A DNA stretch of 64,000 nt from Diacronema lutheri (lineage: Eukaryota; Haptophyta; Pavlovophyceae; Pavlovales; Pavlovaceae), in NCBI GenBank assembly GCA_019448385.1, contig JAGTXO010000017.1, positions 518,501-582,500 on the forward strand, in the 5' to 3' direction. Numbering within the stretch: position 1 is the stretch's first letter; each line of letters opens with the position of its first letter. Shown piece after piece: positions 1 through 64,000 of this stretch. Position numbers and translations under genes: made by a program. The notes beneath the pieces were generated by a model. The model saw only the letters and a program-made list of their open reading frames with translations. It searched no databases and was not told the DNA's origin.

Positions 1-1
1 C

Positions 2-3000
2 GCCGACAAGGGCAAGCGCAGGCGCGCCAGAGCCAACGACGACCCCGTCGACGCGGCGCGCAAGGCCGTGGGCAAGGCGGAGGGCAACTGCCGCAAGGCA
101 GCCCGCCGGCTGCACCTCGCTGCACTGGGCGAGGAGGAGGCGCAGCAGCGCGTGCTCGACGCCGAGGCGGCGGAGCAGCTGGCGCGCTCGCGCGAGCCGG
201 CCGGCGGCTGGGTAGGCAGCGCGCGCGCGCGCGCGCGCGCCCCGCCGCGCGCGCGCCCGTCGATTGGCGTGCGCGCAGCGCAGAACGGCGCGCCAGCTCC
301 GTCACCTGCGCGCCGCCGCGCCCGTGCCCCTCGCGCGCAGGGGCGCCCTGCGGACTTGCGGCTGCAACAGGCGCACTTTGGCATTCGCGAAGATGCCGAC
401 GCGGATGTGCGCCGCGCGCACGAGGCGCTGCGCCGGGCGAGACAGGGTGTGGCGTGCGCCAAGGCCAACGTGCGGCAGATGGAGGCGGCGTTGCTCAACG
501 CGACGCGCTGCGCCACCGCGGTGCTCGCGCCGCGTGGCGTGCCGGAGGGTGACGAGCAGGCCGCGGCGAGAGAGCAGGCGGCGCTGGACCGGGAGGCGCC
601 GCCGGCCGCGGAACGCGCGGCGCCGACGGCGCGCTCGCCCTCGGAGCTGCCGTCCGAGTGGGGCCCGCCAGCGGTCGGCCGGCGCCCGACGCCGCGTGCA
701 CTGTCGCACGCCGCGGGGTGCGGGGACGACAACCCGTTTGCGCCGCTCGCAACCGTCAGCGGTGATTGGTCGCCCACGCCGAGCTTGCGCCCGCCGTCCT
801 CGCCGCCGCGGCAGCCGCCGTCCGACCGCCGCAGCGCGCAGCGTCGCAGCGCGCGCGCGCGGCCGCCGAGGCCGACCGTTTCACCCGAGGAAGCGCTCGC
901 AGCCGAGCGCCAGGCGCGCGCGCTGTCGGAGCAGGCGGAGCAGAGGCGCGCCAAAAAGGCCGCCGCCAAGGCCGCGCGCCGCGCCGCGCGCGCCGCCGAC
1001 AAGCGGACGGCGCGCGTCGTCCACGCGTGCGTAAGCGCCGCCTTGCAGCGCGTCTGCACGAGCGTCGCCACGGGCACGCCGCTCGCCGTGCTCCGCGAGC
1101 GCGCCGAGAGGCCGCGCGCGCCGAAGGCCGCGCCCGCGCCACCACGCCGCGCAGCGGACGGCGGCCGCGCGCTCCGCCACGCGCGCCGTGCGGCCGATGC
1201 GGCGGCGGAGCGCGAGGCGGCGGTGGCGGCCGACGCCGACGAGCGGTTCGAGCGGCAGCCCTCCGCCGCCCGGTTCGACGGCGGCGATGGCGGCGGAGGC
1301 GGCCACGTCGAGGCGAGCGCGCGACCGCGCGCCGGCGAGGCCGGCGAGGCTGGCGCGCACGGCGCGCCTGGCGCAGCGGGGCCCCCGGCGGCGTCGCTCG
1401 CGTCGCGCAGCCCGTGTGATGCGCGGCGCACGGCACGCCTCCCGCACGCACGCGCCGCAGCCACCTACGCAGGCAACGGCGGCTGGGGTGGCAACGTCGG
1501 CGGCGACGTGTGCGGCGATTGTTTCGGCGGCGGCGGCGTCCGTCGCGACGCCTGCGGCGGCGGCGACGCCACCTGCGGCTGCGGCGATGGCGGCGTCGGT
1601 GCTGGCGCTGGCGAGGCCCCTGCACACGGTGCGCCGGCGCGCGCGACGGCGTCGCGCTTGCTGCGCTTGCTCGGCGCGCCACGCGCCGTGCTCGGTGCGA
1701 TGGCGCACGCCGCGGCCGTGTTGGCGCGCGGCGTGGCCGCAGCCGTCGCTGGCGTGCGCGCCGCCGCGCGCGCCGTGCGGCGCGCGCGCCGCCGAGCGCC
1801 TTGCGCGCGCCGCACGGCTGCGCGGCGCGCTCGCAGCCCGCCGATGCGCGACGTCGACGGCGCCCTGCGGCCCTCACCGTCCTGGCCGCGCACACGCCTC
1901 GTCTGCGGCCGGCGCCTCGCGCCTCTGCGCCGCGCGGGCGCGCGCCCGCCGCCCGCACACGCCGCGCCGAGTTCCCGCGCGCGCGCTGCGCAACCCGACA
2001 GCGACGCGCCGGCGTGCGCGCCGCGGCGCTCGGCGCCTGTCGGTGCGCCGCCGCGCGCGCGTGGCCTGTGCGCGGCGCGCGCACGGCGCGTCCTCGACGT
2101 CGCCGGCCGCGCGGCGCGGAGCGCGCGCCTCGGCGCGCGCATCACGCGCCAGCGCACGCCGGGCCCGTCATCGGAGCCCTGCACGGCCGAGAGCGGCGAC
2201 GGCGCGGGCGCCGGCGGCATCGGCGCGGCGGCGCCTGGCGCGGCGACGATGCGCGCCACCGGCGCGCGCGCAGCGCGCGCTGCGGCGGCGGCGGTCGGTG
2301 GCGCCTCGCGTCTCGCGCGCCGCGCGATGGCAAGCGCCGCCGCCGCTGCCACCTCCATAGCCGGCGCTGCCGCCTCCACCGTCGCCGCCGCCGCCGTTGC
2401 CATCGGCGCGGCCGTCACGTCACCGGCGTTCGCCGCGGCGCGTGGCATGGCGGCCGCATGCGTCGCTGCCTGCGCCCGCCCCACCGCCGCGCAGGCGGCC
2501 GCGTCGCGCGCGCTCGGCGCGCTCTTCGTGCTCGTCGACGCGGCCGACGCGGCGGGCGACAGCGACGCCGCGCTCGGCGCGCTCGCGGCCGCGGTCGACG
2601 CGACGGAGCTGCGCCCGCCGCCGGCCTTTTGGCGCGCGGGCCGCGCCGCGGCGTACGCACCGCGTCCGCCGCCCCTCAACTCGGCGCGGCCGCGCTACAA
2701 CCGGCGCGCGCGCGCACCTAGCCCTCCCGTCGCGGCCGCGCGGCGCAATCTCGAGCGCGCGGTGCGCGAGCTCACGCGCGCCGCGCGCGCTGAGCGCGAG
2801 CGCGCGCCGGCGCCGCGCGGCGCGCGCGGCGGCGTGCTCCACGCGCTGCGCGCGTCGCTCCCCGTGCACGCGCGCGTTGCGCTCGGCACGGACGCGGAGC
2901 TGCGCGCGGACATTGCCGCGTTCGCGCGCGCGCGCCGCGAGCTGCACAGCCTCACCGACGCCGAGGTGGCGGCGCTCGCGCGCCCGGACGGGCCGCCGCT

Positions 3001-5808
3001 GCCCGTGCGGCTCGCGTGCACGGCGGTCGCGCGCGCGCGCGGCGTGACCGTGCTGCTCGACATCGTGCCGCGCGGCGGCGGCGCGCCCGAGCGGCTCGTG
3101 TGCCGCGCCCGTCGCCGCGGCGCCGCCACGCGCACGCCACGGCCGACAGCCGCCGTTATCGCGCGCGCGCCTTGCATAGCGGCGCGCGTTGGCCACACTG
3201 AGCCGGCGCGCGCGTGCGCGGGCGGACCGATCGGGGTCGTGCGCCTCCGTTCAGCGCGCCGCCCTTCTTGGCGTGGGGCGCGGCTCGACGTGCACACCCG
3301 CGAGCGGCTGGCCACACCGGTGCCATGCCACGTCGTGGCCTGCGCCGCCGCCTCGGCCATCGGCGCGTGCGTCGCTCGCGCGCGGCTTGGGCTTGCACGG
3401 CTGGCGCGCGCGTGGCCCTGCGCCTCCGCTCCACTAGCCACTGCTGCTGTCGCCTTCGCGCCTGCCGCCGACGGTGTTTTCCCCGCCGCACTAGCCGCTC
3501 CTGCATCCGCCTTCGCGCCTGCCGCCGATTTTCCCGCCCCACTAGTTGCTCCTGCATTCGCCTCCGCGCCTGCCACCACCGGCGTTTTCCCCGCGCCACT
3601 AGCCGCTCCCGCTGTCGCGTCCGCGCCTGCCGCCGCGGGCGTGTCTTCCGCCCCACTAGTCGCTGCCGCTGCCGCCCTCCAGGCCGCCTCCGACGGCGTT
3701 TTCCCCGCCCCACTAGTCGCTGCCGCTGCCGCCCTCCAGGCCGCCTCCGACGCCTTTTGCCCCGCTCCACTAGCCGCTGCCGCTGCCGCCCTCCAGGCCG
3801 CCTCCGACGGCGTTTTCCCCGCGCCACTAGCCGCTGCCGCTGCCGCCCTCCAGGCCGCCTCCGACAGCGTTTTCCCCGCCCCACTAGTTGCTCCTGCATT
3901 CGCCTCCGCGCCTGCCACCACCGGCGTTTTCCCCGCGCCACTAGCCGCTCCCGCTGTCGCGTCCGCGCCTGCCGCCGCGGGCGTGTCTTCCGCCCCACTA
4001 GTCGCTGCCGCTGCCGCCCTCCAGGCCGCCTCCGACGGCGTTTTCCCCGCCCCACTAGTCGCTGCCGCTGCCGCCCTCCAGGCCGCCTCCGACGCCTTTT
4101 GCCCCGCTCCACTAGCCGCTGCCGCTGCCGCCCTCCAGGCCGCCTCCGACGGCGTTTTCCCCGCGCCACTAGCCGCTGCCGCTGCCGCCCTCCAGGCCGC
4201 CTCCGACGGCGTTTTCCCCGCCCCACTAGTTGCTCCTGCATTCGCCTCCGCGCCTGCCACCACCGGCGTTTTCCCCGCGCCACTAGCCGCTCCCGCTGTC
4301 GCGTCCGCGCCTGCCGCCGCGGGCGTGTCTTCCGCCCCACCAGCCGCTCCTGCATCCGCCTTCGCGCCTGCCGCCGATTTTCCCGCCCCACTAGTTGCTC
4401 CTGCATTCGCCTCCGCGCCTGCCACCACCGGCGTTTTCCCCGCGCCACTAGCCGCTGCCGCTGCCGCCCTCCAGGCCGCCTCCGACGGCGTTTTCCCCGC
4501 CCCACTAGTCGCTGCCGCTGCCGCCCTCCAGGCCGCCTCCGACGGCGTTTTCCCCGCCCCACTAGTCGCTGCCGCTGCCGCCCTCCAGGCCGCCTCCGAC
4601 GCCTTTTGCCCCGCTCCACTATCCGCTGCCGCTGCCGCCCTCCAGGCCGCCTCCGACGGCGTTTTCCCCGCTCCACTAGCCGCTGCCGCTGCCGCGTCCG
4701 CGCCCGCCGCCGCGGGCGCGTCTTCCGCCCCACCAGCCATCGCCGCCGCGCCCGCCGCCAACGCGCGCACCGCCAACGTGCCCGTTGCCAACGAGGCTAC
4801 CGCCACCGAACCAGCCGCCCTTGAGCTTCCCCTCCAACCCGCCAACTCGGCGCTGCTTGCGTGGGCGGGCGACGCGGCTGCGCGCCGGCTGGCCGCCGCC
4901 GCCGCGAGCGCCGGCCTCCCGCAGGCAGAGGTGGAGCGCATCGCCAGCGGCGACATGCTCGCCTCAACCGTCGACGCGTGCTGCGAGGTCGTGCTGCGCG
5001 TGCACGGGCAGGCCGGCGGCGGGCATGTCTGCCACGTGCCGCTCGCCGCGCAACCCGCGGTGTTCCAGGACGGCGCCGAGCGCGCCGCGCTGCTGCACCG
5101 CCTGCGCAGCGAGGCGACAACGCAGGCTGTCATCGGCGTGTGGAGCCCGTCGGACGAGCGCGGCGGCGCGGGCGGTGACGACGGCGCGCAGCTCGCCTCC
5201 GGCCATTTCACCGCGTTGCGCCTTGTGCGCGTCGCGCGCGCGGGCGAGCATCGCTACGACGCGGTGCTCGTCGACACGCTCGCGTCGCCCTGCAGGCAGG
5301 CGCTCATGCTCGCCAAGGCGATAACTGCCACGCTGCACGCGGCGGGTCTCGACATTTCGCGCGTGCGCCGCGCGCTGCTGCTCAACGAGGCGGCGCAGCG
5401 TGGCGCGACGTGCGGCCTCGCGATAGTGGGCGCGCTCAACGACGCGCTCGCCGCGGCGGGCTGCTCGTCCGCGCCGCGCACGTTCAGCGTGGCGGACATG
5501 TACGCTGTCGGCGAGCGCCTCCGCGTCGCGCTGACCGGCGCGGCCAGCGATCGTGCGCCGGGCGGCGTCTGCGCGGTCACGAGCGCGGTGCGTGGCGGGG
5601 GCAGCCCCGATCGCGCCGAAACGCCGCCGCAGACGCGCGGCGCCAAGGCCGCCGCTGGCGTCACCGCCGCCGCCACCGCCGCCGCCACGCCGCCGCCGCC
5701 CGCGCTGGGCGCCGCCGCCGCCGCCACCGCCGCCGCCGCCGCTGCTGCCGCCGCCGTGGCCGCGCCGCCACCGCCGCCACCGCCGCCGCCGGCCGGCGAC
5801 GAGGGCGA

Positions 5809-5848
<40 letters not shown>

Positions 5849-8800
5849 GCCGCGCGCACGTTCTTGAAGCTCGCGCCCAGGGCGCGCGCGGCCGCCTCGG
5901 CGCGTGAGGCGTTGCGCGCCGCGTGTGCGCGCGCGGACGCGGCGGCGTCGTCACACGCGTCGGCGCCGCACGCGCCCGCCGGTGCGCGCCGCCGGCGGCG
6001 CGCGGGCGCAGGCGAGCTGGCGCTCGCGGCTGCGCGCGCGCTCGCCTCGACGGAGCACGGCGATTTGACGGACGACGCGCTCGAGGCCGCCGTCGAGCAG
6101 GAGCTGGGCGACGAGCGCGGCCAACTGCTGCTGTGCACGCGGGGCGCAGCGGCGCAAAGGCCCGCGCTTTGCCGGCTCCTGAAGCACGCGTGCGCGTCGG
6201 CGCGCGCGGCGAAGCGCGCGCAATTCACGGTGTTCGTCGTGCGCGCGGCCACGCGCGGCGAGCGGGGGGGCGCCGCCGCGAGGCGCGTGGACTCGGTGGT
6301 CGAGCTGTCGTGCGCGCTGCACGAGAAGGCGGGCGCGCTCGGCGGCCTCCAGCGCGTCTGTGTGCGTGGCTTCGCCCTCGAGCGCCGCCGGACACTCGAC
6401 GCTGGCGCCGAGGCCGGCGCGTCCGCCATCGGCCAGGACGAGCAGGTCGAGGCAGAGGCGGGCGAGGCGTGCGTCGCCGGCGTGACGATGGCCAAGCAGC
6501 TGCGTCAGTTTGCCGAGCAAGCTGCCCGCGACGACGTGCTCTTCCACGTCGCCGTGTCCGAGGCCGACGCCCACGCCCGGCTGGCGCGCGTTGCGGGTGA
6601 CGATGTCGGCGCGTACAGCGTCGTGCTCGCAGTCGCCGGGCTCGTCTGGCTGGCCAAGGCCGACGAGGTTGCGCCGGCGGCCGCCCAGCCCGCCGCCGCG
6701 CCGCCCGCCGCCTCGCCTGCTGCCGCCACGTCCGCCGACGCCGAGCGCGACGCCTCGCCTTCCGACCGCCTGCGCGCGCTGACGCTCGCCGTGCGAGTCG
6801 CGCTCGCGCGCGGCGTGCTGCGCCACCTCCTCGCCGACGCGTCGCCGGGCGCGTCCGCGACCGCTGGCGGTAGTTGCGCGACGCCCGTCGAGGCGGCCGC
6901 GTCCGCCGCCGCGCCGCCCGCCACGGGCGTCGTGACGAGTGGCGTTGCGGCGGGCGCTGTGGCGGCCGCACCGGCTGCTGCGGGCGGGGCGACGGCGGGT
7001 GCATCGCCCATCACGCGGCCGGCGAAGCGCGCGCGGCGCACGCTCACCGCCGCTCCAGCCGCCTCGGCCGTTGCGGCCGCTGGAGGCGCACGCGCTGGCG
7101 CACGCGGCGCGGCCGGCGCGCCTCGCGCGCGCGCCGCGCGCGCGCCGGCCGAGTACGTCTGGCTTGCCATCGCGCGCCGGATGCTGGCGGCGCGACACGC
7201 GGCGGCCGCGGGCGGCGACTTTGTCGCGTCGTGCGTCGCCGCGATGCAGGCCGAGTACGGCGACGGCTGTGCCGTCGTCGTCGGCGACGCGCCTGGTGAC
7301 GCCTTGGTCGAGGCTGCGGCGGCGGCGCTGCTCGAGGGCAAGCACGCGGCGGTGAGCCTCGGCTGCGTCGACCGGCCGGCGGTGCTCGTCGTGCAGCGCG
7401 CCGTGGACGCGCCCACGTCGCGCGTGCACGGGTGGTGCGCGCACGCGGCGGGCGCCGCCGAGTTTGACGAGGGCGCCGCGCACGGCGTGTTCAACGCGAT
7501 CGTCGAGCGCGCGTGGGCGCTGCGTCCGGACCCGGCCGACGGCAGCCCGCCGCCCACGCGCACGTGGGAGGTCGAGCGCATCGCTGACGAAGCGCCCGAC
7601 CAGGCGGGCGTGGCCGCGCTGCGCGTGCTCTACGCGCTCGTCGCGGCGCACGGCCGCTACCGCTCGGCCGCCGCGCTCTTTGGCGCGCTCGCGCAGCTGC
7701 ACGCGCCCGACGCCGCCGGCGCGCGCGCGGAGGTCGTCGCGGCGGCGTGCGCGGAGCCGCCCGGCGCGCGGCCGGGCGCCGCGCCGGCGGCCGCGCGGGA
7801 CGACGCGAGGGAGCGCGCATGGGAGGGCGCTCGGATCGCCGCGCTCGCCGTCGGCGCGGACGCTGCGCGCAGGCGTGTCGCGCCCGTGCGCGCGCTCGTC
7901 GACGCGCTCGGCACGCCACCGACCTCGGCGATCACGGGCGGGCCGGCGGTGCGGCTCGCGGGCGCGGGCGACGGCGGCCACGGTGCACGGTGGGTGGGCG
8001 GGCAGGCGGCGACGCCCGCCGAGCAGCTGCCGAGGGAGCTGCTGCGCGCCTACCACGAGGCGGTGCTGTGCGTCACGCCCGGCAGCCTCCAGCTCGACTC
8101 GGCGGCGCTCGACGCGGTCACGCGGCCGCGCGAAAACGACACGCTGGAAGGCCTCCTCGCGCGCGTCAGCTGGCAGTGCGGCGCGAGGGCGAGCACGTGC
8201 GCCATGCTCGCCACGTTTTCCGAGCAGGCGGGCACCGGCTCGCGCGTCGCGCTCAAGGCCCTCCGCACGAGCTCCGACCTGGCCGGGCTGACGGCGGCTG
8301 CGGTCGGGCAGCAGGCGCCGCAGACGCCGCCGCCGCCGCTGCTCGTGATGCTCGGCCGCTGCCCCAGCCCGCTCGTCGGCGGCGGCCTCTTCCCGCCCGA
8401 CCGCGCGACGGGCGAGCCGGCGGTGCACGCGGCGACGTCCGAGCTCGCCGTCGAGCTGCTGCGCGACGCGCGCGCGCTGGCCGGCACGGACGGGCGGCTC
8501 GTCGTGCTGTGCCTCGAGGCGTCCAACCCGCTCTGGTTCTGCCCCAAGGTGCGCGAGCTCGAGCTGCCGCGGACGCGGTCGGACGGCGTGCGCGCGTCCG
8601 GCTGCACCTGCCCTGCGACGTGCAGCGATGCGCGCGGCGCGGCGGGTGGCGCTGCCCGCGGCGCATCGACGCGGCCGGCGGCGCGCGCGATCAACAAGGC
8701 GGTGCTCGACCACTTCGTCGCGCTTTTCGGCCGCGAGGGCTTCGCGACCTTTGAGTTTGCGGGCGGCGGCGAGGCGAGCTGGCTGTGCGACAGCGCGGCC

Positions 8801-11800
8801 GGCAAGACGACCGTCGCGGCGTGCGCGTCGCTCCCGCCGCGCATGGGCGATGGGCAGCTGGCCATCCGGCGGCACACGCTCGGCACGGGCGCCGACGCGC
8901 CGGCGCACGCCGTCGTCTCGCTCCGCGTCGCGCACGTGAGCCACGCCATCCGCCGCGCGGCGGACGACGGCGGCGCGCGCGCCGAGCGGATGGCGCGCGC
9001 CGCGCGCGCGTTTTGCGATGTGGCGGCCGCGCTGCGCGTCGACGCGATCCTGGCGGAGGTGCCCGAGGACCGCCCGACGGGCACGCCCTTCCTTGGCGGG
9101 CTGCTCGAGTTTTGGAACAAACGCCACGGGAGCTCGACGGCGCCAGCCACGCTCGCGCTCGGAGACGTGCGCGAGGTGGCCAAGCGGACGGCCGACGCAG
9201 CGGCCGGCCGAGCGGACGAGGTCCCTGCGGCTGGCCGTCCGCAGGTCGCGGCGCGCGCGTGCGCTGGCGCGATTGGCGGCGGCGCGGGCGCGGCGGGCGC
9301 CTCGGACGCTGCGCCCCGTGCACTGGCGGGCACGTCGGGTGCGCGCACGGACGGCGGCCCTGCCGACGCACCGCGCCAGCTGGAGAGCCGCTACGGCGAG
9401 GCGAGCAAGCTCGACCTACCCCAAGATTCCACTACGGGCTGCGTCCTCGACGCTCGCGAGGCCCAGGACCGCGCGCGCGTGCCTGCTGCGCCCGACGGCA
9501 CAGCGCTGCGCCGCGTGCTCGACGCCGTCGGCGCGGGCGCGCCCGCGCAGCGCAGCCCGCGCTGGCACGACGAGCGATGGGAGGAGGTCACGGGCAGCAA
9601 GGTTGGCGACGTCGTGAACGACAACGCCGGCGTCGCGCACGAGACGCTCACCGACGAGTACGTGCACCGGCGGCGGCGCGAGGTGCGGACCAAGGCGACG
9701 ACCGCGGGCATCCTCGGCGAGGCCGTCGCGCTGCGCAAGCTGGCGGCCGCGTACGGCATCACCGTCGTGTGCAACCTGCCGATGGTGCGTGCGGACCCGC
9801 ACGACAAGAGCGCGCCGTTCGCCTTCTCGCCGGACGGGCTCGCCATCCTCCCCGAAGACAACGAGCAGGTCCTCGTCGAGGTGAAGACGCTCACCAAGGC
9901 GGACGCCAAGGCGCACGAGGACGGGCCGCCGCAGCCGCACCGCGATCAGCTGCAGCTCGGCATGCACGTCCTCGGCGTGCGCAAAGCGCTCTACGTGCAG
10001 TACCTCAGGCACGAGGACCGGATCGTCGTGCACGTCGTGACGCGCGGCGCCGGCTGGCTTGCATTCGCGCAGCCGAGGGTGCAGGCCTTCTGGGCGCGCG
10101 TCGTCGAGCGGCGCGCGCGGCTCGAGCGCGCGCGCGCCGACCACCCGGCTGCGAGCCGGCGGCACCGGCGGCAGCAGACGCCGGCCGGGCCGCCGCTCGT
10201 GCTCGCGCTGGACGGGCGCATCCCCGCCGCGCGCGCCGCCGCGCTGCACGCCGTCGCGCACGGCACCGCGAGCGCGGCGGCGGTGGCGGCGACGGCGGCG
10301 ACGGGCGACGCGACGGCGTTGCAAGACGCGATCGCGGCGCTGCGCGCGCCCGTCGGCAATGCGGCGATCGACAGCGCAGCGCGTGCGGAGCGCGCGGCCG
10401 TCGAGCGGGCGATCGCGTACCTCGGGCAGCCGGCAGGCGACGCCGCCGCCCGCGGCACGGCCGAGGCGGCCGAGGAGGAGAGGACGGTCGACGCCGACAT
10501 CTGCGCGTTGCTGCACCAGCTCGGCGCGAGCGTGGCGCACGTGCACGTCGAGGACGCGGATTGCGTCACGCGTGAGCACTGGGGCGGGGCGGTGCTCGCT
10601 GCAGCGGGCGACCCGTCGAGCGCCCCCGCCATTTCGAGCGTCATCGTCGCGCACATCGTGCGGCTCGCCGGCTTTGGCGTCGAGCTCCCGCAGTCGATTC
10701 GCGTCGCCCCCAGCACGGCTGACTGGCACGAGGGCTGGCTCGACGTGCAGTGCGTGCTGCTGCGCACGCGCCGGCGCGGGCGGCGCGACGACGACTTTGT
10801 GGCCGTCGTCAGGCGCGGTGGGCGCTGGTTTGCGTGCGAGCCCGGCCGCGCGCGGCGGCTGCAGTGGCGGTCGGTCCTGCGCCGCGCGCGCGGCGGCGTC
10901 GACGGGACCGGCGAGGAGGCGTTCGCGGTCGTCTACGTGCGGCGCGGCGACGCGGCCGGCGACGCGGCTGGCGACGCGCAGGCCGAACGGGCGCGCGGCG
11001 GGCGCGCGCGCAGGCGCACGCGCGGCGGCACGCGCAAGCGCAAGCGCGGCGCCTCCGCCGGGCTCGAGGCGGCCGCGCCCGCCGGCGCGCCGGCTGCCGC
11101 GCCCGCCGGCGCGCCGGCGGGCGCTGCTCACCGCCCGCCCGCCATGCGCGCGACGGTCGCCGCGCGCACCACGCGCTCTGTGACCGACGCGCGGCACTCG
11201 GCGCCTGCCGCCACGGTTGCACCTGTCTTCGACTGGCGCGCCGGCCGCCCGCCCCCCGCCGCTCGAGCCCGCCACCCGCGGCCGCGTGGGCGCGCGCCAC
11301 CGGGCAAGGCCTGGGACAGCGTCTCGGGTGCGTGGGCGGACAAGCCGACTGGTGCTGCCGTCGCCGGCGCGCCGCCGCCGCTGCCGCCCGCCGCCGCGCC
11401 GCCGCCCACCGCCGCGCCGCCGCCCGCCGCCGCGCCGCCGCCCGCCGTCGCGCCGCCGCCCGCCGCCGCGCCGCCGCCGCCGCCGCCACCGGCGGCGCTC
11501 GGCCGCCGGCAGCACGTCGGCGCGGGCGGCAGCGCGGCGGGCCGGCGGCTCGCGGCCATCGCACGGCGGCAGCGCGGCGTGCGCGCGCCGCCGCCCGCCG
11601 CGCGCTTCCTCGCCACGCTGCCGCCACCGCCACGCGACGGCCTCGCGCGCACGAGCAAGCAGGCGCGCGCGAGGCGCAACGCGGACGGACGGCCGGCGCA
11701 CGCGCGCGCGGCCAACGCGCGCGCCTTCTACCGCGGCGTGGAGCTCGGCGTGCACGCGACGCGCGCCATCGTCGACGCGCGCCACGCCGACCTGCCGCAG

Positions 11801-14800
11801 GCCGTCTTCGTGGCGGAGGCGCGGGCGATCGTCGCGCGCTCCGCCGGCGGCGGCGCGCTGCTCGCGCCGGACGACGTGCGCGACCTGTGCGACGCGCAGA
11901 CGGACGCCGATCGCGCTGCGATCTGGGCGTCGGTGGGCGCGCACGAGGCGACGCGCATCTTCGCGCTCGTCACGCGCAACGCGAGCTTGGCGGGCGCGGC
12001 GCTGCTCGTGCTGCACACGCCGGCGGGCGCGCCGGCGCGCGCGCTCGGGCTCGTGGCGACGCGCTCGCGCGCGCCGTCGACGGGCGCGCCGCGCGACGCG
12101 CACAGGGCGCTGGTGCAGCGGTTGGACGTGCTGATGGACGCGATCGTCGCGGCGCGAGGCGCGTCGCCGCTCGAGCTCGAGCTCGCGCTCGCGCCCGAGC
12201 CGCAGAGCGCGTGCAACGCGCGTGCGGCCGCGCTGCTCTGCCTGCAGGCCGTCGCGGACGCGAGCGGCCGTCCCGCCGCTGAGGACGCGCTGGCCGCGCT
12301 CGACGACGCGCGCGGCATCGACCGGCACTGCCACGCCGTCCGGCAGCAGATCGAGGCGAAGCTCGCGTGGCGGCGCGCCGACGGCGCCGTCGGCGTTGAC
12401 GGCGCCGACGGCGCGCCCGCGCTCGCGCCTGCCGCCGCACCGCCGGCGTGCGCGCCGGCGCACGCTGCCGGCGAGGCGGCGGTCGACCAGGCGATCGTCA
12501 CGCGGGTGCGCGACGCGCTGCGCGCGTGGGCGACGACTGGCACCGCGCCCAGCGCGGCGGTGCTCGACGACGCCTGCGCCGCGTACACGGCGCGCGCACG
12601 CGCGCGCAAGGACGCGCGCACGGCGCTGGGCCCGACGCGCGCGGCCGAGCTGCTCGCCGCGGCCGCGCGCGGCGGAGCCGACGGGGCGGATGCCGCGCGC
12701 GCGCTGCTCGGCGGCACGCCGCGCCTGCTCGTCGTGCTCCTCTGCGTGCCCGTCGCCGCGCCGTCCGGCGAGCCGCCGCGCCCGGTCGGGCTGCTCGTCG
12801 CCGACCGGCCGACGGACGACTCGCGCCCGGCCGCGCTCGTGCGCTACGACTTTGCGCCGCTCGACGCGGACGTGGCCGTCGCCGTCGGCGCGCATGCCGT
12901 CGCGCTGGCCAGTGCGATCTGGCCGCTGCTCGCGGCCGAGGGGGAGCCGCGGCCATCGCCCGTCGTGCGCTCGCAGCCGCGCGGCGGCGACGATGGCGCG
13001 CGTGCGCTCGCAACGTTCGCGTGCCTCGACGCGCTGATGACCGCCAGCGTCGGCGCGCACGGCCTCGCGGGCGGCGCGGGCATGCTGCCCGCGCTGGTCG
13101 CGCGAGGCGCCGCGGCCGCCCAGCGCGAGCGGCAGCTGCGCGCGGCCGCCGAGAGGCTGGGCGGCACGGTCGCTGGGTGGCCGGACACGGGCGCGAGCGC
13201 GGCGGGCGCGAGCGTCGACGAGGAGGCGCGCACGTACGAGGTCGAGGCGGTCGTCGACGAGCGCCGCAAGGCGGGCAAGAAGGTGACGTTCCAGTTCCGG
13301 ATCAGGTGGCGGGGCTACGACGAGAGCGCCGACACGTGGGAGCCCGAGGCCAACGTGAGCAGCGACCTCGTCGCCCAGTTCCGCAAGACGCGCGACGAGC
13401 AGAAGCGGCGCGCGGGCGTATCGGGCAGCGGCAGCGGCGGCGCGGGCGCGGCGTCGGCATTGGCGTCGGCGCCGCTTCGCGCGCACGGCGAGTCGGGCGC
13501 CGCGGGCAAGCGCGCCGCGGCGGGTGCCGCCGCGAGCGCGCGCGACGCCGCGGGCGCGCGCGCGCCGAGCGTTCCCCGCGCGCGCGGCGTCGAGCGCGCG
13601 CGCGTGGACGAGCCCGCTGCGCCGAGCGCGCGCGCCGCCGGCGGCGCGACGGCGCGCACGCGCGTCAGCGTGCTCCCGGGCTTCGTGGTCAAGCGCTCGA
13701 CGCTCAACGCGGGGCCGCAGGCGGTGACGGCGCAGCCCGGTGCGCGGAAGGAGCTGCGGCGCATCGCGGCGGCCGTGCACAGGCTCACGACACAGGCGTA
13801 CCGCGTCATCAACAAGGTGGTGCGCGACGAGGCTGCGGTGGCGAGCGCGCAGGCCGTCGGCGCGGCGTCGGGCGGCCCGTCGACCAGCGTGCACACGTCG
13901 ACCACGATGGACAAGGGAACCGTCCGTGCGATCTTCTCGGCCATCGGCTGGCACAAGGACGAGAGCACGTACGGTGCAGCGCCCCGAGGCAAGCCCGCCG
14001 AGCAAGCCGCCGCGCAGACCAAGGCGGCGACGGCGCGCGCCGTCGGCGAGATGGCCGAGGGCGTCCAGCCCGTCTGCGCGGTGGGCCTCACGGAGATCCT
14101 CGAGGCGGAGGCGACGCAGGTGTCCACCGCGTGCCTGATGCATCCATCGCGCGTCGTGAACGGGCTGCTCCGCGACGTCGTCCGCGCGGCAGTCGAGCGC
14201 GACGAGGCGCTCGTCGCGCTGCCCGAGATGCAGCGAAACGCGCGCGTGCGCGAGCTGTGCGAGCGGCTGCTGCGCGGCGACGTGGAGGGCGCGCGCGTCG
14301 GCTGCCCCGCCGCGCTCGACCGCCACCTGCCCGACATGGTCCTCCACAAGATCGACTACAAGTGCACGCCCACGAAAAGGTGGAACTACGACCGGCACAC
14401 GACGCGCTACTTCCTCGTGCAGATCCGCACCCTGCAGCACGTGGCCGAGGGGCAGGCGCTGCTCTGCCGGCTCGCGCACATCCACACGCAGCTGACCGGA
14501 CGGCCGCCGCGGTACAATGTGGCGCCGCTGCGCACGCACAATGTGCGCGCGAGGCGTGGCTGCCGCTGCCGCCGCCGAGCGCCCAAGCGCGCGCGCCGCC
14601 GCCGTGCGCGCCGCCCCGCGGCCAGGTTGGTCACGCGCCCGCGCGCTCGCGCGCCGCGCGCTGCGCGCAGGTGCCGCGCAACGTGCGCCTCGCCGCGAGC
14701 GCCATCTGGGTGACGCTTTCGGATGACGAGCGCAAGGAGCTGCGCGCGCGGCTCAAGGCGCTGGACCTGCGCGACCACGATGGCGAGCCGATCAAGTGGA

Positions 14801-16395
14801 CAGGCACAAACGGCAACACCCCGCCGATGTCGGACGTGCGCGTCAGGTACGCGGTCTTTGCGACGCGCTTCGACATCTCCAACCGCGTCTTCGACTACGC
14901 CGGGCGCGAGCGGCCGCCGGCCGATCTGCCGTGGCACGCGCGGCGCTCGTGGGTTGGCCTCGCGCCGCTGCCGCGCGTGCCGCTCCCGGGCCGGCAGCCC
15001 GTCAAGTCGGTGGTGACAGATGGCGTCGCCGTGCACGCCGTCGGGACCGTCCTCGTGCCGAAGGCGCAGGCGCCGGCCGGCGGCTCGGGCGTCCTGCACC
15101 GCTGGCGCCGGCCGGACGGGCGCATCGCCGTCGCGCTCGGCTCCGAGCTGCGGCGGGCGATCGACGTCGAGGCGGCGGTCGTCGTCGCGGCCGACCCGAA
15201 CATGGGCAACATCACCACCTACTCTGCGCACGTCGGGCGGGCGGCCGTCTGGCGGCAGTTCACGCAGCGCGCGCGCGCGCGCGCCGCGGGCTTTGCGCGC
15301 GAGACGGCCAAGACCAACGCGGCGCGGCGGCGCGTGCGCAAGGACGGGCGCGGCGAGGAGTTCAGCGTGGAGGCGGACGAGGCGCGGCTTGGCGAGGCGC
15401 ACAGCGCCAAGGTGCTCGGCGAGGGCGAGTTCCACGCCTTCCACCGCGAGAGCGCGCGGGTGCGCGAGCGCGCCGCCGAGCACGTGTACGACGCGCCGGC
15501 GCGCCGGAAGGAGCGCTGGCGGCGCGACAGCGGCGGGCGGTCCAACGCGGCGCGCGTCGCCGAGGCGCTCATCGCGGCGCACTGTGTCGACGGCGTGACG
15601 CGCGACCGGCTGCTCGTGTGCGTGGGCAAGTGGCTGCGCGACCACAAGGGCGCGCAGCCCAAGGGCGCGCCGCCCGCCTTCCAGGTGGGGCTGCTGCGCG
15701 AGCTGCGGCGGCGCGGCGTCGCGGCCGTCTTCGTGCCCGAGCCGTACACGTCGATGCACTGCTCGATGCCGCGGCTCGCCAAGGGCGGCAGGCTGCAGCG
15801 CTGCGGCGCGGAGCTCGCGCAGAACCCGCGCCTGCCCGTGGCAAAGGGCGGCACGCGCACGGTGCACGCGCTCGTCATCTGCCCGGCGTGCAACGGCGGC
15901 AAGAAGCCCGTGCACCGCGACTACAACGCCGCGCGCAACATCTTCTACGACGTGCACGACATGGCGGCGCACGCGGCCGGGCGCGACACCACGTCGACGC
16001 CTGAGCGCTTTGCCCTCGTGCTCGCCTGGTGGGCGCGCGGCGAGGTGTGGGAGCGTGAGGAGCGCATGGTGCACGGCGAGGGCGACGACTGCGACGACGA
16101 GTGCGACGGCGACGACGAGGGCGACGACGAGGGCGACGACGACGACGACGACGATGGCAGCGGCGACGGCGGCGGCGGCGAGGGCGACGGCGAGGGCGAC
16201 GGCGACGGAGGCGGCGGCGGCGACGACGACGATGACGGCGGGGGAGGCGGCGGCGGCGACGGCGGTGGCGACGACGGCGGCGGGCGCGGCGGCGGTGGCG
16301 GCGGCGGCTCTCGCGCCCGCACCCCCGCCCGCGGAGCTGCCAGCGCCAGTGCCGGCGGCGGCAGCGCGCGCGGGCCGAAGCGCGGCCGGCGTTGA
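2..16395 (+). CDS. Giant multidomain protein: Ulp1-like protease, YqaJ-like nuclease, chromodomain, Fanzor1 RuvC
   Basis: The first exon is open from the left edge to 14542; a 128-base intron (14543-14670, GT-AG, phase 0) joins it to 14671-16395. Residues are numbered from base 68. A Ulp1/C48-like site shows H1713, D1736, Q1777 and C1782. A PD-(D/E)XK YqaJ-like fold shows E3218, D3256 (SPDGL), E3271 and K3273 (VEVKT) and Q3294. A chromodomain lies at 13231-13400 (IRWRGY, DTWEPE). The Fanzor1 part runs from about 13740 and carries RuvC aspartate D at 15193 (AADPNMGN), glutamate E at 15739 (PEPYTS) and the last aspartate at 15919 (HRDYNAARN). The first 1,100 codons are Ala/Arg-rich and may hide in-frame introns, for example 212-340. 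The length of more than 5,300 residues is therefore an upper bound, and the 5' end is missing. Programmed RNA-guided DNA cutting is known for the Fanzor family; activity here is inferred. Confidence 0.75.
3470..4735 (+). repeat. Coding minisatellite, 57-base unit with 342-base higher-order repeat
   Basis: A 57-base unit encodes a 19-residue Ala-rich peptide (core APLVAAAAALQAASDG, VFP). Variant units occur in a fixed order, so the blocks starting at 3541, 3883 and 4225 repeat every 342 bases (six units). The unit length is a multiple of three, so the frame is kept. The array lies just before the protease domain. Confidence 0.95.
4857..5560 (+). other. Ulp1/C48-like cysteine protease domain inside the giant protein
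   Basis: Within the giant frame the order His-Asp-Gln-Cys is clear: GHFTALRL gives the His, LVDTL the Asp, and AAQRGATCG the oxyanion Gln and nucleophile Cys. This is the residue order of Ulp1/SENP (C48) deSUMOylating proteases. The Gln-Cys spacing is four residues rather than the usual five. Ulp1-like domains are common in eukaryotic DNA transposons such as some MULE and KDZ elements. The role here, either cutting the large protein into parts or removing SUMO, is inference. Confidence 0.6.
5650..5870 (+). repeat. GCC/GCN triplet-rich tract (poly-Ala, poly-Pro)
   Basis: Near-pure GCC and CCG triplets encode runs of alanine and proline between the protease-like segment and the next region of the giant protein. 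This is low-complexity linker sequence. Confidence 0.8.
9600..10080 (+). other. YqaJ-like PD-(D/E)XK nuclease domain inside the giant protein
   Basis: The segment has GILGEAVALRKLA (first acidic residue), SPDGL (active-site Asp), LVEVKT (ExK) and HRDQLQLGMHVLG (Gln motif), in the order found in YqaJ/lambda-exonuclease-like alkaline nucleases used by viruses and some transposons. All expected catalytic residues are present. A helper role in recombination or end processing during element movement is inferred. Confidence 0.7.
13225..13410 (+). other. Chromodomain inside the giant protein
   Basis: The frame reads TYEVEAVVDERRK, then QFRIRWRGYDESADTWEPE, a textbook chromodomain with its aromatic cage positions (Y of TYEVE, W and Y of WRGY) kept. 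Chromodomains in retrotransposon integrases steer insertion toward marked histones. A similar targeting role next to a Fanzor nuclease is inference. Confidence 0.85.
16072..16392 (+). repeat. GAC/GGC triplet tract encoding acidic Asp/Gly tail of Fanzor
   Basis: The C-terminal 100 residues after the RuvC core are almost only Asp, Glu and Gly, then a short Arg/Ala part ending GPKRGRR. The DNA is an imperfect (GAC/GGC)n tract. The basic end could be a nuclear localisation signal. Confidence 0.85.
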
Positions 16396-16815
16396 CGCAC
16401 GGCCGAGCCGCGCAGCGGTCGACGCTTTGCGGGCTCTGCCCAGGTCGCGCGCGGCTGGCGACGCGTGCCGCGCGCGGCACGACCGTGCACGCCGCCACCC
16501 GTGGCCGAGCGCGCCGCACCAGCCGGCCCGCTCCAACCGCCGTGCGGATCACGGACGCTCGCTACGGCTCGTCGGCGCGCGTCACCTGCGCCGGCGGCCA
16601 CGGCGCCGTCTGCTCCGGCCTCGTCGCGAGCAGCCCGACCGCTGCTCGCCGCCCGCACGCCGCCGCAGCAACGCTGCGCGTCGTGCTCCCCCGCTCGCCA
16701 AACGCGAAGAGCTCCCTCTCAAGGACGTCCTTCCGAACGGCCCGCGCTGCACTCGGGGCGCGATCGTGCCCCTGATCGGATTTGGCTTGACCATCTATAC
16801 TAATATAATATAAGG
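16396..16815 (+). other. Region just 3' of the Fanzor stop; candidate guide-RNA / right-end zone
   Basis: About 400 GC-rich bases follow the stop codon and end abruptly in an AT-rich stretch around 16790-16815 (tatactaatataatataagg). In TnpB and Fanzor elements the guide (omega) RNA usually overlaps or follows the nuclease ORF and ends at the element's right boundary. Position is the only evidence; I did not confirm a fold or boundary. Confidence 0.25.
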
Positions 16816-16863
16816 GGGCGCTGCCCTGGGGCTGGAGACCCCGCCGGGGGGCGGGGGGCCGTT

Positions 16864-18090
16864 TTACCTAAATGCCGGACTAGAATGCACGGAGTCGAGG
16901 CTTGTGAGCGACCGAGGCTTGAAGGCCTGCCGGCCGGGTTTGAGGCTGCGACACGTTTGGCCGTCTCGGCGTGTGGCAGTGACGACGGCCGGCGGCCGGT
17001 GGAGGACCACGTCGAAGTGGCGGACCGGGTGTGAGGCGAGGGCGGGCGGTTGGTGCAGGGGAAGGCGCGTGGAGGCGGATATGCGTAGCGTCGAGGCAGT
17101 GGCGGTGTGAGGGGCGGCGCGCGCATGGCGGCCGCGCCGCGGTCGGTCCGACGGCGCGAGCTGCGGCGTGATCGCGGACGGTGGTGGCGCGCATCGGCTA
17201 GCATCCCTCGGGTAGCGCGAGTTGGCCGGCAAGCGGGCCGGCGGCGGCGGCGGCGTTCGCGACGTTGGCGGCGACGGGCTCGTCGTGGCCGAGGACGCGA
17301 TACACGCGCTTGGAGTCGTTGAAGTAAGCGAGGCGCCGGCGTGCGTGGTGCCAGGCGCGGCGCTGCCGGTCGTGTCTGTCGCGTTGTCTGCCGTGCCCAG
17401 GGTGCGCGCGCCGCCGCCGCGCGCAGCCACGTGCGCACCGGTCGGTGCCAGGCGTTGGCGCACGGCACGGCCACCCGTGCCGGCGGACGCGGCGGGAGCG
17501 TCCGCCGCGGAGCGACTGATGCCGGTGGCGGCAACCGTTGCGCTAAGCGTTGTGCCGTCCGTCGTGCGGCGGGCGCCGCCGAGCGTGAGCGGGCCACCGC
17601 CGGCGTGCGCGTTGAGAACCGGGTGGCTCGCCGGACGAACAGCACGCACGAGTCCGGGAGAAGCAGCGAGGCCGGCGGCGGCCAATGCTCCTTTGAGCGC
17701 AGCGCCGTTGGTCGTGTCGCGTGCGGCGCCGAGCGGGCGGACGCCGCCGCAGGCGTGCGCGTGCGCGGCAGTCGGCGCGAGGCGCGGGCGCACGTCACGG
17801 CGACCGAAGCCTCCGGAGGGCGAGTGCGTGCGTGGCTTGCCACCGCCACCGCGCGGCGGCTCGGTCTTGGCGGCGCGCGCCAGCGCTGGCTGGGCGGCGG
17901 CGCGCGGCGGCGACGGCAGCGACGGCGACGGCGGTGGCGAAACGCACGGGTCGTCCGGGGGAGCGGGCGAGGGTAGCACGCAGCACTCGGTGGCAGGGAA
18001 TGCCGCAAATGCTTCGCGCGCCATCTCGGAAGAGCGCGGCCGCCCAGCGTGCTGAGGAGGAGAGGCTCTCGCTTGGTTGAGGCTGGTCAT
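16864..18090 (-). CDS. Low-complexity open frame of unknown function
   Basis: A 408-codon frame starts with ATG at 18090 (MTSLNQARASPPQH). It is rich in Pro, Ala, Ser, Thr and Arg. It contains three loosely similar blocks built around RLAPT-H-GG-LG-A-T, suggesting internal duplication. No known domain is seen. In DNA this GC-rich, long frames arise by chance on both strands, and an overlapping plus frame of 277 codons is also open. It could be a second ORF of the neighbouring element or noncoding. Confidence 0.25.
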   Translation of the reverse strand: MTSLNQARASPPQHAGRPRSSEMAREAFAAFPATECCVLPSPAPPDDPCVSPPPSPSLPSPPRAAAQPALARAAKTEPPRGGGGKPRTHSPSGGFGRRDVRPRLAPTAAHAHACGGVRPLGAARDTTNGAALKGALAAAGLAASPGLVRAVRPASHPVLNAHAGGGPLTLGGARRTTDGTTLSATVAATGISRSAADAPAASAGTGGRAVRQRLAPTGAHVAARGGGARTLGTADNATDTTGSAAPGTTHAGASLTSTTPSACIASSATTSPSPPTSRTPPPPPARLPANSRYPRDASRCAPPPSAITPQLAPSDRPRRGRHARAAPHTATASTLRISASTRLPLHQPPALASHPVRHFDVVLHRPPAVVTATRRDGQTCRSLKPGRQAFKPRSLTSLDSVHSSPAFR

Positions 18091-18240
18091 CTACCAAAAA
18101 GTGCGCCATCTCCGACCGTTTTCACGTTGGCCGGTTCAAAATGACAAACTCGTGGGACAAAACGTTCGATTGGCCAATTCAATTCGATTGGCTGGTCATA
18201 TACCAAAATGACGAACCCGTCTGACAAAAATCGTTCTGGA
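18083..18240. repeat. Diverged short tandem repeats in AT-richer intergenic DNA
   Basis: The phrase ggctggtcat(c/a)taccaaaa occurs at 18083 and again near 18191. A second shared part, caaaatgac-aa-tcgt-gacaaaa-cgttc, occurs near 18137 and 18204. The copies are imperfect and about 70-110 bases apart. They lie between the mobile region and the methyltransferase gene. Confidence 0.6.
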
Positions 18241-18267
18241 TTATAGCATCCCAGGGCTCGGTGTCCA

Positions 18268-18294
18268 CCTCAGCTCTGTTTTAAAAAGCTGAGG
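18268..18294. other. Small hairpin
   Basis: An exact 8-base inverted repeat (cctcagct / agctgagg) encloses an 11-base AT-rich loop. It lies in the 18241-18477 spacer after the stop of the minus-strand methyltransferase gene. The role is unknown. Confidence 0.5.
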
Positions 18295-18477
18295 GGTCTC
18301 CAGGATACTAACGGCGCTTACGTCAGGACAGCGGGGTCAGCACCAGCTGCGGGGGAATCGAGTAGCCACCAATGTCGTCGATTCTAATTGCTCTGAGATC
18401 GTACTAACAACGAGCTCAGTCAGAGAGCAATGGAGAGCGACTGAGCGAGGCATGACTCCGCGACTCCGCGTGCGAGG

Positions 18478-20349
18478 TCAACTCACGGCGAAGAAGCCGA
18501 CGGTCAAGTACGCGCCCTCCTCGTACATTGGGTTGAGCGGGTGGTCGGCCGCCGCGCCACTCACGCGCAGCACGGCGACCGACCGGCCGACGTGCGCGGC
18601 CGCGCCGTGCACGAGGCGCACGAGCAGCCCGGCCTCCTGAGCGACGGCGCCTGAGCACGAGCACGAGACGAGCACGCCGCCCGGCGCGACGAGCTGCAGC
18701 GCCGCCGCATTGAGCGCCTCGTACTTGCGCTTTGCGCGCTCGAGCGAGCGCGCGGACGGCGCGAGCTTGGGCGGGTCGAGCACGACGACGTCGTACGGCA
18801 CCCACGCGCCGCCCGCGCGCTCGGCCTCGCGCTTGGCGCGCAGCTCGGCCGCCATCCAACCCTCAACCTCCGCGCGCACGAGCGTCACGCGCTCGGCGAG
18901 CCCGTTGGCGCGCGCGTTCGCGCCCGCCGTCGCGATCGCGTCGGCCGACGAGTCCACGGCGACGACGTCGACGGCGTCGCCGCCAGCGAGCGCGGCGTTG
19001 AGCGCAAAGCCGGCCGAGTGGCAACACAGGTCGAGCACGCGCACGCGCGCGCCGCGCGCGCCGGCCGCGGCCTTGGCCGCGAGCGCCGACGCGACGAGGG
19101 TGCGGATCGCGAGCCGATTCTCGCGCTGGTCGCAGTAAAAGCCGGTCTTCTGCCCGGAGAGCGGGTTGCACACGTACGACAGGCCCGACTCGCGCACCGT
19201 CGCCGCGCGCAGGTCGATGCCCAGCCCGAGGGCACTCGCGACGAGCGCGTCGTCGCCGTCACCGTCGCCCGCACGCGGCGCGTCGCCGGCGGCGCCCGCG
19301 CCGTCCATGTCAGCCTGCTCCACCTCGCCCTCGTCGGCCGTCTCGGCGGCGCCCGCCACACCCTCGCCATCCGCCACCTCGTCCTCCGCGCCGCGCGCCT
19401 CTCCCTCCCTCCGCCAGCCATCCTGTCGCAGCCGCGCCTCGCTCCGCCTCCACAGCACGAACGCACCGCCGCGCGCGGGCGGCGCGCCGTCGACCGGCGC
19501 GACGGCCTCGTCGGCGAGCGCGCGCACGGCCGCCTCGACCTCCTCGCGGTGCACCTCGCACCACAGCGCCGACGACGAGACGACGACGACGCGGCCGAGA
19601 ACGTCGACGACAAGGCCCGAGAGCCGGTCACCCTCGCCGTTCACCCACCGGTACGCGCTCGTCTCGCCGGACGGCACGCCGACGAGCCGGCGGCGGAGCG
19701 CGAGCGCGGCGGCGAGCCGCTCGCGTAACAGCGGGCCAAGCTCGTACGCGCTGCCCGCACCCGCCTCTGCCTCCACACCCGCATCTGCGCCCGCGCCCGC
19801 GTCCGCGAGCGCGCCAGTCGCGTCCACGCCGGCGCGCGCCTTGCGCGCGCGCGCCTGCGCGTTGCGCGCGCTTTGGAGGGCGGCGCGCGCGATCGGCTCG
19901 TTCGCGTTGCGCAGCAGCCGCACGCGGAACATCGAGGCGCCGTTGTAAGGGCCCCAGCCGACGGTCGCGCCAAGCCCATCCGTCACGCGCACGAGCTGCG
20001 CGGGCTGCAGGCCGGGCGGCGGAGGGTTGAGCGCGCCACCGTACACGAGCGGCGAGCCCTCCTTGAAAAGACGCGCCTTGCCGCGGCGCAGCGTCACCGC
20101 CGGATACCGCTCCGCACCGCCGAGCGCAGCGGACGCCGCCGGCGGCGGCGTGTCGGCCGGCGCGTCGGCCGGCGCGGGCGGCGCGGGCCGCGCGGCTTGC
20201 GGCTGCGCGCGCGGCGACTTGACGGCGCGCGCAGCGGACGCCGCCGAGCCAGATGCGCCCACGCGCGCGCCGCCGCCCGCCGCGCCCGCCGCGCCCGCCG
20301 CGCCGCGGGCGAGGACGCTCGCGAGCAAGAGACGGCCGACGATGGCCAT
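18478..20349 (-). CDS. RlmI-type SAM-dependent rRNA (cytosine-5) methyltransferase, likely organellar
   Basis: A single exon of 623 codons; I chose ATG 20349 because it begins a hydrophobic targeting-like leader ([16 protein letters not shown]). The C-terminal half matches the RlmI/YccW family, which methylates C1962 of bacterial 23S r[17 protein letters not shown] lies near residue 396, the SAM-binding [15 protein letters not shown] near 437, the DPP catalytic loop ([11 protein letters not shown]) near 521, and SCSCSG follows. An Ala-rich, acidic insert (around residues 310-370) splits the fold. Bacterial members are about 400 residues long; the extra length is the leader and insert. The gene is divergent from the ABC1 kinase, with 97 bases between start codons. 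Plastid location is inferred. Confidence 0.85.
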
Positions 20350-20446
20350 CGTCCACGAGGGCCGCTCGTGCCCGGAACGGCGGAATTCGAAGACTGCCAT
20401 ATGGGAGTATTCATTTCTAAATTTGAGCGTGGGTCGCATCGAGAGG
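20350..20446. promoter_or_regulatory. Shared divergent promoter, methyltransferase / ABC1 kinase
   Basis: Only 97 bases separate the two start codons. The middle is AT-richer (catatgggagtattcatttc). No clear TATA box is visible. Confidence 0.45.
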
Positions 20447-23180
20447 ATGCGCGCCACGATTGCGCTGCTGCTCGTCGGAGGAGCGCTCGGCGCGGTCGCG
20501 CCGGCGCGGACCGTGGCGCGCGCGCGTGCGACGGCCAGCATGGTGGCAACGCGCCCCGCTGCCGCCGCGCCGGCGCCGCCCGCGATCGGCGCTGACGACG
20601 TGCGCGCTGCGTCTGCGCTCGCGATGGAGGTCGTGACCGCGACGCCCTTCTCGGCGCGCGGCGGCGCGCGCGCGCGCAAGCGCGACCGGCTGCGCGCGCT
20701 CCTCGCGGTGTTCAGCGCGCCGCTGCGCGCGCTGCGCGTCGCGCGCGCCGCGTCGAGCGCCGCGGCAGACGCCTCCGCGCTGCTCAGCGAGGCGTGCGCC
20801 GTCGACGCGGCCGAGCCAGGCGGCGGCGGCGAGTGCGCCGACGCGGGGCTGCTGCGCTCGGGCGTGCGCGAGCTGCGCTCGCTGCTCGCGCGCACGGTGC
20901 GCACGGCAGCCGGAGGCGGCGGCGCCGCCGCCGGCGCGTACGGCGCGAGTGGCCTCGCGATGGAGGCCGGGTGGGAGGCGCGTGGGCAGGGCTCGGCGTT
21001 CCGTCGCACGATCGAGGTCTGGCGCTTTGCGCTCGCCGCGGTCGTCAAGGTCGTGCGCGCGAGCAAGGCGGCCAAGGCGGCGGTTGCAACGGCGGCTGAC
21101 GGCGCCGAGCCTTCGCCCGACGCGCTCGCTGAGGCGACGCGCGCGCGCGTCGCTGCGGGCACGTTCATCCGCGACGGCCTCCTCAAGCTTGGGCCGACCT
21201 TCATCAAGCTCGGACAGGTCGTGAGCACGCGCTCGGACATTCTGCCGAGGGACTACATCGACGTGCTCAAGACGCTGCAAGACGACGTGCCCGGTGTGCA
21301 CGAGCCGTCGCGCCCGCATGTCCCGCGCTGGGCGCGCGCGCTGAGCGCGCGCGCGCCGCACCGCACCGCCGGCTGGCCGGCGTGGCCGGCGTGGCCGGCC
21401 GCTCCCGCGCCCGCCCATTCCGCTGCCTCGCGCGCGCGCGTGCAGGCTTCTCGGGTGAGCGCGCGCGCGCGATCGTCGCCTCCGAGCTGGGCGCGCCGGT
21501 CGACACCATCTTCCGCGAGTTTTCGGACAAGCCGATCGCTGCCGCGTCCCTCGGACAGGTGCGACCGCGCCGCGCGGCGCTCGCCTCGCCGCGCGAGCGG
21601 CGGACGCGCGCGCGCCAACCGCCGCGCCTCGCCGCGCCGCGGCCGCAGGTGCACCGCGCGGTGCTGCTCAACGGGACGGAGGTGGCCGTCAAGGTGCAGC
21701 GCGCCGGGCTGCGCCAGCTCTTCGACCTCGACCTGAAGAACCTCAAGGTGCGCGCGCGCGCGCGCGCGCGCGCCCGCGGCACGCGCCGACGGCCGGCCGG
21801 CCACCCCGCGCCGACGCGACCGGTGCCCGCCACCCGCGCGACCGTCGGACGCGCGCGGCGCGGCGCGCGGCCGGCCGTCCGCCGCAGGTGCTCGCCAAGC
21901 TGCTCGACAAGCTCGATCCGAAGGCGGACGGCGCGGACCGCGAGTGGGCGGCGATCTACGACGAGAGCGCGCGGCTGCTCTACCTCGAGATCGACTACCT
22001 CAACGAGGCGCGCAACGCGCTTCGCTTCGCCGCCGACTTTTCGGCGCAGGCCGACGCGGTGCGCGTGCCGCGCGTCTTCCTCGAGCTGTGCACCGAGCGC
22101 GTCCTCACGATGGAGTTCGTGCCGTCGCTCAAGCTGACCGACGTGGCCGCGCTCGATGCGCTCGGCCTCGACCGGCCCGCGCTCGCGCGCACGGTCGCGC
22201 GCACCTTCCTCGAGCAGCTGCTGCGTTCGGGCTTCTTCCACTGCGACCCGCATCCGGGCAACCTGTGCGTCGACAGGTCGGGCAAGCTCGTCTTCTACGA
22301 CTTTGGGATGATGGACGAGCTGACGCCGCAGGTGCGCGACGGCTTCCGCACCTTCTGCATCGCGCTCTTCGGCGGCGGCCCGTACATCTCGGACGCACAG
22401 CTCGCGGCCAACTCGGCACAGCTCGTGCGCGCCGTCGCGCAGATGGGCATCCTCTCGCGCTCCGCCGACCGGCTCGCCGTGCAGAAGCTCGCCGCCTACT
22501 TCATCCGCTCGTTCAAGGACGCGCAGCTCGGCCGCGCGCGCCGCGCGCCCGGCACGATCAAGTCGACGCTCGGCGACGACCTGCGCACGCTGACGGACGA
22601 GTCGGTCTTCCGCTTCCCGCCCACCTTCACCTTCATCTTCCGCGCCTTCGCCTCGGTCGATGGCATCGGCAAGGGCCTCGACCCATCGTACGAGTTGGGC
22701 AAGCTCGCGCAGCCCTTCATCGAGCAGCTGACCGCCGACGAGAGCACGCCGCTGCAGAAGCTCGGCCAGGCGACGGGGCTCAACCTGCGCGACGTCGAGT
22801 CGGCGGTCACGTCGCCGCGCAAGGTCGCCTACATCGAGGGCACGCTGCGCGCGATGGAGCAGGGCGCGCTCAAGATCCGCGTGCGCGCGCTCGAGAACGA
22901 GCGCGCGCTCGAGCGGCTCTCGGCGCAGCAGGCGACGACGCAGGCCGTCGTCCTCGCCGCCGCCGCGCTCAACGTGGCCACGCTCGCGAGCGGCGCCGTC
23001 GCGCCTCGCCTCGCCTACGGCGCGGCCGCCCTTTTCGCCGCGCAGGCCGCGAGCCGCGCGCTCGGCGTGCGCAAGCTCGACAAGAAGCGCGCGCTCTACT
23101 CGGCGCCCGCGTTCGACAACACCGCGCTCGGCGGCAGCGCGCCGGCCGTCGACGGCGACGGCGACGCCGTCGACGTGTAG
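20447..23180 (+). CDS. ABC1/UbiB-family atypical kinase (ABC1K), likely plastid
   Basis: Four exons: 20447-21293, 21446-21558, 21649-21747 and 21888-23180, all with GT-AG introns, giving 783 codons that close in frame. Family motifs are complete: KLGQ (K254), PIAAASLGQ (Ala-rich nucleotide loop, about 312-320), VAVK (K335), the [10 protein letters not shown] acidic motif, FHCDPHPGN (catalytic D473) and YDFGMM (metal-binding D491). ABC1 kinases regulate quinone and prenyl-lipid metabolism in plastids and mitochondria. The N terminus ([19 protein letters not shown]) looks like a signal peptide followed by a transit-like region, which suggests the plastid. The C-terminal 250 residues are long and helical, as in plastoglobule ABC1Ks. 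Which ABC1K subclass it is was not resolved. Confidence 0.9.
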
Positions 23181-23345
23181 CTGTGGGCACGGTGCAGGCA
23201 TGTGCCGTGCCCCCCCCCCCCCCCCTCCCTCCCTCCCCTTGCGCGGGTACTAGCGAAGTGACTGAACGACCAAACGTATGCACACGCGGGTCGATTTCGC
23301 TTCACGACGCGCCGCCAGCCGCACGCGCCGCACGCGCGACGTGCG

Positions 23346-24110
23346 TCACGCGCCGAAGCCCTTCTTCTTCGCGCCAGTGCTCTTCTTCTTCTTGCCCTCC
23401 TCCTTCGCCTTGAGGCGGCGCTCGGCGCGGTTGAGCAGCCCGAGCGATTCCTGCGCGCTCGTCATCGCCGCCTGCACCTCCTCCGGGCTCTTGCCTTGCG
23501 CCATCGCCTGTGATGTGCGGCGCATGACGACAAACTCGCCGAGGAACTGCTGCACGTCGCTGACCGGCACCGACGCCGCCGCGGCGATGCGCTCGATTCG
23601 CGCGAGCGCGTTGGCGCCGCCGGGAAGGAGGAGCGATGGATCCATGCGCTCCGCCGGCTCCATGTGCGAGCAGAACACCTCGTACTGCTTCAGCTTCTCC
23701 GTCGCCATCTCTGCCGCGCGCGCATCAATCTTGTCGGCCGCGCCCGGGATCTTGGCGGCGAACGCGGCGATGGAGCCGGCCTTGGTGATGACGCGCATCT
23801 GGAGGAGGAACTGCTCAAAGTTGAGCGTCCCATCGAGCATCGCCTTCTCCATCGCCCGTTGCTCCTCCTCGGACAGTTCGGGCAAGCCAGTCGCGCGGTT
23901 GAGGCCCTTGCCGATCGCGTCGCTCACGCCGCTCACGGCCTTCTCAAAGATGTTCATGCGCGCGGCGGCACGCGACGGCGCACCAGCCGCCGCGCTTCGC
24001 GCCGCCGCGCCGCGCGCCCGCGCCACCGCCGGCGGCGCGAAGCCGTCCGCGCACGCGAGCAGCGACAGCGCGATCGCGATGATTCGCGAGCGCACTGATG
24101 ACAGAGGCAT
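23346..24110 (-). CDS. SRP54 M-domain-only protein, plastid-targeted
   Basis: Single exon, 254 codons, ATG at 24110. The N terminus is a signal peptide followed by FAPP (ALSLLACADG|FAPP), the red-lineage secondary-plastid import signature. The mature part aligns with the signal-sequence-binding M domain of SRP54: NFEQFLLQMRVITKAGSI, KIPGA, FCSHMEPAERMDPSLL, RIERIAAAASVPVSDVQQFL. The NG GTPase domain is absent, and there is no room for it before the start codon. The tail is Lys-rich (KEEGKKKKSTGAKKK). M domains bind hydrophobic segments and SRP RNA. A role in thylakoid protein targeting is inferred. It is divergent from the DDM1-like gene, with 84 bases between starts. Confidence 0.85.
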   Translation of the reverse strand: MPLSSVRSRIIAIALSLLACADGFAPPAVARARGAAARSAAAGAPSRAAARMNIFEKAVSGVSDAIGKGLNRATGLPELSEEEQRAMEKAMLDGTLNFEQFLLQMRVITKAGSIAAFAAKIPGAADKIDARAAEMATEKLKQYEVFCSHMEPAERMDPSLLLPGGANALARIERIAAAASVPVSDVQQFLGEFVVMRRTSQAMAQGKSPEEVQAAMTSAQESLGLLNRAERRLKAKEEGKKKKSTGAKKKGFGA

Positions 24111-24194
24111 CGTGCGCGCTTGCCTCGTTTTGCCCTTTTTGGGCGCGCAGCGAGGGCGCACAGAGGCGGGAGACGCAGCAGGGGGGCGGGCAAC
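24111..24194. promoter_or_regulatory. Shared divergent promoter, SRP54-M / DDM1-like
   Basis: 84 bases lie between the two start codons and must hold both 5' leaders and promoters. The interval is GC-rich with a ccctttttggg palindrome-like core and no TATA box. Confidence 0.45.
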
Positions 24195-25405
24195 ATGGCC
24201 GCGACGAGCGTTGAGGCCGAGTGCGAGCGCGAGCCGCCGGCGAAGCGGAGCAAGGCGGTGGACGCGCAGTCTGCCGCAGCCGCCGCTGAGGACGACGACG
24301 GCGACGCCGAGATCGCGATCGAGCTCGACGACAGCGCAGACGTCGACGCCTCGCCGAACGCCGGCGCGTCGCCGCCCGCGCTCACGGCGCACATGCTCGA
24401 GGAGGAGGCCAGCCTGGCGGAGGCGCGAGCAGCGGAGGACGCGGCGCTGCACCGTGCGCAGGCCGCCGAGCACAAAGCGATCAGCAAGCCCGCCATCGCC
24501 GCCAAGGTCCGCCGCCTCAACGAGCTGCTCGAAAAGTCCATCGTCTACTCGGTGACACGCATATCGCCGCGCGCCGCGCGCCGCGCGCGCGCCGCGCCGC
24601 ACTGCCACGCCGAGCGAGCATCGCCGCCGCACCACGACGCGCGGCTGCGCCATGGCGCGCGTTGTACCGGCCGCGGGCGCGCGCTCGCGCGCATGCCACG
24701 CAGCACCGGCCGCAAATGCTCAGAGAGTGCTTCGCAGCGGCGCGCGGCGGGCGCGGCACATGTGGCGGTCGCGAAAGGCCCCAGCGTATGCCGCGCGTGC
24801 GCGCAGGAAGGCGCACAGCTGCGCGCGGGCGCCCACCTGGCCGCGCACGCCACGGAGCGCCCCGCCGCCGGCCCGCGCCGGCGAGCGGCGTGTGCCGTCG
24901 CGTGAGCGGAGCGGCCCGGGGGGGGGGGGGGGCATTCTGCTCGAGCTGCCCGGCGACGCGTGCACCCCACGCCACGAGGGAGTGGACTGTCGCACCTCGC
25001 GCGCCGCGCGCGCCGGCTGCGACCCTACGCCGACGCCTCCTCCCTCCCCTCCCTCTTTGCCCTCCCCCTTCCCCCCCCCCCCCCCCCCTCCCCTTCCCTC
25101 CCCTTCCCGGTCGCGCTCGCAGGAGTTCCTCGCCAACAAGCTCAAGAACCCGACCGCGCACGTGCAGCTCGTCAAGGGCGATGGCGGCGCCGAGTCCGGC
25201 ACGGGCGCGGGCAAGTCCGTTGGCCTCGTGACGCAAGGCGCGCCGCAGCGCCCCGCGCGCGTCGCGCGGCCGCGTGTTCGTGCCCCGCGCGATGACGAAG
25301 GCGTGCCCCGCGCCTTCGCGCCGCTGCGCTCGCCCCGCCGCCGCCGCCGCGGCGCATCGCCTCCTTCCCGCTCGCGCACGCAACGGCCTGCGCGCACACT
25401 GACCC

Positions 25406-25436
<31 letters not shown>

Positions 25437-27582
25437 ACACACACACACCACCCCCCCCCCCCCCCCTTTCCTTAGGCATGGGCAAGCTGCCGCAGCCCGA
25501 GGCCATCAGCGGCGGGCAGATGCGCGACTACCAGCTCGTCGGTGTGCACTGGCTGACCGGCCTCTACGAGAACGGGCTGAACGGCATCCTGGGCGACGAG
25601 ATGGGCCTCGGTGCGGCAGCGCATCGCCGCGCGCCCCTCCGCGCACGCCACCACGCCCTTGGGGAAGTCGACGCGCGCGGCGGCCGCGCGCTGAGCCGCG
25701 TGGCCGCGCGCGCCACCCGCCGCGCAGGCAAGACGGTGCAGACGATCGGCTTCCTTGCCTTCTTGCGCGAGCGCGGCACGCACGGCCCCTTTTTGATCGC
25801 GGGGCCCCTCTCGACGATTGGCAACTGGCACAACGAGTTTAAAAAGTGGGCGCCCACTATTCCGTCCGTTGTCTACCACGGCTCCAAGGTGCGTGCGCGC
25901 ACACGCCGGCCGCGTCGGGCGCGCTGCCCGCTCACGCACGCGCCTCTGCGCCGCTGCGCGTACCCAACCCTGCCCCCCCCCCCCCCCCCTCCCCGACAAC
26001 ATGCTACCCTCCGCCCCCCCCCCCCCCCGCCTCTTCCCGCCTCCCCGCCTCGGCGTGCGCAGGAGGAGCGCGCGCAGATCCGGAGCGAGGCGATGCGCCA
26101 CCCCGGCAACCCGGCCTTCCCCGTCGTGATCACCTCGTACGAGATCATCTTGCGCGACTTTGCGGACCTGCGCAGGTGGGGCCGCCGTGGCGCGGGGCGG
26201 CGCGCAGAGCGGGCGGCGGGAACGCGCGGCGCGCGGCGCGCGGCGCGCCCACCGGGCTGTCGCGCCGCGCCCGCGCCGCGCCGCTGTGCACATCGCCATG
26301 CGGTCGCCATGCGCGCCGCGTGCCTGCGTGCGGCGCCCCCGCCCGCCGCTCACACCGCGCGCGCCTCCGAACGCGCCACGCGCGCCACGCGGCTGTTGGC
26401 GGGCGCAACCGGCCGCGGCGGCCGTGCACCCGTGCGTGCGTGCAGAATCCCGTGGAAGTTTCTGATTGTGGACGAGGGCCACCGGCTGAAGAACCTCAAC
26501 TGCCAGCTGATCCAGCGGTTGAAGAGCCTCAACTCGGGTAAGGCTCTTCAAATACCTGCGCACCAATTGACACACCTTTCCCGCCACGCCCTTACCCGCC
26601 CTGCGCTCTGCCGCCACGCCCTTTCCCGCCCTGCGCTCTGCCGCCATGCCCTTTTTCGCCCTGCGCTCTGCCGCTCCCGCGTGCGAATTCTCCTCGCGCC
26701 GGCGGCTCACCGCAGGCGCCGCCCATGCCGCGCCTCGCCCCCATGCGCACGCCTGTCCCCCCCCCCCCCCCCCCCTCCCACCTTCTCCTCTTTTCGCACT
26801 GTGCCCAGCCAACCGGCTGCTGCTGTCGGGCACGCCTCTGCAGAACAACCTCAAGGAGCTGTGGTCGCTGCTCAACTTCCTGCTGCCCGACATCTTCGAC
26901 GACCTCGAGTCCTTCCAGAGGTCAGCCGTCCGGATGACAATCGGGGATTGGCATGCGAATGGGATGCGGATGGGATGCGGATGGGATGCAATTGGATGCG
27001 GATGGGATGCGGATGGGATGCGGATGGGATGCGGATGGGATGCGGATGGGATGCGGATGGGATGTGGATCGAGCGCGCCTCGCGCAACATGCGTGTGCAC
27101 GTGCCACTGGCCATGGTGCCCGCACGCGCGCCCGCTTTTGACCCCTCGCTCACGCAGAACCCCCCCCCCCCCTTCCCAATCGCCCCCTCTAATATCCCCC
27201 TCTTCTATCCGCGCAGTTGGTTCGATTTCGACGTGACGGGTGACGAGGGGTCGCAGCAGATCCTTAAGCGGGAGGAGGAGGCGCAGGTGGTGACCAAGCT
27301 GCACCTCATCCTCCGCCCCTTCCTCCTCCGCCGGCTTAAAGCAGATGTCGACCTGTCGATCCCGCCCAAGCACGAGTACATCCTCTATTGCGAGCTCACA
27401 CAGCAGCAGCGCGATGTGTACGTCGCCGTGCTCGAGCGCGAGCTCGTCACGGCCAAGGGCTCGCTCCGGCTGCAGAACGTGCTCATGCAGCTGCGCAAGG
27501 TGAGGATGGCGGATTCGCCCCCCCCCCCCCCCCCCCCCAACTCACCTCCCTCTGGCGGCGCGACGGCTCTCACAAGCCCTAG

Positions 27583-27617
<35 letters not shown>

Positions 27618-28294
27618 AGGTGTGCAATCATCCTTACCTTTTCGACTGGCCAACTGACGAGCAGGGCGAGGAGCAGATTGACGAGCGCATCGTCAGCAGC
27701 TCGGCGAAGATGGTGCTGCTCGACCGGATCATGACGCGGCTGCGCGCGGAGGGCGGCCACCAGACGCTCATCTTCTCGCAGATGACTACTCAGCTCGACA
27801 TCTTGCAGGCACGCGCAACGCACGCACGCACGCGCGAGCGCAGCGGCAGCCGCCGCCGTGCGGGGCGCTGTGCGGGCGGCGTGTGCGCCGCCTGCACGCT
27901 GTGCGCGCACCGACACGCCCTACCCCCCCCCCCCCCCGCCCCGCCCGTATGGCTCAGGACTACTGCACGCTGCGCGGCTTCTCCTTTGAGCGGCTCGACG
28001 GCTCCGTGACGAATGTCGAGCGGCTCGAGGCGATGGAGCGCTTCAACAAGGGCGGCGTCGATGTCTTCCTCCTCTCAACGCGCGCGGGCGGCCTGGGCAT
28101 CAACCTCGTCGCGGCGGACACGTGTATTATTTACGACTCGGATTGGAACCCGCACGCGGACCTGCAGGCGCAGGACAGGTGCCACCGCATCGGGCAGAAG
28201 GAGGTTGTCCTCATCTTCCGCCTCACCACCACGGACACGGTGAGCGCCGCGCTGCACGCTCGCGCCGCGCCGCGCTGCTCGCCTTTCCGTGTGC

Positions 28295-28350
<56 letters not shown>

Positions 28351-28985
28351 GCCGCTGCGGCTCTGTGCGCCCGTCCGCCCACACGCCCCATCGCCCCGCC
28401 GTCCATCACGTGCGCTCGCGCATGCGCGGCGTGTGCGCGCACAGGTGGAGGAGCAGGTGCTCAAGGCGGCCAAGGACAAGCTCAAGCTCGAGCAGCTTGT
28501 CATCTCGAGGGGCAAGTACAAGATGGTTGGCGAGAAGACCGACAGGGACGAGAAGCTCAAGAAGCGCGAGCTCATCAACCTGCTCGCGTACGCCAACGCA
28601 GCGCCGGACACACTGCCCCCGCGGCCCGCCCTTCCTGCGCGCGCGCGCGCGTCCGCCGCGCTCCGCGCGTGCCCGCCCTTGGTTGTGCCTACCTGCCCCG
28701 ACATATGTGAGGGGGCCTTTCTTCCCGCGCCTTGCCTCCACCCGCGCGCGCAGCTACGACCCGTCAAAGTCTGCGCTCGGTCGCGGCGCGGACAAGACGA
28801 TCACCGACGATGAGCTCGCCATCGTGCTCGAGCGGCGCGCGGAGAGGGCGACGGACAAGGGCCATGGCTTTGCGCCCGTGGAGGCGGTCGTCTCCAAATT
28901 CGACCAGACGGCCAAGGAGACGGGCGACGCGTCGGGCGTGGACGGCGCGGCCGACGCGGTCGCGGCCACCGCAGCGCAAGCGTGA
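24195..28985 (+). CDS. SNF2-family chromatin remodeler of the DDM1/HELLS (LSH) type
   Basis: Twelve exons: 24195-24551, 25123-25237, 25476-25610, 25728-25888, 26063-26175, 26446-26537, 26809-26920, 27217-27499, 27620-27808, 27958-28239, 28445-28587 and 28754-28985; 737 codons in frame. The motifs in order are GDEMGLGKTVQT (I), [17 protein letters not shown] (II), LSGTPLQNN (III), [11 protein letters not shown] (V) and [11 protein letters not shown] (VI). The DEGH box and the YHGSK segment point to DDM1/HELLS rather than ISWI, as does the absence of HAND/SANT/SLIDE domains. These remodelers keep DNA methylation and silencing over transposons. Introns after exon 2 and exon 9 need GC donors. The introns hold C tracts, an 11-base repeat and a CTG repeat. 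Confidence 0.9.
25403..25466 (+). repeat. C tract, (CA)n and second C tract in intron 2
   Basis: Twenty C residues, about 13 CA dinucleotides and 16 more C residues lie directly before the acceptor of exon 3 of the DDM1-like gene. The tract acts as a very long polypyrimidine-like region. Confidence 0.95.
26953..27066 (+). repeat. 11-base tandem repeat in intron 7 of the DDM1-like gene
   Basis: The unit atgggatgcgg is repeated about ten times with few changes. Confidence 0.9.
27593..27617 (+). repeat. C tract of 25 bases at a 3' splice site
   Basis: An uninterrupted C run ends directly at the AG acceptor of exon 9 of the DDM1-like gene. A second C run sits at about 27520-27538 in the same intron. 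Confidence 0.95.
28288..28350 (+). repeat. (GCT)n trinucleotide repeat in intron 10
   Basis: About 18 copies of GCT/CTG lie in the intron between exons 10 and 11 of the DDM1-like gene. All copies are noncoding in the spliced model. Confidence 0.95.
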
Positions 28986-29358
28986 CGCGCTTGTTCGCCG
29001 CAGCGCGTCATCGTTTCGGCTCGTCACCGCGCTTGCGCCGCGCCGCATGGCAGCTGCGGCGACCGGCAGCGCCTGGCCAGTGTCTGACTGTACACCAATT
29101 AATGGCCATTTAATGGCCATCATTGAAACGTCACTCTAATTGATACTTTCAAGTTTCAACCCTTTCCGAAGTATGAGTACCCTTTTTCCCCCTCTTTCTT
29201 GTCTTTACTCTTTCTCGTCTTACTCATCTGGTCGGGCTCAGCGGCAGGGGCACAGGCGGTGCCATGGAGTTGGCACGCGCACGCGCACGTGTGCCGCTCA
29301 TGCTTAGTCGCTTCGCCTCCTCACCCGCGCTCGCTCGCTCCGCCTGCTTTGCGCGCAG
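28986..29358. other. Intergenic, unusually AT-rich
   Basis: Unlike the rest of the window, 29085-29225 is AT-rich and contains a direct repeat (taatggccat twice near 29098-29120). It lies upstream of the truncated BET gene. No exon encoding the missing front of a bromodomain was found here. Confidence 0.5.
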
Positions 29359-30132
29359 CGCCGGCTCGAGGGCGGTGAGTACGAGAGACTCGACGACTTT
29401 GAGGAGGACGTGCGGCAGGTGTGGCTCACCTGCAGGATGTACAACAGGGAAGGCACGGACGCCTTCAAGAATGGCGAGGACCTCTCCGCGCTCTTCGAGC
29501 GCAAGGCGAGCGCGCTGCGCGCAAAGCTGGAGGCGCGTGCGGCGGCCGGGGGCGGCGGCGGAGGTGGCGGCAGCGCACAGCGGCGCGCGAGCAGCAAAGA
29601 CGGCGTGCTCGCGCAGATGCAGCAGATGCAGCAGACGATGGCTGCGGGGGGCATGGGCGGCATGATGGGCGGCATGGGCGCGTGCATGGGGATGCTGCCG
29701 GGCATGGCCGCAGGCGGCGCGCAGCAGCCGGCCGCGGCCGATACGAATGGCAGCGGTGCGGCGCATGGCGGGAAGGGCGCCAGGGCGGGCGCGGGCAGAG
29801 GGCCAAATGAGGAGATGAGCCACGCGATTAAGGCGACGCTCTCGCAGCAGATCGGCAAGCTCAAAGGCGGGCAGATGAGCAAGGTCATCGACATTATGAA
29901 GCGCGACCCGGGATTCGCGGCGCACGCGGCCGGCGGCGCGGACGGCGAGGCGCGCAAGCTCGACCTGGACGCGCTGCAGGGCGGCACGCTGTGGAAGCTC
30001 AACGACTACGTGACGGCCGTCAAGGGCGTCAACGCGCGCAAGAAAGTCGCGCCCATCTCGAAGTGCGAGCAGCTCGGGATGGCGAGGGCGCGCGCACAAG
30101 CATGGACGGGGGCATGGACGGGGGCAGACTGA
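29359..30132 (+). CDS. BET-family protein fragment: end of bromodomain plus NET domain
   Basis: From an AG at 29358 the frame reads RRLEGGEYERLDDFEEDV, then CRMYNREGTDAF and LSALFERK. This is the last third of a bromodomain, including the conserved YN that contacts acetyl-lysine. A Gly/Met-rich linker follows, then a NET domain (LSQQIGKLKGGQMSKVIDI, LDLDALQGGTLWKLNDYV). The front of the bromodomain is missing, and a stop codon lies in frame at 29305. An exon starting ATG at 29264 is open in another frame but does not join in phase. Either a distant 5' exon exists or this is a truncated or pseudogene copy. Stops converge with YJU2, 17 bases apart. Confidence 0.65.
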   Translation, partial: RRLEGGEYERLDDFEEDVRQVWLTCRMYNREGTDAFKNGEDLSALFERKASALRAKLEARAAAGGGGGGGGSAQRRASSKDGVLAQMQQMQQTMAAGGMGGMMGGMGACMGMLPGMAAGGAQQPAAADTNGSGAAHGGKGARAGAGRGPNEEMSHAIKATLSQQIGKLKGGQMSKVIDIMKRDPGFAAHAAGGADGEARKLDLDALQGGTLWKLNDYVTAVKGVNARKKVAPISKCEQLGMARARAQAWTGAWTGAD

Positions 30133-30149
30133 GAGGTGCGCGTGACGTT

Positions 30150-31241
30150 TCAGCGAGAGTGTGAGCCGCCGTCGCTGCTTGAGCCACCGTACGCGCTCAG
30201 GCCGAGAAGAGCCAAGCTTCCGCTCGCTGTAAGCCGACTCCCAGCGGCGGCGTCGGCGTGCGCGGAGCCGCTGGAGGCGCGCGTTGCCTCGGGGCGTACG
30301 TCCAGCAACGGCGGCGCCCCAGACTGTGGTGGGCCGCCAGCGGAGGTTGGGGCTGCGGCTGTGGCGGGCGCTTTTGGCTTCACGCGGAACGTCGGCCTGG
30401 TCCCAACTCCGCCAACGGGCCGTGATCGCGCCAGCGGCGGTTGTGGTGGCGGCTGCGAGGCTGGGGCAGGCGGCCCGCTGGCGCACGCGCCTGTGCCCAC
30501 CGCTGCGAGGGCTGCCTTGGCCCCGTCCGCCGGCGGCGCGCTGCTGGCCGGCGCCGCTGGCGCGAGGCTGCTGTCGTCGTCGCTGTCATCCATGCGCCGC
30601 ATGCGCTTTTGCCCAAAGATGCTCTGCACGATGGCCTCGTCGTCATCGTCGAGCTGAGGGAGCGCCGCCGCGTGCGCGTCTCCGCGCGCCTCCGGCTCGC
30701 CCTCGGGCTCGCGCTTCTGCGCGATGAGCTCGTCGATGCTCGCGGCATTGTTGCGCGCGTTCATCGTGCGTAGCTCGTCGAGCGCGTCGAGCGCGTCCAT
30801 CTCGTGCTTCGAGTCCTTGATCCGATTCTCGAGACGCTTCATTGCGTCCGTCCCGTCCTCCTCTGCGCGCTGCGCATGCGCCGCCTCGACGGCCGCCTCG
30901 CGGTCGCGCCACGGCTCATAATTGCGATGCGCGCCGGCCTCGGCAATATAGTCTTCGTTCTTCGGGTCGGTCTTGATGCAAAACTCAGCACGGCAGTTGG
31001 TGCAATTCATGTAGAAGCGGATGATCTTGATCCCGAGGTAGTCCTCGCCCTCGACGTTCTCGCGGCGCGAGTTGAACTTCTTGCCCTTGTACATGTACTC
31101 GCCGCACTCCTTGCAGCGGATGCTCATGGGCAACATCATGCGCACGACGAACTGGTCATTCTTCAACCGCTTCTTCCGCGGGATCTTCTCCGGGTCAAAA
31201 TCGGGCCCAAAGTACTTGTTGAGCACCTTGCGCTCGCCCAT
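30150..31241 (-). CDS. YJU2: YJU2 (CCDC94/Cwc16) pre-mRNA splicing factor
   Basis: Single exon, 363 codons, ATG at 31241. The first 130 residues are strongly conserved: MGERKVLNKYFGPDFDP at the N terminus, RCKECGEYMYKGKKFNSR and FYMNCTNCRAEFCIKTDP with two CxxC pairs that bind zinc, then NEDYIAEAGAHRNYEPW. YJU2 joins the spliceosome at the first catalytic step. The second half is low-complexity (acidic, then Pro/Ala-rich). The gene is divergent from the next plus-strand gene, with 107 bases between starts. Confidence 0.95.
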   Translation of the reverse strand: MGERKVLNKYFGPDFDPEKIPRKKRLKNDQFVVRMMLPMSIRCKECGEYMYKGKKFNSRRENVEGEDYLGIKIIRFYMNCTNCRAEFCIKTDPKNEDYIAEAGAHRNYEPWRDREAAVEAAHAQRAEEDGTDAMKRLENRIKDSKHEMDALDALDELRTMNARNNAASIDELIAQKREPEGEPEARGDAHAAALPQLDDDDEAIVQSIFGQKRMRRMDDSDDDSSLAPAAPASSAPPADGAKAALAAVGTGACASGPPAPASQPPPQPPLARSRPVGGVGTRPTFRVKPKAPATAAAPTSAGGPPQSGAPPLLDVRPEATRASSGSAHADAAAGSRLTASGSLALLGLSAYGGSSSDGGSHSR

Positions 31242-31348
31242 GGTCGACGAGTCCTCCGCACGGGACGATGGCGGCCGTCCCACTCGATTTTGAAAGTTGT
31301 TGAAGCGAGAATCGCGCGGGCAGAATCAAAAATAATGGTGAACGTGCC
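31242..31348. promoter_or_regulatory. Shared divergent promoter, YJU2 / unknown gene
   Basis: 107 bases lie between start codons. The middle is AT-richer (cactcgattttgaaagttgt, gcagaatcaaaaataatgg) with no TATA box. Confidence 0.4.
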
Positions 31349-32452
31349 ATGATGGCGGTGGCCGAGGATGCGCTCAGCGCGGCCTTGGGCGCGGCGCAGC
31401 TCGAGCGGCCGCCGCCGGCGGTCTTGGCCTGTGGCGCGCCGCTGACGCAGGGCAATGCACAAGTCGGCTGGCAGCCGAACGCGGCGGCCGGCTGGCTCGC
31501 CGCCGCGCGCGGTGCGAATGCGCGACACGGCGACGGCGATGTGCCGACCGACGCGCGCGAAGCGGCGGATGCGCTGGGCGAGGTGCTCGGCGCATCACTC
31601 GCGTTGACGCCGGGACCATCGCATGCTGAGGCCGAGCTCCGCGCCGCGCTGCGCGAGGTGCGCTCGTGGGCCGCAGCACCTTGCGCGTCGGACGCGCACG
31701 CCGAGGCAGTGCTGAGGACGCTTGTGCGCGCGCAGCGCGAGCTGCTCGCGTGGGCTTCGCCCGGACGGCGGCGAGAGATCGACGCGTGGGTCGACGGGCC
31801 AATCCGCTCGCGCGCGGCCCAGCTGCGCTGGCAGCTGCGCAAGTACGTTTGGCCGCAGTGTGGCGCGTGCACGGCGGGCGGATGCGCGCAGCACGAGGCC
31901 GCGCTCGAAGCGCGGCTGCCGGCGCCGCCGGCGCCGATGCGCGCGCTACGCGCCGACGCGGTCGGTGGCGCGCTACTCTTTTGGCACGCGCGCTCGCTCG
32001 AGCCTCTTGACCTCGCGGGCTGCATCGAGGCGGCGGCCGTGCTCGGCGCGGCGGACGAGTGGGCGAGGCCACTCCGCGCTCCCGCACGCGCCGCGGCGGC
32101 CGCGCGCCTCGCGACGGCGGCGGGGCCGACGACGGAGGTGCTCGCGTGCGGGTTGCACAACCGCCTGTTTCCCGCGTGCGCGACGCCGTGGGCGCATTGC
32201 GCGGAGCACCGCGCGCTGTGGCAGCTGCCGCCGCCCGAGCCGATTCCGGCAGCGCCGTCAGCCATGGCCGACGACGGCGCCGCGCGCGCGGGCGGCACGG
32301 GCGTGGCCGAGGCGGCCGCGCTTCCGCGAACGTGGTTACGCAGGGGCGAGAGGGAGCCACGAGGCTGGGAGGCCGCGCCGCCGCCGCCGCCGTTGCCGCC
32401 GCTGCACGGCCTCCGAAGCTTGGCCGCTGGGGCGATCGCCACTGAGCGGTGA
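31349..32452 (+). CDS. Unknown protein with Cys/His clusters
   Basis: A single open frame of 367 codons begins ATGATG at 31349 in a good context and sits in a divergent pair with YJU2, which supports it being a gene. I do not recognise the family. It is Ala-rich and helical, with two Cys/His clusters, PQCGACTAGGCAQH around residues 169-182 and CGLHNRLFPACATPWAHC around 267-284. These might bind zinc. A basic stretch (SPGRRREID) lies between helices. The last 90 residues are Pro/Ala-rich. Confidence 0.55.
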   Translation: MMAVAEDALSAALGAAQLERPPPAVLACGAPLTQGNAQVGWQPNAAAGWLAAARGANARHGDGDVPTDAREAADALGEVLGASLALTPGPSHAEAELRAALREVRSWAAAPCASDAHAEAVLRTLVRAQRELLAWASPGRRREIDAWVDGPIRSRAAQLRWQLRKYVWPQCGACTAGGCAQHEAALEARLPAPPAPMRALRADAVGGALLFWHARSLEPLDLAGCIEAAAVLGAADEWARPLRAPARAAAAARLATAAGPTTEVLACGLHNRLFPACATPWAHCAEHRALWQLPPPEPIPAAPSAMADDGAARAGGTGVAEAAALPRTWLRRGEREPRGWEAAPPPPPLPPLHGLRSLAAGAIATER

Positions 32453-32550
32453 CTGAAGCGTGGAACAAACATTTGAAAAGGCGCGGCTTGAATCCGCGAA
32501 AAGGCGCGCTTCGGCAGTTCCGACCACTTTTCGGTTTTGCGACGACCGCA

Positions 32551-33105
32551 ATGAGCGCGCGTCACGTCCAACGGCTCGCCGCGCGCCGCCGCCACACCAC
32601 TCGCTTCACCAACCTGACGGTCGTGCTCCCGCCCCCCGACGCGCGCAAGGACGCGGTCGTCGAGGTTGGCTTCCTCCGCACGCCCGCCGGCTACCAGCCG
32701 AAGCGACGCGCGGACGCTGCGCTCGCCTCGCCACGCGTGGCGTATGCGCCAGGCTCAACGCGCACGCGCAGCTCGGCCGCACGTAGCTCGGAAAGCCGGT
32801 CGTCATCGTCATCGTCGGTGCACTCGGCGCAGCCTACTCGCCACCGATCCGTCTTCCCGCGCATCGCCTTCCGTAAGCGCGCATCAGCGCCGCTCGCTTC
32901 GCAGCTTGCGATGGGCGGTACGGCGGGCGCCTCGCCGCGGCGGTCATCGGTGCTCGAGCGGCTGCGGCGCGCGCTCGTCGCGACGAGTAAGCCGCCAAAT
33001 GGCGAAGCGATGCCGCGTTTGCCGCGCAGCGCTGCCGCCATGGGGCCACCGCCCGAGTCCGCGCGGCGTGAGACGGCTCGCATCTTTGCCGCGATGCACA
33101 TGTGA
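32551..33105 (+). CDS. Small basic protein of unknown function
   Basis: An open frame of 184 codons starts at ATG 32551 (MSARHVQRLAARRRHTT). The reading frame is open further upstream with only a GTG, so I prefer this ATG. It is Arg/Ser-rich, with a run of serines near residue 85 and a plausible structured part (NLTVVLPPPDARKDAVVEVG) near the front. It follows the previous gene by 98 bases on the same strand. No family recognised. Confidence 0.4.
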   Translation: MSARHVQRLAARRRHTTRFTNLTVVLPPPDARKDAVVEVGFLRTPAGYQPKRRADAALASPRVAYAPGSTRTRSSAARSSESRSSSSSSVHSAQPTRHRSVFPRIAFRKRASAPLASQLAMGGTAGASPRRSSVLERLRRALVATSKPPNGEAMPRLPRSAAAMGPPPESARRETARIFAAMHM

Positions 33106-33311
33106 CCTCACACATGCGAGCCGGGCATGCGCTCTCGGGAAGCGGTGGGCCTCATGCTGGCGCGAGACACCACATGCCCACGGCGAGGCGAGCAAGACGC
33201 TGGCTCTGAGCCTTGGTGACGACCTTGTCGGTGTCGCCGGCTCTCAGAATCGAAACTTGCTCAGCCTCAGGGCCTTGACAGTGACACGAAGCATAGACGC
33301 GTCCCTCTCCA

Positions 33312-36300
33312 TCATGACCAAAAAAAACCGTCCGAAGTAGCGGCGTGGCCCCCAAATGGGTCACCGACTTCATCTATTCCCCTTCGCGTTGCCCACATTG
33401 CCCCGGCCCAGCCACGAGTGCGAGCGGCGCACGGCCATCGGCGCGTTCGCGTCCGCCGCGAGCATCGGCGGCGGTTGACAGCCGACCGGCCCGCGCGACT
33501 GCGCCGAGTCGTGCGCGCCGTCTTGCGCGGCGTACCCGGCGCCGTCTCCAATACCCCTCCCGCCAGCCAAGGCCGAGCCACGCGTGCGCGCGTCGCGGTG
33601 CTCGGCAGTGGCGGCGCTGCACGCGCGAGACGCACGACGGCGCCGGCCAAGTTGGGCTGCAAATGCGGCGAGCCTCGCGCTGAGGCCGAAGACGCGGTAA
33701 TGTGTTCGCTCGGGCGTGAGGTCGTCGTACAGGCGCGCGAGCACCTGCAGCGCGCGCAGAGCGATCGAGCGTGCGCGGCGCGCGGCGTCAGATGATCGGG
33801 TGGGGCGATACTCGCCAGCGCAGTGGCCCGGCGGCGCAAACGATGGTGGCGCGCGCAGCGCTCGCGCACGTCTGGCAGCACGTCGGCGCGTGTGACAATG
33901 CCGACGACGCGCCGCGACGAGTCGACGACTGTGACGTGCCTTGCGCCCAGGCTGATGAAGGTCTGTAGCAGCACGCGCACCGGTGCATCTTTGCCGAGGA
34001 CGTGCGGCACAATGTCCGATTCGGGGCGCAGCGGCACCCACATGCCGCAGCGTGCGGCCACCTTGCGCGGGTCGGCGGCGATGTCGAGGCTCGCAAGCGC
34101 ACGCGCAAGCTCGCGCTCCTCAGCCGGCCGCGCTGCGTCGCGCACCACCGGCGGGTCACCGCCGGCCGACGCGGCGCCATCGCGCGATGCGCCGCCGCCA
34201 GATGCAAAGGCGGCGCTGACCCGGACGTGACGGCGGACGAGGGGCGTGGGTGCGCTCGCTGCAGAGAGGACCGTCTCAGCCGCAGTGTGGCTGCTTCGGG
34301 CGAGCAGCCCACGCGCGCCCGACGCATCCGAGAGCGCAGCGGTGCGCCGCCCGGCGCGCTGTGGTGTGCTCCGAGCCTCTGCGCCCTGCGCGGCGCCAGG
34401 GCGCCCGTCCAGCTTGGTGGCGAGCGCGCCAACGGCGTTCTCTAGCTCCACCCCCGCCAGCGCCCTCGCCTCCGTCTCCACCCCGTCTGCGGCGCTAGGG
34501 GCGGACGCTGCCGCGGCTGCCGCGAGGCACGACGCGCTTGCGCTCATTCGGGCGCCGACCACCCCTGCTGCGCCCAGCCGCTGCTCGCGCGGACTCGACG
34601 GCGGGCGCAATGGCGGAGACGGTGGTGGCAGCGGAGGGAACAGCGGCGGCAGCACAATGCCAGAGCCTCTTCGCCGCCGACGAGCACCGCCGACGCGCCT
34701 TGCGCTGCCTGACAGCGTGCCGCGACCGCCGCCGCTGGTCGTCCGATCGGTCGTTGAGCTGCCGCTCTCGTGCTCGAACGCGAGGCGCAAAATGTCCACG
34801 ATGCGCTCGCGCGTGACGAAGCCGGTGAAGTAGCCTGCCTCGGGCTGGGGTTCGCGCGCCGACGGCGACTGGAAGCACGAGGGTGGCGCTCGGCGCGCGC
34901 CCAGCTCTGTGCCGGCCGCGCCGTGCACGCGCCGAACGCCAGCTTCCGAGCTGGCCGGTACAATCGCCGGCGCAACACTCGCCGAGCTGGCGCTGCGACC
35001 AGGTAATGCGTCGTCACCACTGCGGCCGGGCGCGCGTGGCGGTACGGCGCGCGCATCAAGCGGCTCGGCATTGATTGCAGCCGTGCGGCCGCAGTCACCG
35101 CTGCCGCCTGGACCTGGTGCGTACGTGCGCGAGTCGACGATTGGGAAGCCCGGGTGCGGCGAGGCGGAGACGAGCCTCGCGAGCGTCAAGAGGCGCTCGG
35201 AGACGTGCACGCACACTGGAGTGCGGCACATGACGTCATCGGCGGTGAGCAGGTTGAACTCTGGGCGCTCGTCGTCAGATTGCGTCAGGATGGAGTGGCC
35301 GGCCGTTTCAAGCAGCGCCTGCGTGCGGTGGAGCGCAGGGCGCGCGGCGGAGCGGGCGAGGGCGCAGGTTCCAAGCCAAGCGCGTGAAGCGCTAGCACGC
35401 GTGCGTGCGCTCCCGCGGCGCGAGCAGAGGCGAAGGTTGGGCAGGAGCGCAGCGGCATGCATGCATGCATGCGCGCGCGCGCCTCATAAAAGTTGCTGCC
35501 TCCGAACCGCACCGACACCTGGCGCAGATCGCGCGGCGGGCAGCGAAAGCGCGTGCGCGCGCATCAGGCAGATGGTTGAACTTTGTCGCGCGCGCTTGCG
35601 CGACGAACGGTGGTCCTGGGAGCCACCAACGGCTCGGGAGGGGCAGGGGGGCGTCTCCACGCGCGCGCACGCCAACCGATGTGCGGCCGCGCACGTGCGC
35701 GCAGGGCTTGTGCTCCGAACGCGCCCGGGCCGCGACGTGGTGATGCGCACCGTGCGCGCGACGAGCGCGGCGACGACGCAGGGCACGAGGTAGGTCGAGT
35801 CGTTCACGAGCTCGACAAGGATGAGCGTGAAGGCCATCGTCGTGTGCGAAGTGCCCGCAACAAACGCAGTCGCACCGACGAGCGCAAAGACGCGCTCGTT
35901 GAGCTGCTCGCCGCCCGCGTCGGAGGCGGCCGTACCGAGCGCGCGACCGAGTGCGCCGCCGACGCTGATCGTCGTGACGAGGAGGCCGTGCGGCACGACG
36001 CACCCTGCGCGTGCGTGCGGACGGCGGCGTGGCCGTGCGCACGCGTGCAAGCGGAGAGCGAGGCCGAGGCGAGGGCGGTCACGGTCGTGCGGTGGACGCC
36101 GCGGCGGCGCTTGGGCGTACGCAGCGTCCGAGGCGCGGCGGCCGCACCCAGCAGGGCAAGCGCGCACGCCCCAAATGCCGCGCCGTACGCGGCGCACGCC
36201 GCGCCCGAGAAGAGGCTGTGCCCCGCAGTGAAGAGCATCTCGGCGGTGGCAAGGGGTGGCGCGAAGAGCAGCGTGCCAAGCGGGTTGAAGAATGGCGGTG

Positions 36301-38911
36301 ACCCGGCCTCGTCGCCGCCCGCGCCTGCGAGCGCACGTCGCGCAACGCCGGTGTCGCCGTCGGCGTTGCGCCCTGCGTTTCCGACCGCGGCGACGCTTGC
36401 GGCACAGCCAATGTCGCGCGCGTACTTGCGCACAATCTCCGGCGCATTGTCCGCGTCGAAGCGCTCGCACGGCCACGAGAGCGCGAGCGACCAAAAGCAG
36501 GCGGCGGTCGCGCCTCCGACGAGCGTGGCGTCGCACAGCTTGTGCCAACGCGCAGTTAGCCAGCTGCGCAGCCGAGGGCGAGCGCGCGCGCGGATCGGTC
36601 AGCGGCGTAGTCTGACGCGCCGGGCGCGCGGCGTTCAGGCCAGTGCGTCTACTTGTGTAGCGCACCGCATGCACGCGTGCGGCAGCGCTGGGCCAGCAGA
36701 GCAGTGGCGCAACACGGACAACAGACCCAAGGTTGGGGAGGGGCAAGTGTGGAATGTGCCCTTACCGCCCACGCAGGTGGTGCACCGCGACGGCCAGCGC
36801 ATTCCAGCAGACGCCTGCGGCGCCGCCCAATAATCCGAGCGCGCCAAATGCGATGAACTCGAATGCAAAGACGCCGCGCGGCGTGCGCGCCGCATCGAGC
36901 GAGGGGTCGCGCTCCAACAGCGCCTCGTAGCTGCGGGAGAAATGGCGGTGGCCAACATCAACGCAGTCAACCGCGCGCGGCGCGGGCGGGCGTGCGCAGC
37001 AGCGGGAATTGCATCGCGCTGCGGCGCATGCAAGCCCGCGCGTGCGACATGCTCCTGGGCGTGCACACTTCAAGGCGTGCGGGTGCCGGGCGCTTGTGCG
37101 CGCAGCGCGAGCGCACGTGACTCGCTCAAAGATGAGCAGCGTGCCGTCGTGCTCAAGCGCGAGCGCGACGCGTGCGACCGTCGAGGCGACGAGGCAAGTA
37201 AGGACGAGGCGCACCTACGCAATCGGCGCGCGGACACGAGGGCGCGTGAGGGCCTGCGATCGCAACCCCGCGGACGTACGGCCTTGCGTCGGGCCTTGCG
37301 CCGGTTGAACAGCGCGCGCTCCGCGCTCAGCGCAGGCGAGGGAACGAGAGGCGCGTGCGGCCATAACAGGGCTCGGGATGCCGCGTGCACCCGCGCGCAC
37401 GAGCAGTGTCTTGTTCCAAAGACCGAGCTCCTCCAATACGAAGAGCACTCCGCCAACGGGCGCGAGGAAGGCGCTCGCAATCGCAGCGCCCGCGCCGCAG
37501 CCAGCAAGGTCGATCCACGCGCGCCCGCGACCGTGCAGCTCGGCCGAGCGCCAAAGGATCGCAGCGGTGGCAACTTTGAAAGTAAGCGTGCCGACGATCG
37601 CGCCTGCGCGCGCAACGAATTGCGTTTGGCGCGCGCGCGCACAGCACGTCCGCACAAAGCCGCGCGGACGACGCGGCGCGCGCATCGGAGCGTGCATGCC
37701 AGCACACCAATCAGAGCATGCGCGGCGCGGCGGGCGTGCGCATGCGGAGCGGTCGGGCCCAGGCGGAATCGTGGGTGCGCATAATGGACACCGGCGTGGA
37801 TCAGGCGGGGCCGTACCTAGGTGGATCATCGGCCCCTCCGGCCCGCACGCGAGCCCAGCGCCGGCAACGAGCACGAGCCCGACCGCCTTTGCGAGCAGCA
37901 CCTGCGGTCGCGAGCGGCACCGCGCGAGAGGCTCGTCAGTATATACGACCCTTACGGGGCGTGCGAAGCCGCAAGCGGCTCGTGCTGAGGCTGAAGATCG
38001 CCATGAAGGCGTTGTTCTCAGCAGGGTGTGGCAGGCGCACTTCGTCGCGCCACCGGCTGCGCCGCCGCGCGGCGCCGCCACGCGCGGCGCCGCGTGCGCG
38101 CGCGCGCGCACGGCGGCGGCCGCGTCCTGTGCGCCACTGCGGCTCGCCCGTGCCCGCTTCGGGCCCGGGGGCGTGGCGCGCGTGCTCGGGCTGGCCGAGC
38201 CGCCCCGCCGCAAGGTCGCCGCCGATTCACGCAACAGACGCATAAGCCGCGCGACGCCAGCCCCACCTTTGATGTAAACGCGGTGGTCATGTGCGAGCCG
38301 TTGAAAAGGAGGAGCACCGCCGACATCCCCGAGCCCGCCGCCGCCGGCGCGATGAGCAGCAGCACTGCTGCGGCCGCGCCGGCAAGGAGCGCGCTCGAGA
38401 CGACAAACACGGCGACGCCGCCGACGCCGTCCCGTGCGCCGAGCGCAAGGCTGATGAGGCGAAACTTGGCGTCGAGTAGCTCCAGGCTACACGCATGCAC
38501 GGCCGACGTGCATAGCGCTGCAAGCACACCAACCGCGATGTAGACCAGCGGCAGGAGCGAGCGCTCTCGCGCGGCGAGTCGCAACTCGCGCTGGTCGCGC
38601 AGGATGGCCTTGGCGGCAAAGGTGATCGGGGCCTCGTAATCGATGGACTCAATCGCTACGTGCTGGGCCACCGCACGCGCGCCTCGCGCGCCGCCTTCGG
38701 CGTCAACGCCGTCGGATCGCGCGCGCGCGCCGGCGAAGCCGATCGCAACACCGGCGCACGCGGTGCCGTCCGCGTCGGCGCGAGCGTGGGTGCGAAGCGG
38801 ACAGCAAACGCACGCGGCCCCGCCTGGCGACGCGCGTGCGCGCAGCTCCGCACCGTCGCCGGCCGGCAGATCGTCCGGAGGGCGCGCGTGGGCGTTCAGG
38901 ACGGATACCAT
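33312..38911 (-). CDS. CLC-family chloride transporter, predicted Cl-/H+ exchanger, with two CBS domains
   Basis: Eight exons (38911-38267, 37901-37817, 37603-37401, 37214-37117, 36930-36766, 36563-36148, 36004-35751, 35318-33312) close in frame as 1,290 codons, all GT-AG. The selectivity-filter motifs are visible: GSGM, GPEGPMIHLG (gating glutamate) and FLAPVGGVLFVLEEL. The double Glu in the last motif keeps the proton glutamate of exchangers, which channels lack. LLVTTISVGGALGRALG forms the third pore segment. Two CBS domains follow, one split by a Ser/Pro-rich insert of over 250 residues (NLLTADDVMCRTP through TGFVTRERIVDIL, then MWVPLRPESDIV through VVGIVTRADVLPD). The last 200 codons after the second CBS are Arg-rich and may be read-through of an unspliced 3' end. 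Likely in an internal membrane. Confidence 0.85.
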
Positions 38912-39072
38912 CCGAGCGGAAGGATGTACGGGAAACGAATAGGTATCGTTCCGTATAATCCATACCCCTCACTATGATCGAAATGTGAACGCGGACGGCG
39001 CTGCAATTTAACATGATTGTTGGCAACGGTCACATTCGCGCAAGAGGCGGCGACGTCCGCTTCCAGATGCGG
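38912..39072. promoter_or_regulatory. Promoter region of the CLC gene and 3' end of the Yip1 gene
   Basis: 161 bases lie between the Yip1 stop and the CLC start, both on the minus strand. The centre is AT-richer (ggtatcgttccgtataatcc). Confidence 0.4.
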
Positions 39073-40670
39073 TCAGAAGACGGAGATGAGCGCGAACACC
39101 GCGTAGAAGAGCATCACCGGGTACGCGACGAGCCACCGCTGGTCGTCAAGCCCGAGCAGCACGACGAAGAAGAGCGCCGCCGCGTTGGTCGACCAGAGCA
39201 CCGCCGCCGGGATCAGCGCATAACCGAGCGGCCCGCGCACGTCGAGCGCCGTCGAGAGCGCGGCGAGTGCGATGATCGGCAGCAGGCAGTACCCGAGGAT
39301 TGAGACCGTCCGGTAAATGTTTATCCCCGTGTGCGACCTGGAGGTGTGGAGGGGGGGGGGGGGCGCAGATAATGTCTTTTTAGGCGCGCGAGCCGCAGTC
39401 GCGCGCGAGCCGCTTCGCGCAGGCGCGCGCGCGCGCGCCAGAGCGGGAGCTTGCCAAGCGCCGCGCCGAGCGTGCGCGCACAGCAGGTTCAATACGGCGT
39501 ACATCCCTCCGCAGCCGACGGCGCCGCAGCCGTAGATCGAGCCGAACGACACCTGCCCCGCGGGTGGCGCGCGCCCGCGGCATGCGCGTGTGAGAGCCGC
39601 TGCTGCTGCTGAGAGCCGCTGCTGCTGCTGCTGCTGCTGCTGGGCGCGAGCGCGCGCGGGGCCGTCCACGCGCGCGCCGCACGGCGTGGCGGCCGGCTTG
39701 GGGGGCGCTGGCGCGCAGGAGCGTGGTGGCGCGCCGTGCCTTGCCCTTGAGGAGCAAGACCGTGCCGAGCACGAGGCAGAAGCCGAGCGGGCCCGCCAAG
39801 TCCGAGTCCTGCAGGAACTCGGCGGGGACGGACGTGCGCCCGCCGTACGGCTTGAGCACGGCCTTCGTCTTCGCGGCGATGTGCGCAAGGTTGATGCCGA
39901 GCTCCTCAAGGATCGGCGGCTCGTCGTCAAAGCCCTCGCCGAGGAACGCGCCCGTCGACGAGAAGCTGCCGCGCGGCGGGCGGGGCGACGCGGGCGCGGG
40001 CCGTGGGGCGTGCCGGTGGCGGGCGGGCGGGCGGACGGGCGCGGAGCGTTCGCGTGGGCCGTAACGCGCTCCGATGCAAAGTCGAAAATGGGGCTCGAGC
40101 ACGTGCAGTGCGGCGCCTCGCGCCCACGCGCGAGCGCGTGGTGCCGCACCGCGCGGCCCGGCCGCCCGGCGTGCCCGGCGCGCGCGCGCTCGCGCGCGGG
40201 CGCGCGCACGTGGAGCCGCCCAGCGCCTTGATCGGCATGGCGCCGGCCGTGCTCATCTGGCCGGTGGGCCCACCATACGCGCCAGCGGCGCAGCCGTTGC
40301 CGCCGCCTCTGCCCATCATGCCACCAGCCGCGGGCATCGGCAGCCCTTGCGGCCGCCCGGGCTGCGCACCGCCCGCGTACGCGGCCGCCGCCGCCGCGGC
40401 TTGCGGCTCGGCGGCGTAAAAGGCGAGGCCGCCGTCGTGGACGGCGGCGCTCGCACCACCGATACCACCGCCCATACTGCCACCCACCCCGCCGCCCACG
40501 GAGCCCGACCGGTGGTGCAGCCCGCTCTCGATCGAGTGCGTGCGCGTGGGCACGCACGCGCCGGCCGCACCGGCCGCGGGCCCGGCGGCAGCACCGTCGG
40601 CGCCAAAGTCGATGACGGATCGAAGCGGCGCAGCGCCGGGCATCCCGCCCTGGCCGCGCGACGCAGGCAT
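39073..40670 (-). CDS. Yip1/YIPF5-family Golgi membrane protein
   Basis: Four exons: 40670-40210, 39965-39740, 39552-39482 and 39337-39073; 340 codons in frame. Conserved Yip1 text spans the joins: PPILEELGINLAHIAAKT, DLAGPLGFCLVLGTVLLLKG, then VSFGSIYGCGAVGCGGMY, SILGYCLLP and five predicted membrane helices. The second intron must use a GC donor (aag|gcacgg), because only that joins LLLKGK to VSFGSIYG. Yip1 proteins act with Rab GTPases in ER-to-Golgi vesicle traffic. The N terminus is Gly/Ala-rich with no recognised domain. The frame stays open upstream without an ATG, so another 5' exon is possible. Confidence 0.85.
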
Positions 40671-40983
40671 CCCGCTCGTCGGGCCCTCCCCGCGCGTCGC
40701 GCTCGCTGCCGCCTCACCCTCCGAGCAGGACGCGGCGGGTTCGGTTGGGCGCTCTGCTGCCCTCAAAAAGTCCCGAGACGGAATTCCCTGTCGGGCCGAA
40801 CGTTTTGTCGGACGCGAGGGCCGTCAGCGCGACCTTCAAGTGCCCGGCCGCCCCGACCCGTGTCGGTGCACGGGCTCGCTCGCGCGCGGCGGCCATCTGT
40901 TGCGCCGCGCGCGGCTGCCAGCTCGCCCGTGCCCACGCGCGCCGCCCGCACAGCGCGGCGCGCTCCCTTGTGCGCGCGGCGGC
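40671..40983. promoter_or_regulatory. Shared divergent region, Yip1 / STIMATE-like
   Basis: 313 bases separate the chosen start codons. They include the possible upstream extension of the Yip1 gene. A lower-GC patch is seen at 40765-40805 (gagacggaattccctgtcgg). Confidence 0.35.
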
Positions 40984-43685
40984 ATGGGGTGCGAGCTCGC
41001 CGACACGTTCGCGCTCGTCGTCCAGGGGCTGCTCGGCGTGCTCGCGCTGCTCTCGCTCGTGTGGAAGCGATACATCGAGTCGCCGCCGCGCCCGCTCATC
41101 ACCTGGCTGATGGACACGTCGAAGCAGGTGACCGGCGGCGGGACGGCGCACGTGACCAACGTGCTCCTCGGCATCCTGATGGAGAAGGTGGGCGGCGGCG
41201 GCGCCGAGGGCGCGGCGGTTGGCGAGGCGCACGGCGCGGTCGCCGATGGCGCGATGCCGCTCAGTCTAGCCGCTGCCGCTCCGGGCGACGCGCCTGCCAC
41301 GCCGTACGGCGACTCGGCGCTCGACGGCGCGCGCGGCGCCGCCGACGCCGGCGCGGACGCCAACTCAATCGACGCGGGCGGCTCTGACCAGTGCGTGTGG
41401 TACCTGGTGTTCCTCACGCTCGAGTGCACGTTGGGCGTGCTCATCCTGTGCACGCTCCTTTACGCGCTCAACTACGCCGCCGAGCGCCATTTCTTCTTGA
41501 AGCATTTTGTGTCCGGCGAGTACGGCGAGCCGCCGCGCGTCAAGCTGTGGCTCAAGCAGCTCGTCGCATACCAGGCGCTGCTGCTGATGATGAAGGTGTG
41601 CCTCGCGCTGCTCGTGCTACCGTTGCACGACGTCCTCCGCACCGCCGGCCGCGCGCTCCTCGCGCCGCTTGAGCCCTTCCCGCGCATCCAGCTGCTGCTC
41701 GTGATGGTCGTCGTTCCCCTCGTCCTCACCGTCTTCTCCTTTTGGATTCAGGCGCGCGCATCACACGCGCGCGCGTGCGCGCGCGCACGTCTAGCGCACG
41801 CGCGCGCGCGTGCGCTCTCCGCATCTGCCCTCGCGCCGGTCGCGCCGCGTGCGCACAGACCCGGCCGAGCGAGCCCCGCTTTCTGCCCCCCTCCCCTCCC
41901 CCTCCCCTCTGCCCAAGTGCGCACAGACCCGGCCGAGCGAGCCCCGCTTTCTGCCCCCCTCCCCTCCCCCTCCCCTCTGCCCAAGTGCGCACAGACCCGG
42001 CCGAGCGAGCCCCGCTTTCTGCCCCCCTCCCCTCCCCCTCCCCTCTGCCCAAGTGCGCACAGACCCGGCCGAGCGAGCCCCGCTTTCTGCCCCCCTCCCC
42101 TCCCCCTCCCCTCTGCCCAATCCCGCCCGGCCCGGCGCCGACCCACCGCGCGCAGGACAACGTGCTCATGTCGGCCGCGCAGTTTGAGATGATGGCAGAC
42201 CCTGAGGCCGGCTCGGACGAGGCACGCGCCGCCGAGCTGGCGGGCACGCAGATGGCCGCCGGGCACGTCGTCGCGCGGCGAGCGGGCTCGCGCCCGGCCC
42301 TCTCCTTCCTCGACCGCGGCCTCAACTCGAGCGCAGGCCTCGCTGGGCTCGCGACGATCGCGCAGCTGCGCAGCGCGACCGCGCGCGTCGCGCAGCGTGC
42401 CGTGCCGCGCGCCGCCGGCGTCGTCAGCACCGGCGCGCCGGCGGGCACCGGCGCGGGCGCGCGGCGCGCGAGCGGCTGCCGCATCGAGCTCGACGCCTTC
42501 GCCACGTCGACGCTCGCGCCGTTCGCGGTGCAGGCGCGCGCGCGCACGCCTGAGCCCGACGCGGTCGTCGAGGTCGACTCGTACGCGGCGGGCGCGGACG
42601 CGTTGTCCGGCGTGCCTGGCGCGGGTGGTGGCACGCGGCCGCGGGTGGTCGAGGGTGCGTGCGCGCACGCGGCCACGTCGACGCGCGCGCGGCGCGACGG
42701 CGGCGGAGGCGGGTGCGGAGACGCGCGCGATGCGTCGGCGGTTCGCGCCAACTCGCGCACCGAGCTGCTCGCGCGAGGCGGCGGCAGCAGCAGCGGCAGC
42801 CTCGGCATGTGCGATGGCGTCGCGGCGCGGACGCGCGGGCATGACGGCGCGATCGGCGGCGGCCACACCGGCGCGTGCGCGGACGATCGCGCGGCGCTCG
42901 AGGCTGCGCTCTCCGCCGAGGGCACGTGGCCGTCGCTGCCGCGGGGCGAGGCGCGCGCGGGCGCGGCGTGCGGCGCGCACCATGGCAGGCGCGGCTCGGC
43001 GCGCGCCATGCCCGGCGGCGACCTGCCGTCCTCATCCTCGGACGGCGAGGGCGGCGCGCACGACGGCGCCGGTGCCGGCCGGCACGCGGGCGCGGTCGCG
43101 CCGCGCCGCACGCGCGCACAGCCCGCGCCGGGCGCGGGCGCGCTGCCGGCGGACGGCGCGGCGCTGCTGCGCGCTGCGTCCGTGCTCGCCTCCAAATGCC
43201 CTGTGCCACCGCTCGTGCCCGCCAGCATGGCTGCCGGCGGCACGGCCGGCGGCGCGGCGCTGCTGCCGCGTGTGCCGCCAGCGGTGCACACGCCGTCGGC
43301 GCTCGCGTGGGCCCACGAGCCGCACGGCTTTGGCGGCAACGCGCCCGGCTGGGCGGAGGCGGACGGCGGCGCGTGTGGTCCGCGCGGCGAGGCGGCACAC
43401 GCGCTCGCCGACGCGCGCGGCGCTGACGGCACCGCGTCCGCTCCGTGGATGCCGGCCGCGGCGGACGCGCCTGCGCCGCCAGGCGGCGCGTGGCCTGAGG
43501 CGGTGCTGCTTCCCGCAACGCTACGCGTCTCCGCTGCACATGCGTTCATGCCCACGCCCACGCGCGGCGACGAGCGCCCTGAGGCGATGGGCGCGCAAGG
43601 CGGCGGTTTGCATCTCGATCGTCTCGACACCGACGGCGCGAGGCCCGGGGGCGCCGAGCCGGAGGGCCGGGAGGGCCCTGCGTAG
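40984..43685 (+). CDS. STIMATE/TMEM110-like membrane protein with long disordered tail
   Basis: Two exons, 40984-41751 and 42156-43685, give 765 codons. The family core is clear: CELADTFALVVQGLLGVLAL, KRYIESPPRPLITWLMDTSK, then two or more further helices including CTLGVLILCTLLYALNY and FSFWIQ|DNVLM across the splice. The only donor in phase is GC (cag|gcgcgc), a GC-AG intron. In animals STIMATE supports STIM1 at ER-plasma membrane contact sites; yeast and plant relatives sit in vacuole or ER membranes. An Ala-rich insert of about 60 residues sits between helices 2 and 3. The last 450 residues are Ala/Gly/Arg-rich without a known domain. Confidence 0.8.
41851..42121 (+). repeat. 68-base minisatellite, four copies, in the STIMATE-like intron
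   Basis: Copies begin with gcgcacagacccggccgagc at 41851, 41919, 41987 and 42055 and are nearly identical, each ending in a C/T-rich run (cccctccccctcccctctgc). The array fills most of the single intron and provides polypyrimidine tracts. Confidence 0.97.
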
Positions 43686-43733
43686 GTACAAACGCACAAT
43701 GTTCTAAGGGTGAGTACAGGGCCAGGCGGGGCC

Positions 43734-44231
43734 TCAGCTGGCGACCTTGGCCTGCGTCTTGATGCACGAGATCTGTGCGCCCTTGGCGTCGGTCACGTCG
43801 ATCTGCACGTCGAGCGTGACGCCCGAGAGCGGGATCGTCGGCACGTGGTACGAGATGCGGCCGTTGAACGGCGTCCCCGCCTTCTTGGGGCAGACGATGC
43901 CGAATTGCTTGCAGATGTCGAAGGCGACGATGGCGAGCGGCACGCCATAGTACGACACGGTGAGCTTCGCCGCGCCGCCGTCCACCTCCCGATCAAGTGT
44001 GCCCGCGATCGCGACGCGCAGCTCGGCGTCGGGCTTGACCGGGTCGGGATCAAAGTCCATCGCGGAGATGCGCAGGTGGTCGGTGACGCCGGGGCAGCGC
44101 TCAAAGTGGTGCGGGCCCATCACCTCGCCGAGCAGCCGCCGGCTCGCCGGCGGCTCCACCGGCAGCGCGCGCCCGCCGACGAGGGCCAAGAGGGCGGCCG
44201 CTGCCAATAGTGTGGAAGGCGGCGCCCCCAT
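43734..44231 (-). CDS. Secreted ML-domain (MD-2-related lipid-binding) protein, NPC2-like
   Basis: Single exon, 165 codons from ATG 44231; an in-frame ATG at 44258 would add nine residues. The N terminus is a good signal peptide (MGAPPSTLLAAAALLALVGG). The mature part matches the ML domain: FERCPGVTDHLRISAMDFDP, FDICKQFGIVCPKKAGTPF, and VQIDVTDAKGAQISCIKTQA. It holds the Cys pairs that form the usual disulfides. ML proteins bind sterols or other lipids; NPC2 moves sterol out of lysosomes. Which lipid is bound here is unknown. Its stop is 48 bases from the convergent STIMATE-like stop. Confidence 0.85.
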   Translation of the reverse strand: MGAPPSTLLAAAALLALVGGRALPVEPPASRRLLGEVMGPHHFERCPGVTDHLRISAMDFDPDPVKPDAELRVAIAGTLDREVDGGAAKLTVSYYGVPLAIVAFDICKQFGIVCPKKAGTPFNGRISYHVPTIPLSGVTLDVQIDVTDAKGAQISCIKTQAKVAS

Positions 44232-44375
44232 CGTTCCTGTCCGGAGGGCGCGTCTCATCCGGACAAGCTGTTCCGGAGCCGAGCGCCCGTAGCCCGTGTG
44301 AACCCTAGCGGCTGCGGAGACTCCCGCCGCGCATCTTCCAAGTCCCCGCCGCCCGCTCTCGCCCCGCCGAGAGCC
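44232..44375. promoter_or_regulatory. Shared divergent promoter, ML-domain / DEAD helicase
   Basis: 144 bases lie between start codons. The interval contains a gtccggagggcg / catccggacaagctgttccgg set of repeated tccgg words. No TATA box is seen. Confidence 0.35.
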
Positions 44376-47708
<3,333 letters not shown>

Positions 47709-49045
47709 TAACGCTGCTCGCACACTGCGCCCGCGCCGCGGGTGGGCATGCGCACGATGGGGGGCGGGCGAGTGTGCGCTCGTGCGAGCGCACCGCTTCT
47801 CAAAACAAAAAAATGCCGGAACAAAGGGGCGCACGGCTGGGCGGCAAGAGGCATGGAGGGAGGGGGTGAGGGGCGAGGCGCTGGGGTTTGGGCACGCCGG
47901 GGGCAGCCGGCACCAGCTGGGGACGCGCGTGCGCCGTGCGCGCGCGATCGGGGCGCTGCCGCAGCGGCCCCCTCCTGGCCCTCTGCGAGCCGCCGGCCGG
48001 CGGCTCGGGCGGACGGCGGAGGCACGGGCGGCGCGTGGCACGCGCGCCTTGTCCGCGGGCGGCGTGGCGCGTGCCCGGCGAGGGCTCACGGGGCGAAAGC
48101 GGCGGGGCGGCACGGGCCGCGTCTGCGCGCGCCGCGCGCGGCATGCCCGCGGCCGTCCAACCCGTGTGATCGGTACGGTGCGCGTGGCCGGGCCGTTCGC
48201 TGCCGTGAGGGTGCATGCGGTGAGCAGTTGGTGGGGCGGAGGGCGGCGCACGAGGGCGGGCGGGCTGGCGGGCGGGCGCGCAGGCTGCTGAGCAGAGCTG
48301 CACGCGTGCTCGCTGCCGTGCTCGTGAGCCCTGTCGCCCGCGCTGCGCCCCCAGACGCCCGCCGCGTCGCCGTCACTTCGGCGCCCGTTGCCCCTGCCCC
48401 TTTCCCGCCCTTTGTCCCCGTGTCCTCGTGTCCTCGTGTCCCCGCATCGTGTCTTGCCCCGCACCAACCCAACCCCCCCCCCCCCCCCCCCCCCCTGCTC
48501 GAGCGCCGCTGACGGCGCATGCGGGCATAGTTCGCGCGCGCAGCCTGGCACGCACGCGCCGCGCTCGATCGCGCGCTTTGCCTGCGCCCCGCTGCGGGGT
48601 CAGGCGGCCCCGCGCCCAAGGCGCGGCCGTGCGGCCGCGCGGCGCGGCTGATGCCCTGCGACCAGCCGAGCGCACCAGCGCGCGCGGGGCTGCACGCGAG
48701 CGCCGAGCTGCCGATGCGCGCGACTGCGAGCCCGGCGCTGGCGTGGTGATGGGCGTGGGCGGCGCGCGCGCGCGCGCGCGCGATGCCCGGTGCCAGACCA
48801 ACTCGGTGCCCGGACTATTTCGGCGCGAGCCAGCTCTCTCACGCGCGCGCGCCGAGCCGACGACTCCCTCTCAGAACGGGCAGAGTGCGTGTGAGCGTTG
48901 ACAGTCAGTGTCAGTGTATGCCCCGGAGCTGTGACTGAACGGCCCCCAACCACGTTCCGCTCCGAATTTCACTTGAGTCAACTCGAGACGCACAGGACGG
49001 CCATCGCCTGGTGCCTCCCTCGCTGACGGATCCGGTGCGAGCAGG
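47709..49045. other. Intergenic region, 1.3 kb
   Basis: It lies between the helicase stop and the Sec62 start. Long frames are open on both strands, as expected for such GC content, but none shows a domain or a believable start. A C tract (about 48473-48495) precedes a possible AG. The last 150 bases are less GC-rich (gacagtcagtgtcagtgtat) and are likely the Sec62 promoter. Confidence 0.5.
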
Positions 49046-51607
49046 ATGAGCGCGGTGCGGCAGCGCGGCGCGGTGCGCGCGGCGCCTTCGGCGCGACCCG
49101 ATGATGCGCTTCTCAAGGTGGCAAACTGGCTGCGCGAGCCGCGCCGCTCCGGAGTCACGACGCGCGAGGCGGTGCAGTACGAGCGGGTGCGCGCCGCATG
49201 CGCGTGCAACGCTCCTGTCGCGCCGTGCGATGCTACGCGCGGTGCGACGCGCGCGGCGCGCTTGCCACGAAAGCCGCGTCGTCGTCGTCGCGCGCGCGCG
49301 CACACACAAACCACCATCGGCCGCTTCCCGCGCGCTCGAGCGCGTGGCCACAGTCTCGCGATTGCTTGCCGGCGGGGCGCGACCTGCGCTGCGGGCACGC
49401 GAGCCTGCGCTTCGGACGCGCAGTGTGCTTGGTCGGCGCCACGCTGTCCACGGCTTCACTGCTGTGGATGGCTGCCCGCCCGCTTCCCGCCCGCCCGCCC
49501 ACACGCCCACACGCCCACGCCGCACGCGCTTGGCGCGCGCGTGCCGCTGCTCAGCGCGTCGAGTACTTCAAGGGAACCAAGATGGTGGAGGCGCTGCTCT
49601 CGCCGAAGTACAAGGACGTGAAGGGCGCGCCGCCCGTCTGCTCGAAGCCCGACGCCATCGCCCTCTGCTCGCGCCTGCTGAGCGGTGCGCAACCGCCGCC
49701 CGCGCCGCGCTGAGCCATGCGCCGTGCCGCGCAGCGCCATTCGCCATTGAACGTTGGCGCGCGCGCTCAGGCGGCGGCGCGTGCCTAAGCGCCGCACCTA
49801 CGGCGGCGCTCGAGCGCACCGACCGCGAGTGCGCGCTCACAAATGCCCCGTGCCCGCCGCGCCCGACTCGGCGTGCCTTCCATGCCGCCGCGCCTTCCAT
49901 GCCGCCGCGCCGCCGCCGCGCCGCCGCCGCGCCGCTGCCGCGCCGACCCGCGCAGCGCAATACTTCCACCGCTCTCAGCGCATCTTCATCTCGGCGCGCC
50001 GGTGGGAGCTCGAGATGCACCCGGTCCACACCTTTGAGGAGGATGGGCTCTACACGTGGCTTCACGAGGTGCGACGGCGTGCGGCGTGCGGCGGGGCCGA
50101 GCGCGCGAGAGGGGCGAGGGGAGGGTGGGCAGAGGGGCAATGGGAGGGTGGGCAGCTTGTCCGATGGGCGGAGGGCTGGCGTGATGGGCAGAGGGGCAAG
50201 GGGAGGGTGGGCAGCTTGTCCGTTGGGTGGAGGGCTGGCGTGATGGGCAGAGGGCGAGGGGAGGGTGGGCAGCTTGTCCGATGGGCGGGGGGCTGCCGTG
50301 ATGGGCAGAGGGCGCGCCTGGAGCGTTTGCGGGGCGAGGGCGGTTGGATGCGGGCCCCACGAGCGTTGGGTCGGCGGTTGGATGCCGGCCCCACGAGCGT
50401 TGGGTCGAGTCGCGCGCGTCGCGCTTTGTGTCCTGGCGCCGAGCGCCGCGCGCGTGGCTCGGCGCGTTCGCACGCCGCGCGCCTCACACCCCGCGCTTCA
50501 CGCTCACACCCCGCGCCCGCGCCCGCGCCCCGCCCACGCCCACGCCCGCGCCCGCCGCTGACGGCGGCGCGCGCACGCCAGGGGAGCAAAGGCCGCTTGT
50601 ACGCGCTGTGCGGTCTGACGCTCGCCGGCGCGCTGCTGCTGTGCATGGTACAGATCTGGCCGATTTGGATGAAGATTGGCCTCTGGTGGTGCTCCGTCAC
50701 GTTCCTCACGACCTTCTCCGCGCTGTGCGCCGTGCGGCTCGCCCTCTTCCTCGTCATGTTCGCCGTCGGCTTCCGCGGCATCTGGCTCTTTCCAAACCTC
50801 TTTGATGACAACCAGACCTTTGCCGGAAGCTTCCTGCCAATCATGGGCAAGGCCGAACCCGTCGTCGTCGCGGACGAGTGCGCGCGAGGCGCGGCGCACG
50901 CGGCGCGCGACGCGACGCGCTGCGCTCGCGCCGCCGCGTTGACGCCGCGGCGGTCTGGGCCCGTCGCCCCGCCCCGCGTGCCGCCGCGCCCCGCGTGCCG
51001 CTGCGCCGCTGCAGATATGATTCGGATGACGACGAGTTGCGCCGCATCCGGACCAAGAAGAAGGGCGCCGAGCCGGCCGACGCGGCGAACGGCGCAGCGG
51101 ATGGCGGCGCGGCGGACGGCGCGGCGACCGCCGCGTCGCCCAAGCGGCGGCGGCCGCCTGTGGACGACGACCCGTCGTGGAAGTTTGGCCTTGTGAACGC
51201 GGCTATCCTCGGCGTGATTGGCCTGATCGCGTGCTGGTGCGCCGCTGCAGCACCACCCGTACCCGCAAGCCGCGCCTATCCGCCCCGCTCTTCCCCCCCC
51301 CCCCCCCCCCCCCCTTCCTACCCCCCTTCCTACCCCCCTTACCGACTGACCCTAGCCAATGACCCTGACACCCCCACCCCACCCCCCGACCCCAAACGCC
51401 ACCAGGAACATGGGCTTCTTCGACGGCGAGAACGTTCCCGATTTTGTCGCAAAGCACGACGACCTGCAGCACTATTTCCCGACACTCGCCGCGCCGCCGA
51501 CCGCGGCGGATGCGGGCGCAAACGGCACGGCGGGCGGAACGGAGGGCGAGGGCGCGGATGAGCACGACCCGTTCGCCGCGCCTGCGGAGGAGGGCGAGAA
51601 GTATTGA
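49046..51607 (+). CDS. SEC62: Sec62, ER protein translocation subunit
   Basis: Six exons: 49046-49186, 49555-49684, 49956-50068, 50582-50877, 51015-51236 and 51406-51607; 367 codons in frame. The Sec62 domain is plain: VANWLREPRRSGVTTREAV, RVEYFKGTKMVEALLS, QYFHRSQRIFIS, and EEDGLYTWLHE before two membrane helices (LYALCGLTLAGALLLCMVQI; CAVRLALFLVMFAVGFRGIW) and FPNLFDDNQTFAGSF. Sec62 works with Sec61 and Sec63 in post-translational import into the ER. Oddly, a third hydrophobic stretch (FGLVNAAILGVIGLIACW) lies near the C terminus. The tail is acidic (EGEGADEHDPF). Intron 3 holds a 58-59 base repeat. Confidence 0.92.
50110..50320 (+). repeat. 58-59 base minisatellite in Sec62 intron 3
   Basis: The word gggcagcttgtccg recurs near 50150, 50209 and 50267 inside similar 58-59 base units (gagggctggcgtgatgggca). 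A shorter doublet (gccccacgagcgttgggtcg) follows at 50350-50410. Confidence 0.9.
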
Positions 51608-51734
51608 GCGCCGGGAGGGGTGGGAAGGCGACTAGGGGCGAGCGGGGCAAGGCCGTCCGTGCTCGGCCTGCGCATGCGCGCGGACGTGCGGGCGATACAC
51701 GCGTCAAGAGTGGCGATGGCGACAGGAATCACTC

Positions 51735-51740
51735 AATAAA
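51735..51740 (+). promoter_or_regulatory. AATAAA polyadenylation signal for Sec62
   Basis: A canonical AATAAA lies 128 bases after the Sec62 stop and just before a C19-A19 tract (51757-51794). Confidence 0.5.
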
Positions 51741-52103
51741 TTAGTCTGGGAACAAGCCCCCCCCCCCCCCCCCCCAAAAAAAAAAAAAAAAAAAGAAAAA
51801 AGATTATCCCCATACACTCCTCGCGCCAGCATCTTGGGCGAGGGCGACGTCTCGACGTCGACGCGCGCGAGTTGGATTGCGCGCGCGCGCCTCTACGTCC
51901 AAACAGGCATTGCACGAGCGGCACGGCGAGGCAAGCGCACTGCGCGGCAGCGTTCGCGCACGCGCGCGTCCGATGCTGCGCGCGGAAGTCGCGCGCCGCG
52001 CGAGCCGCCGTCTTCGAGAAAGCAACCGTCCGAGGGACATGGCGCACGGGCTGCCTGACGGCTGCCTGGCCGCACGCAGCGCCCGGCCGCCGCGGTGGCG
52101 GGC
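51741..52103. other. Intergenic with C19-A19 tract
   Basis: The spacer between the convergent Sec62 and YcnI-like genes holds a run of 19 C directly followed by 19 A and a few more A residues. The rest shows no convincing gene. Confidence 0.7.
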
Positions 52104-53360
52104 TTACGGCTGCGACTTGACGATGACGGACTGGACCGGCGACGCGTCCGGCGTGCCGGCAATTGCCTTGAAGTGAGCTGGCGCGAGGCAGCGGAGGAAG
52201 AAAAGCGAGAAGAGCGCGGCGAAATTGAGCACGCTCGCGGCGAGCGCGACCCACGAGACCTCGATCGCCGGCATCTCAGCCGTGTCGGCCGTGTCGGCCG
52301 AGGTGGCGGTGGCCGCGTCCGAGCCATCTTTATTGAGCTGCTTCACGTCATCCTTCACCGTCTTCACGTCGCCCTCGAGCGCGTCGATGCGGCCGTCGGA
52401 CGACGACTTGCGCGCCTCGAGCTCGGCGACGCGCGCGTTGGTCGCATCGTGCAGCGGGCCCGTCACTTCGTTGACAAGGTCGACAACGTGCGCCTCGTCG
52501 GTAATCTCTGCGCCGTGCTCTTTGGGCTCCACCGTCGTGCCGAGGAACTTCATGCCCTTCACGCCCACATCGACCTCGCAGTTTTCCGCCGAGTGCACGT
52601 ACGTGTACGCGCACGCGCTCGGGCCGTTCGGGCCCATGAAGCCCGCGTACCAGCTCTGGGTACCGCTCTGGCCGCAGAGCGTGTACGACGTCGTCGTATC
52701 GGTGGCCGGATCAGCGGTTGGCGTGTCCGACGTCGTCACGAGCGCGCCCCACCACAGCGTGTACTCGCCGTTCCAGATGGAGTTGGTCGCGCGCACGGCA
52801 GGTGAGGCGCTCGCGTCGCCCGCGTCGTCAAACGTGCAGCCAAAACCGGCGCCAAAGTGCTGGATGAGCATGTGCGACGCGTCGATGCCGTTGGCGCCGG
52901 TCGCCTGCATTGTCACCTTGATCGGGCGCCGCGTGGTGTTGCCGCCGTGGCTCCACGTCGGCGTGGACGGGATGGTCGCGTAGTCGATCGCGAATTCCCA
53001 GCCCGGGCGGTTCTCAAAGCTGACGCTCTCGATGCCGCGCGGAATGTCGACCTCGATCTTGGTGAAGAACTTGCCCGTCTTGCTCGAGACGACGCGCATG
53101 TCAAAGTAGCCGTACGCCCTGCCGAGCCGGAACACGTTGAGATTAGGTCGCATGCGCGCGCAGCGCGGTGAGCGGTGCGCTCGGCTCGGCGAGGCGCGCA
53201 GCGCGGCGCACCGCGCGCGTGCGGGTGGGGTGGCGGGCGCGGCGGCAGAACGAAGCAAGCGCGCGCACGCGGACGGTTGCTTGACATGCGCTGGATTGGC
53301 CAGCGAGGTCGACTTGATCAGCACGTGCCCGGACGTCGCGAGTGCGAGGAGCGAGAGCAT
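52104..53360 (-). CDS. YcnI-like (DUF1775) copper-binding-type protein with coiled coil and membrane anchor
   Basis: Two exons, 53360-53269 and 53118-52104; 368 codons. I chose ATG 53360 since the GTG upstream is not a likely start. The signal peptide MLSLLALATSG ends just before HVLIKS, so the mature protein probably begins with His. Bacterial YcnI binds Cu(II) through that N-terminal His (monohistidine brace) together with Glu and Trp. The domain continues over the splice with YGYFDMRVVSSKTGKFFTK, VDIPRGIESVSF and NRPGWEF. A middle part with paired Cys (HFGAGFGCTF, YTLCGQSG, PSACAY, ENCEVDVG) resembles an added extracellular domain. A coiled coil (ARVAELEARKSSSDGRIDAL) and one membrane helix (VSWVALAASVLNFAALFSLF) close the protein. 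It would face outside or an organelle lumen. Confidence 0.8.
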   Translation of the reverse strand: MLSLLALATSGHVLIKSTSLANPAHVKQPSACARLLRSAAAPATPPARARCAALRASPSRAHRSPRCARMRPNLNVFRLGRAYGYFDMRVVSSKTGKFFTKIEVDIPRGIESVSFENRPGWEFAIDYATIPSTPTWSHGGNTTRRPIKVTMQATGANGIDASHMLIQHFGAGFGCTFDDAGDASASPAVRATNSIWNGEYTLWWGALVTTSDTPTADPATDTTTSYTLCGQSGTQSWYAGFMGPNGPSACAYTYVHSAENCEVDVGVKGMKFLGTTVEPKEHGAEITDEAHVVDLVNEVTGPLHDATNARVAELEARKSSSDGRIDALEGDVKTVKDDVKQLNKDGSDAATATSADTADTAEMPAIEVSWVALAASVLNFAALFSLFFLRCLAPAHFKAIAGTPDASPVQSVIVKSQP

Positions 53361-53825
53361 GTCGGAGAGGGACGTGGAACGGAAGGGTGAAGGGCTGGGC
53401 ACGCCCTCGGTTTTGGTGCCTAAAAGGCATAGAGGTGTCGGGCCAGTTACGACCTACCTTTCGAAGTCGTAAGTATACTAACGACGCTTCCGACGGGTCA
53501 AGAAGTGCGGGGTCAGGAAGTGCGCAGCGAGGCGCCAGGCGAAGCAGGCCCAAAGGCCCACACGCGCCTAGCCACCGCGCGCCGCCGCCCGCGCGCCGCC
53601 GCACCGGTGGCCGCCGTCAACCACACCACCGGCCGACGCGCACGCGCACGCCGAGGCCCGAAGATCGTCGACGACGACCGCCACCCCCGAGCCGCCGCCT
53701 GCCACGTCGCCAAGCCGCCCGCCGCCGCTGCAGAGCGCGACGCCCGCCGCCAGCGAGCCGCCGCCCTCCCCGCCGCGTCGCAGCCCCCTGCCGCCGCCGC
53801 GAAGCGCACCGCCACCCGCCGCCAG
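53361..53825. other. Intergenic, with small hairpin and low-complexity stretch
   Basis: At 53447-53472 an inverted repeat ttacgac / gtcgtaa encloses a 12-base loop, upstream of the YcnI-like start. Position 53475-53492 (atactaacgacgcttccg) is 16 of 18 identical to 18305-18322. From 53560 on the DNA is Pro/Arg/Ala-coding low-complexity sequence leading into the 189-base repeat. No gene start is convincing. Confidence 0.5.
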
Positions 53826-54560
53826 CGTGGCAAGCGCCGCGATGCTGGCCGCGTGGCCGCGCACGCGCGCCCCGCCGCCCCCAAACCCACCGACCGGGGC
53901 GAAAAGCACGTTGTTCGCGGTGCCGGCGCAGTCGATGGGCAGGGGCGGCGGGGCGCCCGGAGCGCGGCCATCAGAGCGCGAGGGCGCAGCCGTCGCAAGC
54001 GAAGGTTTCGTCGTAGAGAAGGCCACGCCGCCGTCGCTCGTGCGGCCGTGCGCGCGCGCCCCGCCACCCCCAAACCCACCGACCGGGGCGAAAAGTACGT
54101 TGTTCGCGGTGCCGGCGCAGTCGATGGGCAGGGGCGGCGGGGCGCGCGGAGCGCTGCCATCAGAGCGCGAGGGCGCAGCCGTCGCAAGCGAAGGTTTCGT
54201 CGTAGAGAAGGCCACGCCGCCGTCGCTCGTGCGGCCGTGCGCGCGCGCCCCGCCACCCCCAAACCCACCGACCGGGGCGAAAAGTACGTTGTTCGCGGTG
54301 CCGGCGCAGTCGATGGGTAGGGGCGGCGGGGCGCGCGGAGCGCGGCCATCAGAGCGCGAGGGCGCAGCCGTCGCAAGCGAAGGTTTCGTCGTAGAGAAGG
54401 CCACGCCGCCGTCGCTCGTGCGGCCGTGCGCGCGCGCCCCGCCACCCCCAACCCCACCGACCGGGGCGAAAAGTACGTTGTTCGCGGTGCCGGCGCAGTC
54501 GATGGGCAGGGGCGGCGGGGCGCGCGGAGCGCGGCCATCAGAGCGCGAGGGCGCAGCCTG
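53826..54560. repeat. 189-base minisatellite, about four copies
   Basis: The landmark gtcgatggg recurs at 53931, 54120, 54309 and 54498, exactly 189 bases apart; copies differ at only a few positions. As 189 is a multiple of three, frames on both strands stay open. The plus frame 53827-54699 reads PPPPNPPTGAKSTLFAVPAQ, then SEREGAAVASEGFVVEKATP. The minus frame reads NNVLFAPVGGFGGGG, GVAFSTTKPSLATAAPS. I cannot decide which, if any, is translated. Confidence 0.95.
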
Positions 54561-54699
54561 GATGGCAAAGGCAGGCGTCGTCAAGGCAGCCGGCGTTCCG
54601 AAGCTGCCGGCCGGCACGGCCGCGCCGGCGCGCGCCGCGCCGACGGGGACCACGGCGCCTCGCAGCTGTTCAAAAAATAGATATATGAAGTATGCATAG
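53827..54699 (+). CDS. Repetitive open frame over the 189-base minisatellite, coding status unclear
   Basis: A 290-codon frame from ATG 53827 to a stop at 54697 is made of four 63-residue repeats. It is not recognised as any family. A minus-strand frame of similar length over the same array has FG-like words (FAPVGGFGGGG, GSFGTP) that resemble FG-nucleoporins weakly. A possible 3' splice site for it is ttttttgaacag at about 54666-54677. Both are weak. Confidence 0.2.
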   Translation: MASAAMLAAWPRTRAPPPPNPPTGAKSTLFAVPAQSMGRGGGAPGARPSEREGAAVASEGFVVEKATPPSLVRPCARAPPPPNPPTGAKSTLFAVPAQSMGRGGGARGALPSEREGAAVASEGFVVEKATPPSLVRPCARAPPPPNPPTGAKSTLFAVPAQSMGRGGGARGARPSEREGAAVASEGFVVEKATPPSLVRPCARAPPPPTPPTGAKSTLFAVPAQSMGRGGGARGARPSEREGAAWMAKAGVVKAAGVPKLPAGTAAPARAAPTGTTAPRSCSKNRYMKYA

Positions 54700-55067
54700 A
54701 CAGTGATCGTCCACTTGCTCCGGTGTCGCCGTGGGTATGAATGGCTGCCCGAGGCGGCCATGTCGGATTGGCCGCCGCTGGGCGCGGCATTCTGCGAGGC
54801 GGGTGGTTATCTCCGCGACATGGTGCTCCGCGTCGCAATGTCGCGCTGCGCCAATGCAGGCGCAGAGCGTGCCCCGGCACGCGTCTGCCGGGGCGACATT
54901 CCGCAGCTCGGAGCTCCGTGGAGGCGCGCCCGGGAGGCGCGCCGTGGAGTGCTGGCTGCCCTGCGCGGCCCCGCCCGGCCTGACTCGCCCGGTGGTTCCA
55001 AAATTCGTATTGTGGAACCGGCGTCCGGCCGCACTGGACGGACGTAAAACTGCGTGCATCCGTCCGG
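54700..55067. other. Intergenic
   Basis: It lies between the minisatellite and the next gene. It begins with an AT-rich patch (aaatagatatatgaagtatg) and shows no convincing exon. It probably includes the promoter of the 55068 gene. Confidence 0.45.
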
Positions 55068-55895
55068 ATGGCGGTGATGGCGCGGATGTATGCTCTTCTC
55101 CTTCTCGCAGGGGCGCCCGCCCTCGCGTTCAAGCCACCCGCACCGCGCGCGGCGCTCGCGCGCGTTGAGATGGCCGCGCCGCTCGCGCGCACGCGGCCGC
55201 CGCCTGCGCGTGGCGCGTCCGCGTTGCGAGGTGGCGCGAGCGCCGTCGAGTGCGCGCAACATGCCGAGCGCGCCGCTTCGCTCTTCGGCAACATGCGCGC
55301 GCCGGCGGCGCTGATTGCGGGGTCGATCGTGTCGCTCACGTTCGCCTTCGCCATGCCGCCATGCGAGGGCGAGCGCACGAAGCGGCGCGTCGAGACTGCC
55401 AACCTGGTCATCGGCGCGCTCTCGCTCCTCTCGGAACTGATCGCGATCGTGCACGCGACCGTCGCGGTGAACAAGCTGACAGAAACGGCGCCGCGCATGG
55501 CGTCGAGCGTGCTCGCGCTGCTGCAGCGCGACTACGAGCTCGCCTGGCTCGGCGTCAACGTCCACTTCCTCCTCGGCCTCTTTGGAATCGCGACGATGGT
55601 CGGCATCCGCGCGTGGCTCGTCGCCGGCGCGATCCCGGCCGCGATGACCGCATCGTCCATGCTGCTCATGGCGTCGGTGGCGAACGACGGTATACGCGTG
55701 GGTGACGGCGCCAGTGTCCGCTTCGGCACCCACTTTGGCTCCATCCTTGTCCGATACGTGCGGTTGCTGCTCGCGCATGCGCTCGTCAAGCCGCGCCCGC
55801 TCCTCGTCGCGGCGCTGGCGCTTCCGCTCGCGAGCGCCGCGCTCGCCGCGCGCGCGAACGGCGGGGCAGGTGCACGGGCAAGCGCGCGCAAGTGA
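55068..55895 (+). CDS. Unknown multi-pass membrane protein with signal peptide and plastid-type leader
   Basis: Single exon, 275 codons from ATG 55068; an ATG seven codons later (MYALLLLAGAPALAF) is also possible. The leader ends ALAF|KPPAPR, a signal peptide with Phe at +1, as in red-lineage plastid precursors. About four hydrophobic segments follow (AALIAGSIVSLTFAFAM; LVIGALSLLSELIAIVHATV; VNVHFLLGLFGIATMVGI; LVAGAIPAAMTASSMLLMAS), then a basic tail with a further weak helix. No family recognised. The pattern suggests a membrane protein of the plastid or its outer membranes. Confidence 0.7.
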   Translation: MAVMARMYALLLLAGAPALAFKPPAPRAALARVEMAAPLARTRPPPARGASALRGGASAVECAQHAERAASLFGNMRAPAALIAGSIVSLTFAFAMPPCEGERTKRRVETANLVIGALSLLSELIAIVHATVAVNKLTETAPRMASSVLALLQRDYELAWLGVNVHFLLGLFGIATMVGIRAWLVAGAIPAAMTASSMLLMASVANDGIRVGDGASVRFGTHFGSILVRYVRLLLAHALVKPRPLLVAALALPLASAALAARANGGAGARASARK

Positions 55896-56403
55896 ACGCG
55901 CGCGCGCGCGCGGCGCGGAGGGCCGAGGCTCGCCACGAGCGCCGCGGTGCAGTGCAGCGCTGGGCATCGCGGCCCGCTCGTCTCCGCGCGGCACGGCAGA
56001 CGGCCGCCAGCGTTACACTCGGGGCTCGTGGCGTGTGGAAGGCGGGAGGAAGGAAGGCATGCGAGCATGCCGACCGAGCAAGGCGGCCCTTGCGCGCGCT
56101 TTCGACCCGGGGCCGCCCCCTCGGTGCAGTTCAGTGTTCAGTGCGTGTCCGCCCATGCGGCCATGCCGCGTCCAGCCGCGTCCTTGCCGTCCCGGCCGTC
56201 CACGCTGCCGGCGTGCACAGGGTTGCCGCCCTGACTTCGGCCCGACGTTGCGTGCGCCCTTTCGCTCGCTCCTTTCGTCACGCCTCGGCCCCGTGCACGC
56301 CCCTCCTGCTGACCCGCCTGTAAGCGTCGTTCATTCAGTGCGAGTCGGCGGCGCATCCCCCTACAGTGAAGGCGCGTCCCCTCGTGCGGACGTGTGCGCA
56401 GCG
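55896..56403. other. Intergenic
   Basis: About 500 bases between two plus-strand genes. The frame of the downstream gene is open through much of it but lacks a supported start. T/C-rich words (ttcgctcgctcctttcgtca) precede the next gene. Confidence 0.45.
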
Positions 56404-57753
56404 ATGTCCGCCGATACAGCGTGGGTGTGCACGGTCTGCGGGTGGCACAACCGTGAGGAGAACGCCTTCTGCGGCAGCAGGAAGCGTAGCAGCGTCGCGG
56501 GCAAGTACGGTTGCGGCGCCCCGCGCGGCTCGCCGCCGTCTCTGCTATCGGGCGTAGCGGCCGCGGCCGCCACCGCGCCGCACCGCATGGTGGCGAGCGC
56601 CGACGTCAACTCGATGCAGCAGCAGCAGCTGCTGCTGCTGCAGCGGCAGCTGATCATGCAGCAGCTGCAGGTGCTACAGCAGCACGCCGCGCACGAGCTG
56701 ATGTCGCCGGCGCTGCGCGCGCAGGGCGTGCACCAACACGTTGGCGCCAGCTGCGCGTACCAGTGTGGCCCGCAGCCGCCAACGCACGCGCTCGCCCAGC
56801 CGCACGCCGCGCTCGCAGCCGCGTGCGCGCTGCCGCACGCATGCCAGCCGATCATCGGCGCGCGCGCTGCGCCCGCGCTCGTCTGGGAGTGCGCGCACTG
56901 CACGTTCGTCAACCGCGCGTGCAACCGCGTCTGCGGCAGCGCGAGCGCAGACGGCGCGCGCCGCGGCTATGGTTGCGGCATGCCGCGCCCGCCCGACGTA
57001 GCGTGGCGCGAGGCGCACGCACCGCTGCGCGGCCTGCGTCATATCGGAACGGCGCAGCCGCTTGGCGGCACGCCCGCCGCGCCGCCCGCCGCGCCGCCCG
57101 CCGCGCGCGCAGGTGAGTGGGTGTGTGTGTGCTCATGGCGTAACAGCGCGGCCAACATGCTGTGCGGCGGCTGGCCTCGTGCGGGCTACGGCTGCGGTCT
57201 TGCGCGGCCCACCGGCGCCGGCGCGCCGCCGCCCGCTCTGACGGCGAGCCACGCCGGCGGCGCGGCGGACGCGAACGGCTCGGCTGACGGCATGGGCGAT
57301 GGCTGGTGGCGATGCCAGACGTGCGGTTGGCGTAATAGGGCGCGAAACAGCATCTGCGGCGGCTGGCCGCATGCCGGCTACGGCTGCCGCTCGCCGCGCC
57401 CCGCGCATTTGATGGCTGACGCGGCCGGCGGCGGGCCTGAGCGCCCGTTTCGGCCGCACGGCTCGCCGCCGCTCGACGCGGTCGCGCAGCAGCACGCCGC
57501 GCTCGAGCGCGCGGCGGGCGGCAACGTGCCGCTGCCCGACACACTGCTGGCTGCCTCCGCCGGCGTGCCGGCCGCGAGCTCGCGCTTGGACGAATGGGAG
57601 GCGTACGCGCGCGCCATGGCCGTGAGCAACGCCCATGGCCACGCGGTCGAGCTCGCGATGCGTGCGGCCGAGGCCGACGGCGAAGACCCGGCGAACAAGC
57701 GGAGGCGGGCCGATTCAGACGCCGGACCGCCGCTGGCGCGTGGATCGGTCTGA
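56404..57753 (+). CDS. Protein with four variant RanBP2-like zinc fingers and a poly-Gln segment
   Basis: Single exon, 449 codons, ATG 56404 (MSADTAWVCTVCGWHN). Four finger units are seen: W-V-C-T-V-C-G-W-H-N; WECAHCTFVNRACNRVC; WVCVCSWRNSAANMLCGG; WRCQTCGWRNRARNSICGG. Each ends with a Y-G-C-(G/R) and R-P. The spacing is C-x2-C-x10-C-x13-C in units 1 and 2, and x9 for the last gap in units 3 and 4; unit 3 has C-x1-C. Standard RanBP2 fingers have C-x2 in the second pair. The Trp and Asn of RNA-binding RanBP2 fingers are kept. A Gln/Leu-rich segment follows finger 1 and a basic motif (NKRRRAD) ends the protein. A nuclear RNA-binding role is inferred. Confidence 0.75.
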   Translation: MSADTAWVCTVCGWHNREENAFCGSRKRSSVAGKYGCGAPRGSPPSLLSGVAAAAATAPHRMVASADVNSMQQQQLLLLQRQLIMQQLQVLQQHAAHELMSPALRAQGVHQHVGASCAYQCGPQPPTHALAQPHAALAAACALPHACQPIIGARAAPALVWECAHCTFVNRACNRVCGSASADGARRGYGCGMPRPPDVAWREAHAPLRGLRHIGTAQPLGGTPAAPPAAPPAARAGEWVCVCSWRNSAANMLCGGWPRAGYGCGLARPTGAGAPPPALTASHAGGAADANGSADGMGDGWWRCQTCGWRNRARNSICGGWPHAGYGCRSPRPAHLMADAAGGGPERPFRPHGSPPLDAVAQQHAALERAAGGNVPLPDTLLAASAGVPAASSRLDEWEAYARAMAVSNAHGHAVELAMRAAEADGEDPANKRRRADSDAGPPLARGSV

Positions 57754-58374
57754 GCGCGCTGCGTACGTGAAGCCAGGCGCGTGGCTGAAACGCCAGGGGC
57801 GGCCGCGGCCCAGACCCCAGTGCCCAGCAGGCAACAGCAGCACAACTTTTCGTGGCTGAGACGCCAGTGGATCGGCGAGTCAACATTGCGTCTGGGCGAG
57901 GCAGACTTTCTCGCACGCGTCGATTGGCGCGGCCGCGTCTCGCGGCCCCGGCCCCGGCAGCACGTCCGCGTCGAGCCACACCGCCTGCGCACGCGCGGCA
58001 AACGCGCGCGCGCGCGTGCCGCGACGAGCGGCAGCGCCAATTGGACGGCGCGCGGCTCCTTGAACACCAACTTCACGTGAACACGTCGCGCTGCAGCGAG
58101 GCTTGTGTCGAGCAGTACAGCGAGCGTGAGCTGCGCCCCGGGCGGTTCGAGCAGCGCGTCATGCAACAGGACGAGCATCCACCCGTCGTCGCCTCGCGAG
58201 CCGCCGTCGGCAAGCGCGAGCGCGCGCATGTCCGCCTCGATGGCGGAAAGGGCGGGCGAGCCAAGCGCGCGGCGCAGGCCCTCCGCCGTGTTCGTCGCGT
58301 GGCTCCACACCTTGCGACGGCGACCTCCTCCTCCGGCCCTAACAGCGGCACGACATCTTTGGTCTGACGAAATC
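57754..58374. other. Intergenic, 620 bases
   Basis: Nothing convincing is seen. Open frames on both strands are short and Arg/Ala-rich without domains. The last 60 bases before the transporter start are less GC-rich (cgacatctttggtctgacga). Confidence 0.5.
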
Positions 58375-60539
58375 ATGTCGACGGGCACGGGCGAGGTCGA
58401 CGCGAGCGGCGACGAGGAGGCCATGCGCTCGCGCGGCTCGTCGCTGATGTCGGATGCGCTGCGCGAGGGCCTGCTTGGCGCAGTCATTGAGGGCTCGCCC
58501 TACTCCGGCGGAGGAGCCCGCGCCGGCGGTGTTGGCGGCGACGACGACGCGCAACGACGGCTCGGCGGGATCCGATCGTCGGTGTACACGCTCGTCTCGA
58601 CGATGATGGGCGGCGGCGTGCTCTCGCTGCCGTACGCGATGCAGGAGGCGGGGCTGCTGCTTGGTCCGCTCCTCCTCTTCGTCATCTGCTTGGCCTCGCG
58701 CCTCTCGCTCTGGCTCGTCCTTACCGCCGGCTGCTCGCTCCGCGCAGCCTCGTACGAGGAGATGGTCGCGCTCACGCTCGGCCGGCGCTGGGCGGTGGTG
58801 GTGACGGTGATCCTGCTTCTGTTGCTCTGGTTTGTCATCGTCGCCTACTCCATCCTCCTCGGCGACCTGCTCGGCCCAGTCCTCGCGTACGGCGCGCGCG
58901 CGGCCGGCGTCGCCGTTTCGGACGCGGCCGTCGGCTCGCACGGCTTCGTCTCGCTGCGCACCGGCGCGATGCTCGTGGGGCACGCGGCGGTGCTGCCGGT
59001 CACGACGCGCGGCTCGCTCTCGGCGATGCGTTCCACCACCGCCATTTCCCTCGGTTCCACACTCCTCCTCGCGCTGCTCATCTCCGCGCGGTCTGTCGCG
59101 GCGATGGTGGCGCGCGGCTCGGCGTTGCGCGCGGGCGCGAGCGCGGCGGCGGTGCTCGCGCCAAGCGGGCAGCCGGTGCTCGGCGCGCTGACGAGCACCT
59201 CGATCATCTCCGTCTCCTTCCTCTGCCACTTCAACGTGCTGCCCGTATCCGAGGAGCTGGCGAGGTGCGCGCGGCGGCTCGACGCCGCGCGCAGCACCGC
59301 GCGCAGCACCGCGCGCAGCACCGTCTCGACCCGACCCGTCCGCCCCCTGCCTCTCACCTTCCCCGCTTCCGTCTCCATCTCCTCCCTTCCCGCTCTTCCC
59401 ACCCCTCTCCTCCGCCCCCTGCCTCTCGCCTTTCCCCGCTTCCGTCTCCACCCCCTCTTTTCCCGCTCTTTCCCACCCGACCCATCCGCGCGCCCTGCCA
59501 GCGTGCGATCGCCCTCGGCGCGAGTGTCAGCTCACCGACATCGCCCTCTCCTGCGTCTCGCCCTCCCGCCCGCACGCCCGCACGCGGCGCCTTCCGCAGG
59601 CCATCGAAGCAGCGCTTCCGCAAGGCACGCAGCCCATCCCCTTCCCCTTCCAACGCTGCCCCCCCCCCCCCCCCCCCCCCCCCACCCCACCCAACCCCAA
59701 CCACGCTGCCAGCGCGCTCAATCCGCTGGCCCTTTCCCCTTTCCCCTCCCTCCCAGCCGCTCGCGGGGGCGCGCACGTAAGGGACGGCGCGCTGGTCCGA
59801 CCAATTGCCGCCCACCCACATAGTCTACAGCCCCCCCCCCCCCCCCCCCTTTCTCCCCTATCCGCCCTTACGAAACCCAACCCACACAGCCGCTCGCACC
59901 ACGCACGCACCGCCCAACGGCCCCGCCGCGCGCCCGCGCCGCCCGCAGGTCGTAGACAGAGCGACGGCGGTCGCAGGCGTGCTCTATCTGTGCGTGGGCG
60001 TCCTCGGCTGCCTTCAGTTCACGGACGGAGCGGGCGGAGTGCACGGCAATATTCTGACGAATTACGACACTGACGACGCGCTGATCAACGTCGGGCGGCT
60101 CGGGCTCTCGCTGACCGTTAGCATCGGCATTGCGCTCATGGTCCACCCGCTCCGCTCCGCCGCGCGCCGGCTGCTCAACTCCGTCCGTGAACTGAAGGCA
60201 ACTCCGGCCGACGCGCGCGCGCCCGGTCCGGCGGGCACGGCCGCCGCGCCGTCGGGCATGCCGCGCGAGGTGCTCGAGGCGCTGGCGATCCAGAGCTCGG
60301 GGATGCTGGCCGCCATACTGATCCCCGAGATCACGGTCGTCTGGTCGTTCATGGGTTCGACGGTTTGCATGCTCGTTGGTTACGTCCTGCCCGCCGCGTG
60401 CTACCTCGCCCTGCGCCGGTGGGGCTCGAGCGCGCACCGGCGATATTGGCGGGGCGCGTGGGCGCTCGCCGTCGCGGGCTCGGCGTTGACGGTGGTCTGC
60501 ACCGCGTCGACGCTGACCCAATATTCTAACTCGTTATAA
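58375..60539 (+). CDS. Amino acid transporter, AAAP/SLC38 type
   Basis: Two exons, 58375-59264 and 59960-60539; 489 codons in frame. The intron is about 700 bases with two long C tracts. The join gives PVSEELAR|ATAVAGVLYLCVGVLG; the acceptor is the AG at 59958-59959, not the more obvious AG eleven bases upstream, which would shift the frame. About eleven membrane helices start at LGGIRSSVYTLVSTMMGGGV with the family's conserved GGGVLSLPYAMQ. The N terminus is hydrophilic and acidic. The family exchanges or imports neutral amino acids with H+ or Na+ at plasma or vacuole membranes; the substrate is not known. Its stop is 34 bases from the convergent Tudor gene stop. Confidence 0.88.
59655..59850 (+). 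repeat. Two long C tracts in the transporter intron
   Basis: C runs of about 23 bases (59660-59682) and 20 bases (59830-59849) lie in the second half of the intron. They fit the pattern of other introns here. Confidence 0.9.
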
Positions 60540-60573
60540 GATCTTCTTCTCCACTTTTTCTACATGTCTGCGT

Positions 60574-63500
60574 TCAGTCGTCGGCGATGTGCTTGTTGTC
60601 GTCGTCGCTTGCGGCCGCGCCGTGCGCCCCTCTCGCAGCGCCGAGGCCACTGCCCGCAGCACGCGCTGGCGCGTCGTGCGCACACTCTGCGGCGCGGCCC
60701 GAGCCGGCGTCCTGTGCGCCGATGGCTGCGTGTGGCGCGCCACCGCCGAGGCGGTGGTCGCCACGTGCTTGGTTGAGTGTCACGTCCAACGCGCCGCCGC
60801 CGGTGGCGCCCGCGTTGCGCGCAGCGCCCGCCAAGCCCTCCGTGCGCGCACGCGCCGCGCCGTTCGCCGCGCGCTTGGGGCTCCTCACGCCGGCGCCCTC
60901 ATCCTCGCGACGGCCATGGGCGCCATGAGCGCCATAATCAAAAAAGGCGTCTGCGTCCCGCTTGCACCGAGCGGACGCCCCGTTGGCACCGATGGCCGCC
61001 AGCTCGGTGCATGCCGCGCCCGCCACGTGAGCTTTGTGCGAATGGCCGGCCGCGACCGCGTCCGCAGCCGACAGCGCGCGCTCTGCGCGGCCGTCCGGCA
61101 GAAGCGCTGGGGCCTCGGCGCTCTGTATGGCGTCGGCTGCGCCGTCGGCTGCGCCGTCGGCTGCGCCGTCGGCTGCGCCGTCGGCTGCGCCGGAGTCGGC
61201 TGCGCCGGAGCCGGACCCGAGGATGAGCACCGGACGGTTGCCGTCCGCGAGAAAATAAGCAAACCGCGTGCACTGCCGCCGGTGGATGTCTGCGCATCGA
61301 CACCGGGCAATCGGACGGGTGACGGGGCACAGGTCGTGGTGCGTGTCACGAGCGTTACGTCACAAGGTGTCACGGCGCGGGTGCGATGGGTGCAAGGGCG
61401 GCGGCGCGCGGAGTCGCGCAGTGGGGCGAAATCAAAGCGAAGGACGAAATTGGAGAGCGGGGCAGGGGGGGGGGGGGGGGGACGAGGAAGAGGGGAAAAG
61501 GAGACGTGGAAATCAAGAAGAAGCGTAGGGCCGAGGGCCATGGCTCGTGCGAGCGTAGCACCGTGCGCGCTGCGTTTCAACGCACGCCATTGCGCGCGCG
61601 CGCGAAAGGGGGGAAAAGGTGGGTGGGGGGGGGGGAAGGGAAACGGGCGGGGGAGGGAACTGCACTCACCCAGGGCCTTGCGCTCAAGGAGGCGACCGCA
61701 TCCCTCGCAGGGCAGCGTAGGCGCGCCCGCGAAGGCCGCGGATGGGCCGTGCTGCGACGTGGGGTCGACGAGGAAGACGCGGCCGGATGCGATCGGGATC
61801 CACTCGTTCCAGTCCTAAGCGCGGGAAAAGCAGAGCACGGGAGAATTTTTTTTGATTTGGGGGGCAGTGAGGGGGCAGGGATGGAGGGGGCGGAGGAAGA
61901 GGGGGGTGTGAGGATGAGGGGGGGGGGGGGGGGGGGGGGGGGGTTCGTGCGCGCGCATCGGCTGAGGGTGTGCGCGTGCAGAGCACACGCGGCGCGTGCG
62001 CCAAGCCGTGCGCGCGCGGCGGCGCGGCAGCGGTGGCGCGCTCGCGGGCGGCGCGAATGTGCGTCTCACGTGCGAAAAGCCGGTGAATGCAACGCAAACC
62101 TTGCCCGCAGCCGCGTCGACGATCGTGCCGCGGTACCACGAGTCCTGCGACGGGTAGAGTCCGGGAAACGTTTTGCGCGGAGCGAGGGGACGTGAGTGGG
62201 CGGCGCTGTGGGGTGCTGCGGTGGGTAGAGTCCGAGAGCGAGGGGACGTGGGTGGGCGGCACTGTGGGGTGCTGCGGTGGGTAGAGTCCGAGAGCGAGGG
62301 GACGTGGGTGGGCGGCGCTGTGGGGTGCTGCGGTGGGTAGAGTCCGGGAGCGAGGGGACGTGGGTGGGCGGCGCTGTGGGGTGCTGCGGTGGGTAGAGTC
62401 CGGGAGCGAGGGGACGTGGGTGGGCGGCGCTGTGGGGTGCTGCGGTGGGTAGAGTCCGGGAGCGAGGGGACGTGGGTGGGCGGCGCTGTGGGGTGCTGCG
62501 GCGGTGAGGCGCTGCCTCCACCCTGGCGCAGCGTCGGCGCCCCCGCTCCTGCGCCCAGATAACCCCTCCACCCCGCTCCTTCTCCACCCCGCTCCTGCGC
62601 CCAGATTACCCCTCCACCCCGCTCCTTCTCCATCCCGCTCCTGCGCCCAGATTACCCCTCCACCCCGCTCCTTCTCCACCCCGCTCCTGCGCCCAGATTA
62701 CCCCTCCACCCCGCTGCTTCTCCACCCCGCTCCTGCGCCTAGATTACCCCTCCACCCCGCTCCTTCTCCACCCCGCTCCTGCGCCCAGATTACCCCTCCA
62801 CCCCGCTCCTTCTCCATCCCGCTCCTGCGCCCAGATTACCCCTCCACCCCGCTCCTTCTCCACCCCGCTCCTGCGCCCAGATTACCCCTCCACCCCGCTG
62901 CTTCTCCACCCCGCTCCTGCGCCTAGATTACCCCTCCACCCCGCTCCTTCTCCACACCGCTCCTGCGCCCAGATCACCCACCGAGCCCCAGCCGCCGAGC
63001 TTGCGCGGGCTTCAAACATGCAACCGCCCTTTGCAAACTCGCAAACGGACCCGCCCGCAGCCAGCGCAACAGCAGCGCAAAGGCAGCGCGGCGTAAGAAG
63101 GCGCGGCGTGCCGACATACCTCAAAGTCCATCGCCTCGACGACCCTGCCCGGCGTGAACTGCCCAACGACCGCCATCTCCCAATCTGCGAGGCTTCCCTC
63201 GCCTTCGGCCGCAGACTTCTCCAAGCGAGCGCGAGCGCGCTCGCGCCGCGAGCTGCCCCCGCCGCCGCCTCCGCCGCCCGCCGCACCGCCCCCGCCTCCG
63301 CCGCCCGCCGCACCGCCCCCGCCTCCACCGCCCGCCGCACCGCCCCCGCCTCCACCGCCCGCCGCACCGCCCCCGCCTCCACCGCCCGCCGCACCGCCCC
63401 CGCCTCCACCGCCCGCCGCACCGCCCCCGGCTGCGGCAGCCGCGCCTCCGCCTCCGCCTGCCGCGCCGCTCGCGCTCGTGCGCGCGTCCGCCGAGCCCGC

Positions 63501-63950
63501 GCGCTCCGCGTGCCTGCGCTCGTCGGCGTGGTCTGCAGCGGCCGCCGTGGCCGCCGCCGCCGCCGTGGCCGCAGCCGCCGCGGTGGCAGCCGCCGCGGCG
63601 GCTGCTTTCGGCCCCGTGCGACCCTTGGCCCCGGCCGCTTCGCCGTCGCCGCTGCCGGCTGCACGAGCCGCCACGCCGCCGCCACCTGCGCCCGCCGCAG
63701 CCTCCGCGCCTGCGTCGACGTCGCCGCCGTCGGCTCCAAAACCGGACGCCGAGTCCTGCGCGACGCCCCACGCCGCTTCGGCCTCGGCCGCCTCCGCGGC
63801 GGCGAGCGCGTCTTCCTGCGAGCGGAGCAATTCGTAACTGCGCCGAGGCGAGAGCACACGTCGGCGGGTTGGGCGAAGACGGGATGGGCGGTGCGACCAA
63901 GGGACGTGCAGCGGTGGGCGCACGACGCAGAGAGACGAGCGACGCGCCAT
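60574..63950 (-). CDS. Tudor-like domain and C2HC zinc-finger protein (possible chromatin reader), 5' end uncertain
   Basis: Exons: A 63950-63120, B 62144-62070, C 61814-61670 and D 61289-60574; 588 codons in frame. Across three exons the text GRVVEAMDFE|DSWYRGTIVD, then KVCVAFTGFSH|DWNEWI forms a Tudor/MBT-like fold (WY-G-I ... F-G-W ... EWI). It continues PCEGCGRLLERKALD and IHRRQCTRF, a C2HC finger (CxxC, H, C) joined across exons C and D. Exon A also encodes runs of Gly/Ala (GGGGGGAA, 24-base repeat). The tail has repeated GAAD. The first residues (MARRSSLCVV) may be intronic: an AG at about 63840 before tacgaattgctccgctcgc suggests an upstream exon beyond the window. Function inferred: binding methylated histone or arginine. 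Confidence 0.7.
61918..61942 (-). repeat. G run on the plus strand = C tract in the sense of the Tudor gene intron
   Basis: About 24 G residues lie between exons B and C. In the transcript this is a C tract, as in the plus-strand genes. Confidence 0.9.
62153..62510 (-). repeat. 56-base minisatellite in the Tudor gene intron
   Basis: The word ggtagagtccg recurs at about 62152, 62225, 62281, 62337, 62393 and 62449. The last five are 56 bases apart, within nearly identical units. It lies in the intron between exons A and B. Confidence 0.95.
62548..62977 (-). repeat. 46-base minisatellite in the Tudor gene intron
   Basis: Units with ctcctgcgcccagattaccc recur every 46 bases (62551, 62597, 62643 and onward), about nine copies. 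It directly follows the 56-base array in the same intron. Confidence 0.97.
63264..63430 (-). repeat. 24-base coding repeat in the Tudor gene
   Basis: About seven copies of a 24-base unit (ccgcccgccgcaccgccccc on the plus strand) encode a Gly-rich octapeptide with AA in exon A. Reading frame is kept. Confidence 0.92.
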
Positions 63951-64000
63951 GCCACGATGGCCGCAGCCGCCGTCAAAGAGCCGCGCACGCGAGCACGGCC

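Follow-up and report, generated by a model that had tools for sequence, protein, structure and literature searches.

Fanzor1 nucleases have been known from algal DNA transposons since 2013, the Chlamydomonas Helitron2 elements CRe-1, -2 and -3 being carriers (Bao and Jurka 2013, PMC3627910). Which role a Fanzor plays for its carrier element is an open question (PMC10432273). Here we describe a giant open reading frame (ORF) of the haptophyte Diacronema lutheri, found in a window of 64,000 nucleotides (contig JAGTXO010000017.1, positions 518,501 to 582,500), which forms the 3' portion of a giant transposon. The transposon family is high in copy number, was active recently and includes derivatives with internal changes. 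As in the CRe elements, a Fanzor1 is carried by a multi-copy algal DNA element with a precise 3' end, and most full-length copies are without target duplication, a rare one having a duplication of variable length (PMC3627910). The present element departs from the CRe elements, as these are described there, in several ways: it reaches 31 kb, encodes a helicase of its own, combines exonuclease and chromodomain in a giant ORF and is without the Helitron2 end structure. The D. lutheri genome paper reports 22.9% repeats, the majority of the annotated ones being LTR elements followed by LINEs, and the word stem "transpos" is absent from its main text (PMC8379373).

The right end of the element was located at window position 16800, where the copies cease matching exactly after ...GACCATCTATAC and continue into differing DNA. 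The left end of the window copy was placed outside the window, about 9.5 kb to its left, at C46:509021 (position 521 of the fetched stretch L025), and most of the 19 left junctions examined read TATATA[C/G]GGCGCGGTCCGG. At these junctions, as at 31 distinct right flanks, the ends are sharp and the flanks differ. Searching the genome (43,492,796 bases, 103 contigs) for exact end tags returned 201 right and 189 left ones. Pairing drew on 100 places each among the left and right tags listed, and at least 66 left tags were paired with right tags (on C27 three left tags share one right tag), leaving 34 left and 36 right tags unpaired among those listed. The paired spans comprise at least 28 of 30.97–31.09 kb, 8 of 29.1–29.4 kb, 8 of 26.0–26.9 kb, 13 of 21.4–21.6 kb and 9 of other lengths, giving main size classes near 31.0, 29.2, 26.3 and 21.6 kb and a full length of about 31.05 kb. 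Paired copies alone account for at least about 1.8 Mb, with the overlapping C27 pairs counted once, and the element is thus a sizeable share of a small genome. Matches between array units aside, the fetched stretches are 96.7–99.8% identical to the window copy. A search with the chromodomain gave 260 candidates, 150 of which were scored; 146 of these carry the score of the element (53.7–55.2 bits), DNA being compared for the fetched loci. The precise ends, the many sites, the discrete length classes and the high identity of the copies indicate a recently active giant transposon family.

In the window copy, about 2 kb of dissimilar DNA (L025:6940-8933) replaces about 7.7 kb of the 31-kb form, and a tandem array is longer than in that form. 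A LINE-like 5' truncation of this copy was considered and ruled out by its true left end and the internal replacement. Exact 78-bp inverted repeats bracket the copy (window 18307-18384 and L025:437-514), which therefore seems nested within another repeat; the flank sequence of these repeats also adjoins other element copies. The non-coding 3' end, a possible source of guide RNA, folds no better than shuffled sequences (z -1.04; 11 of 100 shuffles equalled or exceeded its stability), and an Rfam search of the window, L025 and L020, a stretch of a full-length copy, gave zero matches.

Table 1. Features of the element copy in window coordinates, with the basis of each assignment.
Feature	Position	Strand	Basis
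Transposon copy, window portion (whole copy C46:509021-535300, 26.28 kb)	1..16800	+	Copies stop at 16800; left end L025:521
Exon 1 of giant ORF (5' open at window edge)	2..14542	+	Stop-free frame, codon-position GC
H-D-Q-C pattern resembling C48 (Ulp1) protease, candidate	5204..5413	+	Pattern and shuffles; no profile match
RecE/YqaJ-type exonuclease domain, PD-(D/E)XK residues	9539..10114	+	PHROG 434, 5.1e-16; Pfam YqaJ
Chromodomain	13235..13387	+	PF00385, 45.7 bits; CDYL in PDB
Fanzor N-terminal part, assigned by position	13655..14542	+	In frame with chromodomain; intervening stretch free of Met
Intron, 128 nt, GT-AG, phase 0	14543..14670	+	Splice sites shared in 14 distinct copies
Exon 2: Fanzor WED-RuvC-zinc finger part, acidic Gly-rich tail	14671..16395	+	Cas12f1-like_TNB 2e-6, motifs
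3' non-coding end of element, possible guide RNA source	16396..16800	+	Fixed right end

The original prediction, made from the letters of the window, was of one giant ORF joined by a single phase-0 intron. An open reading frame scan found frame 2 stop-free from window position 2 to 14713 (4903 codons), and the splice sites of the intron, which leads into the frame ending at 16395, are identical at all 15 loci tested, corresponding to 14 distinct other copies. In a departure from the predicted span, window base 2 is the edge of the window and not the start of the ORF: the frame extends leftward to L025:8694 in the window copy and to about L020:4871 in the full-length copy C3, which has about 1,160 extra codons. 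The longest open frame among the matches to the chromodomain, on C11, reaches 6,136 codons. The giant ORF is real as a frame but does not stand alone, being the 3' portion of a transposon copy of 26.3 kb. Codon-position G+C is coding-like (GC3 > GC1 > GC2) across most of frame 2 in the window, weakly so at 1802-2701 and 10802-11701 and not at 2702-4501, a region that holds the tandem array. The array consists of Ala-rich units (window ~3200-4820), and its length varies between copies. Differences between element copies displayed no codon-position bias, and hence no sign of selection for the protein.

Several results point to a Fanzor1 relative in exon 2. The Pfam profile Cas12f1-like_TNB, which covers the TnpB-type zinc finger and RuvC region, matched at 2e-6 (28.3 bits, cut-off 26.3); NCBIfam guided_TnpB remained under its cut-off (0.025), and in a PDB search with the Fanzor part the best Cas12f1 chain had a non-significant E of 0.28. 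The three RuvC acidic residues that had been predicted were all located in exon 2, as D (nt 15193), the alternative E (nt 15739), which stands six residues ahead of the first zinc-finger Cys, and D (nt 15919). The RuvC triad with its alternative Glu, the TDG motif of the WED domain (VVTDGVAV), the C-terminal zinc finger and the final RD are shared with described Fanzor1 nucleases (PMC10711439, PMC10432273), and the spacing from D to TS is 184. The present protein departs from them by a DPN triplet in place of DPG, by an incomplete first zinc-finger pair and by its fusion to a chromodomain. DPN occurs in the window copy and in 12 of 13 other copies, the remaining one having DPT; in the zinc finger CPAC is present, whereas the first pair reads CSMP and is without its second cysteine, leaving one CxxC of the usual two. 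The published motif criteria describe DPG as "near exclusively" found in Fanzors (PMC10711439), not as always present, and the DPN triplet is thus compatible with a Fanzor1 relative. The motifs are kept in most of the 13 other copies, two of which have a frame break or a loss between motifs. On these profile and motif grounds the assignment of exon 2 to Fanzor1 is supported. The N-terminal part (aa 4552 on) had no Pfam match of its own, and an AlphaFold model of exon 2 computed without alignment was too low in confidence for a fold search (pLDDT 36.3).

A chromodomain and an exonuclease precede the Fanzor part. The chromodomain (aa 4412-4462), which the prediction had called a textbook one, matched Pfam well over the cut-off (6e-12, cut-off 25.1 bits), with the CDYL chromodomain as best PDB match (2.7e-11). 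The exonuclease (aa 3180-3371), with the residues SPDG...VEVK...Q in its translation, was likewise borne out by its PHROG match; Pfam YqaJ scored 15.6 bits (0.019) on the whole ORF, under the cut-off of 22, and passed it on the trimmed domain only (22.6 bits), while NCBIfam TIGR03033 gave 8.8e-6, under its own cut-off. Frame and profile matches thus agree with the claim that Fanzor1, chromodomain and exonuclease lie in one uninterrupted frame, here on a mobile element. Between aa 4361 and 4636, a stretch that spans the chromodomain and the start of the Fanzor, there is no Met codon, which argues for one protein if the frame is translated as read, assuming no unseen intron or non-AUG start in between. 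The junction of chromodomain and Fanzor therefore appears to be the firmest part of the fusion. The case for the exonuclease is weaker, since Met codons at aa 3715, 4045, 4346 and 4361 would permit a separate start.

The prediction of a self-contained system failed in that form: other genes accompany the giant ORF, and Pfam scans of element stretches recognised neither a transposase nor a tyrosine recombinase, a reverse transcriptase or an integrase. A PIF1 helicase gene lies upstream of the giant ORF in the window copy and in a full-length copy. At L075:2414-4965 it matched Pfam PIF1 (1.9e-15 and 1.8e-24) and Pif1_2B (6.2e-13); the profile match changes frame partway, suggestive of an intron, and no Pfam family matched residues 1 to ~380 of the ORF. 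In the PDB it matched Helraiser, a Helitron transposase (7lcc), best, with 4e-25 versus 6e-6 for PIF1 itself, and its first part alone matched Helraiser at 1.9e-7. By these Pfam and PDB matches it was classed as an SF1B PIF1-family helicase of Helitron type. Pif1_2B matches recur across the genome in a search that scored 150 out of 160 candidates, that of the window copy being at C46:514357. The full-length copy C3 also contains a UCH-like ORF (Pfam, 4.3e-8). An HUH Rep domain (Helitron_like_N) was not found by Pfam in the element frames scanned, which excluded the forward frames of L025:520-1499 and L075:5606-6043. The sole Helitron_like_N match of the genome (C63:35738-36019, L029) is a possible source of Rep in trans, and the 3.3 kb fetched around it is without the end tags of the element. 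Immediately 5' of the helicase ORF is a palindrome of about 870 nt with arms 95–97% complementary (L025:2519-3405, in the same copy as the window; also L075:1192-2078), containing four copies of an 89-nt unit with a telomere-like (GGGTGTA) run, which could be an origin, a promoter or a nested insert.

A C48 protease had also been proposed in the giant ORF, and the H-D-Q-C order on which it was based does recur, with Ulp1-like spacing. The pattern occurs twice, in the window and, in the full-length copy, some 8.4 kb farther 5' in the frame (L020, from 5198). In shuffles, two sites were found in 0 of 2000 and one site in 3 of 2000, block shuffles giving 0 and 5 of 2000, for a pattern written after both sites had been seen. 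The candidate gave no Pfam match to peptidase C48 at E <= 10 and no relevant PDB match, its AlphaFold model without alignment was too low for a fold search (pLDDT 42.0), and the profile found 9 C48 matches in the genome, far below the copy number of the element. A putative self-processing polyprotein is, on this basis, speculation. A series of six degenerate C48-like repeats was also considered and rejected: in 5 of 45 domain pairs at most 10 of 200 shuffles scored higher (3 of 200 for the best pair), which is not significant given the number of comparisons.

The junctions bear on how the element moves. Target duplication is absent in 10 of the 11 assessable pairs, a twelfth having been left out as its contig ends 2 nt past the element; in the remaining pair 13 bp abutting the ends are duplicated, versus a maximum of 12 in 300 draws of mismatched pairs. 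The helicase is closest to that of Helraiser among solved structures, whereas the element differs from Helitrons in having no Rep in the scanned frames and ends that are not TC/CTRR. Instead of the Helitron signatures (5' TC, and 3' CTRR with a hairpin), the right end reads CTATAC and no perfect 3' stem of at least 6 was found; Helitron2 inverted repeats were not found either, the best inverted match being of 6 nt and equalled in 350 of 500 shuffles. With neither a Rep domain in the scanned frames nor the end signatures of Helitron1 or Helitron2, the element was not filed as a Helitron. By its helicase it is related to Helitrons; a Helitron-like mode of movement is putative.

Our preferred reading, with a probability of roughly 60%, is a recently active, high-copy giant transposon with a Helitron-type helicase at the 5' side and a frame of exonuclease, chromodomain and terminal Fanzor1 at the 3' side, which would spread as DNA by helicase-driven, rolling-circle-like single-strand copying. 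The nicking enzyme would either have diverged past recognition or be supplied in trans. TnpB is thought to aid copying by recombination through a cut of the sister chromosome (PMC10432273). By analogy with TnpB, the Fanzor may take as its guide an RNA transcribed from the element's 3' end into the right flank; cutting of the empty site would then promote repair from an occupied copy. The RecE-like exonuclease could resect the ends for this repair, the chromodomain could tether the complex to chromatin that bears methylated histones, and the C48-like modules might cut the protein itself or have SUMO or ubiquitin as their target. In a stronger version, which seems to us unlikely, RNA-guided breakage and resection tethered to chromatin would be united in a single protein that exceeds 6,000 residues and cleaves itself: the Fanzor would cut the empty site, the fused RecE-type exonuclease would resect, the chromodomain would pick histone-methylated chromatin and built-in cysteine proteases would release the parts, with a Helitron-type helicase copying the element.

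The giant frame might instead hold several genes that share a frame and that splicing, alternative start sites or differing transcript ends would separate in the RNA, the element still being a transposon. GC is near 80%, and in a very GC-rich genome stop-free linkers are cheap; antisense frames are likewise stop-free for up to 1778 codons. The Met codons listed above would permit a separate gene for chromodomain and Fanzor, and the coding signal is weak in parts of the frame. A single frame that stays open for 4903 codons in the window and up to 6136 elsewhere, together with the Met-free passage from chromodomain to Fanzor, speaks for the fusion, so that separate genes are a minor though real possibility.

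In place of rolling-circle copying, the element could move by integration of a circle at a TATA-like core, a Crypton-like form of recombination. TATA stands at both junctions (ATA at 19 of 19 left ends and TATAC at 31 of 31 right ends, the latter found through a tag whose last letters are TATA). These junctions also fit a circular intermediate closed at this core, and the near-absence of duplications is equally in line with such a route. Pfam scans of the element found no tyrosine recombinase, and the Helitron-like helicase and the one 13-bp duplication also speak against such a route, which makes circle integration quite unlikely. An endogenised large DNA virus, or an element derived from one, is very improbable. 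Large DNA viruses often encode helicases, exonucleases and UCH-like proteins, and the exonuclease of the element matches phage families best (PHROG); yet Pfam scans of the element found no capsid, packaging ATPase or polymerase, and viral contigs contained no relative of Fanzor exon 2, the exonuclease or the helicase N-terminus in a search that reaches close relatives only.

The element can also be compared with chromoviruses, the chromodomain LTR retrotransposons. Both have a chromodomain on a protein of a mobile element, in chromoviruses presumably for chromatin targeting. The present element differs from them in lacking reverse transcriptase and integrase in Pfam scans and in that its chromodomain adjoins a Fanzor. 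Among the open PubMed Central papers listed in our searches, none describes in its title or abstract the element or a fusion of chromodomain and Fanzor. Nor did these papers yield a helicase-bearing element of 31 kb on which a Fanzor1 shares its frame with a chromodomain and a recombination exonuclease. The predicted combination of RNA-guided DNA-cutting, chromatin-reading and DNA-trimming modules appears unusual. With a Fanzor1 in frame with a histone-mark reader and a recombination exonuclease, on an element that is apparently recent, high in copy number and also equipped with a Helitron-type helicase, the hypothesis that an element spreads through RNA-guided cutting plus homologous repair becomes directly testable in a cultured alga. 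RNA data for D. lutheri have been published (PMC8379373).

A second, more canonical class of Fanzor1 was found in the same genome at L097 (C71:952101-953300), with DPG, TDG and CxxC; it is a homologue of the Fanzor of the element (28% identity, E 1e-8), with at least 14 matches at 43.9 bits or more, that is L097 and at least 13 other places. At four or more loci (C25, C71, C75 and C78, by eye) a Pif1_2B match lies 5.6–18.8 kb upstream of the second-class Fanzor on the same strand, which suggests that helicase plus Fanzor is a recurring plan.

Telomere targeting was considered for copies at contig starts and dropped. Eight of the 11 starts examined (C1, C5, C6, C10, C12, C26, C29 and C80; L009-L016) begin at the right end of the element, as expected of an assembler at a long repeat, and the element thus limits assembly. 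C45 opens with a CCCTCA/CCCTAA-like array (L065:1-330) that is probably telomeric, and 2.2 kb inside lies a copy of the element.
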